Shown in pieces: positions 1 to 64,000 of a stretch of DNA of 64,000 nt. Source of the stretch: Corynebacterium amycolatum (lineage in GTDB: Bacteria > Actinomycetota > Actinomycetes > Mycobacteriales > Mycobacteriaceae); the NCBI RefSeq assembly GCF_016889425.1, contig NZ_CP069513.1, positions 372,001 to 436,000 on the forward strand, read 5' to 3'. The notes beneath the pieces are model-generated. The model was given only the letters and a program-made list of their open reading frames with translations. It had not been told where the DNA came from and made no database searches. Made by a program: the position numbers and the translations under genes. How positions within the stretch are numbered: position 1 is the stretch's first letter; each line of letters begins with the position of its first letter.

Positions 1-1
1 C

Positions 2-907
2 GGGCAAGTCGGCAGCCCGCTCACGGAAGTGCGGCGTGCTCCGGCGCTCTTCGACAGTGAGGGGATGGAGACACGCCAGCACTGGGCGACCTCGGCCGAT
101 GGCACGCGCATTCCGTATCGCATCACCGGCCGATTCGGCGCGGAGGCGGGCGCTGGTACAGGTGATGGCACAGGCGCGGAGACAACCACAGACGCACCCA
201 CTCCGAACCCAGCCCCAACCCTCGTGCACGCCTACGGCGGTTTCGAGGTCTCGCTGGTCCCGCAGTACTCGGCGATCCGTGGCCTGACCTGGCTCGAGCG
301 CGGCGGTTACTTCGTGGAGGCCAACCTGCGTGGCGGTGGCGAATTCGGGCCGGCCTGGCACTCCTCGGTGATCAAGACTGAGCGGATGAGGGTCTATGAG
401 GATCATCAGGCCGTGCTGCGTGATCTGGTTGCGCGTGGCTACTGCACCCGCGAGCAGCTGGGCGTACGTGGCGGCTCCAACGGCGGGCTGCTGACCGCTG
501 TCTGTCTCACTTCCTACCCGGAGTTGGTGGGCGCAGTGGTGTCCCAGGTGCCGCTGGCGGACATGATGCGCTATCACAGGCTGTCCGCGGGAGCCTCATG
601 GATGGCCGAGTATGGAAACCCGGACGACCCCACCGAGCGGGCTGCGATTGCGCAGTATTCGCCAGTCCAACGCGTCGTCAAGCGAGAGCAGCGCGCCTAC
701 CCACCGGCGTTGATTACGACTTCCACCAGGGACGACCGTGTCCACCCGGCGCATGCGCGGAGCCTGGCGTGGCTGCTGGAAGAGGCGGGACAGCCGGTGG
801 ACTATCACGAAAACACAGAGGGCGGGCACGCGGGCGCAGCGGATAATTCGCAGGTCGCGTTCGTCGAGGCACTCATATCTACGTGGCTGTGGAACAAGCT
901 CAAGTAA
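2..907 (+). CDS. Prolyl oligopeptidase (S9A) C-terminal part, 5' cut by window edge
   Basis: Serine peptidase of the prolyl oligopeptidase family. The frame is open to the left edge, so the beta-propeller half lies outside the window. The visible part is the alpha/beta-hydrolase catalytic domain: NLRGGGEFG, the nucleophile elbow RGGSNGG (Ser codon near 476), RDDRVHPAHA carrying the acid, and GGHAG carrying the histidine, so the catalytic triad is complete. A GTG at 29 could be read as a start, but the family is about 700 residues long, so it is internal. A Thr/Ala/Gly-rich insert sits before the HAYGG segment. The M1 peptidase starts 11 bases downstream, probably in the same operon. These enzymes cleave short proline-containing peptides; the substrate here is unknown. 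Confidence 0.9.
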   Translation, partial: GQVGSPLTEVRRAPALFDSEGMETRQHWATSADGTRIPYRITGRFGAEAGAGTGDGTGAETTTDAPTPNPAPTLVHAYGGFEVSLVPQYSAIRGLTWLERGGYFVEANLRGGGEFGPAWHSSVIKTERMRVYEDHQAVLRDLVARGYCTREQLGVRGGSNGGLLTAVCLTSYPELVGAVVSQVPLADMMRYHRLSAGASWMAEYGNPDDPTERAAIAQYSPVQRVVKREQRAYPPALITTSTRDDRVHPAHARSLAWLLEEAGQPVDYHENTEGGHAGAADNSQVAFVEALISTWLWNKLK

Positions 908-917
908 GGTAACAGCC

Positions 918-2378
918 GTGAGTAGCGCTGATTTCACTAATCCATATACCGGTATCGCGTTCAACCTGGGTTTCCGGGTGAACAAATACGAGCTGGACCT
1001 CGACTATCGGGTCGGGCCGAATCGTCTGAAGGCGACGGCGACTCTGCATATCGAGATCAACGCCTGGACCTCGCACATCACGCTCGACTTTGCGGATGCG
1101 CTGGGGGCCGATTCGGTGGATGCGATTTCCGATTCGCAGGCCCACTCTATCGATGTGAAGCGTTGGCGCCATTCGGGTCGTAAGCTGCGAGTCACCTTTG
1201 ACCGCGAGCTAGCTCCCGACGAGACGCTGCGGCTGATTGTCACTTACTCGGGCACGCCACGTCCGGTGCGCTCGAAGTGGGGCGAAATTGGCTGGGAGGA
1301 ATTGGAAAACGGTGCGCTCGTGGCATCGCAGCCGGTGGGCGCGGCGTCGTGGTACCCCTGCGATGACGATCCCGAGGTCAAGGCATTCTACGAGTTCACG
1401 ATGGTCACCGACGCTCCCTACGAGGTCGTCGCACCAGGGCTTGCCGACGCTCCGGTGAACGTGGGCGGATCGCGCCGCCGCTGGCGGTTTGTCACCGAGG
1501 AGCCCATGGCCTCCTACCTGGCCACCATCAATGTCGGCCAGTTTAAGAAGGTCGAGCTGCCGTGTGAAACCTCGACTGTGGTGGCCTGGGTGCCCTCTGA
1601 GCTGGTGGCCAATGCTCGCCATGACTTCCGCGATCAGGGGCGCATGCTCGATGAATTCGCCAAGCTCTTTGGCCCTTACCCCTTCCGCGCTTACCAGGTG
1701 GTCATTTGTGAGGATGACCTGGAGATCCCCATTGAAGCTCAGGGGCTTTCCATCTTCGGTGCCAACCACGCCGACGGCAAGGACACGTGGAATCGACTGA
1801 TCGCCCACGAGTTGTCGCACCAGTGGTTCGGCAACAGTGTCGGCATTTCGCAGTGGCGCGATATCTGGCTCAACGAAGGGTTTGCCTGCTACTCCGAGTG
1901 GGTGTGGTCCGAGGTCAGCGGTGGTGCCAGCGCAGATGTGCACGCCCGCAAGCACTACCTGGATCTGCTTGAGGAAGAGCAGGACATCGTCATCGCCAAC
2001 CCAGGGCCAAAGCTGATGTTCGACGACCGTCTGTACAAGCGCGGCGCGCTGACTGTGCACGCTCTGCGTCTGCTGCTGGGCGACGAGGTGTTCTTCGACC
2101 TGGTGCGCAAGTGGACCACCACTAACCGCCACAGTGTGGTCGATGCAGTGGACTTCCGCGCACTGGCCAACCGCGTGTGCCGTGAGCGTGGCATCACCAC
2201 CTCGCACCTGGATGTCATCTTTGACTCCTGGCTGTCACGCAGCTCCTTGCCGGACTTCCCCACTGACCCAACGCGCTCCCCTGCTGACCAGGGCATCGGC
2301 GATAATGGTGCTCCAATCGTGGACGAGAAGCTGGCTGCTCAGTTTGCAAAGCTCGGCTACTCGAAGGCCAAGGATTAG
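918..2378 (+). CDS. M1 family zinc aminopeptidase-like metallopeptidase
   Basis: 486-residue gluzincin. The zinc site is complete: HELSH at about residues 297-301 and the third ligand Glu in WLNEGFA at about 320, giving the family HExxH-x18-E spacing. A long N-terminal beta domain precedes it. The exopeptidase GxMEN motif of classical aminopeptidase N is replaced by EAQGLSIFG, and the C-terminal ERAP-like domain is absent, as in short actinobacterial members. The start is the GTG at 918, just after the preceding stop; the longer reading from 738 overlaps the oligopeptidase in another frame and its first 60 residues are arginine-rich shadow. It lacks a signal peptide, so it is probably cytoplasmic and recycles peptides with its neighbour. 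Confidence 0.9.
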   Translation: MSSADFTNPYTGIAFNLGFRVNKYELDLDYRVGPNRLKATATLHIEINAWTSHITLDFADALGADSVDAISDSQAHSIDVKRWRHSGRKLRVTFDRELAPDETLRLIVTYSGTPRPVRSKWGEIGWEELENGALVASQPVGAASWYPCDDDPEVKAFYEFTMVTDAPYEVVAPGLADAPVNVGGSRRRWRFVTEEPMASYLATINVGQFKKVELPCETSTVVAWVPSELVANARHDFRDQGRMLDEFAKLFGPYPFRAYQVVICEDDLEIPIEAQGLSIFGANHADGKDTWNRLIAHELSHQWFGNSVGISQWRDIWLNEGFACYSEWVWSEVSGGASADVHARKHYLDLLEEEQDIVIANPGPKLMFDDRLYKRGALTVHALRLLLGDEVFFDLVRKWTTTNRHSVVDAVDFRALANRVCRERGITTSHLDVIFDSWLSRSSLPDFPTDPTRSPADQGIGDNGAPIVDEKLAAQFAKLGYSKAKD

Positions 2379-2396
2379 AGAGCTAGAGGCCTGTCA

Positions 2397-3746
2397 ATGT
2401 CCGGTTTCAAATGGTTGTCGCTGGCCACGATTGTCGCCGCGATAGGCAGCTTCGCGGTGCTGATTATCTCGGCCCGCGCACTTCCCAATGCAGTAAATCT
2501 GCAGTTCGTGGCGTTTTGGGGACTGTTCTTCGCGCTCACGGGTGTTCTCGGCGGGCTGATGCAGGAGACCACGCGTGCAATCGGCGCTGCGGAGTCGCGG
2601 GATCGGGAGCACGATCAGGGGCGGGAGCGGGAAGCCTCGGAAGCAGGTCAAACTCTCGGCGCTCGCCCCATCACAGTTTCCCTGGGCGTCGCCGCAGTTA
2701 CTTTCATCACTATGGCAGTGACAGGTCCGCTGTGGGCCCCACTGGTCGTGCAGGATGACGCCGGCACTGCAATTCTGCTCATGGCCTGTGGCCTTGCTCT
2801 GTACTCCATGCAGGCCACCACCTCGGGTCTGCTCAGCGGCCGCCAACTGTGGGGCCCTTACGCTGCACTAATCATGATCGACATTCTCGTGCGCGTGGCG
2901 CTGGCACTCATCGCCTGGTACTTCGGCTGGGGCCTGCTGGCCTGGTTGATTATCACGGTGTTCGGCACTGTCAGTTGGCTTATTCTCGCGCTGTTTTCCT
3001 CGGCAACCCGCTCGGTCATGTTCGCGCGTGCCGACGTCCCGGTGCGCCGCTTCGTCACTCTCATGGTCACGGCCATGGGCGCATCTGGCGCATCTGCTGT
3101 GCTGGTCACAGGTTTTCCGACAATCGTGAAGATTGCCGGCGAAGCGGTCACCACTGGCACCGGGATAGCCGAATCGCTTACCCCGCCGCATGCCAACAAC
3201 TTCACCGCAGCAGTGACCATTGCGGGAATCGCCTACGCCGTAACGCTGACCCGCGCTCCGCTGCTCATGCCCTTGGAGAAGTTCCAAAACGCCATCATTG
3301 TGAGCTTTGTCCGGCATCGCTCCGAGGGTGTACTGGCAGCGCTGGCCAAGCCGTTGGGGGCGCTGGCTGCTTTCGGCACCTTCGGGGCGGGCCTGGCATG
3401 GCTCATCGGCCCGTGGATTATGACTCTCATCCTGGACGATAGCTATCATGTGTCCGGGCCGGTGCTCGCGGCGCTGACGCTCGGTGCGACGTTGACCGCC
3501 ATGTTGATGATTACCGGCTCGGTCACCTTGGCAGTGGAGAAGCACCATATGTATCTGATCGGTTGGTTGGCTGCGACCACAATCGCCGTTGCCATTCTCT
3601 TCCTCCCTGGGCACCTGTCGGTACGCACGGTCGCAGCTATCGCCGTAGGCTCTGCAGTAGGTGTTGTCATTCACCTGCTTGCGCTACGCACACTTTCCCC
3701 ACGTGCTGCCAGGTCAGCCGTATCGGAGGCTTTTGCGGTGGAGTAA
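2397..3746 (+). CDS. Multi-pass membrane protein, MOP/flippase-like
   Basis: 449 residues with about 12 hydrophobic segments spread over the whole length and a short polar loop near residues 65-80. The pattern resembles MOP-superfamily polysaccharide flippases (Wzx/MurJ/MATE fold), but I see no diagnostic motif. It starts 18 bases after the M1 peptidase and is followed by two GT2 glycosyltransferases and a DUF2304 protein. From memory this order matches M. tuberculosis Rv3630-Rv3632, where the first gene is also a polytopic membrane protein. The inferred role is export of a lipid-linked sugar or glycan for the envelope. Family assignment is moderate and substrate unknown. Confidence 0.7.
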   Translation: MSGFKWLSLATIVAAIGSFAVLIISARALPNAVNLQFVAFWGLFFALTGVLGGLMQETTRAIGAAESRDREHDQGREREASEAGQTLGARPITVSLGVAAVTFITMAVTGPLWAPLVVQDDAGTAILLMACGLALYSMQATTSGLLSGRQLWGPYAALIMIDILVRVALALIAWYFGWGLLAWLIITVFGTVSWLILALFSSATRSVMFARADVPVRRFVTLMVTAMGASGASAVLVTGFPTIVKIAGEAVTTGTGIAESLTPPHANNFTAAVTIAGIAYAVTLTRAPLLMPLEKFQNAIIVSFVRHRSEGVLAALAKPLGALAAFGTFGAGLAWLIGPWIMTLILDDSYHVSGPVLAALTLGATLTAMLMITGSVTLAVEKHHMYLIGWLAATTIAVAILFLPGHLSVRTVAAIAVGSAVGVVIHLLALRTLSPRAARSAVSEAFAVE

Positions 3747-3823
3747 CACCACCCGCATCCGATGCCCCCCCAAAAAAAAGCACCGTCCATATCCCCCTGC
3801 AACTCCCAAGGTTCGAGACTCAC

Positions 3824-4645
3824 ATGTCCACCATCACTAACCTCACGGTTCTCATGACCGTCTACCACCGCGTCGTCCCCGACCAGCTCGATACTGCGCT
3901 GCAGTCGCTGTGGAACCAGACGCGTCCGGCCGCGCGCGTCATTGTGGTCATCGATGGCCCGATTGGGCAGGAACTCGACCGGGTCGTCGTCAAGCATGAA
4001 CAGGCGCATTCGGAGATGACAGTGCTGCGGTGTGCGGAAAATGGTGGCTCGGGAGTGGCTTCGCAGGCGGGTCTTCAGCTGGTGGAAACACCATGGGTGG
4101 CGCGGCTGGATGCGGACGATATTGCGCGTGCGGACCGATTTGAAAAGCAGTGGGACGCGCTGACCGCTGACCCGGAGTTGGATGTATTGGGCAGTGCAAT
4201 GGCGGAGTTCGAGGGCACGCCGAACAATGTGGTGCGCGTGCGGACTCTGCCGCAGACGCACGCCGAAATTGCGCGTTATATCAAGATCAATTCGCCTGTA
4301 AATAACCCCTCCTCGATGCTGCGCACGGCGAAGGTGCGTGAGGTCGGCGGGTATCGCGACATCCGTCTGATGGAAGACTATGACCTCTGGGTGCGCCTCA
4401 TGGCCGCCGGCGCGAAGTTTGAGAATCTGCCCGAGCCGCTGGTGTACTTCCGCGCCGACGGCATGTTCGAGCGGCGGACCTCGCGCGGCATCATCCGCGG
4501 TGAACGCCAGCTCCAGCGCACGCTGGTAGCTGAGGGACTGATTTCCCGGCCGCGGGCGGTGTTTAACTTGGCGGTGCGGACACTTTTCCGACTTTTGCCA
4601 ACTCAGCTCATGTCACGCGCATATCGACGATTGTTTGTGCGGTAG
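3824..4645 (+). CDS. GT2 family glycosyltransferase
   Basis: 273-residue GT-A fold transferase. The N-terminus LTVLMTVYHRVVPDQLDTAL is a typical GT2 opening, VVIDGP follows, the DXD-type metal/nucleotide motif is RLDADDIA, and RLMEDYDLWVRL provides the acceptor-side E/D region (ED-x-D-W type). No membrane segment is visible, so it probably acts at the inner face of the membrane. The ATG at 3824 is chosen because the family match begins there; the longer frame from 3563 is a shadow of the flippase-like gene. A C7-A8 homopolymer at 3763-3778 lies just upstream. Likely transfers a sugar in envelope glycan synthesis; donor and acceptor unknown. Confidence 0.88.
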   Translation: MSTITNLTVLMTVYHRVVPDQLDTALQSLWNQTRPAARVIVVIDGPIGQELDRVVVKHEQAHSEMTVLRCAENGGSGVASQAGLQLVETPWVARLDADDIARADRFEKQWDALTADPELDVLGSAMAEFEGTPNNVVRVRTLPQTHAEIARYIKINSPVNNPSSMLRTAKVREVGGYRDIRLMEDYDLWVRLMAAGAKFENLPEPLVYFRADGMFERRTSRGIIRGERQLQRTLVAEGLISRPRAVFNLAVRTLFRLLPTQLMSRAYRRLFVR

Positions 4646-4656
4646 GCTTCGGAGCG

Positions 4657-5361
4657 ATGACTGACAACATGGATTTCTCGGACACCTGGCTGATTGTGCC
4701 GTGCTACAACGAGGGCCAGGTTATTCGTGAGGTTCTCGAGCACGCTCGCGAGACCTTCCCCAACATTGTCGCGGTCAACGACGGCTCTTCGGATAACTCC
4801 AGCCTGGAGATCCACAGGGCCGGCGCTCACCTGGTCAACCACCCTGTCAATTTGGGTCAAGGTGCCGCTATCCAGACCGGCGTGGAATACGCTCGCGCGC
4901 AGGCTGGATCGAAGTACTTTGTCACCTTCGACGCCGATGGCCAGCACCAGGTCAAGGACGTCGTCGCTATGGTGCAGCGACTGCGCACCGAACCAATCGA
5001 CATCATTGTGGGAACCCGTTTCGGCCGCCCTCGCGCCGAGGATGACCAGGTGCCGCTGATTAAGCGAATTGTCCTCAAGACGGTAGTCATGTTGTCACCA
5101 CGCACGCGCCGACTCGGGCTTACCGACGCCCACAACGGCCTGCGCGCCTTCAACCGCACGGTGGCAGAGCAACTGAACCTGCGCATGAACGGCATGAGCC
5201 ATGCCTCCGAATTTGTCGAGGTCATGGACAGCAGAGGCTGGCGTACCGCTGAGCAGCCGGTGGATATCCTCTACACGGAATACTCCATGTCCAAAGGGCA
5301 ATCCTTGTTCAACGGTGTCAATATCCTTGCCGACTCCCTGATCTCGAAGAGGCTGCCATGA
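4657..5361 (+). CDS. GT2 polyprenyl-phosphate sugar synthase-like
   Basis: 234-residue GT2 enzyme of the dolichyl-phosphate-mannose synthase type. Key motifs are IVPCYNEGQVI at the N-terminus, VNDGSSD, NLGQGAAIQTG and the metal motif FDADGQHQ. It has no C-terminal membrane domain, so it would need a membrane partner. Its last four bases overlap the DUF2304 start (ATGA), indicating translational coupling. In M. tuberculosis the equivalent pair (Rv3631/Rv3632) has, from memory, been proposed to make polyprenyl-phospho-glucose with the DUF2304 partner assisting. I infer the same kind of lipid-linked sugar donor synthesis here, sugar identity unproven. Confidence 0.88.
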   Translation: MTDNMDFSDTWLIVPCYNEGQVIREVLEHARETFPNIVAVNDGSSDNSSLEIHRAGAHLVNHPVNLGQGAAIQTGVEYARAQAGSKYFVTFDADGQHQVKDVVAMVQRLRTEPIDIIVGTRFGRPRAEDDQVPLIKRIVLKTVVMLSPRTRRLGLTDAHNGLRAFNRTVAEQLNLRMNGMSHASEFVEVMDSRGWRTAEQPVDILYTEYSMSKGQSLFNGVNILADSLISKRLP

Positions 5362-5780
5362 CCGCATCCATCGTTCAAATTATTTTGCTGCTGGCGATGG
5401 TGGGCCTGGTGGCTTACTTCGTCGCTAACCGTCGTAAAGCGCGCGCCAAGGCGGGCGTGAAACTGGGATTCGTCGTTTTCGTCATCGCGTGCCTGTGGGC
5501 AATCGTGCGTCCCGACGATCTGACCGTGGTGGCCAACTGGATTGGTGTGAACCGAGGCACCGATTTGCTGCTCTACGTACTGGTGTTGGCGTTCGTGTTT
5601 ACCACGGTGTCGTCCTACATCCGCTTCCGCGAACAGGAGCTGCGCTACGCACGACTGGCTCGTGCAGTGGCCTTGAAGACCGCTGTGCGTCCGGAAGAAG
5701 AAATTGTGATTTCGGGCAGCCAGAACAGCAGCCAAAAAGACAGCGCGACAAACGTCGAGAACAACGCTCCGTCCGACTAA
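5358..5780 (+). CDS. DUF2304 membrane protein, partner of the GT2 enzyme
   Basis: 140 residues with three hydrophobic helices at about 4-22, 35-50 and 64-84, a basic loop RRKARAKAG between the first two, and a polar tail. DUF2304 proteins regularly follow soluble polyprenyl-phosphate glycosyltransferases and are thought to anchor or activate them. The start codon overlaps the end of the upstream gene (ATGA), which supports a complex. The tail after about residue 110 is polar and low complexity (SGSQNSSQ). Confidence 0.85.
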   Translation: MTASIVQIILLLAMVGLVAYFVANRRKARAKAGVKLGFVVFVIACLWAIVRPDDLTVVANWIGVNRGTDLLLYVLVLAFVFTTVSSYIRFREQELRYARLARAVALKTAVRPEEEIVISGSQNSSQKDSATNVENNAPSD

Positions 5781-5829
5781 TCGGCACGCTAAGCGCATGT
5801 GAATCTGAGGCTGTGGTTCCATAGAAGCC

Positions 5830-6825
5830 ATGAGCGAAGAAAATAAGGACAACATCGCCGCTGACAACAGCAGCGATTCGCAGCAGCCCTCGGCAGACGC
5901 AGCGCCGCAGGGGACACAGCAGGAACCCCAGCAGGCTTCTCAGCCGGTACCCACTGAGCAGGACTTGGAGTCCTGGTCTGCCGACAGTGATGGAAAAACC
6001 AAGTCGTGGTACTCGATTCCGAACGCCGCATGGGCGCTAGCTGTCGTAGCATTGATCGTTGTCGGCGCAGCGGGCTTCTTCGCTGGCTCGCGTTCGGCTA
6101 GCTTCAACGGCGTGAGCACCGTCAACATGGCGGGCGTTGCACCAGGCAAGGGGGAAATTGCGCCTGTACCTGGCCCGAATGGCTCTTTCGACGCCAGCAT
6201 CTACGGCCCAAAGGCGGGAGCGCAGCTAAAGTCCCCGGAGGATATGGACAATGTCCACCGCCGCAATGAAAATGATCCTTTTGCTCTCGGTGCAGTGGAT
6301 GCGCCGGTCGTAATCTCGATCTACTCGGACTTCGAATGCCCGTTCTGCGCGAAGTTCACAAACGAAACCGAGCCTGCCCTCGTGGAAAAGTACGTCAATG
6401 AGGGACTGGTCCGCCTGGAGTGGAACGACATGGCCATCAATGGCGAGAAGGCCATCAAGGACGCTGAGGCCGGCCGTGCCGCGGCAGCTCAGGGCAAGTT
6501 CTGGGAATTCTCCCGTGCGCTGTTTAAGAAGGCCGGCGAGAAGGGCCAGGGCCACCCGGAGTTCACTGAAAAGGAACTGATTGCCGTCGCTCGTGAGGCC
6601 GGTGTGCCGGACATGAAGCGCTTTGAAAAGGAGCTTAAGGACGGCAAGTGGACCGAGGCGGTCGAGAATGCCACCCAGTTCGGTTCCATGCTGGGCATTT
6701 CCGGTACTCCAGGCTTCCTCGTTGGTACTCAGTTCGTCTCGGGCGCACAGCCTGTCGATGTGTTTGAGGACAATATCGAGCTGGCTCTCATCCACGCCAA
6801 GCGCACGGAGGAAGCTGGCAAGTAA
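5830..6825 (+). CDS. Membrane-anchored DsbA-like thiol-disulfide oxidoreductase
   Basis: 331 residues: a Gln/Pro/Asp-rich cytoplasmic N-terminus (about 1-60), one membrane helix at about 66-86, then an extracytoplasmic thioredoxin-like domain with active site ECPFC (Cys about 170 and 173) and a cis-Pro region in GISGTPGFLVG. Domain order and the CPFC site fit the DsbA_4/Rv2969c-type proteins of actinobacteria. Expected to form or shuffle disulfides in secreted and envelope proteins. It is separated from the glycan genes by 49 bases and faces galE convergently; a two-way terminator lies between them. Confidence 0.88.
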   Translation: MSEENKDNIAADNSSDSQQPSADAAPQGTQQEPQQASQPVPTEQDLESWSADSDGKTKSWYSIPNAAWALAVVALIVVGAAGFFAGSRSASFNGVSTVNMAGVAPGKGEIAPVPGPNGSFDASIYGPKAGAQLKSPEDMDNVHRRNENDPFALGAVDAPVVISIYSDFECPFCAKFTNETEPALVEKYVNEGLVRLEWNDMAINGEKAIKDAEAGRAAAAQGKFWEFSRALFKKAGEKGQGHPEFTEKELIAVAREAGVPDMKRFEKELKDGKWTEAVENATQFGSMLGISGTPGFLVGTQFVSGAQPVDVFEDNIELALIHAKRTEEAGK

Positions 6826-6843
6826 CCTGGCTGACTCGCTGCT

Positions 6844-6883
6844 AACTTACGCGGGCGAGTGCACGAAGCCACCCGCGCAAGTT
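6844..6883. terminator. Two-way terminator between dsbA-like gene and galE
   Basis: Arms AACTTACGCGGG (6844-6855) and CCCGCGCAAGTT (6872-6883) pair with one mismatch around a 16-base loop. The site lies between two convergent genes and would serve both. No long T-run on either side, so efficiency is uncertain. Confidence 0.5.
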
Positions 6884-6886
6884 GCG

Positions 6887-7906
<1,020 letters not shown>

Positions 7907-7981
7907 TTAGTAAGGAAAACCGCTTATACGTGTGCCAACCTCACATTGACGGGGTTGATTAGTCTCCCGAGGAATGCGAGA

Positions 7982-9271
7982 TTACTCAGCGCGCTGTGGC
8001 AGGTTGACAGTGGAATTGAAGAAAATAACCAAGCCCATCAGGATGGCGATGACCATACCGCCACCGAGCATGACCGGGTAGGTCATCCAGGAGATGGACT
8101 CGGAGAGCTTGGTCAGAATTGCCGGGAATGCGAAGCCAATGTAGGTCAGGCAGTAGAAGATACCGGTCAGACCAGCCATATCGCGTGGACCAGCGATGCG
8201 CTGTACCTCGTTGAGGCCGGTAAACATGGACAGACCGTAGCCGGCGCCCAACACCAGCGCTGCAATGAACGCCGTCACTGCGGTGGGGTTGGTGGACATC
8301 CATGCGGCCATTCCCATGCCGATAACCACGATGCCAATTGCGATTAGCGAACCGCGGGCGTTGTGCTCGGTCACAAAGCGTGGACCAATCTGCTGAATAC
8401 CAAAACCGCAGAGTAACGCGAACAGTGTGACCATCGCGGAGTAGAACACTGGCTGGGAGACGTGGTCCTGCAGCAACGACGGAATGATTGCGTAGGCAAC
8501 ACCGGCTGCACCGAAGACCCACGGAGCTCCCATCGCGGCGACGAGCAGGAAGCGACGGTTAGTTACCGAAGGGGTACGCAGGGACTCCAAGACCGTCTCG
8601 CGTGGAGCGTTGCTGCCGCCCAGGTGCGGCGACTGGCGGGTCTCCGGCACAGTCAATAGACCGAAGATTGTCGGGATAGAAATCAGGATGTGGATGATAT
8701 AAGCCAGCTGCCCCGGCAGCGGTGCGAACTGCGCTAGCGTGCCGGCAATTCCCGCACCCAGACCAAAGCCCAAGGTCAGAGCCATGGACTGACGCTTCGC
8801 GCCCGAGGTTGACTTGGCCTTGGGGTCAAAGCGCGGATCGGAGAGCTCCTTTACCCACGAGCCGCCCACGGCCATGACAATGCCGACTGCCAAGCCAGAG
8901 ATAAAGCGACCAGTGAGGATAAGCGGGGCGGTAGTCTCGCCCAACGCAATAAGAGTCGACCCCAGAATCGAGAGAACCGGCGCGGCGAGCATCACCGGCT
9001 TACGGCCGATACGGTCCGAGATTGGGCCAGAAATCAGCAGTGCCGGCGCGATGCCGAGGGCGTAGACCAGCAATAGAAGGTCAATGAACACCGGCGCCAG
9101 GTCGGCATTTTCGCGGTACATCACCATCAGCGGCGTGAATTCGTTGCCACCCCACGCGACGGCGAAAACTGCAATTGCGGCGAGCAACCACAACGGCGTG
9201 CCCTTATTGGATTTGGCCCTGCCGTGAGGTACCTCATTTTCATTGCCGTTAGTTCCTGCGTGAGAAGACAT
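7982..9271 (-). CDS. MFS transporter
   Basis: 429 residues with about 12 membrane helices and a hydrophilic 25-residue N-terminus. The loop 2-3 signature DRIGRKPVML and ISGLAVGIVMAVGG in helix 4-5 mark the major facilitator superfamily, drug/H+ antiporter-like branch. The central loop (DPRFDPKAKSTSGAKRQ) is polar. It reads divergently from the MHS transporter across a 751-base spacer. Substrate cannot be deduced. Confidence 0.85.
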   Translation of the reverse strand: MSSHAGTNGNENEVPHGRAKSNKGTPLWLLAAIAVFAVAWGGNEFTPLMVMYRENADLAPVFIDLLLLVYALGIAPALLISGPISDRIGRKPVMLAAPVLSILGSTLIALGETTAPLILTGRFISGLAVGIVMAVGGSWVKELSDPRFDPKAKSTSGAKRQSMALTLGFGLGAGIAGTLAQFAPLPGQLAYIIHILISIPTIFGLLTVPETRQSPHLGGSNAPRETVLESLRTPSVTNRRFLLVAAMGAPWVFGAAGVAYAIIPSLLQDHVSQPVFYSAMVTLFALLCGFGIQQIGPRFVTEHNARGSLIAIGIVVIGMGMAAWMSTNPTAVTAFIAALVLGAGYGLSMFTGLNEVQRIAGPRDMAGLTGIFYCLTYIGFAFPAILTKLSESISWMTYPVMLGGGMVIAILMGLVIFFNSTVNLPQRAE

Positions 9272-10022
9272 GTCGTTTACTTTACGACGGTCCCCAGCGC
9301 CTTACGCACAATGGTGGAAATTTAAGCCACCGGAACTAACCACAAGAGGTGTGCCGAGGGAGCTTCAGGCCTGGCACTACCACCGCCCCAAAATGCCCCT
9401 GAAACCTGGGGCTCACACCCCCGTCTCGGGGTGGCATGTTGCCGACCTTGCTTCCCTGCCCCATCCGGGGGCAGTGTCCTTTTCGACACTACATCGTTAT
9501 TGTTCTGTTATTTTTTCCGTACCTTGAGCCACTTTTGCCACACCATTCACACAACTTCTGAATATATAATTACAAATTAGTTCAATGTGGGGGTAGTCGA
9601 ACAGCTATAAAACGCAGATTTCCCCTATTTAAGACAATCTCACGCCTAGACGCCCACTAGGTCGCGCAAATTGAGCCAGAAACAGCTCGTCGTTAAGTAG
9701 TGCCCAACACACCCCCTTTTGCACACCCCCGAATCCGCCTATTTCAGGCATGCGTATAAATAAATCGGTCACAAACAAAGGAAATCTACCGCCATTCACC
9801 GACCCCCATTACCCCCGTTGTTCACTTTTTGTCACCGCTCGCTGAAGTTCAAACGCTGGTCGCTACCGGTCTGGCTGTGTAAGAATTCGACACCGTCAAA
9901 CATTCTGTCCTTTCCCCAAGCGCTGGCTGAGAAAAACCTGGGGCGATTTCTGCGCGACCGCTGAGATCACCAAGGTCCTCGATGGCCGTGCGGACGGGTA
10001 TGTAAAGAAAGTCTTGTTTTTT
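9272..10022. other. Long divergent intergenic region between two MFS genes
   Basis: No gene is supported in these 751 bases. Three parts are visible: a GC-rich part (about 9340-9480) with hairpins, for example CTGCCCC/GGGGCAG at 9456-9474 and GGGG/CCCC pairs at 9409-9435; a block at 9479-9501 resembling the tandem operators at 20466-20488 (19 of 23 bases); and an AT-rich stretch (about 9530-9790). The frames in it look like noise. It probably holds two promoters and leader RNAs; I could not match a known riboswitch. Confidence 0.5.
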
Positions 10023-11366
10023 ATGACTACTTCGATCATCGCGAATGATCCCAAGCAGCGCCGTCAGGTGCTCACGGGAACTCTCGTGGGTACGACCATC
10101 GAGTTTTATGACTTCCTGATTTACGCTCAGGCCGCAGCTATCGTGCTTGCTCCGCACTTCATCGAGCCTGCTGCACAGTCGAATCCACAGGTGGCCCAGG
10201 TCCTCGCTTGGGCAACCCTGGGTATTTCCTTCCTCTTCCGCCCGCTTGGCGCTATCGTCGCCGGCCATATCGGTGACCGTTACGGCCGCAAGATGATTCT
10301 GGTCTTCACCCTCATCGGTATGGGTGCAGCTACTTTCTGCATCGGCCTGCTGCCGACCTATGAGTCAATCGGCATCGCAGCACCTATCCTGCTGGTTCTG
10401 CTCCGAGTCTTCCAGGGTATTTCCGCCGGCGGTGAATGGGGCGGCGCAGCCCTGATGTCCGTGGAGTACGCTCCGAAGGAAAAGCGCGGTCTCTACGGCG
10501 CATTCCCGCAGGCCGGTGTTCCGCTGGGTCTGACCCTGGCTACCGGCACCATGCTGATTGTTATGGCAATCGTCGGCGAGGAAGCCTACATGGAGTGGGG
10601 CTGGCGTGTGCCGTTCCTGCTGTCCTTCATCCTGGTTCTGATTGGTTACATGATTCGCCGCAGCGTCGACGAGTCCCCGGTCTTCCAGGCTATGCAGGCT
10701 GAGTCCGCCGAGCGCTCGGCTCCGCTGCCAGAGCTCTTCCGCAACCACTGGGGCAAGGTCATCCAGGGTGCCCTGATCTTCGCTGCCCAGCAGGCTACCG
10801 GTTACCTCGTGATTGCATTCTTCGGCGCTTACGCACAGAAGACACTGGGCTACCCGGCAACCGTTGCATGGACCGGTACTCTCGTCGCCGGTATCTGCTG
10901 GACCATCTTCATGTTCATTGCTGGCGCTTGGTCCGACCGCATCGGCCGCGCTAAGACCTTCATCATCGGCTACGTCGTGATTATGATTTGGGAGGCCGTC
11001 ATGTGGAACCTCCTGGATAAGGGTCCGTTCCTGTACATCATGACCGTCGCAGTTCTCACCCTGCCGCTGGCCCTGACCTTCGGTCCGCAGCCGGCCATGT
11101 ACTCCGAGATGTTCCCGGCTGAGGTCCGCTACTCCGGCGCTTCCATCGCTTACGCCATCGGCGCGGTCCTGGGTGGCGCATTCGCTCCGATGATTGCCCA
11201 GATGATCATGGATGCCACCGGCAACCCGTTCTACATCTCCGTCTACCTGATGGCCATGGCTATCCCGGCACTGATTGCCCTGTTCCTGCTTCCGAAGGGT
11301 CTCGAAGACCGAGACCTGATCGAGCACCCGGAAACTAACCTCGACGAAGTTAAGTCGCGCGTCTAG
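10023..11366 (+). CDS. MHS-family MFS transporter (proline/betaine/shikimate type)
   Basis: 447 residues, 12 membrane helices. Family signs are GTTIEFYDFLIYAQAA at the N-terminus, GHIGDRYGRKMIL in loop 2-3, RVFQGISAGGEWGGAALM in helix 4-5, and FGPQPAMYSEMFPAEVRYSG in the second half, all typical of the metabolite:H+ symporter branch (ProP, ShiA, citrate/dicarboxylate carriers). The ATG at 10023 is preferred; TTG at 10014 is possible. Codon use is strongly biased to C-ending major codons, suggesting good expression. Likely imports an organic acid or compatible solute by proton symport. A strong hairpin terminator follows. Confidence 0.88.
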   Translation: MTTSIIANDPKQRRQVLTGTLVGTTIEFYDFLIYAQAAAIVLAPHFIEPAAQSNPQVAQVLAWATLGISFLFRPLGAIVAGHIGDRYGRKMILVFTLIGMGAATFCIGLLPTYESIGIAAPILLVLLRVFQGISAGGEWGGAALMSVEYAPKEKRGLYGAFPQAGVPLGLTLATGTMLIVMAIVGEEAYMEWGWRVPFLLSFILVLIGYMIRRSVDESPVFQAMQAESAERSAPLPELFRNHWGKVIQGALIFAAQQATGYLVIAFFGAYAQKTLGYPATVAWTGTLVAGICWTIFMFIAGAWSDRIGRAKTFIIGYVVIMIWEAVMWNLLDKGPFLYIMTVAVLTLPLALTFGPQPAMYSEMFPAEVRYSGASIAYAIGAVLGGAFAPMIAQMIMDATGNPFYISVYLMAMAIPALIALFLLPKGLEDRDLIEHPETNLDEVKSRV

Positions 11367-11410
11367 TTCCCACAGCTAAGGGATCTGCCCCACCGAGGGT
11401 TGATTACGTA

Positions 11411-11457
11411 AGCCGTCGTCAAGCATTGCACAACACAGCATTTGCTTGACGACGGCT
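11411..11457 (+). terminator. Strong hairpin after the MHS transporter
   Basis: Perfect 14-base arms AGCCGTCGTCAAGC (11411-11424) and GCTTGACGACGGCT (11444-11457) with a 19-base loop, followed by a pyrimidine-rich stretch. Position 45 bases after the stop suits a terminator, although no clean T-run follows. Confidence 0.65.
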
Positions 11458-11580
11458 CTTGCGTTTCCACCTTCTTTTTCTCCCGGTAACCTGTTTTCTC
11501 TTTTCTCGGTCCCGATTTCCTCATGAGTTTCTCAGTCGAAAGCGACTGACAAGCCCCAGATATCCCATTAACGTTGGGTT

Positions 11581-13632
11581 ATGGCACAGACTTCTTCCAG
11601 CTCCACGCGAATCCCCCGCCGGCGCTCGACCGACGCTCCGAAGACACTCCCCTCCCAACCTGAACCAGAAGTGGCAGGCGCACTGCAAAAGGTTCTGGAC
11701 GGCTATTTCCCCGAGGCGCGCGCTGATGTCCGCGCCCTTTTAGAAGACCCCTCCCTGCGGCCCACCTCTGGGCTGACCGTGGATGAGGCCAGGCAGCACA
11801 CCACCGAGGCGTTGTCCAAGGTGCTTAAGACCGGCATGCCCTATGGCGCTTTCCGCACTGACCAGGGCGGCACAGGAGATACCGGTGGGACCCTCTCCGG
11901 GATTGAAATGCTCGGCCACACCGACTTGTCGTTGATGGTGAAGTCCGGAGTGCAGTGGGGCCTTTTCGGCGGCGCTGTCAGCAACCTGGGGACTGAGCGC
12001 CATGGCGAGTTGGTGCGTGACCTCATTGAGCTGCGGGTTCTCGGCTGCTTTGCGATGACCGAGCGCGGCCACGGCTCGGACGTGCAATCACTCGAAACCA
12101 CGGCGCACTACGACCCTGAGACGGAAGAATTCATCCTCAATTCGCCGACAGCTTCCTCTGAGAAATGGTTTTTGGGCAACGCCGCGCGCGATGGGCGCTG
12201 GGCTGCGGTCTTTTGCCAGCTCTACACACCAGGGCAGGAAGAGTCCCATGGCGTGCACTGCATTGTTGCCCGGATCCGCAATGACGACGGTTCGCCTGTC
12301 GACGGAGTTGCGATTGGCGACCACGGCACCAAGGGTGGCCTTTTGGGCGTGGACAACGGCACTCTCATGTTCGACCATTACCGCGTGCCGCGGGAGAACC
12401 TGCTCAACCGTTTTGCAGATGTGTCAGCTGCTGGCGAGTACAGCAGCGATATTGACAGCCCCAATGCACGGTTTTTCACGATGCTCGGTGCCCTCGTGCG
12501 CGGCCGCGTGACAGTCGGTGCGGCCGCTGGTGCGACAACCCGCACCGCACTGACCATCGGCACCAAGTACGCACACTTGCGGCGCCAATTTGCTCCCGAC
12601 GATTCGCTGCCGGAAAAGAAACTCATTGAGCACCGCCAGCACCGAATCCGACTACTCCCCCGCATTGCGCGTTCGTACGGTCTGCAATTTGCCACTAATC
12701 TGCTGATCAAGCGGATTCACGATCTCGAAGCGGAAGGGCTGGACCGTGCGAATCTAACCCCGGAGCAGGCTCGCGATCTGCGTGAAGCGGAGGCGCATGC
12801 CGCTGCATTGAAGGTCGCGAACACCGCGCATGCCACCGATGCCATCCAGGAGATGCGTGAGGCCACCGGTGGAGCTGGCTACATGGCAGAGAACCTGTTG
12901 ACCATTCTCAAAGAGGACTCCGACGTATTCACTACCTTTGAGGGCGACAACGTGGTGATGTTGCAGCTGGTCACCAAGGAACTCTTGGGTGGTTTTGCCC
13001 GGGAGGTACAGAGTTTTTCCAACCTGGAAATGGTGCGCTTCGGCCTCGACAATTTCAGTGGCATTTTGCGCCGTCGCACCGGTGCGGACGCCGTCGTTCA
13101 GAACCTCTTGGATGCGCTGACTGACGCTGATGAGTCCTCGCTCTTTGACCCCGCCAGCCAGATGCAACTGCTCATCGAGCGCGAGAATCGACTTCTCAAG
13201 TCCCTTGCTCGCAGGCTGCGCCCGGCGCGGAAACTGCCTGTTGAAAAGGCCGCGAAGCTGGTGGACAAGGTCCAGGACCACATGATTTCCTGCGCGTGGG
13301 CGCATATAGATCGCATGCTCTTGGAAGCATTCTTCGAAGCCGAATCCACACTCACAGACGAGCGCTCTCAAGAAGTGCTCGAGCAGGTTCGCGATGTGTT
13401 CTTCCTGTCGGTCGTCTGCGATAACGCCGGCTGGTTCTTGGAGCAGTCACTGCTCACCGGTACTCGCACCAAAGGCGCGCGGGCGGGCTTGGCCGATCTG
13501 GTTGATTCCCTTGGCCCCTGGTCTGAGGTACTTGTCGACGCCTTTGGCGTCCCCAGCACCATGCTGGATATCCCCATGATGGAGCCTTACGACGCGATGA
13601 CGCCGAAGGCTAAGGCCAACCCAGCTAGTTAG
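11581..13632 (+). CDS. Acyl-CoA oxidase/dehydrogenase-type flavoenzyme
   Basis: 683 residues, the length of acyl-CoA oxidases rather than 380-residue dehydrogenases. An N-terminal helical domain is followed by FAMTERGHGSDVQSLETTA (flavin/acyl-CoA beta-domain), then RGRVTVGAAAG and the characteristic C-terminal FEGDNVVMLQLVTKELL. The conserved EATGGAGYMAEN lies just before it. The region after about residue 470 is the oxidase C-terminal extension. Predicted to catalyse the first beta-oxidation step, FAD-linked formation of trans-2-enoyl-CoA. No beta-oxidation partner is adjacent. The start at 11581 leaves a basic Ser/Pro-rich N-terminus. Confidence 0.88.
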   Translation: MAQTSSSSTRIPRRRSTDAPKTLPSQPEPEVAGALQKVLDGYFPEARADVRALLEDPSLRPTSGLTVDEARQHTTEALSKVLKTGMPYGAFRTDQGGTGDTGGTLSGIEMLGHTDLSLMVKSGVQWGLFGGAVSNLGTERHGELVRDLIELRVLGCFAMTERGHGSDVQSLETTAHYDPETEEFILNSPTASSEKWFLGNAARDGRWAAVFCQLYTPGQEESHGVHCIVARIRNDDGSPVDGVAIGDHGTKGGLLGVDNGTLMFDHYRVPRENLLNRFADVSAAGEYSSDIDSPNARFFTMLGALVRGRVTVGAAAGATTRTALTIGTKYAHLRRQFAPDDSLPEKKLIEHRQHRIRLLPRIARSYGLQFATNLLIKRIHDLEAEGLDRANLTPEQARDLREAEAHAAALKVANTAHATDAIQEMREATGGAGYMAENLLTILKEDSDVFTTFEGDNVVMLQLVTKELLGGFAREVQSFSNLEMVRFGLDNFSGILRRRTGADAVVQNLLDALTDADESSLFDPASQMQLLIERENRLLKSLARRLRPARKLPVEKAAKLVDKVQDHMISCAWAHIDRMLLEAFFEAESTLTDERSQEVLEQVRDVFFLSVVCDNAGWFLEQSLLTGTRTKGARAGLADLVDSLGPWSEVLVDAFGVPSTMLDIPMMEPYDAMTPKAKANPAS

Positions 13633-13713
13633 CAGCTTGGCGGGTTGGCTGCTGTGGTGGACACTGTGGCGGTGACTGGTGTGAGGTAGCTACGGCCTGG
13701 ATGGGCAGCTTGG

Positions 13714-14685
13714 CTACTGCGCCAAGAAACCTTCCAGCCCAGCCACAGTGGCCTCTGCCAAGCGCTGACGGCCTTCGCTGGAGGTTAAGAGGGCAATGTC
13801 GCTGCTATCGCGCATGTTGCCGTATTCGACCAGTGCCTTTGGCTTTGTCGATAGGTTGAGTCCGGTGAGGTCTGCACGCGGATTCAGCCCTTCGCTGCCG
13901 AGATAGTTGGATGGAGCAAAACCAGCGGCAACAAAGGCATCGCGCAGGGCGGTCGCCAGCGCGGTAGATCCCTGCTCGTCATTATTGGCGAGCGGCTGAG
14001 AGATCGCAGACACATGGAATCCGCGGTTGCCCTCTCCAGCACCATCTGCGTGGAGGCTCACCACAGCATCGGCGTTGGAGGCATTTTCCTTCTCCGCACG
14101 GGCATCGATGCAATCTGCACGACCGGTGTCATCCTTGCGGCTAAGTAGCACCTGAGCACCGCGCTGTTCGAGCAGCTGCTTGATCTCCTGCGCCATCAGC
14201 CAATTGAACTCGTGCTCCGGGAAGCCGTCGTTAGAGGCGGTGCCGGAGGTATTACACGGCTTTTGACCGCCGCGGCCGTCTGTGACCATCAGGTCGGCAG
14301 GTGGTGGGGTGCCCGCGTGGCCTGGATCGAGGTAGATGACCTTGCCGGCTACAGCGCTAGAGCCGTCGGCACGCGAAGTAGCGCGATTAGCTTGCTGTTG
14401 TTGTGCATCGCCCGGAGCGACTGCGTCGGGGCTAGCAGAATCAGGCATTGCGGACTCCTCATTCGGCGGAGTGGGGTTCGGCATCTGCATGGCCTCTTCT
14501 TCAGCTGCCAAGGAGGTTTGCGTTTCAGTCGACGCAGCTTGCTGAGCGCTTCCTCTCTCGGAAGCCTCCGTGTCGATGGTGCAGGCCACAAGACCGGCTG
14601 GCAAAGTTGCCGCAGCCACCAAAGCCACAGCCAGTCGCCCTGCTGATTGTTGAACTGCTAGTCGCTGGTGTCCGGGCTGCCGCAT
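13714..14685 (-). CDS. N-acetylmuramoyl-L-alanine amidase lipoprotein (Amidase_3)
   Basis: 323-residue cell-wall hydrolase. The N-terminus MRQPGHQRLA is followed by a hydrophobic stretch and the lipobox LVAC, so it should be lipidated outside the cell. A Ser/Glu/Gln-rich linker leads to the catalytic domain: YLDPGHAG (zinc His), the PEHEFNW glutamate and VVSLHADG (zinc His), with a C-terminal VEYGNMRDSSDIALL segment. It cleaves the amide between MurNAc and the stem peptide. The ATG at 14685 is chosen over 14799 because it has a good AGGAG ribosome site and places the signal peptide at the start. Similar to M. tuberculosis Rv3717. Confidence 0.85.
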   Translation of the reverse strand: MRQPGHQRLAVQQSAGRLAVALVAAATLPAGLVACTIDTEASERGSAQQAASTETQTSLAAEEEAMQMPNPTPPNEESAMPDSASPDAVAPGDAQQQQANRATSRADGSSAVAGKVIYLDPGHAGTPPPADLMVTDGRGGQKPCNTSGTASNDGFPEHEFNWLMAQEIKQLLEQRGAQVLLSRKDDTGRADCIDARAEKENASNADAVVSLHADGAGEGNRGFHVSAISQPLANNDEQGSTALATALRDAFVAAGFAPSNYLGSEGLNPRADLTGLNLSTKPKALVEYGNMRDSSDIALLTSSEGRQRLAEATVAGLEGFLAQ

Positions 14686-15070
14686 CGTGCGTTCTCCTAG
14701 TATCCGCGTACCTGCCATGTGCTGAGTAACAGTAGCAAACACCCGATTGAGATTCTCTGTCTCCGAAATATCTTCCCCCTTCGAGTCCAGGGGAATCACC
14801 GCACGTCGGGGCGTATGCAGGTTTTTTCAGGAGTTATCACCGAGGGGTATCGATGTAGAGGCCCTCGACGTGGCCTTTCGCCTCTGTCTGAATGACTCAT
14901 TCGATTCTGCTTGTACAGGCTGGCGTGGCGCAGCCCGGTTGACAATTCACTTGAAATTTATCAGGGCTGCTGATTTTTGTGAATCACGCCTCCGCCGAAA
15001 GGAGTGTGTGAGCACAGGTTACTTTTAGGGTGTTCGGTACACCGCACGGGATGGTGAAGGACCCCGCGAG
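14686..15070. other. Intergenic region upstream of the amidase
   Basis: 385 bases with no supported gene. It must contain the amidase promoter on the minus strand. A TTGACA hexamer at 14939-14944 with AT-rich sequence downstream resembles a plus-strand -35 element, but no gene follows it. Confidence 0.4.
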
Positions 15071-15946
15071 TTACCAGCCGCGGGTGGCCACTCGGTCCCA
15101 GAGCGCGTTGCTCGCCAGCTCACCGACGCCCGCTGGTGAAGCACCAACGAACGCGTCTCGTGCCTCAGCATCATCAGCAAGGATGCAGCGGAACCACGCG
15201 GTGGCGTAACCGTCCCCGAACTCTAAGACGTCCTTGTGATCCGCGCCCAGGCGGCGTGCAATGACCGCCGGACCACCAGCTGATTGAAAGCTCTCCTCTA
15301 GGTCTGACCACGGGCTGACAAGCCAGCGGTCCGAACGACCATCGCTGGTCATCAAGAACAAAGGTGCCTCTACGTTCGCTGTGGTGTAGTCCCAGTCATT
15401 GGACTTTGCCACTTTGTGGGAGGCCGGGCTCGCCGCATACACGGCTGCTACCTCCGCGTGGGCCGCAGCGTTGATGGCACCCGCACCACCCTGTGAGTGT
15501 CCGAAAATGCCGACCCGTGATCGATCCACACGGGAATCCAGCTCCGGCAAGTGCTCGATCAAGTTCACGACATTCTCCCCTGTTCCAGTTTGGAGAGTCT
15601 CATCGCCGACAACCACGAAACCCCAACTAGCCAGGTGTTCCGCCACGGGCAGGTAGCTGCTCAACGGTGTGTTCGTGCCATTAGCCATGACCACCGCCGG
15701 AAACGGTCCTGCGCCCGTCGGTGCCGCGATGGTCACGTCGCCGTCGCGCTTCACGTCGACTGAGTGCGGCCCCTTGCCCGCGAACGACGCTTCCAGTGGG
15801 CCACCCGTTTCAGCGCTATACCCGGCAGCCACGCCATCATCACCGGTCACGCTGTCTGCATCGACCCACTGCATGAATCCCACAAACCCGACTAACGCCA
15901 CCACGATCACGGCCACGGCAATCATGCCAACCACAAGCTTTTTCAT
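15071..15946 (-). CDS. Membrane-anchored alpha/beta hydrolase (lipase/chlorophyllase-like)
   Basis: 291 residues: one N-terminal membrane helix (about 4-26), then an alpha/beta-hydrolase domain with nucleophile elbow GIFGHSQGGAG (Ser about 151), preceded by the VVMANGTNTPLSSYLP oxyanion-hole region. A C-terminal HKD segment (about 243) probably supplies the His. The arrangement resembles the PET hydrolase/dienelactone hydrolase-like esterases. Likely acts outside the membrane on esters or lipids; substrate unknown. Confidence 0.8.
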   Translation of the reverse strand: MKKLVVGMIAVAVIVVALVGFVGFMQWVDADSVTGDDGVAAGYSAETGGPLEASFAGKGPHSVDVKRDGDVTIAAPTGAGPFPAVVMANGTNTPLSSYLPVAEHLASWGFVVVGDETLQTGTGENVVNLIEHLPELDSRVDRSRVGIFGHSQGGAGAINAAAHAEVAAVYAASPASHKVAKSNDWDYTTANVEAPLFLMTSDGRSDRWLVSPWSDLEESFQSAGGPAVIARRLGADHKDVLEFGDGYATAWFRCILADDAEARDAFVGASPAGVGELASNALWDRVATRGW

Positions 15947-16030
15947 GCTCTATATTGTGTTGCCCACGAGAGTGAAGGTCACTAGCGCTAGCACTACTTT
16001 TCCTGTACACAGCGCATGACCTGGCACCAC

Positions 16031-16165
16031 CTATAAGAACGTTGGCCTGTTGTACAGCTCCACTGCAAGAGCAAAAGCTTCCTTACTCTTCTCTAGGAGC
16101 CGCTCAATGATCTCTTCTTGCCCCTTATCCACGAGGGACCATTCTAACTTCTGCTCCCGATTCAC
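16031..16165 (-). pseudogene. Remnant of a DUF3644 gene next to tRNA-Thr
   Basis: The minus-strand frame ends with ERLLEKSKEAFALAVELYNRPT, which matches, from memory, the conserved opening of DUF3644 (a domain found in defence/abortive-infection-like and mobile genes), and then stops after two more residues. The rest of the domain is missing. The frame runs upstream through the tRNA terminator and the tRNA itself, which is not coding. It lies directly downstream of tRNA-Thr, a common integration site. I infer the leftover of an excised or decayed mobile element. Confidence 0.45.
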
Positions 16166-16253
16166 CTCTTCGGTGTTCTCAGCCTGTGCCCTGTCTACAC
16201 TCGGAATAGCACGGATAATCTGGGACGACTTAACCAGTGACGATAGGAAAATA

Positions 16254-16282
16254 CCCCAGCTGGAACACTGTTCTAGCTGGGG
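16254..16282 (-). terminator. Rho-independent terminator of tRNA-Thr
   Basis: On the minus strand, CCCCAGCT and AGCTGGGG pair, with an inner GAAC/GTTC extension, and TATTTTCC follows. It begins 8 bases after the tRNA 3' end. Confidence 0.8.
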
Positions 16283-16290
16283 CTTAATGG

Positions 16291-16363
16291 AGCCGCCTGC
16301 GAGAATCGAACTCGCGACCTTCTCATTACGAGTGAGACGCTCTACCGACTGAGCTAAGGCGGC
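16291..16363 (-). tRNA. tRNA-Thr (CGT anticodon)
   Basis: 73-base cloverleaf on the minus strand. Acceptor GCCGCCT pairs with AGGCGGC, D arm GCTC/GAGC, anticodon stem TCTCA/TGAGA with loop CTCGTAA (anticodon CGT, reads ACG), T arm GCGAG-TTCGATT-CTCGC, discriminator T. The CCA end is not encoded. Confidence 0.96.
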
Positions 16364-16497
16364 ACGCACATTGCGCTGAGCTTTCAAGCAAGCAGAAATG
16401 ACCCTGCACAAAATGTACAAGCGGTAATACTACTGCACTGCCCCCATCGCTACCAAAATGGGGTCTGCAGTCCGCTGAATTAGGCGTCTCTCCCGGA

Positions 16498-17871
16498 TTA
16501 CCTGCGACCAACCTGCCCTGCGATCTGCAATTTAGCCATCAATTCATCCATCAAGACCGCCAGCTTCACTGCCGTCACGAGCATGCCGCGCACCTCGGTT
16601 ACGGCATCGATGGAGGCCAATATTGCCTCCGGCGGAAGGCGTCGGGCTAGCTCCGTGGCTGTCCGACGACGGTCTGGATTTATGAGGTAGACGGAACCAT
16701 CCCCAAACTCGGAATCAGCGGCAGAGCTCAAATCCCCCGAAGCAGTCCCACCAGCACGTTCAGCCCCAAACGCCAGCACCAAAGCATCACGGTAAAGCCC
16801 CATAATGTCGGTCAACGATAGGTCAATCAGATCCGACTCCGCACGCCTACGCCGACGCTTCTGATTATCCTCCAGGTCCTTAATCACACCTTTAGAGCCG
16901 CGCAGTGCCGCCTGCGCACCCTTTCCAGACGCCCCGACGCCCAGCGAACGCTCGAGGTTCTCCAGCTCCTCAGCCTCCAGTGGCTCCATCCGCCGCTTCA
17001 CCTCGCCAGCCACTTCGTTGGCTAGCTCTCGCGCCGCCAAATACGACTTCGCCGGGTCGAACACGGCCTCCACGAAATCCAGAGCCTTGCCCCGCCAGGC
17101 ACGCGAGCCCTCATCGGAGACAAAGCCACGCGCACGACCAATGTGACCGTTGGATACCGTCGCGGCCCAGACCGCTTGCTCGTCGGTAAGCTCTGGCCGC
17201 TCGGCGCGCAGGAGGTTTGTGACATCGTCGATATGCGGCGTCGGCACATAGACATGGCGGCAGCGCGAACGGAGCGTAACGGAGAAATCCTCCGCGTTCG
17301 TCGTTGGTGCGCACATGATGATGACGGTGCGCAGCGGCGGCTCTTCCACCACCTTAAGCAGCGCATTTGAGGCGGACTCGTTGAGGCGGTCGGCGTCTTC
17401 GATGATCAGCACGCGGCAATCCGCCGTCGTGGGCATCTTGTAGGCCCAGGGCCGCAGCTCGTCCCTCACCGTCGCCACGGAAATGATGGTGCCCTCCGGG
17501 CGCACGATCTTGATATCGCCATGCGTTCCCGCCAGCGCAGTCCGACAGCCCTCACATTCGCCACATCCGGGGTTGTCATGTCGCGTGCACAGCAGCGCCG
17601 CCGCAAACGCCGTCGCCGTCACCGACCGCCCCGACCCCGCAGGGCCAGTGAACAGCCAGGCGTGCGTCATGTCCGAGTCGCGTGGCACATCGCTTAACGA
17701 CGACCCCGCGTCCCCACCTTCCGGCGAAACCTCCGCCCCATCGCCTGCCAGCGGTTGACCATTGGCAAAGCGATAATGCGCAGCGCGCACAGCAGCCTGC
17801 AGCCGCTGGCGAACCCCACCGGTTTCGGGCATACGAGAAAACACGCTGCGCTCTGTCATGGGCTCTGTCAT
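16498..17871 (-). CDS. holB: DNA polymerase III subunit delta'
   Basis: About 457 residues, AAA+ clamp-loader subunit. The P-loop region FTGPAGSGRSVTATAFA is degenerate (GPAGSGRS, no Lys), as in delta' proteins. Four cysteines CTRHDNPGCGECEGC form the zinc module, and VLIIEDADRLNESASNALLKVVEEPP is the Walker B-like/sensor region. It loads the beta clamp with delta and tau subunits. Starts at 17895 (GTG), 17871 (ATG) and 17859 (ATG) are possible; 17871 is chosen because the GTG lies inside a perfect palindrome. Reads divergently from cyaB, as in related actinobacteria (Rv3644c/Rv3645). Confidence 0.88.
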   Translation of the reverse strand: MTEPMTERSVFSRMPETGGVRQRLQAAVRAAHYRFANGQPLAGDGAEVSPEGGDAGSSLSDVPRDSDMTHAWLFTGPAGSGRSVTATAFAAALLCTRHDNPGCGECEGCRTALAGTHGDIKIVRPEGTIISVATVRDELRPWAYKMPTTADCRVLIIEDADRLNESASNALLKVVEEPPLRTVIIMCAPTTNAEDFSVTLRSRCRHVYVPTPHIDDVTNLLRAERPELTDEQAVWAATVSNGHIGRARGFVSDEGSRAWRGKALDFVEAVFDPAKSYLAARELANEVAGEVKRRMEPLEAEELENLERSLGVGASGKGAQAALRGSKGVIKDLEDNQKRRRRRAESDLIDLSLTDIMGLYRDALVLAFGAERAGGTASGDLSSAADSEFGDGSVYLINPDRRRTATELARRLPPEAILASIDAVTEVRGMLVTAVKLAVLMDELMAKLQIAGQVGRR

Positions 17872-17892
17872 GGCCACAACTCTAGCGCGCCC

Positions 17893-17907
17893 CACAAGAC
17901 TCTTGTG
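17893..17907. promoter_or_regulatory. Perfect palindrome between holB and cyaB
   Basis: CACAAGA and TCTTGTG are perfect 7-base arms around a single C. It lies 22 bases upstream of the preferred holB start and 46 before cyaB. A likely operator or small hairpin; the binding factor is unknown and it does not match the GlxR consensus. Confidence 0.5.
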
Positions 17908-17953
17908 AGGTAACTACTCCCTGCAATCCGGGGTTGCCACTAAGGTAGTAGTC

Positions 17954-19480
17954 ATGCAACGGCTCTGGCGAAATCTGAAATGGCTAAGCGGGACAATGTG
18001 GCCTGCTTATGCCTCATTTATCTTCGTCTGCAACCTTGTCGGAGCCATGATTGTCGGCTTGTTCCTCGGCATGCTGTTGCCACTGAACCAAGAAACTCAC
18101 TTGCCACGGTTGGCTAATGGTGTCATTTATGCCCTGGCTGGGTACCTGGTTCTGGCAATTATCGCGGGCATCGGCACTACCTGGATCCTGTTCAAACCGC
18201 TGGTGAAATGGCAGCGTCATCCGGATATGCACGATCCGCGGCGGGTGCGATATCTGGTCATGCGCGTGCCCGTCTATCAGGCACTTTTGGGTACCGTCAT
18301 CTGGTCTTTGGGCGTGATTGTCTTCAGCGGAGTCGCGTTCGCCTATGACAGCAAGATTGGCATGATGGTGCTGCTCACCTCGGTACTCGGTGGCGCCATG
18401 GTGGCACTGTTGACCTATCTGATTGCAGAGCGCATGGTGCGTCCGGTCGCCGTGGAGGCGCTGGCGCGTCGGGCTCCGGATTCCTCGCTGGAGCCACCGA
18501 TTGGTCACCGCCTGCGCCAGACATGGGTGTTGACCAGCGGTGTTCCCGTGGTAGCGATTTTACTTGTGCTGCTCGGTCAGCGCCGTGGCATGTTTACAGA
18601 TGATGCGGCGGACCTCCTGCCTACGATTACCGCGTTGGCAGTTTTGGCTCTGATCACCGGCTATTTCGGCACGATGCTGGCCAGCATGTCCATCGTTGAC
18701 CCGATTCGGGATCTCACGGGTGCAATTAACAAGGTCCGCCAGGGCCAGGTGGATACGCGCGTGCCTATTTACGACGGCTCCGAGATGGGTGTCCTCCAAG
18801 CGGGCTTCAATGAAATGATGCGTGGCTTGCAGGAGCGCCAGCGGGTGCGTGACCTCTTTGGCCGTTACGTCGGATCTGAGGTCGCCCGCAAGGCTCTGGA
18901 AGAAAAGCCAACTTTGGGCGGCGAGAATCGCCTGGTCGCGGTGCTGTTTGTGGATGTAATTGGCTCGACCAACTTCGCGGAGAAGAACTCGCCAGAGGTC
19001 GTTGTCCGCGAACTCAATGCCTTCTTCGACCACGTTGTTGACTGTGTGCACCGCAATAAGGGCATTATCAACAAGTTCCAGGGTGACGCGGCTCTTGCTG
19101 TCTTCGGCGCTCCCCTACCCCTCGACGACACGGCCGGTCACGCCCTCACCGCAGCCCGTGAACTGCGCGAGGAACTGCTCGACCTCCAACTCACTGCCGG
19201 AATCGGCGTCTCCGCCGGCCACGTCGTCGCCGGCCACATCGGTGCCCGCGACCGTTTTGAATACACGGTTATTGGTGACGCGGTTAATCAGGCTGCCCGT
19301 CTGACTGAGTTGGCTAAGGATACCCCAGGCCGCGTGCTCGCCACGGCTTCCACTATCCGCCTGGCCAACGAGGACGAGCAGGCTCGCTGGACCACCCTGA
19401 AGTCCGTGGAGTTGCGCGGCCGCACGCACATGACGCAGCTTGCGCGCCCGGTGCGCCCGACGCTTGCCGACGAGGCCTAG
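17954..19480 (+). CDS. cyaB: Membrane class III adenylate cyclase
   Basis: 508 residues. Six membrane helices fill the first about 245 residues, then a HAMP linker (DPIRDLTGAINKVRQG) and a class III cyclase domain from about 325: LVAVLFVDVIGSTNFAEKN with the first metal Asp, INKFQGDAALAVFGAP with the second, and GDAVNQAARLTELAK. This is the layout of the Rv3645/C. glutamicum CyaB enzymes that make cAMP from ATP. The receptor GlxR is encoded in the same window at 48101. The ATG at 17954 fits the family. The sensory input through the membrane domain is unknown. Confidence 0.92.
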   Translation: MQRLWRNLKWLSGTMWPAYASFIFVCNLVGAMIVGLFLGMLLPLNQETHLPRLANGVIYALAGYLVLAIIAGIGTTWILFKPLVKWQRHPDMHDPRRVRYLVMRVPVYQALLGTVIWSLGVIVFSGVAFAYDSKIGMMVLLTSVLGGAMVALLTYLIAERMVRPVAVEALARRAPDSSLEPPIGHRLRQTWVLTSGVPVVAILLVLLGQRRGMFTDDAADLLPTITALAVLALITGYFGTMLASMSIVDPIRDLTGAINKVRQGQVDTRVPIYDGSEMGVLQAGFNEMMRGLQERQRVRDLFGRYVGSEVARKALEEKPTLGGENRLVAVLFVDVIGSTNFAEKNSPEVVVRELNAFFDHVVDCVHRNKGIINKFQGDAALAVFGAPLPLDDTAGHALTAARELREELLDLQLTAGIGVSAGHVVAGHIGARDRFEYTVIGDAVNQAARLTELAKDTPGRVLATASTIRLANEDEQARWTTLKSVELRGRTHMTQLARPVRPTLADEA

Positions 19481-19567
19481 GGAGCAGCGGACTCGTTGGT
19501 CTCGCTGTGCTCATGCTGTGCTCGTTGGACGCCTAGCATCCCTAGACTTCTCAGACGGCGAGCGCAC

Positions 19568-19771
19568 TTACTCCACCGAGAATAAATCCCCTGGCTGGCA
19601 GTCCAGGGCTTCACACAACATAGTGAGCGTCGTGAAGCGCACGGCTTTCGCCCTGTTGTTTTTGAGCACTGAGAGGTTGACCGGTGTGACCCCGACCTGT
19701 TCGGAAAGGGCTGCGAGCGTCATACCGCGGCTTTCCAGTAGCTCATCCAAGTGGCACACAACCTTCGCCAT
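19568..19771 (-). CDS. Small Cro/CI-type HTH regulator (YozG-like)
   Basis: 67 residues consisting almost only of an HTH_3 domain: TLAALSEQVGVTPVNLSVLKNN is the helix-turn-helix, ending in LCEALDCQPGDLF. Its ATG directly abuts the stop of the upstream DUF2975 gene (TAAATG), so the two are translationally coupled. Such pairs are widespread; the membrane protein may modulate the regulator. The three palindromes at 20446-20493, upstream of the pair, are the obvious candidate operator. Confidence 0.88.
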   Translation of the reverse strand: MAKVVCHLDELLESRGMTLAALSEQVGVTPVNLSVLKNNRAKAVRFTTLTMLCEALDCQPGDLFSVE

Positions 19772-20362
19772 TTAAATGAGCCCTTCCTGGTCTTCCTGCA
19801 TTCGCGCGGCTCGGAACAACATAACTCCGAGAGTGGAGATGACCATCATAAGGACAAACCATATTCCTAGGTGCTGATAGAAATCGGCATGGTCGCGCTG
19901 GAACCACGTGCTCAGATTCAGGTCACCCGCGACCCAGTTTTCGCCCATAAGTTGCAGGAAACCACTTGCCGGATAGATCACTGCCAGCCAGGAGATAGCC
20001 ATAACGCGTCGCGCAGTCTTAACCGTAAAGAACTCGCCCTTCAGGTACGAGAGTGAGAATAACACGCAGAGCACGGCAATCGCGGCGACGATAGCGCATC
20101 GAACAGCAGTCGCGGCAATAAACAAGGAGAGGGCTCCACCGCTCATAACCTCGATGGGAACGCCCTTGTTACTTCCCAGGACTTCAGGCAGGAGCAGAGT
20201 CAGATCGCTGGGGAACTGTTGGTGAAGAACCGGGTGGCGGAGCTCAAGAAGGATGTAAGCCAGCGCGATTACTCCGACAAAAAGGCCCGCAACTACATCC
20301 CGGCGTTCCTTAGTTTGGTTGACATATGGGTCATTTGGCTTCTTGGCCTGGGGAGATGTCAT
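19772..20362 (-). CDS. DUF2975 membrane protein
   Basis: 196 residues with four hydrophobic helices and a short polar N-terminus (MTSPQAKKPNDPYV). Gene order with the small HTH protein identifies it as the DUF2975 partner. The ATG at 20362 is preferred to 20446 because AAGGA stands 8 bases before it and the extra N-terminus is not conserved-looking. Function unknown; possibly a membrane sensor or anti-regulator for the HTH protein. Confidence 0.82.
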   Translation of the reverse strand: MTSPQAKKPNDPYVNQTKERRDVVAGLFVGVIALAYILLELRHPVLHQQFPSDLTLLLPEVLGSNKGVPIEVMSGGALSLFIAATAVRCAIVAAIAVLCVLFSLSYLKGEFFTVKTARRVMAISWLAVIYPASGFLQLMGENWVAGDLNLSTWFQRDHADFYQHLGIWFVLMMVISTLGVMLFRAARMQEDQEGLI

Positions 20363-20445
20363 AGCTAGTTTCCTTGCTGCACCGTCATTGGCGCGGTTAG
20401 TGAATTTTTCTGCGGGTCGCTTGGAGCTGCAGCCAAACCCCGACA

Positions 20446-20493
20446 CATCGTTATTCGATGTATCGCTTTTCGATACTATATCGCTTTTCGATA
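20446..20493. promoter_or_regulatory. Three tandem palindromic operators
   Basis: Three 15-base palindromes of the form yATCG-N5-CGATr follow one another: CATCG/CGATG (20446-20460), TATCG/CGATA (20461-20475) and TATCG/CGATA (20479-20493). Starts are 15 and 18 bases apart. They lie 84-131 bases upstream of the DUF2975-HTH operon and about 100 before the divergent DUF418 gene. Inferred binding site of the HTH protein. Confidence 0.7.
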
Positions 20494-20596
20494 TGTCGCA
20501 AGACTTCTACAACTTAACGTCACGACAACCGCCGTCCCCACCTCACCATCCGCCGCCAACCTGCGTACCCTCCCACAAATCCTTTACGTTGGAGGA

Positions 20597-21919
20597 ATGA
20601 CTGACAACCGACCCAGTTCTAGCACCAACCCCAGACCTCGCATGCTCGTTCCCGACGCTGCGCGTGGGTTCGCGCTCCTCGGCATCGCTATCGCGAACAT
20701 TGCCACCGCCTGGCTGGTGGCAGATCCCGAACTGCCCGCAGCATTCTTCGGAGGCGTCATAAACGACAGCATCGCCGACAAGGCCACCGTGCTGTTTACC
20801 GCTGTGACCGCACATAGCCGCGGGCTGCCGATGTTCGCAACGCTGCTCGGCTTCGGTGTCGGACTCATTGTCCGCAGTTTGGCCAGGAGGAACTTTCCAC
20901 GGTCGCGGGCGCGGGTGGTCGTCGTAAAGCGATATGCGTTCCTGGGGCTGTTCGGCATCGCGCACATGCTGCTTCTGTTCTTTGGCGACATCATGTTTCT
21001 CTACGGCATCTGCGGCATCATCCTGGGGCTGCTTATGGGGCTTAGCAACAAGGTGCTGACGATTCTCGCGTGGATTGCGCTGACGATCAACGCTGCACTG
21101 AGCCTGCTGTTTTTGGGATTCGTAATTGCGATGCCCGACGCCGAGTTCGTCGGCTCCGACATGAGCGAGTTCGTCAACGGCGGTGCAATTGAAACGAGTT
21201 ACCTGGATATGCTCGCCGCGAACCTCCAGGTCCTGACAATGAGCATCACTACCCTGCCGCTGCAGCTGTTCCTCTACCTGCCGGTGATGATGATCGGCTT
21301 CGTATGGGCTCGCAAGGGCGTGCTTGACGACGTTGACGCGCACCGCCCCCTGCTTATTCGGTGGCTCGTGGTGGCCGTGATTGTCGCCTTCGGTGTCGGA
21401 ATCCCTATGGGGTTGGCAGCGATTGGAGTTCTTCCAGCCGGACAGCACATGGCCTTCTTGGTAATTAATAACTTTGCCGGAGTGTTCGCCGGTCCTGGCA
21501 TCCTAGCCGGGCTGGCGTTGGCGCTGCAGCCGCTCCAGCGACGCTTGAACGAGGGCGCCGCTGTGCCTGGTTGGCTGGTACCGATTGTGGCGCTCGGCAA
21601 GCGTTCGATGACGGGCTACCTGATGCAGTCGGTGATCTTCTTTGTGCTGGTTTACCCGTTTACCCTGAACATCCCGCGCAACATGGGCGCGTTCGTGCAA
21701 ACCCTCATCGCTGTAGGCGTCTGGTTGGTGACCCTGTTGGCCGCGTGGGCGATGGAGCGTCGCGGCATGCAGGGGCCGTTTGAGAAGGTGCATCGCCGGC
21801 TGTCGTACGGGCCGACGATGCGGGCGGAGCTGACCGGGGTCGGTGGCCCCAAACCAACTCCGCAGGAGGCGCCGGGTGCGGCGGGCACGCCAGGTGTGGC
21901 GGGCGCGGCGGGCGCTTAA
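20597..21919 (+). CDS. DUF418 family membrane protein
   Basis: 440 residues with about ten membrane helices. The opening VPDAARGFALLGIAIANI and the C-terminal GKRSMTGYLMQSVIFF are typical of the DUF1624/DUF418 acyltransferase-like transporters. The C-terminus ends in an Ala/Gly/Pro-rich low-complexity tail (APGAAGTPGVAGAAGA). It diverges from the DUF2975 operon and may share its operators. Substrate unknown. Confidence 0.85.
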   Translation: MTDNRPSSSTNPRPRMLVPDAARGFALLGIAIANIATAWLVADPELPAAFFGGVINDSIADKATVLFTAVTAHSRGLPMFATLLGFGVGLIVRSLARRNFPRSRARVVVVKRYAFLGLFGIAHMLLLFFGDIMFLYGICGIILGLLMGLSNKVLTILAWIALTINAALSLLFLGFVIAMPDAEFVGSDMSEFVNGGAIETSYLDMLAANLQVLTMSITTLPLQLFLYLPVMMIGFVWARKGVLDDVDAHRPLLIRWLVVAVIVAFGVGIPMGLAAIGVLPAGQHMAFLVINNFAGVFAGPGILAGLALALQPLQRRLNEGAAVPGWLVPIVALGKRSMTGYLMQSVIFFVLVYPFTLNIPRNMGAFVQTLIAVGVWLVTLLAAWAMERRGMQGPFEKVHRRLSYGPTMRAELTGVGGPKPTPQEAPGAAGTPGVAGAAGA

Positions 21920-21983
21920 GGCGCGGCGGCAGCTTAAGTGCTCTGCACCCATTTAGCCCCTGCCGCAGCTAACGGTCAATGCG

Positions 21984-24944
21984 CTACTTGCCCCGGCGGG
22001 TCGCCTTCACCACTCGCTTGGTGGTGCGCTTGACCGCCTTCCTAGTGGTCTTCTTGGCAGCCTTCTTCGTGCTCTTGCGAGTCGACTTTTTCGCGGCCTT
22101 CTTGGTACCACCATCGGCAGCTTCCTTCGCACGACGCTCAGACAGCAGCTCGCAGGCGCGGGCATCGGTCAGCGTCTCAGGCGTATCACCCTTGCGCAAC
22201 GAAGCATTGGTGACACCATCGGTGACGTACGGACCGAAGCGGCCATCCTTCACCGACATCGGGCGACCGGAGACATCGTTGTCGCCCAGCTGCTTCAGTG
22301 GCGGCTTCGCAGCAGCGCGGCCGCGGCGCTTCGGCTCCGCGTAGATACGACGAGCCTCGTCCAATGTCACGGTGAAAATCTGCTCTTCGTTAGCCAGTGA
22401 ACGCGAGTCCGTGCCCTTCTTCAGGTACGGACCGTAACGGCCATTCTGAGCAGTAATAACCTCGTTATCGACCGGGTCGACACCGACCTCGCGCGGCAGG
22501 CTCATCAGCTTCAGAGCCTCTTCCAACGTGACAGTCGACGGCTCCATGGAGGAAAACAGCGAGGCCGTCTTCGGCTTCAGAGTTTCCTCGATGATTTCCG
22601 CGGTGCGCTTTTCCTTCTGCTTGGCAGCGGTCTTGGTTTCCCAGTTCTTCTTTCGCTTGCCCTCGGCAGCGCGCTGAGCGTCCTCTTCGGCGCGCTCAGC
22701 TGCGATGATCTCCTCAGCCTTGGCTACGACACCTTCGCGCTCTTCATCGGTGACCAGCTCGGTGACGTAGGGGCCGTAGCGGCCATCGCGAGCAACAATC
22801 ATGCGACCATTGGCCGGGTTAATGCCCAGCTCACGACCACCCTGCGGCATGGCCAGCAGCTTCTCGGCGGCGGCCAGATCCAGCTCGTCCGGAGTCATGG
22901 CCTCCGGGATGTTGGCGCGCTGCACCTCGTCGGCACCGTTTTCACCGGCACCCGGACGAGTACGCTCCAGGTACGGTCCATAGCGGCCAACGCGAACGAT
23001 GATCGGGTTACCCTCGGCATCGTCGAAGAGGTGGAGCGAATTGACCTTCCGAGCATCAATCGATTCCAAGTTCACGTCGATGATGTTCTTCAGACCACCG
23101 TGGGTCGCAATGGCGTCGGCTCCCTTGTGGCGGTGATCCTTGTCATCACCGAAATAGAAACCGGTCAGCCAGGTCGTGCGATCCTTATTGCCCGCAGCAA
23201 TGCCGTCGAGCTCATCCTCCAGCTCGGAGGTGAAGTCGTAGTTGACCAAATCGGAGAATGCTTCCTCCATCAGCCCCACCACGGCAAAGGCCACCCACGA
23301 GGGCACCAGAGCGTTGCCGCGGGAGTAGACGTAGCCGCGATCCTGAATGGTCTTGATAATCGACGCGTATGTCGACGGACGACCAATTCCCAGGTCCTCC
23401 ATCTTCTTCACCAAGCTGGCCTCGGTGAAGCGCGCAGGCGGGTTGGTGGAGTGGTTGTCGGCACTGAAGTCCGTGGCCGTCAGGCCCTGGCCTTCCGTCA
23501 ACTGTGGCAGACGCTTCTCAGCGTTGTCGGCGACCTTACGGCCGTCAGAAAGCGCGGAGACCTCGACGTATGCCTTGAGGAAGCCCGGGAAGCGAATCGT
23601 TCGTCCGGTGGAGGCGAACTCGACGGCGTGCGTGTCGGTGGCGCCAGCGATGGTGACCTTCATGGACGTGCCGCGTGCGTCGGCCATCTGCGAGGCGACG
23701 GTACGCTGCCAAATCAGTTCGTAGAGCTTGAATTCCTCAGCATCCAGCGATCCCGCCAGCTGCCCCGGCGTTGCGAATGTCTCGCCAGCCGGACGAATTG
23801 CCTCGTGCGCTTCCTGCGAGTTCTTCACCTTGCGCGAGTACTGGCGCGGCGCATCGGCGACGTACTCCGAGCCGTAGAGCTCCAGCGCCTGCTTACGCGC
23901 GGCGTCGATACCGGCCTTGGACAGCGTCGTGGAGTCGGTACGCATGTAGGTAATGTGACCGTTTTCGTACAGGCGCTGCGCCACACGCATCGTGCGCTCA
24001 GAGGTGTAATGCAGCTTGCGGCCCGCCTCCTGCTGCAGCGTAGAAGTCATGAACGGCGGGTACGGGCGGCGCGTGTACGGCTTCTCCTCCACCGACGCGA
24101 CCTTGAGCTCAGAGCCCACGAGGTCCGCCGCCAGGGTTTCGGCGAGCTGCTTATCGACGACCCGGATGCCATCGGACTTCTTCAGCTGGCCACGGTCATC
24201 GAAGTCTCGGCCCTGCGCTACGCGCTGACCATCAACGCTGGTCAGGGTTGCGACGAATTCCTTCGGCTGGTTGGCGTCAGCAGAAGCCGAGCCGGTGTCC
24301 AAAGTTGCGGCGACATCCCAGTACTCAGCGGAGATAAACGCCATGCGTTCACGCTCACGCTCGACGATGACACGCGTCGCCACCGACTGCACACGGCCTG
24401 CCGACAGGCGCGGCATGACCTTCTTCCACAGCACCGGTGAAACCTCGTAGCCGTAAAGGCGGTCGAGGATACGGCGACCTTCCTGGGCGTCGACCAGGTT
24501 CTGGTCCAGCTCACGGGTATTGGCGGCGGCTTCCAGGATGGCCTGCTTGGTGATCTCATGGAACACCATGCGGCGCACTGGCACCTTGGGCTTCAGAACC
24601 TCCAGCAAGTGCCAGGCAATAGCCTCGCCCTCACGGTCGGGGTCAGTTGCGAGATAGAGTTCGTCGACTTCCTTGAGCTTGGCCTTCAGGTCGGCGACTT
24701 TCTTCTTCTTATCAGCGCTGACGACATACAACGGAGCAAATCCGTTGTCGACATTCACACCCAGCCGAGCCCAGGGCTCTTTCTTGTAACGAGCCGGAAC
24801 GTCAGCTGCGCCACGGGGCAAGTCGCGAATGTGTCCCACCGACGCCTCCACGATGTAATCATCGCCGAGATACGGCTGAATCTTGCGAGCTTTCGTCGCT
24901 GACTCGACAATTACAAGGCGCTTGAGGCCGTCTGAATTCGCCAT
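21984..24944 (-). CDS. topA: DNA topoisomerase I
   Basis: 986-residue type IA topoisomerase. The N-terminal TOPRIM domain opens with LVIVESATKARKI and includes LATDPDREGEAIAWHLLE; the active-site tyrosine lies in HITYMRTDSTTLS. Several C-terminal Toprim_C repeats end in GRYGPY or GRFGPY, and the last about 45 residues are a Lys/Arg/Thr tail (KKAAKKSTRKSTKKAAKK) typical of actinobacterial TopA. No tetracysteine zinc fingers are present, as in mycobacteria. Relaxes negative supercoils. Start ATG 24944 matches the conserved MANSDGLKRLVIVES. Confidence 0.96.
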   Translation of the reverse strand: MANSDGLKRLVIVESATKARKIQPYLGDDYIVEASVGHIRDLPRGAADVPARYKKEPWARLGVNVDNGFAPLYVVSADKKKKVADLKAKLKEVDELYLATDPDREGEAIAWHLLEVLKPKVPVRRMVFHEITKQAILEAAANTRELDQNLVDAQEGRRILDRLYGYEVSPVLWKKVMPRLSAGRVQSVATRVIVERERERMAFISAEYWDVAATLDTGSASADANQPKEFVATLTSVDGQRVAQGRDFDDRGQLKKSDGIRVVDKQLAETLAADLVGSELKVASVEEKPYTRRPYPPFMTSTLQQEAGRKLHYTSERTMRVAQRLYENGHITYMRTDSTTLSKAGIDAARKQALELYGSEYVADAPRQYSRKVKNSQEAHEAIRPAGETFATPGQLAGSLDAEEFKLYELIWQRTVASQMADARGTSMKVTIAGATDTHAVEFASTGRTIRFPGFLKAYVEVSALSDGRKVADNAEKRLPQLTEGQGLTATDFSADNHSTNPPARFTEASLVKKMEDLGIGRPSTYASIIKTIQDRGYVYSRGNALVPSWVAFAVVGLMEEAFSDLVNYDFTSELEDELDGIAAGNKDRTTWLTGFYFGDDKDHRHKGADAIATHGGLKNIIDVNLESIDARKVNSLHLFDDAEGNPIIVRVGRYGPYLERTRPGAGENGADEVQRANIPEAMTPDELDLAAAEKLLAMPQGGRELGINPANGRMIVARDGRYGPYVTELVTDEEREGVVAKAEEIIAAERAEEDAQRAAEGKRKKNWETKTAAKQKEKRTAEIIEETLKPKTASLFSSMEPSTVTLEEALKLMSLPREVGVDPVDNEVITAQNGRYGPYLKKGTDSRSLANEEQIFTVTLDEARRIYAEPKRRGRAAAKPPLKQLGDNDVSGRPMSVKDGRFGPYVTDGVTNASLRKGDTPETLTDARACELLSERRAKEAADGGTKKAAKKSTRKSTKKAAKKTTRKAVKRTTKRVVKATRRGK

Positions 24945-25331
24945 AGAAGTTTTTCTATCCTGCAACGTTGACTGTTTTTGACTGTTTAAGTTCTGATTTT
25001 GGTTTAAATCTTGGGGTTCTTGACCGGACTCTGGCCGGGCCAGCTGCGAGAAGCCCGCAATCGGTTCCAACCGGTTCCGATCAGTTCAAATCAGTTCCCG
25101 GCCGCGTTCTCCCGGAAGATTATCTGGAAAGAATATGAAGAATATAAGGAATACCGTACACACAATCTAGTTTGTCGCGTGGAATCCTCAAGTATCGGGC
25201 GGATTTTGGGTGTGACTGAAGGGGCTGCTGTGGGGGGGGAGGGATACCCGGTGGCCAGCCCGACGACTGCTCTGTGGCTGGCCATGACTGGCCGCAACGG
25301 GCGCGTGACTGCGGGCTGCACGTGTGAATAC

Positions 25332-25530
25332 GGGCTGCAAATGTGAAACTGTGCGAGTTTATAGCACTTTCAGGCCATTTTTCGTGCGATTTGTGCCATA
25401 AACGCGGTCAGTAACCCGGATCATCCCCGTCGCCGCCAGCCATAAACGCGGTCAGTAACTCGCATTGAAGTAAGAAGCAGAAGGTCCCCACCGGTCGACA
25501 CGCTGAGCAGACGCACTTTTGCCTATTACC
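25332..25530 (+). repeat. Intergenic repeat, copy A, followed by an IS1249-like end
   Basis: Contains the block GGGCTGCAAATGTGAAACTG...CACTTTCAGGCC (25332-25376) and two direct motifs CATAAACGCGGTCAGTAAC near 25397 and 25441. Homologous to copy B at 56238 over its whole length. From 25496 it continues with a sequence matching the right end of IS1249 at 38785-38822 (CGACACGC, then TTTTGCCTATTA). The rest of the topA-cspA spacer (24945-25710) shows only short CGGTTCC-type repeats near 25060-25110 and no gene. Confidence 0.8.
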
Positions 25531-25570
25531 CCGCGATTGCCGCGCACTCCGGGACCCCAGAAATACAAAA

Positions 25571-25598
25571 CCCACGCAGAAATTACTTTCCGCGTGGG
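25571..25598 (-). terminator. Terminator downstream of cspA
   Basis: Arms CCCACGC (25571-25577) and GCGTGGG (25592-25598); read on the minus strand the hairpin is followed by TTTTGTATTTC. It lies 113 bases after the cspA stop. Confidence 0.65.
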
Positions 25599-25710
25599 AG
25601 AATCACGGCTCACAGCATGAACACAGCATGAACCTTGCAGATCGAGGTCTACGAGCCAAACCGAGCAAAAGCCCAGTTCAGAACCGAACTCAGCCCCGAA
25701 CTACTAAGCT

Positions 25711-25914
25711 TTACAGAGGCTTCACGTCCAGAGCCTGCGGGCCCTTCTGGCCTTCACCAATCTCGAACTCGACTGCCTGGTTCTCTTCCAGCGTCTTGAA
25801 ACCAGTGCCCTGGATCTCGGAGTAGTGAACAAACACGTCGTTGCCACCGTCAGCTGGGGCGATAAACCCGAAGCCCTTCTCCGAGTTGAACCACTTCACA
25901 GTACCCTGTGCCAT
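25711..25914 (-). CDS. cspA: Cold shock domain protein
   Basis: 67 residues, a single cold-shock OB fold. RNP1 is [11 protein letters not shown]2 is DVFVHYSEI, and the start [12 protein letters not shown] is invariant in the family. Binds single-stranded nucleic acid as an RNA chaperone and transcription antiterminator. The ATG at 25914 is the family start; longer readings to 26301 are non-coding. The 307 bases to the divergent helicase contain the promoter and probably a long leader, a usual feature of csp genes; nothing else is visible there. Confidence 0.96.
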
Positions 25915-26221
25915 TACAAAACTTCCCAACTTCAGGATTCGATAAAACAAGTATTCGCGACGCACATCCGGCCACACACAATGGGGTAAACACGGCGAGA
26001 ACACCCTTTCCGCCTCGAGCGGGCTTTTGCTGGGTGCCCTTTGGCGGGCGATACACTCAAAAAGTCTGCCACGTTTGGGGCGCAAGCGCCGATTAGGAAC
26101 AGCTCCTTGCCACCCCCGTAAACCCGCGTTCGGGGCCCGGAGAAACTGGGTTGTCGAAAGGCGAAAATGTGGCTGGCAGGAAGCGTCGTCAAGCATATGA
26201 AGTGCGCGTTTATAGGAAAGG

Positions 26222-28567
26222 GTGGTGTCGGTGGAGTCATTTGGACGGGAGCTGCTGGGGCCGGTTATTCGTGCGCATCCGCGGGCGACGGTGACGCACA
26301 TTGCGGATCTTCCTGCACGCGCTGGTGTGACCGCACCTTGGCCTGAATGGGTGCCGGAATGGCTGAAAGAAGTGCTGGTAGATCGCGGAATTGAGAACCT
26401 GTGGACTCATCAGGCGACAACCGCGAACCTCGCCCGCGAGGGCGTGCACTGCGTCGTCGCGACGGGCACAGCGTCGGGTAAATCGCTCGGTTATCTGCTG
26501 CCCGTGCTCACAGAACTGTCCGCCACCCCCGAGGCCACCGCGCTGTACCTCTCCCCGACCAAGGCACTGGGCGCCGATCAGCTGGACACGGCACGCGCGA
26601 TGGCACCGGCGTCGCTGAGCTCGCTGATTTCGCTTTACGACGGCGACACCCCGCAAGACGCCCGGCGCGCGATTCGCGACCATGCCCGTTGGGTGTTTAC
26701 CAACCCCGATATGCTGCATGTTTCGGTCCTCGGCAATCATGTTCGGTGGACGCGGATGCTGCGCAACCTGCGCTATATCGTCGTCGACGAATGCCATGCC
26801 TATCGAGGCGTATTCGGCGCCAACGTCTCCCAAATTCTGCGTCGCCTTCTGCGGCTGTCCCGGGAGTATGGCGCCTCGCCGACCGTGATTTTTGCCTCTG
26901 CGACGACCAACGACCCTGCTGACCAGGCTCGTCGCCTCATCGGCGAGCCTGTCGAGGCCGTCACCGAAGACGGCGCCCCGGTCGGTGAGCGGACTATCGC
27001 CCTGTGGGAACCCGGCCTGCTCCCCGACCTCCAAGGCGAGAACGGTGCCCCCGTGCGCCGCCCCGCCCCGACCGAGGCCGCAGATATCATGGCCGACCTG
27101 CTCGTCGAGGGCGCCCGCACCCTGACCTTCACCCGTTCGCGAAGCAGTGCCGAGAAGGTAGCGCTCGGCGTGCGCGAGCGCCTGGAGAAGCGCCGCCGCA
27201 GCGATATCGCCGAGCGCATCGAGTCTTACCGCGCCGGCTACCTGGCCGAAGAACGCCGCGACATCGAGCGCATGCTCGATGACGGCACCCTGCTTGGTGT
27301 GGCCACCACCAATGCACTGGAGCTGGGCATTGACGTCGGTGGCCTTGACGCGGTGGTGCAGGCCGGTTTCCCGGGCACGGTCGCTTCGTTCTGGCAGCAG
27401 GCCGGCCGCGCGGGCCGTCGTGGTCAGGGCGCGCTGGTGGTGTTGGTGGCTCGCGATGATCCCATGGACACTTACTTGGTCCACAACCCTTCGGCACTGT
27501 TGGGCCGGCCGGTGGAGAAGACCGTCTTCGATCCCCGTAACCCGCATGTGGTGTGGTCACACCTCTACTGCGCGGCTGTGGAGAAACCGATCACCACCAG
27601 CCAGCTTCAGGCATGGGGAACCCTGCCCGTAGCCGAAGACATGGTGGTTGCGGGCTGGTTGCGCAAACGCACCTGGGAAGGACAAGAACCCGTCTACTAC
27701 CCGACCGACCGCGATGAGGGACCGCGCATTGCCACTGCTCACGATGCCGTGAACGTCCGTGGCGGCGATGGCCAGGAAGTGGCCATCGTCGACCAGACCG
27801 ATGGTCGCCTGCTTGGCACCATCGATCTTGGCCGTGCGATGCAGCAGGTCCACGACGGTGCCGTTTACTTGCACCGCGGCGAGTCCTACCTTGTCGACCA
27901 GCTGGACTTCGACAGCCTCGTCGCCCTGGTCCACCCCGAGCAGCCACGCTATTCCACCAGCTCACGCATGGACACCACCATTCGCATCCTCGATGTTGAC
28001 GACATGCGCCACTACCAGGGCTTACAGGTCGCTTCCTGCCAGGTCGAGGTTTTTCATCAGGTCACCTCCTATCTTCGTCGCTTGGATACCGGCGAGATTC
28101 TCGACAGTGTTGAGCTTGACTACCCTCCGCAGCGTTTGGTCACGCGCGCCGTGGCCTACACAATGCCCGAGTCCACACTGCGCTCGTGGGGCGTGGGCTC
28201 CGACATCGCGCCGGGGGCTCTCCACGCAGCCGAGCACGCGGCTATCGGCATGCTGCCGCTGATTGCCACCTGCGACCGCTGGGACATCGGCGGCGTTTCC
28301 ACGATCATGCACGCCGATACCCAGCAGCCCACCGTTTTTGTTTACGACGGGCACCCTGGTGGTGCAGGATTCGCCGACCGTGGCTACGAGGCCTTCGCGC
28401 AGTGGATTCGCGCGACCCGCGATGCTGTCGCCGCCTGCGAGTGCGAATCCGGTTGCCCATCGTGCATCCAGTCGCCCAAGTGCGGCAATGGCAACGATCC
28501 GCTGGACAAGGCCGGCGCAATCAAAGTGCTCAGTGGAGTGTCGCGCGCGCTTAACGACGGCCAGTAG
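26222..28567 (+). CDS. DEAD/DEAH helicase with DUF1998 zinc domain (MrfA/YprA-like)
   Basis: 781-residue SF2 helicase. Walker A is [16 protein letters not shown] (about 80), Walker B is [10 protein letters not shown], motif III FASATT, and motif [18 protein letters not shown]. The C-terminal DUF1998 region contains a four-cysteine cluster [16 protein letters not shown] (about 740-755). The family includes B. subtilis MrfA, which acts in excision repair of mitomycin damage. GTGs at 26222, 26225 and 26231 are all possible starts behind AGGAAAGG. Its last 17 bases overlap the end of the convergent tad operon. Confidence 0.88.
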
Positions 28568-28916
28568 CAGCATCCTCCACCGCGACCGGCCCTGCTCTGG
28601 ACGTGGCTTTTCTCGCCTTTCGTTGGACGCTGACCTGCACGTCCTCTCCATCGATCTCGCAGGCCACAAGACGTGCGTGGTTAGCTTTTGCGATTGACCC
28701 AGCGGCTTTGCAGGCATCGTCGCTCTCTTGCGCAGCCACGGCACCGGCCACCGCGGCCAGATCCGCTGCTACCGCTGCCTGCCGAGCCTGCACCACCCTC
28801 ACCCCGGCTGTAACTCCAACCAAAGTCAGAATGACGAAAGCAGCGATGAACAGTGCGGCTGCGACTGTGGTGGAACCATCTTCTTCGCGTAAGAGGCGGG
28901 CTGTCATGTTTCTCAT
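28551..28916 (-). CDS. TadE-like / Rv3654c-family pilus-associated protein
   Basis: 121 residues: a short basic N-terminus ending REEDGSTTVAAAL, a hydrophobic helix (about 18-40), then an Ala-rich domain with two cysteines (about 74 and 89) and a basic tail. The DGSTTV-helix start resembles prepilin-like class III signals of Tad pseudopilins. The start overlaps the end of the preceding tadE by four bases. Likely a minor pilin or secretion-apparatus subunit and last gene of the operon. Confidence 0.75.
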   Translation of the reverse strand: MRNMTARLLREEDGSTTVAAALFIAAFVILTLVGVTAGVRVVQARQAAVAADLAAVAGAVAAQESDDACKAAGSIAKANHARLVACEIDGEDVQVSVQRKARKATSRAGPVAVEDAATGRR

Positions 28917-29266
28917 GACGATGCCGCTCTTTCCTGCAGGGCAACCGCGCGTGCTTCCAGCGTAAAAGGCCCCGCTGAGCGCCGAATGGTCACGCGCACG
29001 GTACCGGAGGTTTCCGATATCGCGACCTGTCCATCCGCGTCGGCGCGGAGCTCGGCTACTGTCTCCGCATCGCCCCGCGCCTCAGCCCGTGCGATGGCTC
29101 CGGCTGCGTCGGTAAGCCCTAGGTACATTGCGATGGTGACCAGCCCTGACAAAGCCGTGACCATGACCGTGACCAGTGCCGCGAGACCGAAAGCGGTTTC
29201 TACCGTGGTTTGGCCTTCGTCGCCGACGCACAGGCGATGAAGCGTAGAGCGGATGCGGCTAGACAT
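28913..29266 (-). CDS. TadE-family minor pilin
   Basis: 117 residues with the motif DEGQTTVETAFGLAALVTV: a prepilin cleavage-like site followed at +5 by Glu and a hydrophobic helix, the signature of TadE/Flp pseudopilins. The soluble part carries a short beta-rich domain (GTVRVTIRRSAG). Overlaps the DUF4244 gene by 8 bases and the next gene by 4, so the operon is tightly coupled. Confidence 0.82.
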   Translation of the reverse strand: MSSRIRSTLHRLCVGDEGQTTVETAFGLAALVTVMVTALSGLVTIAMYLGLTDAAGAIARAEARGDAETVAELRADADGQVAISETSGTVRVTIRRSAGPFTLEARAVALQERAASS

Positions 29267-29519
29267 CAGTGTTGAGCGCCCTTTCGATGATGTCGGTGAG
29301 CGCCTGGGTGATATCGCCGCCGGTCACGACGGTGTAGAGCAGGGCTCCGAAAGCGGCGGCAGCGATTGTTCCCAAAGCGTATTCCACGGTTGACATGCCG
29401 TTTTCCTCAGTTGCCAGAGCACGCAGGCGTTTGTGCAAATACGAGCGGAGCTGAGACTGTGCAGTGGTCAATGGATTGGTTGGAAGGCTAGTTGGACGGC
29501 TGGAGTTTTGAGTGGTCAT
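29259..29519 (-). CDS. Flp-type pilin (DUF4244)
   Basis: 86 residues. EENGMSTVEYALGTIAAAAFGALLY is the class IVb prepilin signal: Gly-Met cleavage site, Glu at +5 and a hydrophobic alpha-1 helix. The mature pilin would be only about 46 residues, and the leader is unusually long (about 40). A strong GGGGGAG ribosome site precedes the ATG, stronger than for neighbouring genes, fitting the major structural subunit. 209 bases of apparently non-coding sequence separate it from tadC and may hold its own promoter. Confidence 0.82.
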   Translation of the reverse strand: MTTQNSSRPTSLPTNPLTTAQSQLRSYLHKRLRALATEENGMSTVEYALGTIAAAAFGALLYTVVTGGDITQALTDIIERALNTDV

Positions 29520-29728
29520 GAGTGTCTCCCCCTATGTGGAAGTCGAGTGATAGGTCAGTTGTGAGATGTGATGTGCATTAACGTGCGTTGACCCGCGCTG
29601 ACGCATGGTGGATCGCGGATTAGCCGGCGGCCCACGCGCACCGGCGAGGACGCAACCGAAAGCGCAACCAGCACTGCATCCGGCGCGTGCCAGCGCGCGA
29701 GGCTGGGCACAGTAGTGTCCAAGCATCA

Positions 29729-30379
29729 TCACGGCATCAGCCCTGCAAACATTTCGTCGGCAAGCCCGGCGATGGTGGGCACCAAACCCAGCACCACAAA
29801 CGCGGGTAGAAAGCACAACGCCAGCGGCCCGGCGATGAGGACACCGGCCTTTTCGGCGACGGCTTGCGCCGCGTCGTGCGCTTGGCTGCGGTACGTGGCA
29901 GCGGTGTCCTCCATTGCCTGCGCCAGGCCGGTGCCGGATTCGCTTGCGCGACGCCCAGCAGTCGCCAGGGGCACGAGCGCGGGTGTGGCAGCAAGGCTCT
30001 CCCAAGCAGAGTGCGCGCCCACAGACAACCTGGCGGAACACTGTCGAAGTGGCTCGGCCAACTCCGGGTTTGCGCCATCGGCAGCTGCCGCCATAGCCCG
30101 CGACAACGGCATACCGGAGCTCAAACAAGCGCCAATGATGTCGAGGGTCGCTGCGGCATCGAGAAGCACAGCCGGGCTGAGGCGCTCCCCGCCAATGACA
30201 GTTCGCACACGCTCCCGTACCTGTGCGACAATCTGCGACACCCGACTGGTCACCTGCCTCCGCACGCCTCCTCGCGTACGAGCATCCGACTCGGATACCA
30301 ATTCGGGCAGTCGGCTGCGGACGGGATTGAACGTCGGCAAGCAGAGGTAGACGGCGATGAGAAGTGCGGCAGCGATCAT
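29729..30379 (-). CDS. tadC: Tad secretion inner-membrane protein TadC (T2SSF domain)
   Basis: 216 residues. A T2SS-F domain occupies about 65-185 (LDIIGACLSSGMPLSRAMAAAA, then GRRASESGTGLAQAME), with an N-terminal membrane helix and two C-terminal helices. With TadB it forms the platform on which the TadA ATPase works. Overlaps tadB by four bases. Short relative to gamma-proteobacterial TadC, normal for actinobacteria. Confidence 0.85.
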   Translation of the reverse strand: MIAAALLIAVYLCLPTFNPVRSRLPELVSESDARTRGGVRRQVTSRVSQIVAQVRERVRTVIGGERLSPAVLLDAAATLDIIGACLSSGMPLSRAMAAAADGANPELAEPLRQCSARLSVGAHSAWESLAATPALVPLATAGRRASESGTGLAQAMEDTAATYRSQAHDAAQAVAEKAGVLIAGPLALCFLPAFVVLGLVPTIAGLADEMFAGLMP

Positions 30380-31266
30380 TGTCCGGCCTCCGCACGATCA
30401 ATGATGGCGACAGCCCATTCGATGCCCGCGCACACCAGCCCGACACCGATGACCAGCACAATTCCTCCAATACCGCGACTGAGGAACTCGAAGGGGGACG
30501 CTCCGAAAGCTTGCCCCATAATCAGCCCGAAGACTGGGAGCGAAGCCAAAATGGCAATCGTCATGCGTGGTCCCGCCAGCGCGGCCGACGTCTGTGAGCG
30601 ATGTGCCTGACGAGCCTGCAGATCACCCCGCGCGCAGTCCAGTAACCCGGCCAAACTCAGACCATGTTGCTGCGCCACCGTCCACATACGCCCAATCCGA
30701 CGCAGTTGTTCCGAAGACTCTTCGGTCTCCCACGGGTCGGCGAAGTTCGCGCGGTGCGCCGCGTGCGCAAGATGATCGGCCAACACAGTCATGTCCTCTG
30801 CCCTACGCAATTCCGCTGCTGCCGCGTTGAGCGCTCTTGAGGCCGCCGCACCTGCGCGCAACTGCGCGGTCAAGGTTTCCAGCGCTACCGCAGCGCTGTC
30901 CGCTTCCCGACGTTCACAGCGCCTCTCCCCCACAGCGCGCACTACGGCCCCTGCGGTGCGGCCCAGCAATAGCCCGGCTATGACACCTGGAATCCCGGCG
31001 AGCCATAGCAACACAAGTGCCGGACCTGCAACGATGAGAATCGATAGCCCTGCAGCTCTATTCGCACTGCCAGTGCTTGCGGCGCTCGACCCCGCGGAAC
31101 CAGCCCCAAGTCCAACCATGCGCTGCAACCACTTCAGTCCACAGGACACCTCACGGGCACGGCCTGCCAGCGCTCGCGAGCGCACCGCCGCCGAGCTGTC
31201 CGGCCAGATAGCGACTGCCGCAGCCGCGCCCCCAATGAGTACGGTCACGCTAAATCCCTCCCCCAT
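30376..31266 (-). CDS. tadB: Tad secretion inner-membrane protein TadB-like
   Basis: 296 residues. N-terminal helix, two helices near 70-105, an F-domain core (about 140-250: LETLTAQLRAGAAASRALNAAAAEL, then QQHGLSLAGLLDCARGDLQARQAH) and two C-terminal helices. Pairs with TadC in the operon. The gap to tadA is 55 bases. Assembles the pilus in the cytoplasmic membrane. Confidence 0.85.
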   Translation of the reverse strand: MGEGFSVTVLIGGAAAAVAIWPDSSAAVRSRALAGRAREVSCGLKWLQRMVGLGAGSAGSSAASTGSANRAAGLSILIVAGPALVLLWLAGIPGVIAGLLLGRTAGAVVRAVGERRCERREADSAAVALETLTAQLRAGAAASRALNAAAAELRRAEDMTVLADHLAHAAHRANFADPWETEESSEQLRRIGRMWTVAQQHGLSLAGLLDCARGDLQARQAHRSQTSAALAGPRMTIAILASLPVFGLIMGQAFGASPFEFLSRGIGGIVLVIGVGLVCAGIEWAVAIIDRAEAGQ

Positions 31267-31321
31267 AGCTGTTAATCTCCCCGTCTAATCCCCTGACTTT
31301 TCCCCCGGGTTATTCCACCGG

Positions 31322-32479
31322 TTATTCCACCGACTGTTCCCTGCCGACCAGCAATTTCTGCAACGTTTCCCACCCCGGCCCCGGCCCGTCCCGAGCAGTC
31401 CAAACCTCCACCACCTCCGGTGGGTTACCGCGCAGCAGCCCGATCTGCGCCAGCCGGCGAACATCAGCGCGTTCGACTACCAACACCACCTGCACCGCAG
31501 AGACCAACTGCGCATGCAGCCCGGCGCGACTAAGGCCACCGATCAACCCCAAAGCCTCAAAGCGCGCGACGACATCCCCAATCCGGTTGGCGTGAATTGT
31601 CCCTGCCCCACCGCGATGCCCCGTGTTCAACGCAGCCAGCAGATCCACCACTTCGGCGCCACGAATCTCACCGACGACAATGCGGTCGGGACGCATGCGC
31701 AACGCCTGCTTCAGCAACTCCTGCTGCCCAATCGCACCGGCCCCCTCCAAGTTGGCGGCTCTGGTCACCAGCTTCACCACATGGGGATGCTGCGGTTGCA
31801 ACTCCGGAGTGTCCTCGATGCACACAATGCGCTGGTCAGGATTAACTTCTGAGAGCATCGCCGCCAATAGCGTCGTCTTTCCCGCACCCGTGCCTCCGGC
31901 GACAATAAACGACAGCTGTCCCGCCACGATTCCCCGCAACACCGGCAGAATCTCCGGTGGAAACAGCCCGATATCGCACAACTCCGCAAGCCCGCGACGA
32001 GCCGGACGAAGCACTCGCAGGCTAATCTGAGTGCCGGTCGCTGACGGTGGGGAAAGCACCGCATGAACTCGCACACCACAGCCGCCGACACCACCAGGAA
32101 TATGGCCGTCGGCCCAAGGTTGCGCGTCGTCAAGCCTTCGTCCGCACCGCGACGCGAGCCGCACCGCATACGCGCGCACCTCGCCCTCGTCCGCGAAGGA
32201 AATCTCGGCCCGCTCCAGTCCGTTGCCGGCGTCGACCCAGACCTCGCCGGGCGCGGTGACCAGCACATCGCTGACACCCGGGCGGCGCAACAGCGCATCC
32301 AACACGCCCGCGCCCACTGTTTCCTCACGAATCGTGCGCAGAATCTCCAACACCTTCACATCGGAGACAACTCCCGCGGTCTCCGCGCGAATGATGTCGG
32401 CGACCTCGCTATGCGATGCCACCCCAGGCCGCTCCGCAAGCGCCGCCCGCACCGCCGCCAACAGCCTGACATCATCCAT
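31322..32479 (-). CDS. tadA: Tad/CpaF-type secretion ATPase TadA
   Basis: 385 residues. Walker A IVAGGTGAGKTTLLAAML, Asp box VCIEDTPELQPQ, Walker B RIVVGEIRGAEVVDLL and a His box HRGGAGTIHANR are all present, as in VirB11/CpaF ATPases powering type IVb pilus assembly. The ATG at 32479 overlaps the end of ssd by 8 bases, and this coupling is why it is preferred over the longer frame to 32503. Actinobacterial length, lacking the long N-terminus of CpaF. Confidence 0.9.
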   Translation of the reverse strand: MDDVRLLAAVRAALAERPGVASHSEVADIIRAETAGVVSDVKVLEILRTIREETVGAGVLDALLRRPGVSDVLVTAPGEVWVDAGNGLERAEISFADEGEVRAYAVRLASRCGRRLDDAQPWADGHIPGGVGGCGVRVHAVLSPPSATGTQISLRVLRPARRGLAELCDIGLFPPEILPVLRGIVAGQLSFIVAGGTGAGKTTLLAAMLSEVNPDQRIVCIEDTPELQPQHPHVVKLVTRAANLEGAGAIGQQELLKQALRMRPDRIVVGEIRGAEVVDLLAALNTGHRGGAGTIHANRIGDVVARFEALGLIGGLSRAGLHAQLVSAVQVVLVVERADVRRLAQIGLLRGNPPEVVEVWTARDGPGPGWETLQKLLVGREQSVE

Positions 32480-33881
32480 CGCCACCACCGCCGACAAGAG
32501 CAAACATCGCTTCCAATCCCCGCGTCAGCTTGCCGACGGCCCCAGCGAGCCCGCCCACATCTATCTCGTGAGCTACTTTCTTGCAGTACTCAATCTCACC
32601 AGCAATGGGCAGATTGAGCGCGTACTCAACCTCTTCGACACTGATATCGCGGTGCTGCTGGTGCCGAACCGCAAGACTTGGCGTGAATCCTGCCTGTGCA
32701 CAGACGCTGGCCAGGTGTCCACCGGCTGCGATAGCTCGGACAGAGGTGGGCAGGATGATGACGGTGTCATCGGCAAGCGCGCCGATAGTGGTGACGTACT
32801 CCACTTGATTCGGGCAGTCCACGATGACCGTAATTCCGGCATGAATAAGGCAACTAATGGTGCTGGCAATGTGTCGAAGATCGTCGGGTCTGTCGGTTCT
32901 GCCGAGTCTGTCGGCACTGTCGAATTTGGTGGCCGCCGAGGCGTGGTTGTAAGCCGTCTCGGGCGTGCGACTGCGAGTCCACGTCAACACTTTCAGCGCG
33001 GGTGATCGCGGGCAGGATGGCAGTGCTTCGTAGAGTGCCGCCCCGTCGAGACGGCCATCAGCAGCCGAGAAGTCTTGCCACCTCAGTCCCGGTTCCGTTT
33101 CCATCCCGAGCACCAGATCAATACCTCCCGCCAGCGCATCTGCGTCCACCAAGCAGATGGGCCTTTCGCGGGAAAGAACCAATGCACTCGCTGCCGCCGT
33201 AATGGAAGCACCAGCACCGCCGACCGCAGGAACCAACATCAGGCACGTTGCCGTGGAATCGGTTGTAGTTGCTGGCACGTTCGGTGCGGGTTCTGTACCT
33301 GGTGCTGTAATCACGTCTGCGCTCGCAGGTGACGCTGGGGTGTGTTGGTGGTTCAGGAGGCTCGAGCTGTGTTGGAAATCGGAGAGCCTCGGACCATCCG
33401 GACGTACCTCGGCTCGGCCGAGCAGTTCGACAATATCGACGTTATCCGCGGGCAAACTAGCGCTGTAAACAGGAGCTAAAACCTTCGCCACCTGCGTATC
33501 TTCCGCCTCAGTATCACTGCGGACCAGAAAGATTGCTCCCTCACAATGAGGCCGCCCGGCTAATCTTCGGGCTGCCGACGCATCAACGAACACCGCTGGT
33601 GCCCGACGCCACAGGGCCGATGAAACTCCCGCTCCGGTCGATGCGGGCACTGACGCTGTGGCTGATACTGGTGGTGATGCTGGCGACGATGTCAATGCTT
33701 GTGCGGCCACTGGCGCTGCAGCCACAGGTGGCACGGTCTCTTGCACACAGTCACGACCGGTAGCAGCGACTATGAGTGCAACCTCTTCACGCAGCGCTTC
33801 ATCATCGACAGCGTTGACTACTGGATTTGCTGGAGCCTCGGTTCGCTGAGCCATGGACAGTTTCTTGATTGCCATGGCCAT
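32472..33881 (-). CDS. ssd: Septum site-determining protein Ssd / TadZ-CpaE-like
   Basis: About 469 residues. A poorly conserved Ala/Pro/Ser-rich N-terminus is followed by a MinD/ParA-like ATPase fold: VPAVGGAGASITAAASAL is the deviant Walker A, degenerate because both lysines are missing, then ICLVDADALAGG and VIVDCPNQVEYV. M. tuberculosis Ssd (Rv3660c) has the same position upstream of tadA and affects septum formation; CpaE/TadZ proteins localise Tad machinery to the pole. Starts at 33890, 33881, 33875 and 33854 are possible and no clear ribosome site decides. Confidence 0.8.
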   Translation of the reverse strand: MAMAIKKLSMAQRTEAPANPVVNAVDDEALREEVALIVAATGRDCVQETVPPVAAAPVAAQALTSSPASPPVSATASVPASTGAGVSSALWRRAPAVFVDASAARRLAGRPHCEGAIFLVRSDTEAEDTQVAKVLAPVYSASLPADNVDIVELLGRAEVRPDGPRLSDFQHSSSLLNHQHTPASPASADVITAPGTEPAPNVPATTTDSTATCLMLVPAVGGAGASITAAASALVLSRERPICLVDADALAGGIDLVLGMETEPGLRWQDFSAADGRLDGAALYEALPSCPRSPALKVLTWTRSRTPETAYNHASAATKFDSADRLGRTDRPDDLRHIASTISCLIHAGITVIVDCPNQVEYVTTIGALADDTVIILPTSVRAIAAGGHLASVCAQAGFTPSLAVRHQQHRDISVEEVEYALNLPIAGEIEYCKKVAHEIDVGGLAGAVGKLTRGLEAMFALVGGGGDG

Positions 33882-33938
33882 AGCGTGCACTAAAAGGCGG
33901 ATTCAATGATGCTCGCAAGGGGCCAAAACCTCGCTGTC

Positions 33939-33965
33939 TGTGGATAATTTTCAGACTGTGGATAA
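33939..33965. promoter_or_regulatory. Two consensus DnaA boxes upstream of ssd
   Basis: TGTGGATAA, the complement of the perfect DnaA box TTATCCACA, occurs at 33939-33947 and 33957-33965 in the same orientation, 18 bases apart, within the ssd upstream region. The spacing puts them nearly two helical turns apart. Confidence 0.6.
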
Positions 33966-34013
33966 CTGCCGAACGCTACGTTGCCCTGGTCTTATGACTG
34001 CTGCGCGGCCTGG

Positions 34014-34036
34014 CCAATGCAAGTTAGTGACTGCGT
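34014..34036 (-). repeat. Left fragment of the intergenic repeat, broken by the island
   Basis: Read on the minus strand it gives AACGCAGTCACTAACTTGCATTG, matching the second direct motif of copy A (25446-25468) at 20 of 23 bases. It stops one or two bases before the IS1249 left end at 34038. The complementary part of a copy in the same orientation is at 39742-39786. Confidence 0.6.
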
Positions 34037-34156
34037 TGGGTTAAGTGACAAAAAATGTGTCTGACTTTCAGGATGTCTACTGATCACCACACATAAAACG
34101 GGCTTGAATAGGGTTCTAGATGTACGGACCGGAGACGTTGATCGATGGGACCGGCA

Positions 34157-35050
34157 TCAGCCGACCATGTGCAGGGCGATTGATTCCTTGACCTGTTCGA
34201 TGAACGCCCGAGACGCGGGGCTCGGATTGAAAGAGCCCCACGCGACGTACTCGGCTCGGCAGGGGCCATCGGCCACGGGAACTGCTCGCAGCGCTGGGTT
34301 AGCCGGCACACATTCGACGGGCAGCAGGCAGACGCCCAACCCACGTTCGACGAGGGCGAGCATGAACTCGGTCGACATCGCCTCGAAGCCCACGCGGCGC
34401 TGAAGGCCTGCGGCAGCGAATGCCCGATCGCCTTGGAGTCTGCCTGGTGACCCGGCCGGGAAGTCGATGAACGTCTCGTCGACCAAGTCAGCCAGGGCCA
34501 GGGTGCCCGTGTGCGCTAGCCGGTGTTGTGACGCCATGACGGCGACGAGACGCCCTCGGGCGATCTCGTGCGCGGTGAGTCCGGACGCTGGGGCGACGTC
34601 GGCGTCCACGCCGAGAAAGGCCACGTCGAGTCTCCCGCTGTCGAGGTCGCGCATGAACTCATTGCTTCCCCCGCCCCGCACGGTGAGGTCCACGTGGGGA
34701 TGGCTGGCGTGGAAGGCCGCGATGATGTCGGGCACGCTGACGGCTGTGACCGTCGGGATGACACCTACCGATAGGCTTCCGCGGACCTGGCCCACGGCCT
34801 CGGCAGCGACCGCCACGGCACGGTCGGCGGCTGCGAGGCTGGCGCGTGCTTCCGTGAGGAAGGCTTCGCCGGCGGCGGTCAGCTCTACCCGACGGGATGA
34901 GCGCACGAACAGTGCCATGCCGAGTTCCTGTTCGAGGGCCTTGATCTGGTGGCTCAGTGCTGATTGCACGACGAAGCATTGTTCTGCTGCTCGCGTGAAG
35001 TTGCGCTCCTCGGCGATCGCCACGACGTACCTGAGCTGTTGGAGTTCCAC
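34157..35050 (-). CDS. LysR-family regulator
   Basis: 297 residues. N-terminal winged HTH: QQLRYVVAIAEERNFTRAAEQ, SALSHQIKALEQELG, LFVRSSRRVELT; then a periplasmic-binding-like effector domain (SLSVGVIPTVTAVSVPDIIAAF). It diverges from the EamA and SDR genes and most likely controls them. The GTG at 35050 is chosen because the family usually begins VELQQLRY and because the inverted repeat at 35069-35090 would otherwise cover the start; ATG 35071 is the alternative. Its stop lies just inside the transposon left terminus. Confidence 0.9.
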   Translation of the reverse strand: MELQQLRYVVAIAEERNFTRAAEQCFVVQSALSHQIKALEQELGMALFVRSSRRVELTAAGEAFLTEARASLAAADRAVAVAAEAVGQVRGSLSVGVIPTVTAVSVPDIIAAFHASHPHVDLTVRGGGSNEFMRDLDSGRLDVAFLGVDADVAPASGLTAHEIARGRLVAVMASQHRLAHTGTLALADLVDETFIDFPAGSPGRLQGDRAFAAAGLQRRVGFEAMSTEFMLALVERGLGVCLLPVECVPANPALRAVPVADGPCRAEYVAWGSFNPSPASRAFIEQVKESIALHMVG

Positions 35051-35068
35051 TAAACCATGATTGTAGGT

Positions 35069-35090
35069 CATTGTTTGGATGAGAACAATG
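35069..35090. promoter_or_regulatory. Inverted repeat, candidate LysR operator
   Basis: Perfect 7-base arms CATTGTT (35069-35075) and AACAATG (35084-35090), 8-base spacer, fitting the T-N11-A rule for LysR sites. It lies in the divergent gap between lysR and the EamA gene. Confidence 0.6.
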
Positions 35091-35129
35091 TGTTGGACTC
35101 ACCGCTGGTGGGCGACTGACAATGGATTG

Positions 35130-36029
35130 GTGAATACTTCTTCCCATGGGGCCCGCAGTTCGTTGCTGTGGACCTGTCTGACGGCGCTGGCCCCCGCTAC
35201 GTGGGGGACAACGTACATCGTGACCACCCACCTCCTCCCAGCCGGACACCCCTTGTTCGCCGCGTTCATGAGGACGCTGCCGGCAGGGATCATCGCGGTG
35301 GGCCTGTCGAGGCAGCTGCCGCGCGGCTCGTGGTGGTGGAAGAGCTTCGTGTTGGGTGGTCTGAACATGGCCGCGTTCTTCCCCCTGCTGTTCTTGTCGG
35401 CGCAGCGTCTTCCGGGCGGAGTCGCGGCCACGCTGGGTGCGGTGCAGCCCATCATCGTTGTCCTGCTGGCCGTGGCTGTCCTCCACGAGCAACTCTCCGG
35501 CTGGCGCCTGGGGTGGGGTGTCCTGGGTGTCGTGGGGGTGGCTCTCGTGGTCCTTGGGCCGAGCGCCGCCCTGGACCCGGTGGGTGTGGCTGCAGGACTC
35601 GGTGGCACAGGGGCCATGGCCACGGGCGTGGTCCTGACCAAGAAGTGGAAGCTCCCCCAAGGTGTCTCGCCCATCGCATTGGCCGGGTGGCAGCTGACGG
35701 CCGCCGGCCTTCTGCTGGCGATCCCGGCGTTGCTGGTGGAGGGGCCACCGGCAGTGATTTCCGGTCGTGGCTGGCTTGGGTACGCCTGGCTCGGCCTGGT
35801 CGGGGCACTGGTCTCTTACAGCCTCTGGTTCACCGGCATCCGACGCCTGCCCGTCACGTCCACAGCCCTCCTGGGACTTCTCTCGCCGTTGGTCGCCGCC
35901 CTGCTCGGCGTCCTGATCGCGCACGAACACCTCGGAGCCGAGCAGTACCTCGGCTTCGCGATCGCCCTGGCCGCCATGGTCTGTGGCCAGCTCCCCGCAC
36001 CCACCCATCGTCGAAAGGACAATTCATGA
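35130..36029 (+). CDS. EamA/DMT-family exporter
   Basis: About 299 residues, ten membrane helices in two EamA repeats (ALAPATWGTTYIVTTHLLP; LGGTGAMATGVVLTKKW). The loop NMAAFFPLLFLSAQRLPGG and ATLGAVQPIIVVLLAVAVLHE are typical. Members export amino acids, antimicrobials or metabolites. The GTG at 35130 (TTG 35127 also possible) begins the conserved part; the frame from 35079 adds a Trp-rich stretch inside the operator. Overlaps the SDR gene by four bases (ATGA). Passenger gene of the transposon. Confidence 0.85.
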   Translation: MNTSSHGARSSLLWTCLTALAPATWGTTYIVTTHLLPAGHPLFAAFMRTLPAGIIAVGLSRQLPRGSWWWKSFVLGGLNMAAFFPLLFLSAQRLPGGVAATLGAVQPIIVVLLAVAVLHEQLSGWRLGWGVLGVVGVALVVLGPSAALDPVGVAAGLGGTGAMATGVVLTKKWKLPQGVSPIALAGWQLTAAGLLLAIPALLVEGPPAVISGRGWLGYAWLGLVGALVSYSLWFTGIRRLPVTSTALLGLLSPLVAALLGVLIAHEHLGAEQYLGFAIALAAMVCGQLPAPTHRRKDNS

Positions 36030-36679
36030 ACATCACGGTTCTCGGAGCCACCGGCATGGCCGGCGCAGCGATCGCGCAGGAGGCCACACGCCGCGGCCAC
36101 CACGTCACTGCCGTATCGCGGAACCCACAGGAGACCAACGACCCGCATACCACCGTCACTCGTCTCGATCTGACAGACCTCGAGGCACCCCTGCAGCCCG
36201 TCCTGAACGACGCAGACGCCGTCGTGCTCGCCGTGCGCATGGCCCCCGGCGACGAAAGCCGTGTGGCTCCGCTGACCAGCCGTGTCCTCGACCACGCCGC
36301 CGTCGCGGGGGTCCGGGTCTTGGTCGTGGGAGGAGCAGCGCCCTTGCGCTCACCTCACGATCGAGAGATGCTCGTCCTGGACGACCCCGCCTTCGTGCCG
36401 ACCCAGTGGCGTGACGTCGCGTCGGCCAGCCTCGACCAGTTCAACGCGTGTACCGAACATCCGAACCAGAACTGGATCTACCTGAGTCCGTCGGCAGTCT
36501 TCGAGCCCGGACAGGGAACCGGCGCCTATCGCCGTAGCGGTGACACGCTCCTCATCAACCACGATGGCACGTCGCGGATCACCCCTGCGGACCTGGCCCT
36601 AGCGGTGCTCGACGAGCTCGAGCAGCCCAGCGCCGTACATCACTTCACCGCCATCGAGCTGGCAAAGGGTCTGGCCTAG
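36026..36679 (+). CDS. NAD(P)-binding Rossmann protein (NmrA-like)
   Basis: 217 residues. ITVLGATGMAGAAIAQEA is the dinucleotide-binding motif, with Arg in VTAVSRNP favouring NADP. It lacks the YxxxK catalytic pair in a canonical place, as in NmrA/atypical SDR proteins; the C-terminal half carries YLSPSAVFEPG and GTSRITPADLALAVLDELE. Preceded by the ribosome site GAAAGGA, coupled to the exporter gene by ATGA. Such EamA-SDR pairs next to a LysR suggest redox detoxification plus export, an inference. Confidence 0.85.
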   Translation: MNITVLGATGMAGAAIAQEATRRGHHVTAVSRNPQETNDPHTTVTRLDLTDLEAPLQPVLNDADAVVLAVRMAPGDESRVAPLTSRVLDHAAVAGVRVLVVGGAAPLRSPHDREMLVLDDPAFVPTQWRDVASASLDQFNACTEHPNQNWIYLSPSAVFEPGQGTGAYRRSGDTLLINHDGTSRITPADLALAVLDELEQPSAVHHFTAIELAKGLA

Positions 36680-36717
36680 GGCCAGCGGTCCACAGAGGAA
36701 TCCACGCTAACAACCGT

Positions 36718-36743
36718 GAGGGGGTCGAGCTATCGGCCCCCTC
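36718..36743 (+). terminator. Terminator of the LysR-linked operon
   Basis: Arms GAGGGGG (36718-36724) and CCCCCTC (36737-36743) with an inner 12-base loop, followed by CGTCTATT. Placed 38 bases after the SDR stop and before the transposase. Confidence 0.65.
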
Positions 36744-36765
36744 CGTCTATTCCAAGGGGACGCTC

Positions 36766-37752
36766 TTGCTCCACGCCAACGCAGCACTGACCCCGCGCCA
36801 CCGCTTGATCGTCGGCCAGCTCGTGGTCGACCAGGGCTGGCCGATCAGCGAGGTCGCCGCCCGGTTCCAGGTTTCCTGGCCCACTGTGAAGCGCTGGGCC
36901 GACCGCTATCGCGCCGGCCAGTCGATGCAGGACCGCTCGTCACGGCCGCATCACTCGCCGAACAAGACCAACGCGAAGACGACGAAGCGCTGCATCCAGC
37001 TCCGTCTCCGTCTTCGAGAAGGACCCGTGCAGCTCGCTTGCCGGCTGGGGATCGCTCCGTCGACGGTTCACCGGATCCTCGTCGACGCGCACCTGAACCG
37101 GCTTTCGCATGTCGACCGGGCAACCGGAGAGCTGGTCCGCCGCTACGAGCACGACCACCCCGGGGCGATGCTGCACGTCGACGTGAAGAAGCTCGGCAAC
37201 ATCCCCGACGGCGGCGGCTGGCGCTACGTCGGCCGGCAGCAGGGCGAGAAGAACCGCGCCGCCACCCCGGGCAAGCCCAAGAACAAGTACAGCGACCCGT
37301 TGATGGGCAAGGCCTACGTCCACACCGTCATCGACGACCATTCCCGCGTCGCCTACGCCGAGATCCACGACGACGAAACCGCCCTCACCGCCACCGCGGT
37401 CCTCGTTCGGGCCGTCGAGTGGTTCAACGCACGCGGGGTGACCGTTGAGCGGGTCCTGTCCGACAACGGCGGCGCGTACCGCTCGCACCTGTGGCGAGAC
37501 ACCTGCCACGAGCTCGGCATCCGGCACAAGCGCACCAGGCCCTATCGGCCGCAGACCAACGGGAAGATCGAACGCTTCCACCGCACCCTGGCCGACGGCT
37601 GGGCCTACGCCCGCTGCTACACCTCCGAGGCCGAGCGCCGCGGTGAGCTCGACGGCTGGCTTCACTACTACAACCACCACCGCCCCCACACAGCCTGCGA
37701 GAACCAGCCACCCTTCTCACGATTGACCAACGTCCCCGGTCAGTACATCTAG
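36766..37752 (+). CDS. IS481-family transposase
   Basis: 328 residues, intact. N-terminal HTH (LTPRHRLIVGQLVVDQGWPISEVAARFQ), a second HTH near 95, and an rve integrase core with DDE residues: Asp in MLHVDVKKLG, Asp in RVLSDNGGAYRS and Glu in TNGKIERFHRTLADG. GWAYAR and HYYNHHRPHTA are IS481 signatures. The stop codon TAG lies within the right inverted terminus. With an intact reading frame and DDE set it could still be active. Confidence 0.93.
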   Translation: MLHANAALTPRHRLIVGQLVVDQGWPISEVAARFQVSWPTVKRWADRYRAGQSMQDRSSRPHHSPNKTNAKTTKRCIQLRLRLREGPVQLACRLGIAPSTVHRILVDAHLNRLSHVDRATGELVRRYEHDHPGAMLHVDVKKLGNIPDGGGWRYVGRQQGEKNRAATPGKPKNKYSDPLMGKAYVHTVIDDHSRVAYAEIHDDETALTATAVLVRAVEWFNARGVTVERVLSDNGGAYRSHLWRDTCHELGIRHKRTRPYRPQTNGKIERFHRTLADGWAYARCYTSEAERRGELDGWLHYYNHHRPHTACENQPPFSRLTNVPGQYI

Positions 37753-37832
37753 ACCTTATTCAAGCCCGTTTCTTGTTCAATCCACCGGAATGGCTCCTGC
37801 ATGTGGTAGCAGGGTCTTGGTTGTCTTTCCGG

Positions 37833-38772
37833 GTGACTCATAACAGACCCCGATGCCCCGTATGCGCTGGGCAAATGAAGGAAAACGGCACCACAACCAA
37901 AAGGACAACCAGGTGGCGGTGTAAAACCCTGACTGCGGAACCTCCACCACACGCCACCGCCCCGATCAGACCCACACCCGGGATTTCAAAGCGTTTCACG
38001 CCTACGTCACCGGCACTGCTTCTTTAACCGACGTGGCCAACACCTTGAACGTCTCCCGGCGCACGCTCGACCGCCGGTTCACCTCGTTGTGGCTTATCGA
38101 TGTGCCCAATACCCCAGACCCCAACCGCATCTACGACCAAATCTTCATCGACGGCACCTACACCGACGCCGGCAAAGCCATCTACGCCCTGGCTTTGAAA
38201 CTGACTAAGATCACCACCTTGGACCAAGCACGCGACTGGACACTACGCCTGCACGACTTCGGAGTGGTCTACAAACGGTTCCTCAACGAAAAAACACCGC
38301 TGCCAAAACAACATCGCACACTCAATAAACAGTGGGAATGGCCCCACCTGCGAGTCCGTAAGGCATACCACTCACTGCTACACCTATCACGCAACAACTG
38401 GCTGTTTACCTACCTCCAACCCCCACCAGAAGCACTCGAACCAAAGCGCTGGACATCAACAACAAACAGTCTGGAAGGCGGCATCAACGCCGGGCTCAAA
38501 CGCATCGCTGATGCCCACCGGGGCAGATCCGGGAAAGCCAACGCAGAATGCTCGAATGGTACCTGCACTCGAAAACGCAACTGCCTGACGCCCCATTAAA
38601 GATCGCCAGGCAGTGCAATTACGGACAAGATCAACTCGCCAAAATTCCAGACCTTGTCCCAGAAGACCACAACACAGCCGACCAAGAAACAGGACGACCA
38701 GCCTTCTACGACAACGCTATCCCAACCGAATACCAACACAACATAGGAATCCGGAAAGGACCGATGCAATAA
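37833..38772 (+). pseudogene. IS1249 transposase, broken by frameshifts and a deletion
   Basis: The zinc-ribbon start (PRCPVCAGQMKENGTTTK, then RWRCKT) begins at GTG 37833. A 5-base insert (CTGAC, 37929-37933) shifts the frame; reading resumes as DCGTSTTRHRPDQTHTRDFKA. After FIDGTYT (about 38160) the sequence jumps to DAGKAIYALALKLTK; from memory of IS1249 roughly 60-70 residues are missing there, probably with a catalytic residue. A one-base loss near 38535 shifts the frame again, and the end MLEWYLHSKTQ through MQ is read in the 38548-38772 frame. Not functional. Confidence 0.8.
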
Positions 38773-38828
38773 AAAGGGCCCCAGCGACACGCCGAGCGGA
38801 CACACTTTTTGCCTATTAACCCGGAAAA

Positions 38829-38853
38829 CCCCACATGAGAGATTCATGCGGGG
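38829..38853 (-). terminator. Terminator of the 38.9-39.7 kb gene pair
   Basis: Arms CCCCACATGA (38829-38838) and TCATGCGGGG (38844-38853) pair with one mismatch around GAGAT; on the minus strand TTTTCC follows. It stands 26 bases after the membrane protein stop. Confidence 0.65.
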
Positions 38854-38878
38854 TTGAGAGGGGGGCTAGAAGAATAAA

Positions 38879-39271
38879 CTACTTTCGAAAAACTCTGGTT
38901 ACTGCTCCAATTACCAACAGGAGTAGCAAAACGACAGCAATAAAAGCGGCTACCGGAGGACCGAAAGCCAAGTCTAAGTTAATTCCAAAGACTTCACCAT
39001 TAATCGAATAGGCAACTATAGCAATGGCGGCCAAAATCAAGGCTAAGACGTTAACAGCTACAGCGAATTTTGTGTACAACGTCCTTCCCCCTGACCGGTC
39101 GGAGAAGAACAAAAGCAGCCACACCACTTGAATAGCTAACGCTAAAGCGTAAGCGAGTATGATTCCGGTGCCCCGTTCTGGAGATGGAATTAGCGCAACG
39201 CAGGCAGCAGATCCGAGCAGTGCAAATGGGTAACCGACTTGGTATATGAGTTTTTTATTCGAATGCTCCAT
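38879..39271 (-). CDS. Small four-helix membrane protein, unrecognised
   Basis: 130 residues with four hydrophobic helices (about 11-29, 35-56, 68-88, 100-127) and short polar loops; no motif that I recognise. The base composition is clearly more AT-rich than the surrounding chromosome, indicating foreign origin. It starts 9 bases after the phospholipase-like gene and shares its terminator, so the two form an operon. It could be an immunity or accessory protein for that enzyme, but nothing in the sequence proves it. Confidence 0.65.
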   Translation of the reverse strand: MEHSNKKLIYQVGYPFALLGSAACVALIPSPERGTGIILAYALALAIQVVWLLLFFSDRSGGRTLYTKFAVAVNVLALILAAIAIVAYSINGEVFGINLDLAFGPPVAAFIAVVLLLLLVIGAVTRVFRK

Positions 39272-39280
39272 ACTTAAGCC

Positions 39281-39727
39281 TTAGTTAAAGATTGGCGGCT
39301 TGGGGTCTCCGCTCTTTCCACCGTTTTGTTCAACGGCAAAGACGTATCCATCCGCAGTACGTCGACAATCGAGCGCGGAGTCAGGATCGGTAGCGTACTT
39401 CTCGTTGCAGTTGGCATACAAGTTGCTACGAAACTCCTCGTCACGGTTCATTTTGCCCTCACTTTTTACGGTAGGTACGGCATTTGGATTAGCGTCATAG
39501 CACATGTCGTGGCGGGCGCAGGGGCCTCTGAAATCCACACCAGGTTGGTCAGGAGATGAGGTACACCAGTCATGTCGCCCCTTGTACAGTTTTGCATCAT
39601 CTCCAGGCTGCATATGATCCCCTTGGTGATCATAGACATATTCATCGGGCACAGTAGCAGGTCCGCCGCTAACTTCGCCTTCTTCAAGGCCGTTGAGCTG
39701 TACGGCGAATGCAGGTGATGCATTCAC
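39281..39727 (-). CDS. Prokaryotic phospholipase A2-like protein, 5' end truncated
   Basis: 148 residues. The core DWCTSSPDQPGVDFRGPCARHDMCYD contains the CxRHDxCYD catalytic His-Asp pair of bacterial phospholipases A2, with further cysteines for disulfides (NCNEKYA, LDCRRTADGY). The GTG-started N-terminus NASPAFAVQ looks like the end of a signal peptide with its hydrophobic core lost; an in-frame TAG stands four codons upstream. The repeat fragment begins 15 bases beyond the start. AT-rich, coupled to the membrane protein. Without the signal peptide it may not be secreted, so it may be a pseudogene. Confidence 0.7.
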   Translation of the reverse strand: MNASPAFAVQLNGLEEGEVSGGPATVPDEYVYDHQGDHMQPGDDAKLYKGRHDWCTSSPDQPGVDFRGPCARHDMCYDANPNAVPTVKSEGKMNRDEEFRSNLYANCNEKYATDPDSALDCRRTADGYVFAVEQNGGKSGDPKPPIFN

Positions 39728-39741
39728 CGCCTGAACCTACC

Positions 39742-39786
39742 GGCCTGAAAGTGTCATAAACTCGCACAGTTTCACATTTGCAGCCC
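39742..39786 (-). repeat. Right fragment of the broken intergenic repeat
   Basis: Minus-strand reading GGGCTGCAAATGTGAAACTG...GACACTTTCAGGCC is almost identical to the first block of copies A (25332) and B (56238). The two CATAAACGC motifs that should follow are absent here; one is found at 34014-34036 across the island. Confidence 0.75.
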
Positions 39787-39830
39787 GCACTTTTACTACA
39801 TGCCCCTCAACATTGGGCCAAAAAAGGGGC

Positions 39831-39868
39831 GACGCCCCGCGCCGGGGGGGGGATTGGCGCGAGGCGTC
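39831..39868. repeat. Hairpin with G9-ATT loop
   Basis: Arms 39831-39843 (GACGCCCCGCGCC) and 39856-39868 (GGCGCGAGGCGTC) pair at 12 of 13 positions; the loop is nine G followed by ATT. Could act as a terminator/attenuator. The G-run is a slippage-prone tract. Confidence 0.7.
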
Positions 39869-39873
39869 TTTAA

Positions 39874-39900
39874 CCGGCTCGGGGGGGGGGATTGAGCCGG
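39874..39900. repeat. Second hairpin with G10-ATT loop
   Basis: Perfect arms CCGGCTC (39874-39880) and GAGCCGG (39894-39900); the loop is ten G followed by ATT, the same design as the hairpin just before it but with an unrelated stem. Both stand upstream of the HAD gene. Confidence 0.7.
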
Positions 39901-40009
39901 GGCGGCCTCGCAGTCTGTTTCTAAAAAGAACTAGAAGGGGCCAGCCACGTCCAAGTATTACATATCCCGAGGAATCTGCAAATACCTTTTAAAGGATTTA
40001 ATACCCAAT

Positions 40010-40945
40010 ATGTTCGATGTCACGTCTCCCCGAGCCCGACATCCATGGGTAAGCTCAGAGTCTATGAACACCGGCGAGAACAAGGCTTCAACAACGCCGC
40101 AGCCGCACGTTTCTACGGACACACGCATCACGGAAGATGCCCCCGCCACCGCTAACTCTCGCGTCGCTGCGTTCTTTGACCTGGATAAAACCATTATTGC
40201 CAAGAGCTCGGCATATGCGTTCAACAAGCAATTCCTCGAGCGCGGCATCATTTCGCCGACGGACATGCTGCAAATGGCACTCAGTCACGCCCTGTACATG
40301 TCACAGGGACACGATGAGGCACAAATGGAGGCCACGCGCGAGCAGTTTTCCGCCCTTATCGCTGGTCACAGCGCCAGAGAACTGCGCCAGGTCGCGATCG
40401 AAACCCTAGAGCAGAACATCACGCCGTACATCTACGCCGAGGCCTTGGAGCTCATTCGTGAACACCGCGCACGGGGGCATCAGGTGTTCATTATCTCGGC
40501 ATCGGCTCGGCAGATTGTTGAGCCCATTGCGCAGGCACTCGGTGTCTACAACGTGGTGGCCACCGAGCTGGAGGTCCGCGATGGGCTCTTCACGGGCGAA
40601 ACGGAGTTCTTCTGCCGAGGCGAAAACAAGGCTGTGCAGATGCGTCGGATAGCGGAAAAGCGCCAGTTCAACCTGGCCGTATGCTTCGCATACTCGGATT
40701 CCATCACTGATGAGCCCATGCTGGCTGCAGTCGGCCATCCCGTTGTGGTCAATCCCGATCGCGCTCTGCGCAAGATTGCGGCGGAGCGTGAGTGGCCTGT
40801 GCGCCAATTCCGGAATCCCGTCCCGCTGTTTCGCGCGCCGTCGAAACGCAATGCTGCAATTCTTGCCGGCGTCACACTGGCGCTTGGCGCGGGTGCGACG
40901 CTGTTGGCACTGCGCAAAAATGATGACGCCCCAACGGCCGACTAA
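40010..40945 (+). CDS. HAD-IB family phosphatase, membrane-tethered
   Basis: 311 residues (or 293 from ATG 40064). HAD motif I FFDLDKTII (Asp nucleophile), motif II FIISASARQI, motif III/IV CRGENKAVQMRRI and YSDSITDEPML are complete. The cap and length match SerB-like actinobacterial proteins (Rv3661 by position). One C-terminal membrane helix (AAILAGVTLALGAGATLLAL) is followed by a charged tail. Phosphatase on a small phospho-substrate, identity unknown. Start uncertain because no clear ribosome site precedes either ATG. Confidence 0.86.
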   Translation: MFDVTSPRARHPWVSSESMNTGENKASTTPQPHVSTDTRITEDAPATANSRVAAFFDLDKTIIAKSSAYAFNKQFLERGIISPTDMLQMALSHALYMSQGHDEAQMEATREQFSALIAGHSARELRQVAIETLEQNITPYIYAEALELIREHRARGHQVFIISASARQIVEPIAQALGVYNVVATELEVRDGLFTGETEFFCRGENKAVQMRRIAEKRQFNLAVCFAYSDSITDEPMLAAVGHPVVVNPDRALRKIAAEREWPVRQFRNPVPLFRAPSKRNAAILAGVTLALGAGATLLALRKNDDAPTAD

Positions 40946-40969
40946 CCCACCATCCAGCAGCCGGCCCGC

Positions 40970-41965
40970 CTACACCGCTTCGGCGATACCGCGCGCTTCC
41001 ACGGCACCGGCCTTCAGTCCCTCCAGATGCAGGAGAATCCACGCACGCAGGCCATCGGCGCTTCCCGACGCGAATCCCTCTGCGGCCTCGAAATACTCCT
41101 GGCGGTGGCGGGTCCAGTAGACCTCGGGCACGGCCAAGCCACGCGGATCCAGGCCGGTTGCGACAGTCGTCAGCCGCGAGGCGGCGCGGGCGATGATGCC
41201 GTTGTGGTACTCAAAGGGGCGCAGAGTCAGCAGTTCACCGTGCACAATCGCCGAGAGCACACCAGCATGGATCTGGCTGCGGCCAGTGATGAAGTCACCG
41301 AGCACGTGCAGACGCTGCTCCTTCATCGCAGACGAGAGCTTGTCGTCACCGACTGGACGCCCGGCTTTCATCCGTGCCTCGGAACCGTCTTCAGTCTCAC
41401 CTGCGGGCGATGCGTTCAACGCAAACTTGGCCAGCACCTGCTGCGGAGCGCGCTGCCACACGCGGGTGGTCTCACCAATTGACTCCGGGGAAATGGTGTC
41501 GGCAACCCGAAGGGCTGCTGCGAGTACGGGATCGGTGATGTTGCCGTCGTCGGGAAGCGATGGCTCGCCGCCTTCTAGCCACGCCGATGCCCGAGCGCCA
41601 CGAAGGACCGACTCGGAGCCGGTGACGTTGTGCTTGCGCAGGTTGGCCTTGTGCCGGTGGACGGCCTGGATGGCCTTGGCCGAGACATCAGCGGCATGTG
41701 CAACGCCGTCGAGCTGCCACAGGGGCGCAAGGGGGTCCTTGGGGTCAAGCTGCGGGATAGCAGCGGCGGGAGCGCTGTCAGCTCCATCGGCACCCGACTC
41801 AGATGCCTTCGCCCGCGCTGCCTCACGCTCTGCGCGCTTCTTCGCCGACACGGAGGACACACCCAGGCTCATCCCAGCTAGGCCACCTTTTCCGACGCCC
41901 ACACCATTGCCAGCACCGGCACCAATTCCATCGGCTCCACGCACGTTCTCAGGCTGATTGTTCAT
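40970..41965 (-). CDS. Conserved actinobacterial protein with degenerate Fic-like motif
   Basis: 331 residues (ATG 41965; GTG 41974 possible). N-terminal Gly-rich then Ala/Lys/Glu-rich low complexity (to about 70), then an all-alpha domain with AWLEGGEPSLPDDG, QIHAGVLSAIVHGELLTLRPFEYHNGIIARAASRLT. The last part resembles the Fic motif HPFxDGNGRxxR but the catalytic His is Arg-shifted and DGNGR reads YHNGI. By position it corresponds to Rv3662c. Role unknown; AMP-transfer activity is unlikely with this motif. Convergent to the HAD gene. Confidence 0.7.
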   Translation of the reverse strand: MNNQPENVRGADGIGAGAGNGVGVGKGGLAGMSLGVSSVSAKKRAEREAARAKASESGADGADSAPAAAIPQLDPKDPLAPLWQLDGVAHAADVSAKAIQAVHRHKANLRKHNVTGSESVLRGARASAWLEGGEPSLPDDGNITDPVLAAALRVADTISPESIGETTRVWQRAPQQVLAKFALNASPAGETEDGSEARMKAGRPVGDDKLSSAMKEQRLHVLGDFITGRSQIHAGVLSAIVHGELLTLRPFEYHNGIIARAASRLTTVATGLDPRGLAVPEVYWTRHRQEYFEAAEGFASGSADGLRAWILLHLEGLKAGAVEARGIAEAV

Positions 41966-42169
41966 ATCCCACACCCTAATTCTTCACCGCTAAGTAAGTG
42001 ACAAACTTATATAGAAATGGTCAAAGATGAGAAAAACTTCAACGAGTTCTTGGCTTTTTCGCCCTTGTGGCGCGCTCTCCCCACAATGAGAGGTAGTATG
42101 GCAGTTTGTAACTGCAGTTTTAAAGTTTCAAACCATCTTTTCCAACCATCTGCGTAGGAGGAAGTACAC

Positions 42170-42670
42170 GTGAGCAACGACGATACGAAGGGTCTCTTTA
42201 CCGACGGCACCGAACCGCGTGTTACCGCTATCCCGCTGAGTGATGTGGATAGCAACGCTTCGGGCGATGCCAGCATCGGCCAGCTCGTGTCTAATGCTTC
42301 TACGCAGATTTCCGCTCTGGTTCGCTCTGAGATTGAGCTAGCCAAGGCTGAAATTGCTGGCGAGGCTAAGAAGGGTGCAGTTGGCGGTGGCTTCTTCGCG
42401 GTTGCCGGCGTCGTCGCGCTGTACTCCTCGTTCTTCTTTTTCTTCTTCCTCGGCTGGCTGCTGGACCTTTGGCTGCCGACCTGGGCTGCATTCCTCATCG
42501 TTTTCGTCCTGATGCTGGTCATCGCCGGTGTCGCGGCGCTGCTGGGGCTGAAGAAGGTCAAGTCGATCCGCAAGCCGGAGAAGACCATCGAGTCGATGCA
42601 GGAGCTGAAGGGGGTCGTGCCGTCGGGGTCGGCGAAGAAGTCTTCGCAGTCGAACGGTATGTACACCTAA
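42170..42670 (+). CDS. Holin-X-like (phage holin family) membrane protein
   Basis: 166 residues. An amphipathic, charged N-terminal region (SNASTQISALVRSEIELAKAEI) precedes two membrane helices (about 80-100 and 105-127), the second followed by a basic stretch; the first contains a run of seven Phe. This layout is that of actinobacterial holin superfamily III proteins kept in chromosomes outside prophages. A strong AGGAGGAAG ribosome site stands before the GTG. No lysin is nearby, so a lysis role is doubtful. Confidence 0.8.
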   Translation: MSNDDTKGLFTDGTEPRVTAIPLSDVDSNASGDASIGQLVSNASTQISALVRSEIELAKAEIAGEAKKGAVGGGFFAVAGVVALYSSFFFFFFLGWLLDLWLPTWAAFLIVFVLMLVIAGVAALLGLKKVKSIRKPEKTIESMQELKGVVPSGSAKKSSQSNGMYT

Positions 42671-42687
42671 AGGCTTAAAAAGAAATT

Positions 42688-42711
42688 GGGCGGGACTTGT
42701 TGGTCTCGCCC
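42688..42711 (+). terminator. Rho-independent terminator after the holin-like gene
   Basis: Arms GGGCGGGAC (42688-42696) and GTCTCGCCC (42703-42711) with a TTGTTG loop, followed by TTTTGTCTT. Confidence 0.85.
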
Positions 42712-42763
42712 TTTTGTCTTATTCAGTCCCGGTTTAAGCCCTTCGGATAAGGTATTTCCTCTC

Positions 42764-43741
42764 ATGACCTCCCTTAGCGATTCTCTCACTGGCCCCTGGC
42801 GTCATCGTCTCATTCACGTCCGCGGCCAGCGCCTACACATCGCCGAGTGCGGCCGCCCCTCCGATCCGCTCGTGTTGTTTATTCACGGCTCGACTGGCGG
42901 TTGGTTTGAATGGCGCGAGGTTTTGCCACTGCTTAACGACGACTCGGGCGCCCCCCTCCCCGTGCACGCTGTGGCTATTTCTATGCGTGGCTACGGTCAG
43001 TCCGACCGAACACCGCATGGCTACAATCCGTTTGAGGCGGCCCAGGACATCGCCTCGTCGATTCGCTCATTGGGGCACTCGACCGCGCTGCTGGTCTGTC
43101 AGGGGTTCGGCACGTGGGTGGCATGGACGCTGGCCTCGCGGCAGCCGAATCTTGTTGCCGAAGTTATTGGTTGTGGTGCTGCGCATCCGAAGGTGTGGCT
43201 CAACCAGTTGAAGAGCCCGTGGTCGGAGGACTTCCGCAATAGCCTTGCCCCACTGTTGCGCCGTTCGTGGTGGGACTCACGGCCACGGGTACCGCGGTTG
43301 CGCCGCAATAAGTTCAGCACACAGGCAGCTGAGGCTCGCCAGCAGCGGCTCATTGACCGCATCGTGCGCGAGTCCATGTCCACCGCCGGGGAGGGGTTCG
43401 CCGAGACCCCTGAGGGGAAACAGACCGCGGAACTCATGGCTGACAGCCTGGCCAGTGGCGCACTCCGCCCTGCACTGGCTCATATGAACTGGTGGACGCG
43501 ACCGGCTCCGGTCGCTTTCCGCAAGTGGTTGGGTGCGATGGAGGGCTCGTCGAAAAGCGATGAGCACACGGTGCTGCTCGTCGGCGAGCAGGACACTCGT
43601 ACCCCACCTGCGCTGGTGGAGCTCAGCTCCACCCACGTGCGCGTCATCCCGGGCTGTGGGCACTTCCTGCCGGTAGAAAAACCGCAGGCGGTGGTGCAGG
43701 CAATCAGAGATCACCTGCACTGGTTGCCGGAGGGATCTTAG
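42764..43741 (+). CDS. Alpha/beta hydrolase, epoxide hydrolase-like
   Basis: 325 residues. LFIHGSTGGWFEWREVLPLL is the oxyanion-hole region (HGSTG). RGYGQSDRTP is typical of epoxide hydrolase/haloalkane dehalogenase relatives. The nucleophile region LLVCQGFGTWVAW has Gln in CQGFG where Asp or Ser is expected, so the enzyme may be atypical. VVPGCGHFLPVEKP supplies the His. By gene order it matches EphE (Rv3670), just upstream of the convergent marP. The ATG at 42764 begins the conserved protein; the frame to 42686 crosses the terminator. Confidence 0.82.
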   Translation: MTSLSDSLTGPWRHRLIHVRGQRLHIAECGRPSDPLVLFIHGSTGGWFEWREVLPLLNDDSGAPLPVHAVAISMRGYGQSDRTPHGYNPFEAAQDIASSIRSLGHSTALLVCQGFGTWVAWTLASRQPNLVAEVIGCGAAHPKVWLNQLKSPWSEDFRNSLAPLLRRSWWDSRPRVPRLRRNKFSTQAAEARQQRLIDRIVRESMSTAGEGFAETPEGKQTAELMADSLASGALRPALAHMNWWTRPAPVAFRKWLGAMEGSSKSDEHTVLLVGEQDTRTPPALVELSSTHVRVIPGCGHFLPVEKPQAVVQAIRDHLHWLPEGS

Positions 43742-43825
43742 GCTCCGGCACGGCTGAAGCTAGCCAGAACTCTCCTGCGGCTGGGGATGGGGGCTACCCT
43801 GCCCCACAGACACACAACTTGCCGC

Positions 43826-45022
43826 TTACCCCGCCACGCACTCTTGCGTGCTGATGGCCCCGTAGTGATTCATCGCCTCATCAATGTGTGGCTGGACCTC
43901 GGCGTGCGTCAGCGCGTAACCAGTCTGGTCATTGTTCACACCGGCACCGAAGACCAAACCCAGGATCTGACCCTGTGGCGTAATCAGTGGTCCGCCCGAG
44001 TTGCCGTGGCGCACATCTGCCTTCAGAACATAGGACTGGCGCTCGTGTCGAGTCGACGAATAAATATCCGGCCCTCGAATAATAATGTTCTCCGTCACGC
44101 GCGCAGGCGTGGCTTTAAAGGGGCCGGATTCGGGAAAGCCCAGCACTACCGCGTCATCGCCCGGACGAGCTTCCTGGTCCGCCCACTGCATGGGCTCCAG
44201 GGGTAGGTCGGTGGTCCGGAGCAAGGCGACGTCGTCAAGCGGATCGTAGTGCACGACGTTTGCGTCAGCCATGCCGACCACAGTTTCCAGCCGAACAGTG
44301 GTGGCGCCGGCGACCACGTGCGCGTTGGTGAGAATCAGATCCGGTGCGATGACAAAGCCCGTGCCCTGCAGCAAGCGTTCGCACTGCGGGGCCTCGCCCA
44401 AGACGCGGACGATGGACGGTCGAATACTGTCGACGACACCTTGTGAAATCACATTGGGGTCGGCGGGTTCATCGGGGACGTTCTGCTTGTAGCCGAATGG
44501 CGGAGCGATGGCGGGCATTCCATCATCGCGGAGCTGGCGGAGGATGCCACTGAAGCCGTCACTCCATTCGTCGGGCGCGACCTGGTCAATGAGGTTCATG
44601 CCCTTGGACTCACGCACCCAGTCGGCGAATTGTCCGGGCACGGCGGTGGCCAAGGGTACGGCGATCATCCATGTCACTACCAGCGCAGTCACCGACTGCA
44701 CGATGGCGCCGAGACTCGAATCCAGGCCGACTGCCAACGGCGAGCGAATGGTATTCCGCAGCGACTGCCCCGCCACTGTTCCCACCGCGTGACCAATCAG
44801 GGCGAACAGGATCACCGTGCCGAGGCCCAGAAGAACCTTTCCCGACTGGTTCTCGACTTGTGCCATAGCTAGCGGCGCCAAGGGCACACCAATAACCAAG
44901 CCCAGGACAACGCCCAAAATGGCCATAATCGACGAGACGGCGCCCTGCTGCCAGCCGACGACAAGCGTAAAAATAAAAATCGCCAGCAGCGCAACGTCAA
45001 ACACAGCGATTGCAGGCATCAT
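43826..45022 (-). CDS. marP: MarP-family membrane serine protease
   Basis: 398 residues. Four N-terminal helices form a CvpA-like membrane domain (about 1-120), then a trypsin-like protease domain with the triad His in LTNAHVVAG, Asp in PLDDVALLRT and Ser in RHGNSGGPLI. Two cysteines (LGEAPQCE region and the C-terminal STQECVAG) could form the disulfide known to activate the M. tuberculosis homologue Rv3671c, which protects against acid and oxidative stress by processing a cell-wall hydrolase. Overlaps the Nudix gene by four bases. Confidence 0.9.
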   Translation of the reverse strand: MMPAIAVFDVALLAIFIFTLVVGWQQGAVSSIMAILGVVLGLVIGVPLAPLAMAQVENQSGKVLLGLGTVILFALIGHAVGTVAGQSLRNTIRSPLAVGLDSSLGAIVQSVTALVVTWMIAVPLATAVPGQFADWVRESKGMNLIDQVAPDEWSDGFSGILRQLRDDGMPAIAPPFGYKQNVPDEPADPNVISQGVVDSIRPSIVRVLGEAPQCERLLQGTGFVIAPDLILTNAHVVAGATTVRLETVVGMADANVVHYDPLDDVALLRTTDLPLEPMQWADQEARPGDDAVVLGFPESGPFKATPARVTENIIIRGPDIYSSTRHERQSYVLKADVRHGNSGGPLITPQGQILGLVFGAGVNNDQTGYALTHAEVQPHIDEAMNHYGAISTQECVAG

Positions 45023-45873
45023 CGTCGGCCTCCCTTCAGTACGGACAGTTTTTCACCATTAGCGGAACGCGCGAGCACCGGCAAAAGTTTCTGTACGTTG
45101 GTCTCGTCCCACGGTTCCGACCAGCCGGCCACATCCAGCAAGTAGGACAGCACGCCGCCGGTAAAGCCCCAAACGACGAAGTCACCAACCTTAAATGCCG
45201 GCCCTGTCCAGCCGTGATAGCCCAGCATCATGCGGTTGTCCGGATTCGTCAGGTGACTGATTGGCACATTGAGCACCGATTCCGTCTCTGCAGGGTCGAC
45301 TACACGCAGCGGATGCGGTGCATGCCAATACGCCAACACCGGATTGACCGCGAAGCCAGTCCGCGAAATGTCAATCGAGTCCAGCACCCGCACCGGCGTC
45401 ACCGTCTCTCGGTTCAGGCCGGTTTCTTCCTCGGCTTCACGCAGCGCGGTATCGATTTCATCCACGTCCTCGGGATCGACACGACCACCCGGAAAAGCCA
45501 TCTGGCCTGCATGTTTACGCAGGGTTGTCGCCCTGTGCGTAAGTACCACGCTGGCATCCTCCGGCCGTTGGTGCGCCTCCGCATCACCGCTGATCAGCAC
45601 CAACACCGCCGACCGCGCAGGATTCCGCAACGGTTCCTCCTGCGTCGAGGAGTCTCGCCGCAACTTCGCAAACGCGCGCTTCACGCTTGACGACGAAGCG
45701 GAGCGACCGGCCACCTGTTGCTCCGAGTGACCTGCCGCGTCTTGGCTGGTGCTGGTGTGGCCCGCCGCGTCATGATCAGCGCTGACTAGATGCGGCGGCA
45801 AACTATTGGTCAACCACTTCGGCAGATACAGCCCCGAGCTTGCGTCGCGATTCCACGACTGTCCCTTAGTCAC
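45019..45873 (-). CDS. Nudix hydrolase (CoA pyrophosphatase-like)
   Basis: 284 residues. The Nudix box spans GGRVDPEDVDEIDTALREAE and EETGLN (about 155-180). TLRKHAGQMAFPGGRVDPED matches the CoA/ADP-sugar pyrophosphatase subgroup (NudL-like). The N-terminal about 60 residues are a low-complexity Asp/His/Ser region. Hydrolyses a nucleoside-diphosphate-linked substrate. Overlaps its neighbours on both sides by four bases, so it belongs to an nth-tlpA-nudix-marP operon. Confidence 0.87.
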   Translation of the reverse strand: MTKGQSWNRDASSGLYLPKWLTNSLPPHLVSADHDAAGHTSTSQDAAGHSEQQVAGRSASSSSVKRAFAKLRRDSSTQEEPLRNPARSAVLVLISGDAEAHQRPEDASVVLTHRATTLRKHAGQMAFPGGRVDPEDVDEIDTALREAEEETGLNRETVTPVRVLDSIDISRTGFAVNPVLAYWHAPHPLRVVDPAETESVLNVPISHLTNPDNRMMLGYHGWTGPAFKVGDFVVWGFTGGVLSYLLDVAGWSEPWDETNVQKLLPVLARSANGEKLSVLKGGRR

Positions 45874-46628
45874 TTCAACGCACCTCGCACGAGATCAGTA
45901 ATCTGCTGCGCATCGATGAATTCACCGGGACGAATGGTCGCCACCGTGCCATCGGCCTTAAACACCACGGTAATGGGCACAACTCGCGGTAGATTCAACG
46001 CTGGTCCGACCACATCGACCGTGTCCGAGTAGGTCGGTAGATTCACTCCGATTTCCTGCAGGAGGGCCTGGCCACGCCCCGCCTCGCGAGCCGCATGCAC
46101 CGTCACCACCTGCACATCTGGGTTGTCCTTGCCCCATTGCTCGATAAGCGGCAGCTCTTGGCGACACGGCGCACAGTTCCATGCCCAGACATTAAGCACG
46201 GTTGGCTTGCCCTCGACGACCTGGCCCATGTCTACCAGTTCCGCTTGGCCGACCTCGTTGCTCTGATCCGCTGAGTCTCCCGACTCTGCCAACAGCGGCA
46301 AGCGCACACCGGCCAGCGAGCCACTACCCGCTACCGCCGCGATCTCGTCCTTCGACATCGCTGGCGCCGCCGATGCGCTATCCACCTCATCATCACTGCC
46401 GGTGCCACCATTATCAGCACCATTCGCACCGGCACTCACACCAGCTCCAGTCCCACCACCGTCGGCCTCGTCATTGCCACCAGTGGTATTCACAATCGCG
46501 AAAACCACCAGCCCCACAATGCTAATCCCCGCGATGAGCAGCGTAATCAGCGATGCCGAACGGTTAACGTCCGCCTGCCAATCCCCAATGTGGCCACCAT
46601 TGTGACTACGACCGCCCTGCTCATTCAC
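45870..46628 (-). CDS. TlpA-like membrane thioredoxin
   Basis: 252 residues: a hydrophilic N-terminus, one membrane helix (about 27-45), a Gly/Asp/Ala-rich linker, then a thioredoxin fold with active site WAWNCAPCRQELPLIEQW and VDVVGPALNLPRVVPITVVF containing the cis-Pro. A reductase for extracytoplasmic thiols such as apocytochrome c, judging from the family. The GTG at 46628 has a GAGGAG site 8 bases ahead, deciding it against the longer frame to 46724, which overlaps nth. Confidence 0.87.
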   Translation of the reverse strand: MNEQGGRSHNGGHIGDWQADVNRSASLITLLIAGISIVGLVVFAIVNTTGGNDEADGGGTGAGVSAGANGADNGGTGSDDEVDSASAAPAMSKDEIAAVAGSGSLAGVRLPLLAESGDSADQSNEVGQAELVDMGQVVEGKPTVLNVWAWNCAPCRQELPLIEQWGKDNPDVQVVTVHAAREAGRGQALLQEIGVNLPTYSDTVDVVGPALNLPRVVPITVVFKADGTVATIRPGEFIDAQQITDLVRGALK

Positions 46629-46644
46629 GAAAAGTGCTCCTCGA

Positions 46645-47592
46645 CTAGTCCTGTGCCGCTGTGGTGTTGTGCGCGCTATCCCCGTCGTCAAGCGCGGAAA
46701 GTTCCTCCCCACTGTAGCCGTCATTAAGACCGGCCAGGTAGAGAAGCCATTCCCTGTCGTCTGACTTAATCAACTTCTCCGCCGTCTCCGGCTCCGCCGG
46801 ACCCGCGACGCCATACGACGGGCAATCCGCCGCCAAGAAGCACGCCCCGCACGCCGCCCGGCGCGAATGGCACACCCTCCGACCGTGGAAAATCAGCCGG
46901 TGCGAAAACCACGTCCACTCCGCGCGCGGCAGCACCTCCATCATCTCGTGCTCCACGCGCACCGGATCTTCCTGCTCCGTGAGGCCCATGCGCCGCACCA
47001 GACGCCCAAAATGCGTATCGACCGTCAACCCCGGCACTCCAAAAGCATTCCCCAGCACCACATTTGCTGTCTTTCGCCCTACGCCCGGCAGCTTCACCAG
47101 CTCCTCCAACGTGCCCGGGACCTCGCCGCCGTGCTGCTCCATCACGCCCTGGGCAAAGCCGATGATGTTCGCGGCCTTATTCCTATAAAAACCCGTCGGC
47201 CGAACGAGCTCCTCGACCTCCTCCTGATTCGCAACCGCCAAATCGGCCGGGCTGGGGAACTTAGCGAACAGCGCCGGCGTGGTCATATTCACCCGCGCAT
47301 CCGTGCACTGCGCCGACAGAATCGTCGCCACCGCGAGCTCATACGGATTACGAAAGTCCAGCTCACAGTGCGCATTCGGGTACGCCACCGCCAGCGTGCG
47401 GTTAATCCGCCGCGCACGCCGCACCATGCCCAGACGCGTCTCTTTCCCCCGCGCCGCCGGATGCGCCCCCACCGCCCGACGCTTCTTCGACGTCAGGGAT
47501 CCCTGCGGGTGTGTGGGTTGGAGTTTGCTCGTCGCCTGGTGCTTGCTTATCTGGTGCTTGCTTATCGACGATGCCCTGCCGGTCGTATCCAT
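46645..47592 (-). CDS. nth: Endonuclease III
   Basis: 315 residues. HhH-GPD glycosylase/AP lyase: [17 protein letters not shown] with the catalytic Lys, [13 protein letters not shown] with the catalytic Asp, and the 4Fe-4S cluster loop C-x6-C-x2-C-x5-C in [17 protein letters not shown]. Removes oxidised pyrimidines. The ATG at 47592 leaves about 55 basic, poorly conserved residues before [17 protein letters not shown], so an inner start is possible. Ends 17 bases before the TlpA start. Confidence 0.92.
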
Positions 47593-48100
47593 GGTCGTAG
47601 TGTATCGGCTACCCCGGATTGCAATTCGCGTGCGCACCTTTTCGTCATACCTTTCGCGGACGGGATCCTTAGGTTCACCAGAGATGCGGATGCAATCAGT
47701 TGAAGCTCGGGCGCAATCGGTCAGAAAAGTCGAAAAGGTCACGTCCAACCACAACTTAGAACACCGTTAGCTCATTGCTATTTAGAAATACACAGTTCAG
47801 CGGCTTTTCACCAGAATTCCCCACAGACGCAGTGGCTCTTTTGCTACAGTGGTGTTTATCACATCTTGGTGACGGCGTAGTTTTTGGGATGCATCTATAG
47901 AGGCGATTTTGTCGTGAAATTTGTCCAGGGATGAACCTGCCTTGAAAGCTGGCAGCGGCGTTACCGGGAAAGACCGAAAGTAGTGGGACGGGGCAGCTTC
48001 TCTTCCCGTTTGACCACTGCAATCTGTAGTCGAGTGTTAATTTGGTGGCCGCTGGCCTGTATTTACGGTGGTTAGTGGCCCAAGACAGGAGAATTTTACC
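47593..48100. promoter_or_regulatory. Divergent region nth/glxR with a possible GlxR site
   Basis: 508 bases without a supported gene, holding both promoters. At 47848-47863 AGTGG-N6-TCACA matches 8 of 10 defined bases of the GlxR/CRP consensus TGTGA-N6-TCACA, which would allow autoregulation as known for glxR in C. glutamicum. The left half is weak. Confidence 0.35.
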
Positions 48101-48784
48101 GTGGATGACGTCAAGGAGATTCTCTCCCGGGCCGGTGTATTTCAGGGAGTCGACCAGGAGGCTGTGCAGGCCTTGCTCGGTGAGCTCGAGACGGTTCGCT
48201 TCCCGCGTGGAACCACCATCTTCAATGAGGGTGAGCCGGGCGATCGGCTCTACATCATTATTGATGGCAAGGTGAAGCTGGCTCGTCGCTCAGCTGACGG
48301 TCGTGAAAACCTGTTGACCATTATGGGCCCATCCGACATGTTCGGCGAGCTCTCCATCTTCGACCCGGGTCCACGCACCTCTTCGGCGGTCTGCGTCACC
48401 GAGGTTTCCGCCGCATCCATGAGCGCTGATCAGCTGCAGGAATGGGTCGGGTCACACCCGGATGTTCCGGCACAGCTGCTGCGCATGCTGGCCCGCCGCT
48501 TGCGTCGCACCAACAATTCGCTGGCTGATCTCATCTTCACCGACGTCCCAGGTCGCGTGGCTAAGTCCCTGCTTCAGCTGGCTAATCGCTTCGGTGTTCA
48601 GGAGGGTTCTGCTCTCCGTGTGAACCATGACCTGACCCAGGAGGAAATCGCACAGCTCGTCGGCGCCTCCCGAGAGACCGTTAACAAGGCTCTTGCAGAG
48701 TTCGCCCACCGCGGCTGGATTCGCCTTGAGGGCAAGTCCGTGCTCATCTCCGATACGGAGCGTTTGGCCCGACGCGCACGCTAA
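48101..48784 (+). CDS. glxR: cAMP receptor-type global regulator GlxR
   Basis: 227 residues, the size of C. glutamicum GlxR. A cyclic nucleotide-binding domain (about 20-125) contains [20 protein letters not shown] and the phosphate-binding cassette [17 protein letters not shown]; a C-terminal winged HTH contains [24 protein letters not shown]. Start GTG 48101 has AGGAG 11 bases before it. It controls central carbon metabolism and respiration in relatives when bound to cAMP made by CyaB. The frame upstream to 48068 is leader. Confidence 0.94.
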
Positions 48785-48992
48785 CTTGTGGCGCTTGTGG
48801 CGTTTGCGGCGTTTGCGGAGCTGCCCAAACGACTCACATCCCGCAGCCTCTGCTTTTGGTTCCTCGGTTCCCGTAGGAGCACATAAAACGCATGAGGCTC
48901 GCGGGATTTTTGTTGTCTTCCCCGCTTGGCCTGGCATGCTGGCCTGGCATGCCAGCCCCACCCCACCGGCCGAATTATGGCCAATTTTGGCG

Positions 48993-49168
48993 CACTTATC
49001 GATGCTTCCCGTCGATGCTTCCCGCTTTTCTGCCACTCATCGACGCATTCCCGGCACCTATCGATGCACCATTCACCGATTTCTCCCCGCATCAATCACT
49101 TGTCGATGCGCTGTTCACTTATGCGTGCGCTATAGCTCATCGACAAGTGGATACCTCATCGATAAGTG
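48993..49168. repeat. Nested inverted repeats of CACTT(A/G)TCGATG
   Basis: CACTTATCGATG (48993-49004) is matched by its exact complement at 49157-49168, and CACTTGTCGATG (49097-49108) by its complement at 49138-49149, nested inside. Further TCGATG or TCGACG units occur between (49012, 49039, 49061). Lies in the glxR/MBL convergent spacer (48785-49365), which holds no gene. Confidence 0.75.
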
Positions 49169-49218
49169 ATTGAGCTGACCCCCCCCCACAACGCACCCCA
49201 ACCAGCACTAGCCCAAAC

Positions 49219-49262
49219 AAAAAGCGCGCAACCTGCACAACTGCAGGTCACACGCCCTTTTT
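49219..49262. terminator. Two-way terminator between glxR and the MBL gene
   Basis: Core arms ACCTGCA (49231-49237) and TGCAGGT (49242-49248) with a CAAC loop, flanked outside by A5 (49219-49223) and T5 (49258-49262), so it can act on both strands. Downstream, 49275-49335 carries imperfect direct repeats of CAACCCAAGCTC-ACCT.GGACCA. Confidence 0.65.
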
Positions 49263-49365
49263 CAAGCGACAACCCAAGCCCAAGCTCTACCTAGGACCAA
49301 CCCAAGCTCAACCTGGGACCACCCCAGCCCAGCAACCGGCCGAAGCCGAAGCCAAAGCCCAGCAA

Positions 49366-50181
49366 CTACTCCCCGTGATCGCGCAGGTAGCGCAGGGTCA
49401 CACGAGTCGACTGCTCAGCAGCATGACGCAGCACCGGATCGACATCGGTGTAAATCTCATCCACAATCTGGTCGACCGTAGCCTCGTCGCCCAGCTTGGC
49501 AACGGCGTCCTTCACCTGCTGCAGGCGCAGCTTACGACGCTCAATGTACTTCTGCGTCATTACAGTGATGTCCGGCAGGTCAGCACCATGACCGGGCAGC
49601 AGACGTACGCCCTTGCCGCGCGTATCCAGCATTTCCAGGGTTTCCATGTACTTACCCAGGTCGCCGTCGGTCTCAGAGATCATAGTCGTGTGGCGGCCAG
49701 CGATTGTGTCACCGGTAACGATACCTTCAACATCATCCTCGCCATCACCAGTGTGGATGAAGTAGCAGACAGAATCAGCGGTGTGACCAGGGGTTGCCAC
49801 GACCTCAATCTGCGGAGTCACTCCGTCGAGGACGATACGTTCGCCGTCGACAAGCGGATCCTGACCTCCCGCACAGTACTGAGACTCCAGCTCTCGAATC
49901 GGCGCGCCGGTGAGCTGGCGGAAACGCGCGGCGCCATCAGCATGGTCGCCATGACGGTGCGTCAGCAGAATCAACGCGACGTCACCGGCATAACGCTGGA
50001 GGACGTTCAGGTGTCCCTCGTCCTCCGGACCCGGATCGATGACAATGCTGCGGCTATCCCCCTCAGCCTTAATAACGTAGGAGTTCGTACCTTCCAGCGA
50101 AGAGTAGCTGGGATTCGGGCACAGAACGACGCCCACAGACTGAGAAATCTGACGCAGTTGGCTATACGCAGGATGCTCCAT
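49366..50181 (-). CDS. Metallo-beta-lactamase fold hydrolase
   Basis: 271 residues. The zinc motif is LLTHRHGDHADGA, with IVIDPGPED before it, GHTADSVC and GDTIAGRHT after, and LPGHGADLPDI. Groups with Rv3677c/LACTB2-like hydrolases. The ATG at 50181 starts the conserved protein (MEHPAYSQLRQ) behind GAGG; the longer frame to 50307 overlaps nothing useful. Substrate unknown. Upstream RidA and DUF4177 genes probably share its transcript. Confidence 0.87.
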   Translation of the reverse strand: MEHPAYSQLRQISQSVGVVLCPNPSYSSLEGTNSYVIKAEGDSRSIVIDPGPEDEGHLNVLQRYAGDVALILLTHRHGDHADGAARFRQLTGAPIRELESQYCAGGQDPLVDGERIVLDGVTPQIEVVATPGHTADSVCYFIHTGDGEDDVEGIVTGDTIAGRHTTMISETDGDLGKYMETLEMLDTRGKGVRLLPGHGADLPDITVMTQKYIERRKLRLQQVKDAVAKLGDEATVDQIVDEIYTDVDPVLRHAAEQSTRVTLRYLRDHGE

Positions 50182-50316
50182 GTCCTCTATCCTACGTGGT
50201 TGCGCAATCCGGGGAGCGCGCCACGTCCTCCAAATCGACTCATTTGGGTGTAAGCACGCTTCACGACGCCCCGGAGAACGCAACATCCTCGCTGCTTGCA
50301 GCAGCAAATACAGCAG

Positions 50317-50793
50317 CTACTGAGCTACTTCAACGATGATTTCTACTTCCACGGGAGCGTCCAGCGGAAGCTGATTTACACCCACTGCCGAGCGAGCGTG
50401 CTGGCCGCGCTCTCCGAAGACGTCGCCGAAGAGCTCCGAGGCTCCGTTGATAACGCCCGGCTGACCAGTGAATCCGGCGGCGGAATTGACGAAGCCGACG
50501 ACCTTCACGATGCGGGTGACATTGTCGAGACCAACCTCGGCATCGACTGCGGCCAAAGCGTTAAGGGCGCAGGTGCGGGCGGCCTCCTTAGCCCCCTCAG
50601 CAGTGACCTCTGCGCCGACGTGGCCGACGTGGGTGAGCTCGCCGTTAACGAATGGGAGCTGACCGGAAGTGAAAACAAGGTTGCCCGTGCGCGTTGCGGG
50701 TACGTAGGCCGCAACTGGCGCGGCAACGGCAGGCAGGGTAAGCCCCAGGTCCCTGAGGGCCTGGGAAGGAGTGCGAGATTCAGAGTTACTCAT
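50317..50793 (-). CDS. RidA family protein
   Basis: 158 residues, YjgF/RidA trimer fold: GNLVFTSGQLPFVNGELTHVGHVG at the start, ARTCALNALAAVDAEVGLDNVTRIVKVVGFVNS in the middle and VGVNQLPLDAPVEVEIIVEVA at the end. The active-site Arg of canonical RidA (R105 in E. coli) is replaced in the ..HARSAVGVNQLP region by a different arrangement, so imine deaminase activity is not assured. Position matches Rv3678c. Confidence 0.88.
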   Translation of the reverse strand: MSNSESRTPSQALRDLGLTLPAVAAPVAAYVPATRTGNLVFTSGQLPFVNGELTHVGHVGAEVTAEGAKEAARTCALNALAAVDAEVGLDNVTRIVKVVGFVNSAAGFTGQPGVINGASELFGDVFGERGQHARSAVGVNQLPLDAPVEVEIIVEVAQ

Positions 50794-50837
50794 TTAAGTT
50801 AAGCCTTTCCACGGCGACTAGGGCCGGACGAATAAAG

Positions 50838-50999
50838 TTAGTCAGCCTTTGGGCGCTTGAAGTAACCAACGTGGTTTTCGCCGGTCGGGCCGGGGAGAAC
50901 GGTGACGAGTTCCCAGCCGTCCTCACCAAAGTTGTCCAGGATGGCCTTGGTGTTGTGAATGAGCAGCGGTGCGGTGAAGTATTCCCATTTAGTAGTCAT
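50838..50999 (-). CDS. DUF4177 small protein
   Basis: 53 residues: MTTKWEYFTAPLL at the start, NFGEDGWELVTVLPG in the middle and YFKRPKAD at the end, the standard DUF4177 pattern (WEY...GWELV). Lies 44 bases before RidA in the same direction, as in mycobacteria (Rv3678A). Function unknown. Confidence 0.88.
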   Translation of the reverse strand: MTTKWEYFTAPLLIHNTKAILDNFGEDGWELVTVLPGPTGENHVGYFKRPKAD

Positions 51000-51070
51000 G
51001 GGAGCTACTTTATCTGTCCCCCAGCCTCGCGCGCTGGGGGTTCAGTTTTACTTCGGTCTAAGTTGGGTTT

Positions 51071-51433
51071 TTACTTAGCCAGCTTTGCCTTGCGCTGAGC
51101 TGCGTACTGCTCAGCGTAGAAGTCGGCCCACGAAGTAATTTCCGGGTGCTCGCGCAGCATTGCGCGGCGCTGACGCTCGGTCAGACCACCCCAGACGCCG
51201 AACTCGACGCGGTTATCCAGAGCGTCGGCACGGCACTGCAGAACCACTGGGCAGTGGCGGCAGATAACGGCGGCTTCGCGCTGTGCGGCGCCGCGAACGA
51301 ACAACTTATCCGGGTCAATATCGCGACACTTAGCGCGCGGGACCCACTCCTGGCGATCGCGGAAGCTCTCTACACCGAGCTCGTATTCTGGCGTAGTAGC
51401 AGTGCGGTTGCGATCTGGAATCGTGGCGGTCAT
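51071..51433 (-). CDS. whcA: WhiB-family Fe-S regulator (WhcA/WhiB4-like)
   Basis: 120 residues. The four cluster cysteines lie in AKCRDID, VICRHC and VLQC, followed by the GVWGG turn and a basic tail (ERQRRAML). A GAGGAGG site five bases before ATG 51433 decides the start against 51481. WhiB proteins hold a redox-sensitive 4Fe-4S cluster and bind sigma factor. Position beside a PonA2-type PBP matches C. glutamicum whcA and Rv3681c whiB4, regulators of the oxidative stress response. The 378-base divergent region to the PBP gene holds no other feature I can see. Confidence 0.9.
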   Translation of the reverse strand: MTATIPDRNRTATTPEYELGVESFRDRQEWVPRAKCRDIDPDKLFVRGAAQREAAVICRHCPVVLQCRADALDNRVEFGVWGGLTERQRRAMLREHPEITSWADFYAEQYAAQRKAKLAK

Positions 51434-51811
51434 TGTAGCCTCCTCGTGCCTGCGATTTTCGTTATTTCGAAATAGTTTCAACTAAATAGTGCTGAAATTT
51501 TGTTGTAAGTCTATTCACACCACCCAAATAATGTCGATTGGGTCACACTAGGAGGGTGGACGTGGCGCAGCTCTAAATATAACGATGCAGGTGGGGCAAC
51601 TTTTTCCAACAAAAGCACGGGGGTGATTTGCGTCACTATGAAAATCTTTTTCCGGAAACTACTACACGACGAGTTGCGCGGTGTTGTAAAGGCATTCGTA
51701 GCGCCCCTCCCCGCTCGCCAGGCGTTTTACTGGACTCCCCGGGCATGTCACTAGGTGGATTTTCGAAAACCTACTTCGGCTCAATCCGCCCTACCTTGTA
51801 GTGTGATTGCT

Positions 51812-54211
51812 GTGAATAAAGGTTCGACGCTGTTCAAGCTCTCCGTTGCCACTGTGTTGGCAGCGTTGATTATGGCCAGCGCCCTCTTTCCTCTTGTGGG
51901 CGGCTCGGCCTACCTCGTTGCGCGCACGGCTGATGAATTCGCGTCGGCGTCGCGGTCGGTGATTTCTAAGGACGCACCAGGGGTCACCACTATTACGGAT
52001 CGTAATGATCAGCCAATTGCGTGGCTCTATGATCAGAGGCGGGTTAATGTGCCGTCGGAACGCATCTCGCCAGCTATGAAGGACGCACTGGTCAGCGTGG
52101 AGGATAGGCGCTTTTATGAGCACTCTGGTGTGGACTGGAAGGGTACTGCTCGTGCGGCGGTAAAGAACTTCATGTCTCAGTCGGTGCAGGAAGGCGCCTC
52201 CACGATTGAGCAGCAGTTGATTAAGAACCACACGCTGCTCGTGGACGCGCAGTCGGAGTCGGAGCGCCGCGCTGCTACTGCCACGGATTATGGCCGCAAG
52301 ATCCGCGAGATTCGCATCGCGTTGGATCTGGAAGATGAGCTGACGAAAGACGAGATTCTGACCAAGTATTTAAACTTGGTCCCCTTCGGCAATGGCGCTT
52401 TCGGCGTGGAAGCTGCAGCTCAGACCTACTTCGGCATTCCCGCGTCCGATCTGAATGTCCCGCAGGCCGCTCTGCTCGCGGGCATGGTTCAGCAGTCGTC
52501 CGGGCTCGATCCGTATACAAATCCGGAAGGTGCGCATGCACGGCGTAACGACGTGCTTGCGGCTATGGAATCCACGGGGGCAATTGGCCCGCAGGAGGCT
52601 CAGGACGCCAAGGCGGCTGATCTCGGTATTCTTCCGGAGCCTCAGCGCCTGCCGCAGGGTTGCATCGCGGCGGGCGATCGCGGTTTCTTCTGTGACTATG
52701 TGGTCTCCTACCTGGAGAACCACGGTATTGATGCCGAAAAGCTGAAGCGCGGTGGCTTCCATGTGAAGACCACACTGGACCCGCGTGTGCAGGACAGCGT
52801 GCAGGAGTCTCTGCGTCAGCAGGCGTCACCGACTGCGGATGGCGCAGCTGAGGTTATGAGTTTGCTTGAGCCTGGGGATGACTCCAGGAGGTTGCTCGCG
52901 ATGGCGTCGTCACGCGTATACGGCCTCGATGCGGAGCAAATGCAGACCGTGCAGCCGCAGCCATTTACGCCGGTAGGCAATGGCGCGGGCTCGATTTTTA
53001 AGATTTTCGCGGCAACGTCGGCGGTGGAAAAGGGGCTGGGTATTGATACCCACTTCCCGGTGCCGCGTCGTTATGAGGCCTCCGGGCTGGGCACCGGTGG
53101 CGCAGAGGGCTGCCCGCCGGGCCTGTACTGCGTGGAGAACGTAGGCAGTTTCCCGCCGTCGATGTCACTGCGTGAGACGCTCGCGCGATCACCGAATACT
53201 CCTTTTATTCAGATTTCGGAGCTGGTCGGCGTTGATGGCGTGATGGACATGGCAGTACGCCTGGGCATGCGCTCATACACGGAGCCGGGCAGTTTTGATG
53301 GTGAGTCCTCGGTGGCGGACTATGTCTCGGAGCACAAGCTCGGCTCGTTCGTGCTGGGTCCAACGTCGGTGAATAACCTTGAGCTGTCCAATGTCGCTGC
53401 CACCCTGGCCAGCAATGGCCGCTGGTGCGAGCCCTCTCCAATTGAGTCCATCACGGACTCCAAGGGCAATGCGGTCAAGCTGAATGTGCCACCGTGCGAG
53501 CAGGCGGTGGAGCCGGGGGTTGCGCACGCAATCGCTAATGCGCTCAGCAATGATGCCACCGATGGCACTGCGAAGGATGCCGCGAAAGAGCTGAATTGGG
53601 ACGGCCCAGTCGCGGCTAAGACCGGTACCACCGAGTCGAACCAGTCCGCGGCATTCCTGGGCTTCACCGGCGGTCTGGCCGGATCGGTGTACGCCTACAA
53701 CGACACCCCGACTGTCACGGAGCTGTGCACGTCACCGCTGCGGCAGTGCCCAAGCGGCAACCTCTTTGGTGGTCGTGAGCCCGCGCGGACATGGTTTGGT
53801 GCAGTCGGCCCGGTTATCGAGGACTATGGCGGAAAGAACCTTCCCCCATTGGATTCGGACTACGGCCTGGGCACCTCTATCACCCAAATGCCGAATGTGG
53901 TGGGCATGCAGAAGGCCGAGGCTCGGGAGACCCTTAAGAAGGCTGGCTACAAGGTAGAGGAACGCACGGTGTCCCGCACGGGTGAGTCGCGCGGAATCGT
54001 GGTCGGGCTGGATCAGCCGCCACTACTTCTTAAGGGTGGCACCGTCACAATCCGCGTGGCCGATGGCACCCGTCGTCCGACCCCGCCACCAGCGCCGTCG
54101 CCGCGACCGGAGTCGACGACGCCCCGGCCGGATCCACTACCGCAGTTCCCTCGCCCGAACACTCCACCGGCGCCGAGCTTGCGGGATTTGATTCCGCTGC
54201 TGCCGTTCTAA
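51812..54211 (+). CDS. Class A penicillin-binding protein with one PASTA domain (PonA2-type)
   Basis: 799 residues. One membrane helix (about 9-35), a GT51 transglycosylase domain (SVEDRRFYEHSGVDWKGTARA with catalytic Glu; EGASTIEQQLIKN), a transpeptidase domain with SxxK as SIFK, SxN as SPN, and KTG in AAKTGTTES, then one PASTA domain (MPNVVGMQKAEARETLKKAG) and a Pro-rich tail. Polymerises and cross-links peptidoglycan. GTG 51812 is preferred because MNKGSTLFKLS starts a normal signal-anchor; ATG 51755 is possible. No good ribosome site for either. Confidence 0.92.
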   Translation: MNKGSTLFKLSVATVLAALIMASALFPLVGGSAYLVARTADEFASASRSVISKDAPGVTTITDRNDQPIAWLYDQRRVNVPSERISPAMKDALVSVEDRRFYEHSGVDWKGTARAAVKNFMSQSVQEGASTIEQQLIKNHTLLVDAQSESERRAATATDYGRKIREIRIALDLEDELTKDEILTKYLNLVPFGNGAFGVEAAAQTYFGIPASDLNVPQAALLAGMVQQSSGLDPYTNPEGAHARRNDVLAAMESTGAIGPQEAQDAKAADLGILPEPQRLPQGCIAAGDRGFFCDYVVSYLENHGIDAEKLKRGGFHVKTTLDPRVQDSVQESLRQQASPTADGAAEVMSLLEPGDDSRRLLAMASSRVYGLDAEQMQTVQPQPFTPVGNGAGSIFKIFAATSAVEKGLGIDTHFPVPRRYEASGLGTGGAEGCPPGLYCVENVGSFPPSMSLRETLARSPNTPFIQISELVGVDGVMDMAVRLGMRSYTEPGSFDGESSVADYVSEHKLGSFVLGPTSVNNLELSNVAATLASNGRWCEPSPIESITDSKGNAVKLNVPPCEQAVEPGVAHAIANALSNDATDGTAKDAAKELNWDGPVAAKTGTTESNQSAAFLGFTGGLAGSVYAYNDTPTVTELCTSPLRQCPSGNLFGGREPARTWFGAVGPVIEDYGGKNLPPLDSDYGLGTSITQMPNVVGMQKAEARETLKKAGYKVEERTVSRTGESRGIVVGLDQPPLLLKGGTVTIRVADGTRRPTPPPAPSPRPESTTPRPDPLPQFPRPNTPPAPSLRDLIPLLPF

Positions 54212-54264
54212 AAGCTGCCGTTATCGAAGCTACGGTTCTAGAAGCTGCCGGTTTAAAAAAAATG

Positions 54265-54295
54265 GCCGCGGCAACTTGCTAAAAGTCACCGCGGC
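54265..54295 (-). terminator. Terminator of the YqeY gene
   Basis: Arms GCCGCGG and CCGCGGC with an inner ACT/AGT pair; on the minus strand it is followed by an eight-T run (54255-54262 complement), separated by CA. It may also slow the convergent PBP transcript. Short direct repeats GAAGCTGCCG lie at 54212-54250. Confidence 0.85.
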
Positions 54296-54328
54296 ACTGA
54301 AACACTGAAGGAACCCCGAGAGGTCGCG

Positions 54329-54790
54329 CTAGCCCTGCAGGGCAGCCTTAACGGCCTCGGAGAGCCGCTTGCCATCGACCTGGCCAGCGGCCTTTTCCTT
54401 TGCCACCTTCATAACCTGCCCCATAATCTTCATGCTCGGCGCGTCATCGCCAGCAACCTCGGCCACGGATTCTGCGACGAGGTTCTTCACAGCGTCGTCG
54501 TCAAGCTGTTCCGGCTGGTAGCGGGCGAAAACCTCTGCTTCGGCGAGCTCGGCGTCGGCAAGTTCCTGGCGGCCGTTCTCGGCGTACATCTCAGCGGACT
54601 CGCGACGCTTCTTGACCTCCCGCTCAATCACACGCAGCACTTCTTCATCGGTGAGCTCGTGCTTGGAGCCGGAGACCTCCTCGGTCTGGATGGCGGCCTT
54701 CAGCATGCGCAGCGCCGCAACGGTTTCCTTGTCGCGGGCCTTCATTGCGGCGGTCATATCGGAGACAATTGTGTTCTTCAGTTCACTCAT
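54329..54790 (-). CDS. GatB/YqeY domain protein
   Basis: 153 residues. MSELKNTIVSDMTAAMKARDKETV is the standard YqeY start, followed by ALRMLKAAIQ, VLRVIEREVKKRRESAEMY, YQPEQLDDD and GQVMKVAKEKAAGQVDGKRLSEAV. The domain is that of the GatB C-terminus and is thought to bind tRNA-like substrates; its role is unclear. Divergent from the metallophosphoesterase gene with a 39-base gap. Confidence 0.92.
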   Translation of the reverse strand: MSELKNTIVSDMTAAMKARDKETVAALRMLKAAIQTEEVSGSKHELTDEEVLRVIEREVKKRRESAEMYAENGRQELADAELAEAEVFARYQPEQLDDDAVKNLVAESVAEVAGDDAPSMKIMGQVMKVAKEKAAGQVDGKRLSEAVKAALQG

Positions 54791-54829
54791 ACGCCCTAGA
54801 TTACCGCTGTAGTTGATAGTGTCTCTGTC

Positions 54830-55765
54830 ATGACATCGCGCGCTTTTTCCAACCGAATTCTGCGGTCTGCCGCAGCTATCGCCACGCTCGGCTTGACGAC
54901 GTTCATCTACGCGAACCAAATCGAATTGCGCGCATTTAAACTCCACCGCGTTCAAGTTCCCGTGCTGGCACCCGGCACGCTCGCCCGGGCGGGAAAGCGC
55001 GAGGGCGAGTCTTTCCGGATTCTGCATGTCTCCGACTTCCACATGCTCCCCGACCAGAAGTTGAAGCAGAAGTGGGTTGCCAGCCTCGATGCTCTGAACC
55101 CTGACCTGGTGATTAATACCGGCGACAACCTGGGCAGCGACAAGGCCGTTCCCAGTGTCCTCGCAGCGCTCGGCCCCCTACTGAACCGTCCGGGCGCCTT
55201 CGTGTTTGGCACCAATGACTACTTCGCGCCGCGGCCCGTAAATCCGCTGAAGTACCTGACGGGCAAGAAGCGCAAGCCCTCACGTGTCGAACTACCGTGG
55301 CGCGGTATGCGCGCTGCGTTTATCGAGCATGGCTGGCAGGATGCCACCCATGCCCGGCTGGAGTTTGTCGCGGGCGGAGTGAAGGTGGCACTGTCCGGTG
55401 TGGATGACCCTCATCACGAGTTGGAGGATTATTCGCAGATCGCCGGTGCCCCGAATGCGGATGCCGACATCGCTATCGGCCTGTCGCACTCGCCGGAGCC
55501 CCACGTGTTGGATGCTTTTGCGGACGATGGCTACGACCTGGTGCTTTCTGGTCATACCCACGGTGGCCAGGTGTGCCTGCCCGGAGGGAAGGCCATTGTG
55601 ACCAACTGCGGTATCGACCGCTCGCGGGCCTCGGGATTGTCGCGCTGGACCGAGAAGACGTGGCTGCACGTCTCCAATGGCCTTGGCACTTCCCCCTACG
55701 CCCCGGTGCGCCTGTTCTGCCGCCCATCCGCGACCTTGATTGAGATTGTGGAGCGGGATTCGTAG
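54830..55765 (+). CDS. Membrane-anchored metallophosphoesterase
   Basis: 311 residues. N-terminal hydrophobic anchor (about 10-27), then a calcineurin-like phosphoesterase fold with LHVSDFHM, VINTGDNLG, FVFGTNDYF (GNxD variant GTNDY) and the metal-binding end SGHTHGGQVCLPGG. Position matches Rv3683. The substrate may be a lipid (UDP-diacylglucosamine type) or phosphodiester, not determinable. Confidence 0.87.
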   Translation: MTSRAFSNRILRSAAAIATLGLTTFIYANQIELRAFKLHRVQVPVLAPGTLARAGKREGESFRILHVSDFHMLPDQKLKQKWVASLDALNPDLVINTGDNLGSDKAVPSVLAALGPLLNRPGAFVFGTNDYFAPRPVNPLKYLTGKKRKPSRVELPWRGMRAAFIEHGWQDATHARLEFVAGGVKVALSGVDDPHHELEDYSQIAGAPNADADIAIGLSHSPEPHVLDAFADDGYDLVLSGHTHGGQVCLPGGKAIVTNCGIDRSRASGLSRWTEKTWLHVSNGLGTSPYAPVRLFCRPSATLIEIVERDS

Positions 55766-55771
55766 TTTCCA

Positions 55772-55835
55772 GTTCGTAGTTCGTAGTTCGTACGGGTCCG
55801 GTTCGTAGTTCGTAGTCCGTAGTCCGTAGTTCGTC
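55772..55835 (+). repeat. Tandem heptamer repeat GTTCGTA
   Basis: Three GTTCGTA units (55772-55792), an 8-base interruption CGGGTCCG, then five more units with C variants (55801-55835: GTTCGTA, GTTCGTA, GTCCGTA, GTCCGTA, GTTCGTC). Non-coding, six bases after the phosphoesterase stop. Confidence 0.85.
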
Positions 55836-55970
55836 GGGTGCGACAGAGACCGCGACTTGGCCCCGCAGCCTGTTAAGCAGGCGTTTTGCATTCTGGCTCA
55901 GCGTCGGGCTAAAGTAAGTCCTCGCAAGCACAGCACTGAGACATATGTTCCCAGTTCGTGTCTGTGGCCT

Positions 55971-56047
<77 letters not shown>

Positions 56048-56051
56048 AGTA

Positions 56052-56095
56052 AAAACCCTCTCTCACCTGGAATTATCCAAGTGAGGGAGGGTTTT
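56052..56095 (+). terminator. Terminator of tRNA-Pro
   Basis: AAAACCCTCTCTCAC (56052-56066) pairs with GTGAGGGAGGGTTTT (56081-56095), one mismatch, ending in TTTTG. Starts 5 bases after the tRNA. Confidence 0.85.
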
Positions 56096-56237
56096 GTTAT
56101 TGGCCACTTTTCGCTGCCATTCAGGGACGCTAGACAAAAAGCGTGCCTGGTTCTCAAGGTAGTGACTGGTCAGCCCCCACTGCGGCAACACCACAGCCCG
56201 GGATTACGTGGGAAAACTGACAGCCCGAAAACTCCGA

Positions 56238-56403
56238 GGCTGCAAATGTGAAACTGTGTGAGTTTATGACACTTTCAGGCCATTTTTCGGGCCATTTTTG
56301 ACATAAACGCAATCAGTAACTCGGATCGACTCAACGCCACCTGACATAAACGCAGTCAGTAACTCGGATTGGGCGTAAGTAGCGAAGATGCCCACCCGCC
56401 GAC
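56238..56403 (+). repeat. Intergenic repeat, copy B
   Basis: GGCTGCAAATGTGAAACTG...GACACTTTCAGGCC (56238-56282), then two direct motifs GACATAAACGCARTCAGTAACTCGGA from about 56300 and 56343, then a tail (GTAAG.AGC.AAG, CCCACC, CGAC) shared with copy A. The first block contains the motif in inverted form (CATAAACTCACACAG on the minus strand). The remaining spacer (56096-56564) shows no gene and must carry the mrp promoter. Confidence 0.8.
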
Positions 56404-56564
56404 GCACCGTTCATCAATCGTTCCACTATTTTTTCGCTACCGGGTCCACAGAGCCTTACCCCACTCCCCCAAATGCCCCTTTCACCCCGCGTAGAGCAAT
56501 TTCGTGGCTGTTAGTCTGTAGAAGTACGAACTTTTTTTAACAGCAATGTGAAAGTAGCCCCCAA

Positions 56565-59500
56565 GTGACGCACCTGGCAGCAGCTCTGGCATCAGCCAGC
56601 TCCTTTACAGCCAGTCCGCCGTCGGCGACCGCACCACCAGACCAGACATTGGCTTCTGAGTTTGCGTCCGGCGGCGTATCGGCAACATTGAATTCTTTAG
56701 ATTCCGTGCTTTCTGCCCCGGCAACTATTACCGCCCAAGCAAGCAGCTCCGCAGAGCACGCGACAACGCTCGCAGCCCAAGCAGCTCAAGCCACCCAAGC
56801 CTCCACCGACAGCCTGACCCTCCTTTCGGTCCCGCTGTTGGTCGCGGTTGCCCTGGCGCTGACCCCGCTGTTTGTGAAGCTCCTTGGTCGTCACGCAGGC
56901 TGGCCCATCGTCGCGTTTTTTCTCGCGTCGGTGGTCCAGCTTTCGCGTGTAACGGGCGATATCCTCGACGGCACCACCTTCACCTGGTCCCGCGTCTGGT
57001 CCCCGGAGCTAAACGCGGCGTTTGCGCTGAAGCTCGATCCTCTCTCCATGGTGTTCAGTTTCTTGGCGCTGTTGGTGGGCTCGATAGTCTTCATCTACTC
57101 CACCGCGTATTTGCCGCCTAAGAAGTCCGCGATGAGCTTCTACGTCCTGATGACGGCGTTCATGCTGGCGGTTTTGCTCCTCGTGCTTGCCGACGACATA
57201 ATGCTCCTCTTCATTGGGTGGGAGCTGGTCTCGATGGCGTCGTTCCTGCTCATTGCAAGGTCGGGCTCGTCGGGCGAGTTGGGCTCGTTGCGCACACTCC
57301 TGCTGACCTTCACCGGCGGCCTGCTGCTTCTGGCCGCCCTCGGCGGTGCTGTGTGGCTGACCGGTTCCACGAACCTCACCGAGGTTTTGGCTTCGCCTGA
57401 GTGGGAGGCCAACCCGGCAGCACGCAGTCTCATTGCCGCGCTGGTGGCCCTGGGTGCTTTCACGAAGGCAGCTCAGTTCCCTTTCCACGCCTGGCTTCCA
57501 GAGGCCATGGCGGCAGCAACTCCCGTCTCGGCTTTCTTGCACGCAGCGGCCGTCGTCAAGGCGGGCGTTTACCTGCTGATGCGTTTTTCCACGGTCTTCG
57601 CGGACGTGCGCGTGTGGCAGTTGCTGCTGATTGTCATGGGTATGTGGACGGCTGTTGCCACGGCCTACTTTGCGTTGCAGCAGACTGACTTGAAGAAGCT
57701 GATTGCGTACTCGACGGTCTCGCAGTTGGGTTGGATTGTCGCCACGATTGGTGTGGGCACGAAGTTCGCCATTATGGCTGCGGTTGTGCACACCATTGCG
57801 CATGCGATGTTTAAGTCTTCGCTGTTCATGATGGCTGGCGTGGTTGATCACCAGGCGGGCACGCGCGACATTCGTCGCTTGGGTCCGCTGTGGAAGCAGA
57901 TGCCGTGGAGCTTTGGCTCGATGATTTTCGGTGCGGCATCGATGGCGGCAATTCCGCCGTTTTTCGGCTTCATGTCGAAGGAGGGCATGCTGACCGCATT
58001 CGAGGGCGCACCTTTGACCAACACCGGCGTGGTCATCCTGCTGACAGTGGCGGCAATTGGTGCGATTGGTACTTTCGCGTACTCGGCACGTTTGGTGTTC
58101 GGTGCGTTCGTGGATGGTCCGCGCAACGTTGACCACATCACTGAGGCCCCGATTTCGCTGTGGCTTCCGGCCGCCATCCCTGGCGTGCTGAGCCTGCCTG
58201 CAGCCTTCGCTGCCGGCGCTATTTTGAACCGTCCGTTGGACCGCGTGGCGGATACGGTCGGTCAGCTTCCGGCTAGCACGACTCAGGAATCGCACTTGAG
58301 CCTGTGGCACGGAATAAATGTGCCGCTGATTATCTCTGTGATTGTGCTGGCTGTCGGCGTGGGCTTCATCTTCACTCGCGCTCGCGTAGGCGCTGTCATG
58401 GCCGACCGCAAGCTCTTCCCGTTCACTGGCGTGGAGGCAATCAATGCGTCGCTGAGCGTCTCGCAGCGCGTGGGTCGCGTGCTGGCGAAGATGGCGCGTT
58501 CGCATCAGCCGTCGCGTCACCTGTTGCCGCTGCTTGGTCTGCTCGCGGTGTACGCCCTGGTCATTGCAATCGCTCCGGGTGTCGGCGGTGCTCCGGTGCT
58601 ACCGAAGATCGACGACATCGACCACCTGACCGATCTGATTCCGCTGGTCGTTGTCCTGATTGGTGTGTGGGCCACGCTTCGGGCAAAGAACCGTCTACAG
58701 GCGGCTGTGCTGCTCAGCGTCACCGGTGTTGGTGTCACGTTGCAGATTCTCCTGCTGGGCGCACCAGATGTGGCATTGACGCAGTTCATGGTGGAAATCC
58801 TGACTGTCGTGCTGATGATGCTGGTGCTGCGCTTCCAGCCTCGCGCGTTCTCTGAGACCTCAAAGAACCGCCAGGCTTCCGCCGCGGTCGTGGCAGCTGC
58901 CGTAGGCTTGGCTACGTTCGGCGCGGTGTGGTTCCTCACTGGCCGTCGTCAGTTGCCTGAGGTTGCGCAGTGGTACATCGACAACACTGAGAAGGTCACG
59001 GGCGAAACCAATATTGTCAACGTGATCCTGGTTGAGTTCCGTGCTTTCGATACCATGGGTGAGCTGGCGGTTCTCGGTATGGCGGGCGTCGCGATGGCAG
59101 CGGTTGTCACGTCGATGCCTCGCTTCCCGCACCTGCTCGATCAGCCCTCCCCGCTTGCGGAGCCCGCTCTGAACTCCATCATGATGCGCTGGCTGGTCCG
59201 CTGGCTGTCGCCGGTTCTGTTCGCCCTGTCTGCCGTGGTTCTCTACCGCGGCGGTACCGCCCCGGGTGGCGGCTTCAACGCGGCGCTGATTGGTGCCGCC
59301 GCCGTGATGCTGGTTTACCTGTCCAAGGACCGCGACGAGCTGGTCTTCGGCAAGAAGACCCCGGTGGCGCTCAGCGCTGCGGGTGTCATAACAGCAATCG
59401 TCACGGGCTTCATCGGATTCGCCAAGGGGTCGTTCTTGGCACCGCTGTACGGCGAGTTCCTGGGCCAGCACCTCACCACGGCATTGCTTTTCGACGTCGG

Positions 59501-59714
59501 CGTGTACCTGGCCGTCATCGGCATTGTGGCGACCGCACTGAATCTCCTGGGCGGCCCGAACCGTCCTGGGGTGACCGGGTCGGACGATGTGATGCAGGAT
59601 CTCTACTCAGACCGCTCTAGCTTGCGGGTGCCGCCGGAGATGGGCGTGTTCGCCTCAGAAGCGGAAAGTGCTCCCGCCCCAGCTCATGCCACCGTTGAGG
59701 AGGCCAAGAAGTGA
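56565..59714 (+). CDS. mrpA: Mrp Na+/H+ antiporter subunit A (with fused B domain)
   Basis: 1049 residues, about 20 helices. The NuoL-like core carries the antiporter motif region around YSTVSQLGWIVATIG and HAMFKSSLFMMAGVVDH, with the proton-path Lys/His residues. After about residue 640 come the MrpA C-terminal and MnhB-like segments (DVALTQFMVEILTVVLMML; PGGGFNAALIGAAAVMLVYL), so no separate mrpB exists. The first about 85 residues are a Ser/Ala/Thr-rich polar extension before the first helix; the GTG start has no strong ribosome site and may be downstream. Part of a cation/proton antiporter complex for Na+ and pH homeostasis. Confidence 0.92.
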   Translation: MTHLAAALASASSFTASPPSATAPPDQTLASEFASGGVSATLNSLDSVLSAPATITAQASSSAEHATTLAAQAAQATQASTDSLTLLSVPLLVAVALALTPLFVKLLGRHAGWPIVAFFLASVVQLSRVTGDILDGTTFTWSRVWSPELNAAFALKLDPLSMVFSFLALLVGSIVFIYSTAYLPPKKSAMSFYVLMTAFMLAVLLLVLADDIMLLFIGWELVSMASFLLIARSGSSGELGSLRTLLLTFTGGLLLLAALGGAVWLTGSTNLTEVLASPEWEANPAARSLIAALVALGAFTKAAQFPFHAWLPEAMAAATPVSAFLHAAAVVKAGVYLLMRFSTVFADVRVWQLLLIVMGMWTAVATAYFALQQTDLKKLIAYSTVSQLGWIVATIGVGTKFAIMAAVVHTIAHAMFKSSLFMMAGVVDHQAGTRDIRRLGPLWKQMPWSFGSMIFGAASMAAIPPFFGFMSKEGMLTAFEGAPLTNTGVVILLTVAAIGAIGTFAYSARLVFGAFVDGPRNVDHITEAPISLWLPAAIPGVLSLPAAFAAGAILNRPLDRVADTVGQLPASTTQESHLSLWHGINVPLIISVIVLAVGVGFIFTRARVGAVMADRKLFPFTGVEAINASLSVSQRVGRVLAKMARSHQPSRHLLPLLGLLAVYALVIAIAPGVGGAPVLPKIDDIDHLTDLIPLVVVLIGVWATLRAKNRLQAAVLLSVTGVGVTLQILLLGAPDVALTQFMVEILTVVLMMLVLRFQPRAFSETSKNRQASAAVVAAAVGLATFGAVWFLTGRRQLPEVAQWYIDNTEKVTGETNIVNVILVEFRAFDTMGELAVLGMAGVAMAAVVTSMPRFPHLLDQPSPLAEPALNSIMMRWLVRWLSPVLFALSAVVLYRGGTAPGGGFNAALIGAAAVMLVYLSKDRDELVFGKKTPVALSAAGVITAIVTGFIGFAKGSFLAPLYGEFLGQHLTTALLFDVGVYLAVIGIVATALNLLGGPNRPGVTGSDDVMQDLYSDRSSLRVPPEMGVFASEAESAPAPAHATVEEAKK

Positions 59715-60193
59715 TTATCGCCATCATGGCTGCCGTCCTCGCTGGCGGTGGCACGTACCTGGTGCTACAGCGCGGCATGCTGCGCACCATTATCGGTATG
59801 ACTCTGATTTCCCATGCCGCTAACCTGATTATTTTGTCCACGGGTGTCGGCGCCTGGCGCGGCGAGCCGCTGCTGGGCAACGAAGCCACTGCGGGCGCTG
59901 GCGCTGCCGAGCAGATGGCTGACCCGTTGCCGCAGGCATTCGTGCTGACGGCCATCGTGATCACCATGGCTGTGACCGCGTTCATGCTGGCACTGGCTGG
60001 TTTGGGCCGTGATGACGACACTCGTATCCATGAGGATCGCGAGGCTATGCGACAGCTGTCGACGGCTGGTCGTCGTGCGGGTAAGAATGTTCCGGCGGAC
60101 TCGGACTCCACGGTCACCGGTACCCCAGGGGTCTCTTCGGCTCCGAACAAGTTCCCGCGCGAGACTCCTTTCGGCGGTGACGAGAAATGGTAG
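59711..60193 (+). CDS. mrpC: Mrp antiporter subunit C
   Basis: 160 residues, NuoK-like with three membrane helices (about 2-19, 27-47, 76-98) and GMTLISHAANLIILSTG. The loop EPLLGNEATAGAGAAEQMADPLPQAFVLTAIVI is the MnhC signature. The tail of about 60 polar residues is longer than usual. Overlaps mrpA by 4 bases and mrpD by 7. Confidence 0.9.
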   Translation: MIIAIMAAVLAGGGTYLVLQRGMLRTIIGMTLISHAANLIILSTGVGAWRGEPLLGNEATAGAGAAEQMADPLPQAFVLTAIVITMAVTAFMLALAGLGRDDDTRIHEDREAMRQLSTAGRRAGKNVPADSDSTVTGTPGVSSAPNKFPRETPFGGDEKW

Positions 60194-61758
60194 AAGCCTC
60201 TGCAATGACCTCTGCAATGTCCCCTTCAACTTTGTCTTCGCTACTGCCACTGTTTGCGGCACTGCCGCTGATTTTGTCGGCAGTCACAGCCATCCTGCCG
60301 AAGCTGTGGATGCGCGCGACGATGGGCATCGCCGTTCCGGCCCTATCGTCGCTGGCTGCATTTTGGGTGATGTTCTACGTCACTGAAAACGGCCCGGTCG
60401 GCCACGGCGTGGGCGCGTTCCCCGGTGGTATCTCGATTCCTTTCCTGGCGGACACGTTCTCCATGCTGATGCTGGGTGTGGCTGCCGCTGTGGTTGCCAT
60501 CGGTAACTGGTTCGCCCACGTCGCGGGTGAAAACACCTCTCGTTTCTTCCCTTCCCTGACGCTGATGATGCTGTCCGGCATGTCGGGTGCTTTCCTGACT
60601 GCCGACCTGTTCAACTTCTTCGTGTTCATGGAGGTCATGCTGCTGCCCTCCTACGGCCTGATTGCGGTCACCGGTACCTGGCACCGCCTGGCTGCTGGCC
60701 GTAACTTCGTGCTGGTCAACCTCTTGACCTCCACGGTGTTGCTGATTGGTGTCGCGCTGATCTACGGCTCGGCGGGCAATGTGAACATCGCAATGCTGGC
60801 CGACATGGCCAGCAAGGGCGGCCCTGGCGGCACGGGTGTGGTCGCGTTGGGCATTGTCATCATCGCACTGTGTGTGAAGGCTGGTTTGGTTCCGGCGCAC
60901 ACGTGGTTGCCTAGGACGTACCCGTCGACAAGCCCTGCGGTGATGGCGCTGTTCTCTGCGGTGCATACGAAGGTGGCGGTGTACATGCTCTTCCGCATCT
61001 ACGTCGTGATTGTGGGCATGAACCCCTCCTGGCACTGGCCGATCATTATCATCATGGCGATCTCGATGCTGGTTGGCGCGTTTGCTGGTCTCGCCGAGAA
61101 CACCATGCGTGAGGTGCTCGCCTACCAGATGGTCACGGGTATGCCGTTCATTCTGATTGTGCTGGCGTTCACGGATGCTAACGACGGCCAGGGCGCCAAG
61201 GCAGCACTGGCTGCGGGTATTTTCTACGCGATCCACCACATGGTGACTGTCGGTGCCCTCATCCTGGGCTCCGGTGCGGTGGAAGAGACCTACGGTACGG
61301 GTACGCTCTCCAGGCTTTCTGGGCTTGCCCGCCGCGACCAAGCAGTCGCTTGGGTGATGGCGGCGATGAGCTTCTCCATTGTTGGTTTCCCGCCATTTTC
61401 CGGTGTGTGGGGCAAGGTGGGCATTGTCTTTGCCTCTGCCGCTACTGGCGATGCCCGTTCGATTATTGCAATCACCGCAATCATCGTGGCCTCGCTGGGC
61501 TCGCTGCTGGCCATGATTCGGCTGTGGCGCGCGGTCTTCTGGGGCCGCCCCATGCAGGGTGTGGACGATTCCGTTCGCGTTCCGGGCGCGCTGGTTGCGC
61601 CGTCCGCCATGCTGGCAATTGTTTCTGTGGCAATGTTTGTCGCGGTCGGTGCCGTCACTTGGGCGACTACCGGTGCGGCTGATGCGCTGCTGAATATTGA
61701 TGGCTACCGCGAGGCCACTCTCGGCGGGGTTGAAAACGCCATCGGAGGTATTTACTGA
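60187..61758 (+). CDS. mrpD: Mrp antiporter subunit D
   Basis: 523 residues, NuoN/M-like with about 14 helices. FNFFVFMEVMLLPSYGLIAV contains the conserved Glu, and GLVPAHTWLPRTYPSTSPAVMALFSAVHTKVAVY is the proton-channel signature with its Lys. The stop codon shares a base with the mrpE ATG (TGATG). ATG 60187 is within the mrpC end; ATG 60205 is an alternative. Confidence 0.92.
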   Translation: MVEASAMTSAMSPSTLSSLLPLFAALPLILSAVTAILPKLWMRATMGIAVPALSSLAAFWVMFYVTENGPVGHGVGAFPGGISIPFLADTFSMLMLGVAAAVVAIGNWFAHVAGENTSRFFPSLTLMMLSGMSGAFLTADLFNFFVFMEVMLLPSYGLIAVTGTWHRLAAGRNFVLVNLLTSTVLLIGVALIYGSAGNVNIAMLADMASKGGPGGTGVVALGIVIIALCVKAGLVPAHTWLPRTYPSTSPAVMALFSAVHTKVAVYMLFRIYVVIVGMNPSWHWPIIIIMAISMLVGAFAGLAENTMREVLAYQMVTGMPFILIVLAFTDANDGQGAKAALAAGIFYAIHHMVTVGALILGSGAVEETYGTGTLSRLSGLARRDQAVAWVMAAMSFSIVGFPPFSGVWGKVGIVFASAATGDARSIIAITAIIVASLGSLLAMIRLWRAVFWGRPMQGVDDSVRVPGALVAPSAMLAIVSVAMFVAVGAVTWATTGAADALLNIDGYREATLGGVENAIGGIY

Positions 61759-62240
61759 TGAAGTTCCTGCATGTTATCCGCTATTCCCTCTGGCTGGTCT
61801 GGCAGGTTGTTGTGGCTGCGACGGACGTGGTGCGCGATACGCTGCGCTCGCACCAGAAGCAGCAGCCGGTGCTCATTGGGCTGCCGCTGCGTGTGACGTC
61901 TGACCTTGAGGTCACTCTCTTTGCCGAGTCCATCACCATGACTCCTGGCACGCTAGTCTGCGGTGTCCGTGAGACCGATGTGGGACGGTTGTTCATCATC
62001 CACGCAATCTTCGGTGCCGACCTGGACGCGCTGTACGACTCCCTCTACGACATGGAGGAGCACCTCGTTCCCAGCCTCCGCGATGTCCCCCGCCCGAAGG
62101 CTTTCGTCTTCGAGGAGTACAGCGCGGGCAAGTTCATTGACCCGGATGCAGTCGTCGGCGTTGCCGCTGAGGTCGACCATGGTCTGCCGCTGCCGGATGG
62201 CATTGCCTCCAAAGGCGAAGACAAAGGAGCACGCTCATGA
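61758..62240 (+). CDS. mrpE: Mrp antiporter subunit E
   Basis: 160 residues. MnhE pattern: an N-terminal hydrophobic segment VIRYSLWLVWQVVVAATDVVRD, then a cytoplasmic domain with LFAESITMTPGTLVCGV (the conserved SITLTPGT-type motif) and LYDMEEHLV. Only one clear helix pair, as in short actinobacterial MrpE. Overlaps mrpF by four bases. Confidence 0.9.
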   Translation: MKFLHVIRYSLWLVWQVVVAATDVVRDTLRSHQKQQPVLIGLPLRVTSDLEVTLFAESITMTPGTLVCGVRETDVGRLFIIHAIFGADLDALYDSLYDMEEHLVPSLRDVPRPKAFVFEEYSAGKFIDPDAVVGVAAEVDHGLPLPDGIASKGEDKGARS

Positions 62241-62527
62241 ATGACACATTGATCGATCCCACCGCAGTACAGGTAATCAGCGGCATTGGCATTGCTCTAT
62301 GTTCAGTGGCGCTGCTTGTGGGCGTGGTGCTGATCTTCCGGGTCAAGGGCAATGTCTCACGCGCAGTGCTTTCCGACGCTGCCTTCTACCCCATGGTGGG
62401 AGTGTTCCTCACAACTGCCATGCTGCGGACTACGGCCATCACTTTCGATATTGCAATGCTGGCGGGTCTGCTTGGCATTCTGTCGACCGTGGGCCTGGCC
62501 CGAGTTATTTCCCGTGGCCGCCGCTAA
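62237..62527 (+). CDS. mrpF: Mrp antiporter subunit F
   Basis: 96 residues, three helices. The family motif is represented by FRVKGNVSRAVLSDAAFYPMVG followed by LLGILSTVGLARVISRG. Part of the membrane complex; starts in the end of mrpE. Confidence 0.88.
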   Translation: MNDTLIDPTAVQVISGIGIALCSVALLVGVVLIFRVKGNVSRAVLSDAAFYPMVGVFLTTAMLRTTAITFDIAMLAGLLGILSTVGLARVISRGRR

Positions 62528-62551
62528 GACCGATTAAGGACGAATCGCAAT

Positions 62552-62893
62552 ATGAGTATCGCTTCAATTCTTGTAACTATATTGTTTGCCGTGCTGGTCA
62601 TTGGCGGATCTTTGTACCTGCTCCTGGCGGGCGTGGCCATGTGGCGCTCTAAAGATGCCTTGAGCCGGTTGAACCAGCTTTCAGCCGGAATCATGGTGGG
62701 CATCCCCGCACTGGTGATTGCCAACTTGGTCCTAGAGGCCGACCAGGGCGATTTGACGTGGGGCAAAACCCTCACCGCCATTCTGGCCATTGTTGCTGTC
62801 CTGGTCGTCGCCACTGTCGCATCCGAGGTACTTGGACGCGCGGTGCTGGGTGCCCGTGATGGCTCCGCTGAGGACTACGTGCCGGAGCGGTAG
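62552..62893 (+). CDS. mrpG: Mrp antiporter subunit G
   Basis: 113 residues, three helices (about 4-30, 47-63, 75-100). MnhG/PhaG features: LVIGGSLYLLLAGVAMWRSKDALSRLNQ. 24-base gap after mrpF. Last gene of the operon; a terminator follows. Confidence 0.88.
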   Translation: MSIASILVTILFAVLVIGGSLYLLLAGVAMWRSKDALSRLNQLSAGIMVGIPALVIANLVLEADQGDLTWGKTLTAILAIVAVLVVATVASEVLGRAVLGARDGSAEDYVPER

Positions 62894-62966
62894 CTAGCGG
62901 CACGGGAAGCGTCCCGCATACGCTGCTTCCGGCCGGTTTCAGAGCAGCCTCTCAGTGCTCTCCAAG

Positions 62967-63003
62967 ACCCCCTTTGGGCCACCCACCCTACCCAAAAGGG
63001 GGT
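62967..63003 (+). terminator. Terminator of the mrp operon
   Basis: ACCCCCTTTGGG (62967-62978) pairs with CCCAAAAGGGGGT (62991-63003), one-base bulge; TATGTTT follows. Confidence 0.75.
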
Positions 63004-63481
63004 ATGTTTCCCCACACTTTTGGCCTCCCACAATGTGATGTACCTCTCATAGGATATGGGTCGCTCGTTAACCTCGTTTATGCCCCTAAATTGAGTGGCA
63101 GTTTTTGCCGTTAACTAACCTTTGGTTTCCCTTAGTTAGGGAACCCTTGGTTATCATTTTTGATGAATTCGCCGTTTGCCTGCACCTTTGTGACACCAAG
63201 AACAAAACAATCAATGCAATCCCGGTAAAGATTAGGAAAACAACACTTTTGTCATCCGATATTCAGGCAGAGGCCGGGGTCGTCCCGACCGACTCATAAC
63301 CGCCCTCTTTCCAATATTTTTAGATGGATTTGAGCGAGCTTCAGGGGACACAACCAACTGGAGGCGGACCGAGCCACCTATTTTTTCATTGCAGCCCCTT
63401 GGCCCATCGGTTAACTTAATTTCTGTGAGATCGCCAAGAGCGACTCAAAATCTTTACCCCCGAGAACCTAAGGATTTTCTC
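63004..63481. other. Leader/intergenic region before the small acidic proteins
   Basis: 478 bases without a convincing gene. GGTTTCCC/GGGAACC form a hairpin at about 63125-63148 after an AT-rich stretch; a 64-codon frame at 63105-63299 has no ribosome site and ordinary AT-rich composition. Likely holds a strong promoter and a long leader for the gene at 63482. Confidence 0.45.
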
Positions 63482-63781
63482 ATGTCCTGCTCTGCAGAAG
63501 ATATCGCAACCATCCTCGAAGCCCTTCCGGCCGTCACCGTCGAGAGCCCGCTGCCGGCTTTCGAGCAGCTGGCTGGCGGCGACATCAACTTCGCTAACGT
63601 TGGTGGCGACCTGAACCTGCCGTTCGGTAACGACTTCCTGGACATCACCTCCAACGATGACTACTCCACCACCGACTCCCACGACACCGAGGTTTCCGAC
63701 TTCCTGAACCCGGAGACCCACGTCGACCAGTCCAAGGACTTCGACTTCCTGAACCCGACCATTTCTGGCATCGGCAAGTAA
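63482..63781 (+). CDS. Small highly acidic protein, unrecognised
   Basis: 99 residues, MSCSAEDIATILEALPAVTV at the start, then GGDINFANVGGDLNLPFGND and a tail with two FLNP motifs (SDFLNPETH, FDFLNPTI). About twenty Asp/Glu against two Lys, no Arg; no signal peptide or membrane helix. Start ATG 63482 has AAGGA seven bases ahead. Codons are almost exclusively the major ones (AAC, TTC, CTG, GAC, ATC), pointing to very high expression. A second, similarly opening gene follows behind a terminator. No known family recognised. Confidence 0.75.
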   Translation: MSCSAEDIATILEALPAVTVESPLPAFEQLAGGDINFANVGGDLNLPFGNDFLDITSNDDYSTTDSHDTEVSDFLNPETHVDQSKDFDFLNPTISGIGK

Positions 63782-63828
63782 GCTCCCGGGCTTCATGGCA
63801 GGACAATAACTCTGCCAATCCTTGACAC

Positions 63829-63866
63829 AATAAACCGCGAGTCTCTAAAAAAGACTGCGGTTTATT
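63829..63866 (+). terminator. Terminator between the two small genes
   Basis: AATAAACCGCGAGTCT (63829-63844) pairs with AGACTGCGGTTTATT (63852-63866), one bulged G; TTTATTGTTC is the T-rich end. Confidence 0.85.
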
Positions 63867-63920
63867 GTTCAGTTAAAACCGATATTTTTCATTTCGTTAC
63901 TGTCTAAAGGAACACCAAAA

Positions 63921-64000
63921 ATGGACGTCACTCCTATCGTTGAGGTTCTGGAAGCAATGCCTTCCGGCCCGACCGTCAACGTCACCTTCGAGATTAACCC
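63921..64000 (+). CDS. Second small protein of the same type, cut by window edge
   Basis: 26 residues visible: MDVTPIVEVLEAMPSGPTVN, then VTFEIN. AAAGGA stands nine bases before the ATG. The pattern I-x2-[IV]-LEA-[LM]-P followed by TV and FE parallels the start of the protein at 63482, suggesting a tandem paralogue. The right end is outside the window. Confidence 0.7.
   Translation, partial: MDVTPIVEVLEAMPSGPTVNVTFEIN

Follow-up and report, generated by a model that had tools for sequence, protein, structure and literature searches.

Which events separated an ssd-like gene from the neighbouring gene for a HAD-family hydrolase in Corynebacterium amycolatum, and why did this spacer, of all spacers, gather foreign DNA? 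A sequence-only reading of the surrounding 64,000 nucleotides (hereafter the window) had described everything from 34038 to 39741 as a single acquired island within one copy of an intergenic repeat, the empty site being ssd-repeat-HAD. The interval was instead found to consist of four layers or more, each with junctions of its own, which speaks against one island. We consider the block to be, probably, a stack of mobile DNA built by several separate events in one copy of a repeat that is likely the preferred target of an IS30-family element. The spacer contains the remains of three jumping genes and a gene pair that likely stems from a fourth mobile element.

The split repeat copy and its alleles

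The anchors, the repeat copies and an adjoining small RNA are located as follows.

32472..33890, minus strand: ssd-like gene, left anchor (TIGR03815, 146.3 bits)
34014..34037, reverse orientation: tail piece of the split repeat, in genome G082 unbroken up to the IS30 element
39742..39785, minus strand: head piece of the split repeat (98% over 44 bp)
39827..39901, minus strand: putative 6C small RNA (RF01066, 44.5 bits, gathering 47, E 0.0014)
40010..40945, plus strand: HAD-family hydrolase, right anchor (PF12710, 137 bits)
25333..25467, plus strand: copy A, uninterrupted repeat (84% over 134 positions; locus L018)
56238..56372, plus strand: copy B, uninterrupted repeat and search query (locus L009)

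Since the left anchor scores just below the cut-off (154.45) of TIGR03815, septum site-determining protein Ssd, the name ssd was given on this score together with position. Searching the own genome (G000) with copy B yielded 30 matches at E<=0.001 to the repeat of about 135 bp, the best other copy being 92% identical over 135 bp; judged from these alignments the family is real and no product of chance. Both intact copies reported earlier were recovered, as was the second piece from 39742 onwards, which matches copy B. The first piece does abut the left end of an IS1249-type element (GGGTTAAG...), which begins at 34038, so that the piece ends at 34037 rather than at 34036. That the two pieces belong to one copy is supported by G082, where they form the ends of one repeat; the split itself is not clean, as about 70 bp of the middle are gone relative to G082 (71 bp if a 3-bp duplication is counted).

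The proposed empty site holds up: in G082 the spacer reads ssd-repeat-HAD, its repeat copy holding only a 1,432-bp IS30-family element. The more distant G194 fits, with ssd and the block before HAD matched and 87 bp between the matched stretches. In C. amycolatum SK46 the phospholipase A2 (PLA2) and membrane genes and the repeat pieces are placed as in the window, but the position taken in the window by the IS1249-family element holds only a 74-bp palindrome, which shares the tips of that element and has no IS body. This palindrome was rejected as a multicopy element, given its single place, and no other at E<=0.001, in the four genomes searched. One contig of G235 holds an IS1249-type element, the membrane gene, a PLA2 frame longer than that of the window, and fragments of a polymerase gene and of IS30; the order ssd-IS1249-PLA2-IS30-HAD in this genome is a reconstruction from three contigs that break off inside IS sequence, and a second contig (C6) with the same IS1249 half is an alternative neighbour of the PLA2 contig. 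The sequence-only reading had named two observations that would count against an island: relatives keeping the PLA2 gene and the repeat pieces without IS elements, and no allele lacking the block. SK46 is largely such a relative, and the IS elements seen in the window are therefore not needed as carriers of the PLA2 pair; the second observation is contradicted by G082, from which the whole block is absent.

The split copy adjoins the putative 6C small-RNA gene, downstream of which the mobile DNA has piled up. RF01066 scores above gathering at L109 (52.8) and L110 (47.7), and does not reach it at L108, L111 and L049. According to an excerpt of PMC8628891, the B11/6C small RNA of mycobacteria lies on the minus strand in the rv3660c-rv3661 neighbourhood; the window has its candidate RF01066 match in the same neighbourhood and strand, differing in a score just under gathering and in the mobile DNA downstream.

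An IS30-family element and its probable target

The third element of the block is represented by a scar only.

39714..39741, strand not assigned: 28-bp terminal remnant of an IS30-family element (identical to bases 1-28 of the copy in G082)

With an E-value of 9.2e-7 this scar is the only IS30 match in the own genome. The family was assigned by the transposase at L108:5334-6740 (NF033563, 234 bits, cut-off 80), the window itself retaining just the 28 bp. Terminal inverted repeats are present by inspection. Duplications in the IS30 family are short, 2-3 bp; 3 bp are duplicated at four of six two-sided copies, L168 showing four matching bases instead and L162 no exact duplication.

At all 24 readable flanks, from 18 loci in four genomes and covering 18 of the 20 IS30 matches, the distance between the element and the end of an arm of the GTTTATGNC type (pattern GT[TA]TATGNC) is 10, 11, 21 or 22 nt. 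Among the one-sided ends counted in G235, some may belong together as the two sides of a single insertion. Strict GTTTATGNC was found at 23 of these flanks versus 83 of 20,000 random 70-mers of the window. By inspection, 14 of the 18 loci lie inside the repeat itself and four in related palindromes sharing only the arms; two of six G082 sites (L032, L027) are uninterrupted repeats in G000. Because of these fixed distances, the repeat is very likely a target of the IS30-family element, and likely its preferred one. At the ssd-HAD site the G082 insertion point and the scar in the window differ by one base, so that one shared insertion in both genomes is not proven.

A rival view is that IS30 has no specific target and merely survives in gene-free spacers near terminators, where the repeats are found too. 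Terminator-like hairpins do cluster around the repeats: 53 lie no more than 200 bp from the 30 copies, a density of 4.4 per kb, while the density at 500-1500 bp is 1.7 per kb, as counted by a permissive detector that may include hairpins at the repeat's own edges. Survival would, however, explain neither an insertion point fixed within a base or two of the arm at every flank nor the four loci that share only arms, and we regard this explanation as highly improbable. The repeat was also considered as an IS1249-derived miniature element, which was rejected as a general account, only 8 of 30 copies being bounded by IS1249-type ends; such ends were recorded at repeat edges in 11 of 120 tests versus 3 of 660 distal control tests. 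In the literature extracts searched, nothing on point was found for miniature elements in Corynebacterium.

Layers within the block

Between the repeat pieces the following features were recognised.

34038..38822, plus strand: IS1249-family element in two parts, 34038-34120 and 37748-38822, on either side of an insertion
34121..37747, plus strand: IS481-family element, 3,627 bp, with three passenger genes (by duplication and ends)
34157..35071, minus strand: passenger, LysR-type regulator (PF03466, PF00126)
35079..36029, plus strand: passenger, EamA-type transporter (PF00892)
36026..36679, plus strand: passenger, NAD(P)H-binding protein (PF13460)
36766..37752, plus strand: IS481-family transposase (NF033577, 346.8 bits, cut-off 224)
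38879..39271, minus strand: small (130-aa) putative membrane protein without family assignment
39281..39727, minus strand: 5'-truncated prokaryotic phospholipase A2 frame (PF09056, 45.6 bits, cut-off 29.4)

IS1249 is an element of Corynebacterium, found in Tn5432. The earlier identification as IS1249 stands for the family: the G235 copy reaches 400.6 bits with the IS1249-family model NF033544 (cut-off 300), the window fragment, with a 249-bp deletion relative to that copy, staying below at 174.2. IS1249 itself was ruled out by about 60% protein identity to IS1249 of Corynebacterium plasmids and no megablast match in plasmids; unlike Tn5432, moreover, the window copy is interrupted and carries a deletion, and the block has no ermX. 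The 8-bp target duplication is absent at the window copy; it is present at two comparator copies, L146 (GAATCCGC) and L162/L180 (ACCATAAA). IS1249-family elements can also enter the repeat's tail unit, as seen, with the 8-bp duplication, at a G082 locus away from ssd-HAD.

The IS481-family element, as its 6-bp duplication TCTAGA (34115-34120 and 37748-37753) indicates, entered the window's IS1249-family element; in the G235 IS1249-type element, which has no IS481, 34120 is joined directly to 37748. Its ends are TGTAC...GTACA and the transposase stop codon falls inside the duplicated TCTAGA. Transposase, TGT...ACA ends, NCTAGN duplication, stop codon and passengers are all as in the cargo-bearing IS481-family transposons TnRErm46 and ISLxc2 (excerpts of PMC6794481 and PMC2516522), the cargo here being lysR-eamA-NAD(P)H-binding and not a resistance gene. 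In two relatives, L155 and L156, this cargo is enclosed by these same ends although no transposase is present, and the duplications read GCTAGC and GCTAGT; the passengers thus appear to move as a unit, much as in mobile insertion cassettes, another cargo-bearing system (excerpt of PMC3129680). Among the 20 plasmid matches listed, only the transposase end of the query was covered.

Homology between the window's PLA2 frame and the longer one of G235 stops at 39721, and the signal-like N-terminus that is seen in G235 by inspection is missing from the window; from this alignment the window's frame is a 5'-truncated remnant. The 130-aa membrane protein has no Pfam or NCBIfam match, and four homologues were found. 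Cargo identity among the three carriers is 99.0-99.4%, that of HAD 94.1-96.3%; between window and G235, ssd (98.6%) is nearly as similar as the cargo (99.1%), so this pair gives no sign of a more recent cargo transfer. The PLA2/membrane DNA had no match in phages, no PLA2 was confirmed in viral contigs, and plasmids gave only two distant proteins (34-36% identity); literature extracts on PLA2 with C. amycolatum held nothing on point. A phage origin of the polymerase fragment was rejected, every one of 2,543 matching phage records being below 60% identity; its nearest long relatives include L132, with a relaxase gene downstream.

These layers bear on whether the IS elements caught the PLA2 pair and inserted with it as one composite unit. 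Two repeat pieces flank the whole block, and the PLA2 pair of G235 likewise adjoins an IS1249-family element. Yet SK46 has the pair without an IS body, unless that was lost secondarily, the block has no flanking duplication and about 70 bp of repeat are missing, separate junctions delimit the IS481 and the IS1249 part, and the IS30 scar belongs to a third element. The composite-transposon reading, which we think improbable, was set aside on SK46 and the missing duplications.

Proposed history and comparison with known systems

The stack would have started from the dispersed repeat copy between ssd and HAD. An IS30-family element, present in G082 and reduced to 28 bp in the window, would have entered this copy. 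Part of a mobilisable element, comprising the polymerase C-terminus, PLA2 and the membrane protein, may then have arrived beside it and taken the place of the repeat middle and most of IS30. The probable route would be either IS30 driving two molecules to fuse or recombination of one IS copy with another. At TCTAGA, the IS481-family element with its three passengers entered the IS1249-family element of the window. The cargo may then have been trimmed differently per lineage through deletions at short direct repeats, and such trimming may have removed the PLA2 gene start in the window.

Arrival of the cargo by ordinary homologous recombination, through two crossovers between a donor and a recipient that both carried IS1249-family and IS30-family elements, we hold to be possible, if rather doubtful. 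At L162 in G082 both elements do lie within one repeat copy, and a window IS1249-family element without inner duplication fits such a swap; against it, a donor molecule with cargo between the two IS elements was not found, and the polymerase/IS30 overlap in G235, only some 11-14 bases, is more like illegitimate joining. Returning to the stack of separate events, a tentative extension is that the IS30 transposase recognises the palindrome GTTTATGNC...GNCATAAAC, and that IS30 fusions deliver pieces of mobilisable elements to fixed, gene-free addresses.

The excerpt of one survey (PMC1525189) lists the REP-specific elements IS1397, IS621, ISKpn1, ISPpu9, ISPpu10, ISPsy8 and ISRm22, spanning the families IS3, IS110, IS4, IS256 and IS5, and not IS30. 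As in these, all readable IS30 copies here occupy a fixed position in a dispersed intergenic palindromic repeat (24/24 flanks). The family differs, and so does the repeat: whereas REP proper is short with usually >100 copies per genome, this one is longer (about 92-135 bp) and occupies only 30 places. IS30 of E. coli, according to an excerpt of PMC9333248, has hot-spot targets that are nearly palindromic, and it gives rise to cointegrates as well as deletions; ours belongs to the same family by NCBIfam (NF033563), its target being a multicopy chromosomal repeat with relatives, known from sequence alone.

The locus would show, with almost single-nucleotide precision, an IS30-family element that has a dispersed host repeat as target, a REP-type habit for which the survey's excerpt names other IS families (PMC1525189). 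Such targeting would explain why the ssd-HAD spacer and not another gathers foreign DNA. It also offers a case of an enzyme gene that would have arrived with mobile DNA and then decayed differently in sister species, and a warning that the window's PLA2-like gene is to be read as a 5'-truncated remnant. If the IS30 palindromes do act as fixed delivery addresses, spacers such as the one beside the putative 6C RNA may serve this Corynebacterium group as replaceable cargo bays.

The ssd-HAD site and its older order

The window is positions 372001-436000 of contig C1 of genome G000, a chromosome of 2.47 Mb, and its ssd-HAD spacer includes the following pieces:

34014-34037, tail piece of the split repeat copy
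39714-39741, scar of an IS30-family element
39742-39785, head piece of the split repeat copy
39844-39890, minus strand, loop G-tracts of a probable 6C small RNA before HAD

In the comparator genome G082, ssd is followed by the tail and then the core of the repeat, an IS30-family element of 1,432 bp, the head of the repeat and a conserved pre-HAD block; this spacer has no PLA2 and no IS1249-type or IS481-type element. In G194 ssd and the pre-HAD block are both present, with 87 bp separating the matched stretches. Together these spacers support ssd-HAD as the older order, and, within this group of genomes, ssd-repeat-HAD, which is the empty site that the sequence-only reading had proposed. That reading also had the block split a single repeat copy: the window's pieces are indeed both ends of the copy seen in G082, but the split is not clean, since about 70 bp between them are missing.

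The mycobacterial gene order cited in the sequence-only reading agrees with PMC8628891, which places M. tuberculosis B11/6C between rv3660c and rv3661. The G-tract hairpins before HAD probably correspond to this RNA (RF01066), scoring 44.5 bits in the window versus a gathering score of 47; L109 and L110 score above gathering, and L108, L111 and L049 were not listed at that level. Loop G-tract lengths are 9/10 in the window, 9/8 in SK46, 10/9 in G082, 8/7 in G235 and 9/9 in G194 and C. lactis, differences that may be genuine or may come from slips in sequencing. The window's HAD protein shares 97% identity with that of C. amycolatum SK46 (L048), whose DNA equals that of G005 across the 12,001 bases compared, and 95% with that of a genome carrying the label C. 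vitaeruminis 1285_CVIT (L050).

The dispersed repeat as a probable IS30 target

Uninterrupted copy B (56238-56372) matched 30 places in G000, 28 of which span at least 81 bp, the shorter ones being the split copy (44 bp) and one further place (34 bp). By reading, the core approximates GGGCTGCAAATGTGAAACTGTGCGAGTTTATGACACTTTCAGGCCATTTTTCGGGCCATTTTTGACATAAACGCAGTCAGTAACTCGCATTGG, and many copies continue into a second tail unit. With at most four places scored per genome, the repeat was matched in 6 of 201 genus genomes, strongly in G000, G005, G082 and G235 and weakly in G126 and G194. A permissive detector, which may include hairpins at the repeat's own edges, placed a terminator-like hairpin within 200 bp of 29 of the 30 copies (4.4 per kb within 200 bp versus 1.7 per kb at 500-1500 bp). 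IS1249-type ends occur near 8/30 copies (11/120 tests versus 3/660 control tests) and are thus enriched, yet no general part of the repeat. With the contig start taken provisionally as origin and gene direction uncorrected, 22/30 copies are oriented alike relative to it (10/15 in the first half, 12/15 in the second).

The 28-base scar matches the end of the G082 IS30-family element exactly (E 9.2e-7), is the sole IS30 match in G000 and ends where the repeat head starts (39741/39742). The IS30 search gave 20 matches in four genomes, 18 with a readable end (L159 is internal and L167 shows just 10 end bases); some one-sided ends in draft genomes may be both ends of one insertion. The palindrome arm GT[TA]TATGNC, widened by one letter so as to include L163 (GTATATG), is present in all 24 flanks of the 18 readable loci, its last base lying 10 (7 flanks), 11 (7), 21 (2) or 22 nt (8) from the element; the strict form occurs in 23/24 flanks versus 83 of 20,000 random 70-mers from the window. 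By reading, 14 of the 18 loci lie within the repeat itself, and L160, L169, L172 and L173 lie in palindromes that share only the arms. Six copies in G082 are two-sided: four carry a 3-bp duplication, L168 has four matching bases, and L162 has no duplication by exact match. Of these six sites, L165 and L170 correspond in G000 to repeats without an insertion (L032 and L027, respectively), and another corresponds to the split copy in the window; for the other three, a search of the 30 G000 repeat loci gave no orthologous site matching on both flanks. At ssd-HAD the G082 insertion point is one base away from the window's scar, an offset at which the two may represent separate hits at one hot spot.

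The IS1249- and IS481-family elements

The IS1249-family element adjoins the repeat tail at 34037/34038 both in the window and in G235. At exactly this point SK46 carries a near-perfect 74-bp palindrome (L048:8758-8831) with the same tips, found at no further place in the four genomes searched, whose right tip is the variant of the G235 element and not of the window's. Comparator copies have 8-bp duplications, GAATCCGC at L146 in G000 and ACCATAAA in G082, and the window copy has none, from which we infer that its inner side was altered during or after arrival. The G082 copy (L162 with L180) lies within the tail unit of a repeat whose core also holds an IS30-family element. Compared with G235 the window element has lost 249 bp flanked by direct repeats of 13 bp, and a second break in its frame lies beyond that deletion.

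The G235 element has no IS481-family insert, 34120 being joined straight to 37748. The insert's duplication in the window is TCTAGA, and NCTAGN is a known target of this family (PMC2516522, PMC6794481). Its passenger genes (lysR, eamA and NAD(P)H-binding) recur at about 92% between the same ends in two genomes of the genus, G100 (L155) and G072 (L156), within duplications GCTAGC and GCTAGT and with no transposase between the IS481-type ends. These two loci resemble a mobile insertion cassette with a putative transporter. Most other matches listed from the 401 family genomes searched are a transposase alone or distantly similar passenger genes alone. At L157 (G154) the same ends and transposase surround different DNA with a 185-aa open frame (2845-3402, minus strand), and the 6-mers at the two sides are unlike each other, as if recombined.

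PLA2 cargo and order of events

SK46 carries 38823-39620 at the same site, 99.0% identical across 798 bp, and this PLA2/membrane DNA has no IS body beside it. In G235 a contig of 3,010 bp carries the PLA2 and membrane genes; an IS1249-type element flanks them on one side, and the opposite side encodes part of a family-A DNA polymerase (295 residues), beyond which comes an IS30 fragment. With G235 and its kin set aside, the closest 12 polymerase relatives include 11 listed loci other than the query itself, in frames of about 1,384-1,493 aa. At L132, a locus from a viral-contig collection, a relaxase scoring 64.4 bits (cut-off 24.6) lies downstream of the polymerase, as does a MobC-like protein (21.7, under the cut-off of 23.2); among seven polymerase loci viewed, L136 resembles this arrangement by reading.

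PLA2 matches of some kind occur in 37/242 genus genomes, with >90% identity only in G000, G235 and G005. The protein search returned 7 homologues, the nearest being a cluster at 99% identity (175 aa, representing 30 sequences). The G235 frame is likewise 175 residues long and, by reading, opens with what resembles a signal peptide; the window's is homologous to it only as far as base 39721, its first codons being supplied by the IS30 end, and the SK46 copy is cut deeper, at 39620. Cargo identity is 99.0-99.4% in the three carrier pairs (window, SK46, G235), and flank identity in the same pairs is 94.1-96.3% for HAD and 96.4-98.6% for ssd, so that the window-G235 left flank is nearly as close as the cargo.

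The proposed G235 order is pieced together across three contigs: C5 shares IS1249-type sequence with C12, but C6 has the same half too. The ssd-HAD spacer may have taken one IS30 hit or several, and the IS1249-family element may have come before or after the cargo. We propose that an IS30-family element docked in the repeat and that the cargo would have come from a mobilisable element, via IS30-driven fusion or recombination between IS copies; E. coli IS30 produces cointegrates and deletions (PMC9333248). The window's PLA2/IS30 junction has 8 bases in common and the G235 polymerase/IS30 overlap is about 11-14 bases, which suggests that deletions at short repeats trimmed the cargo after its arrival.
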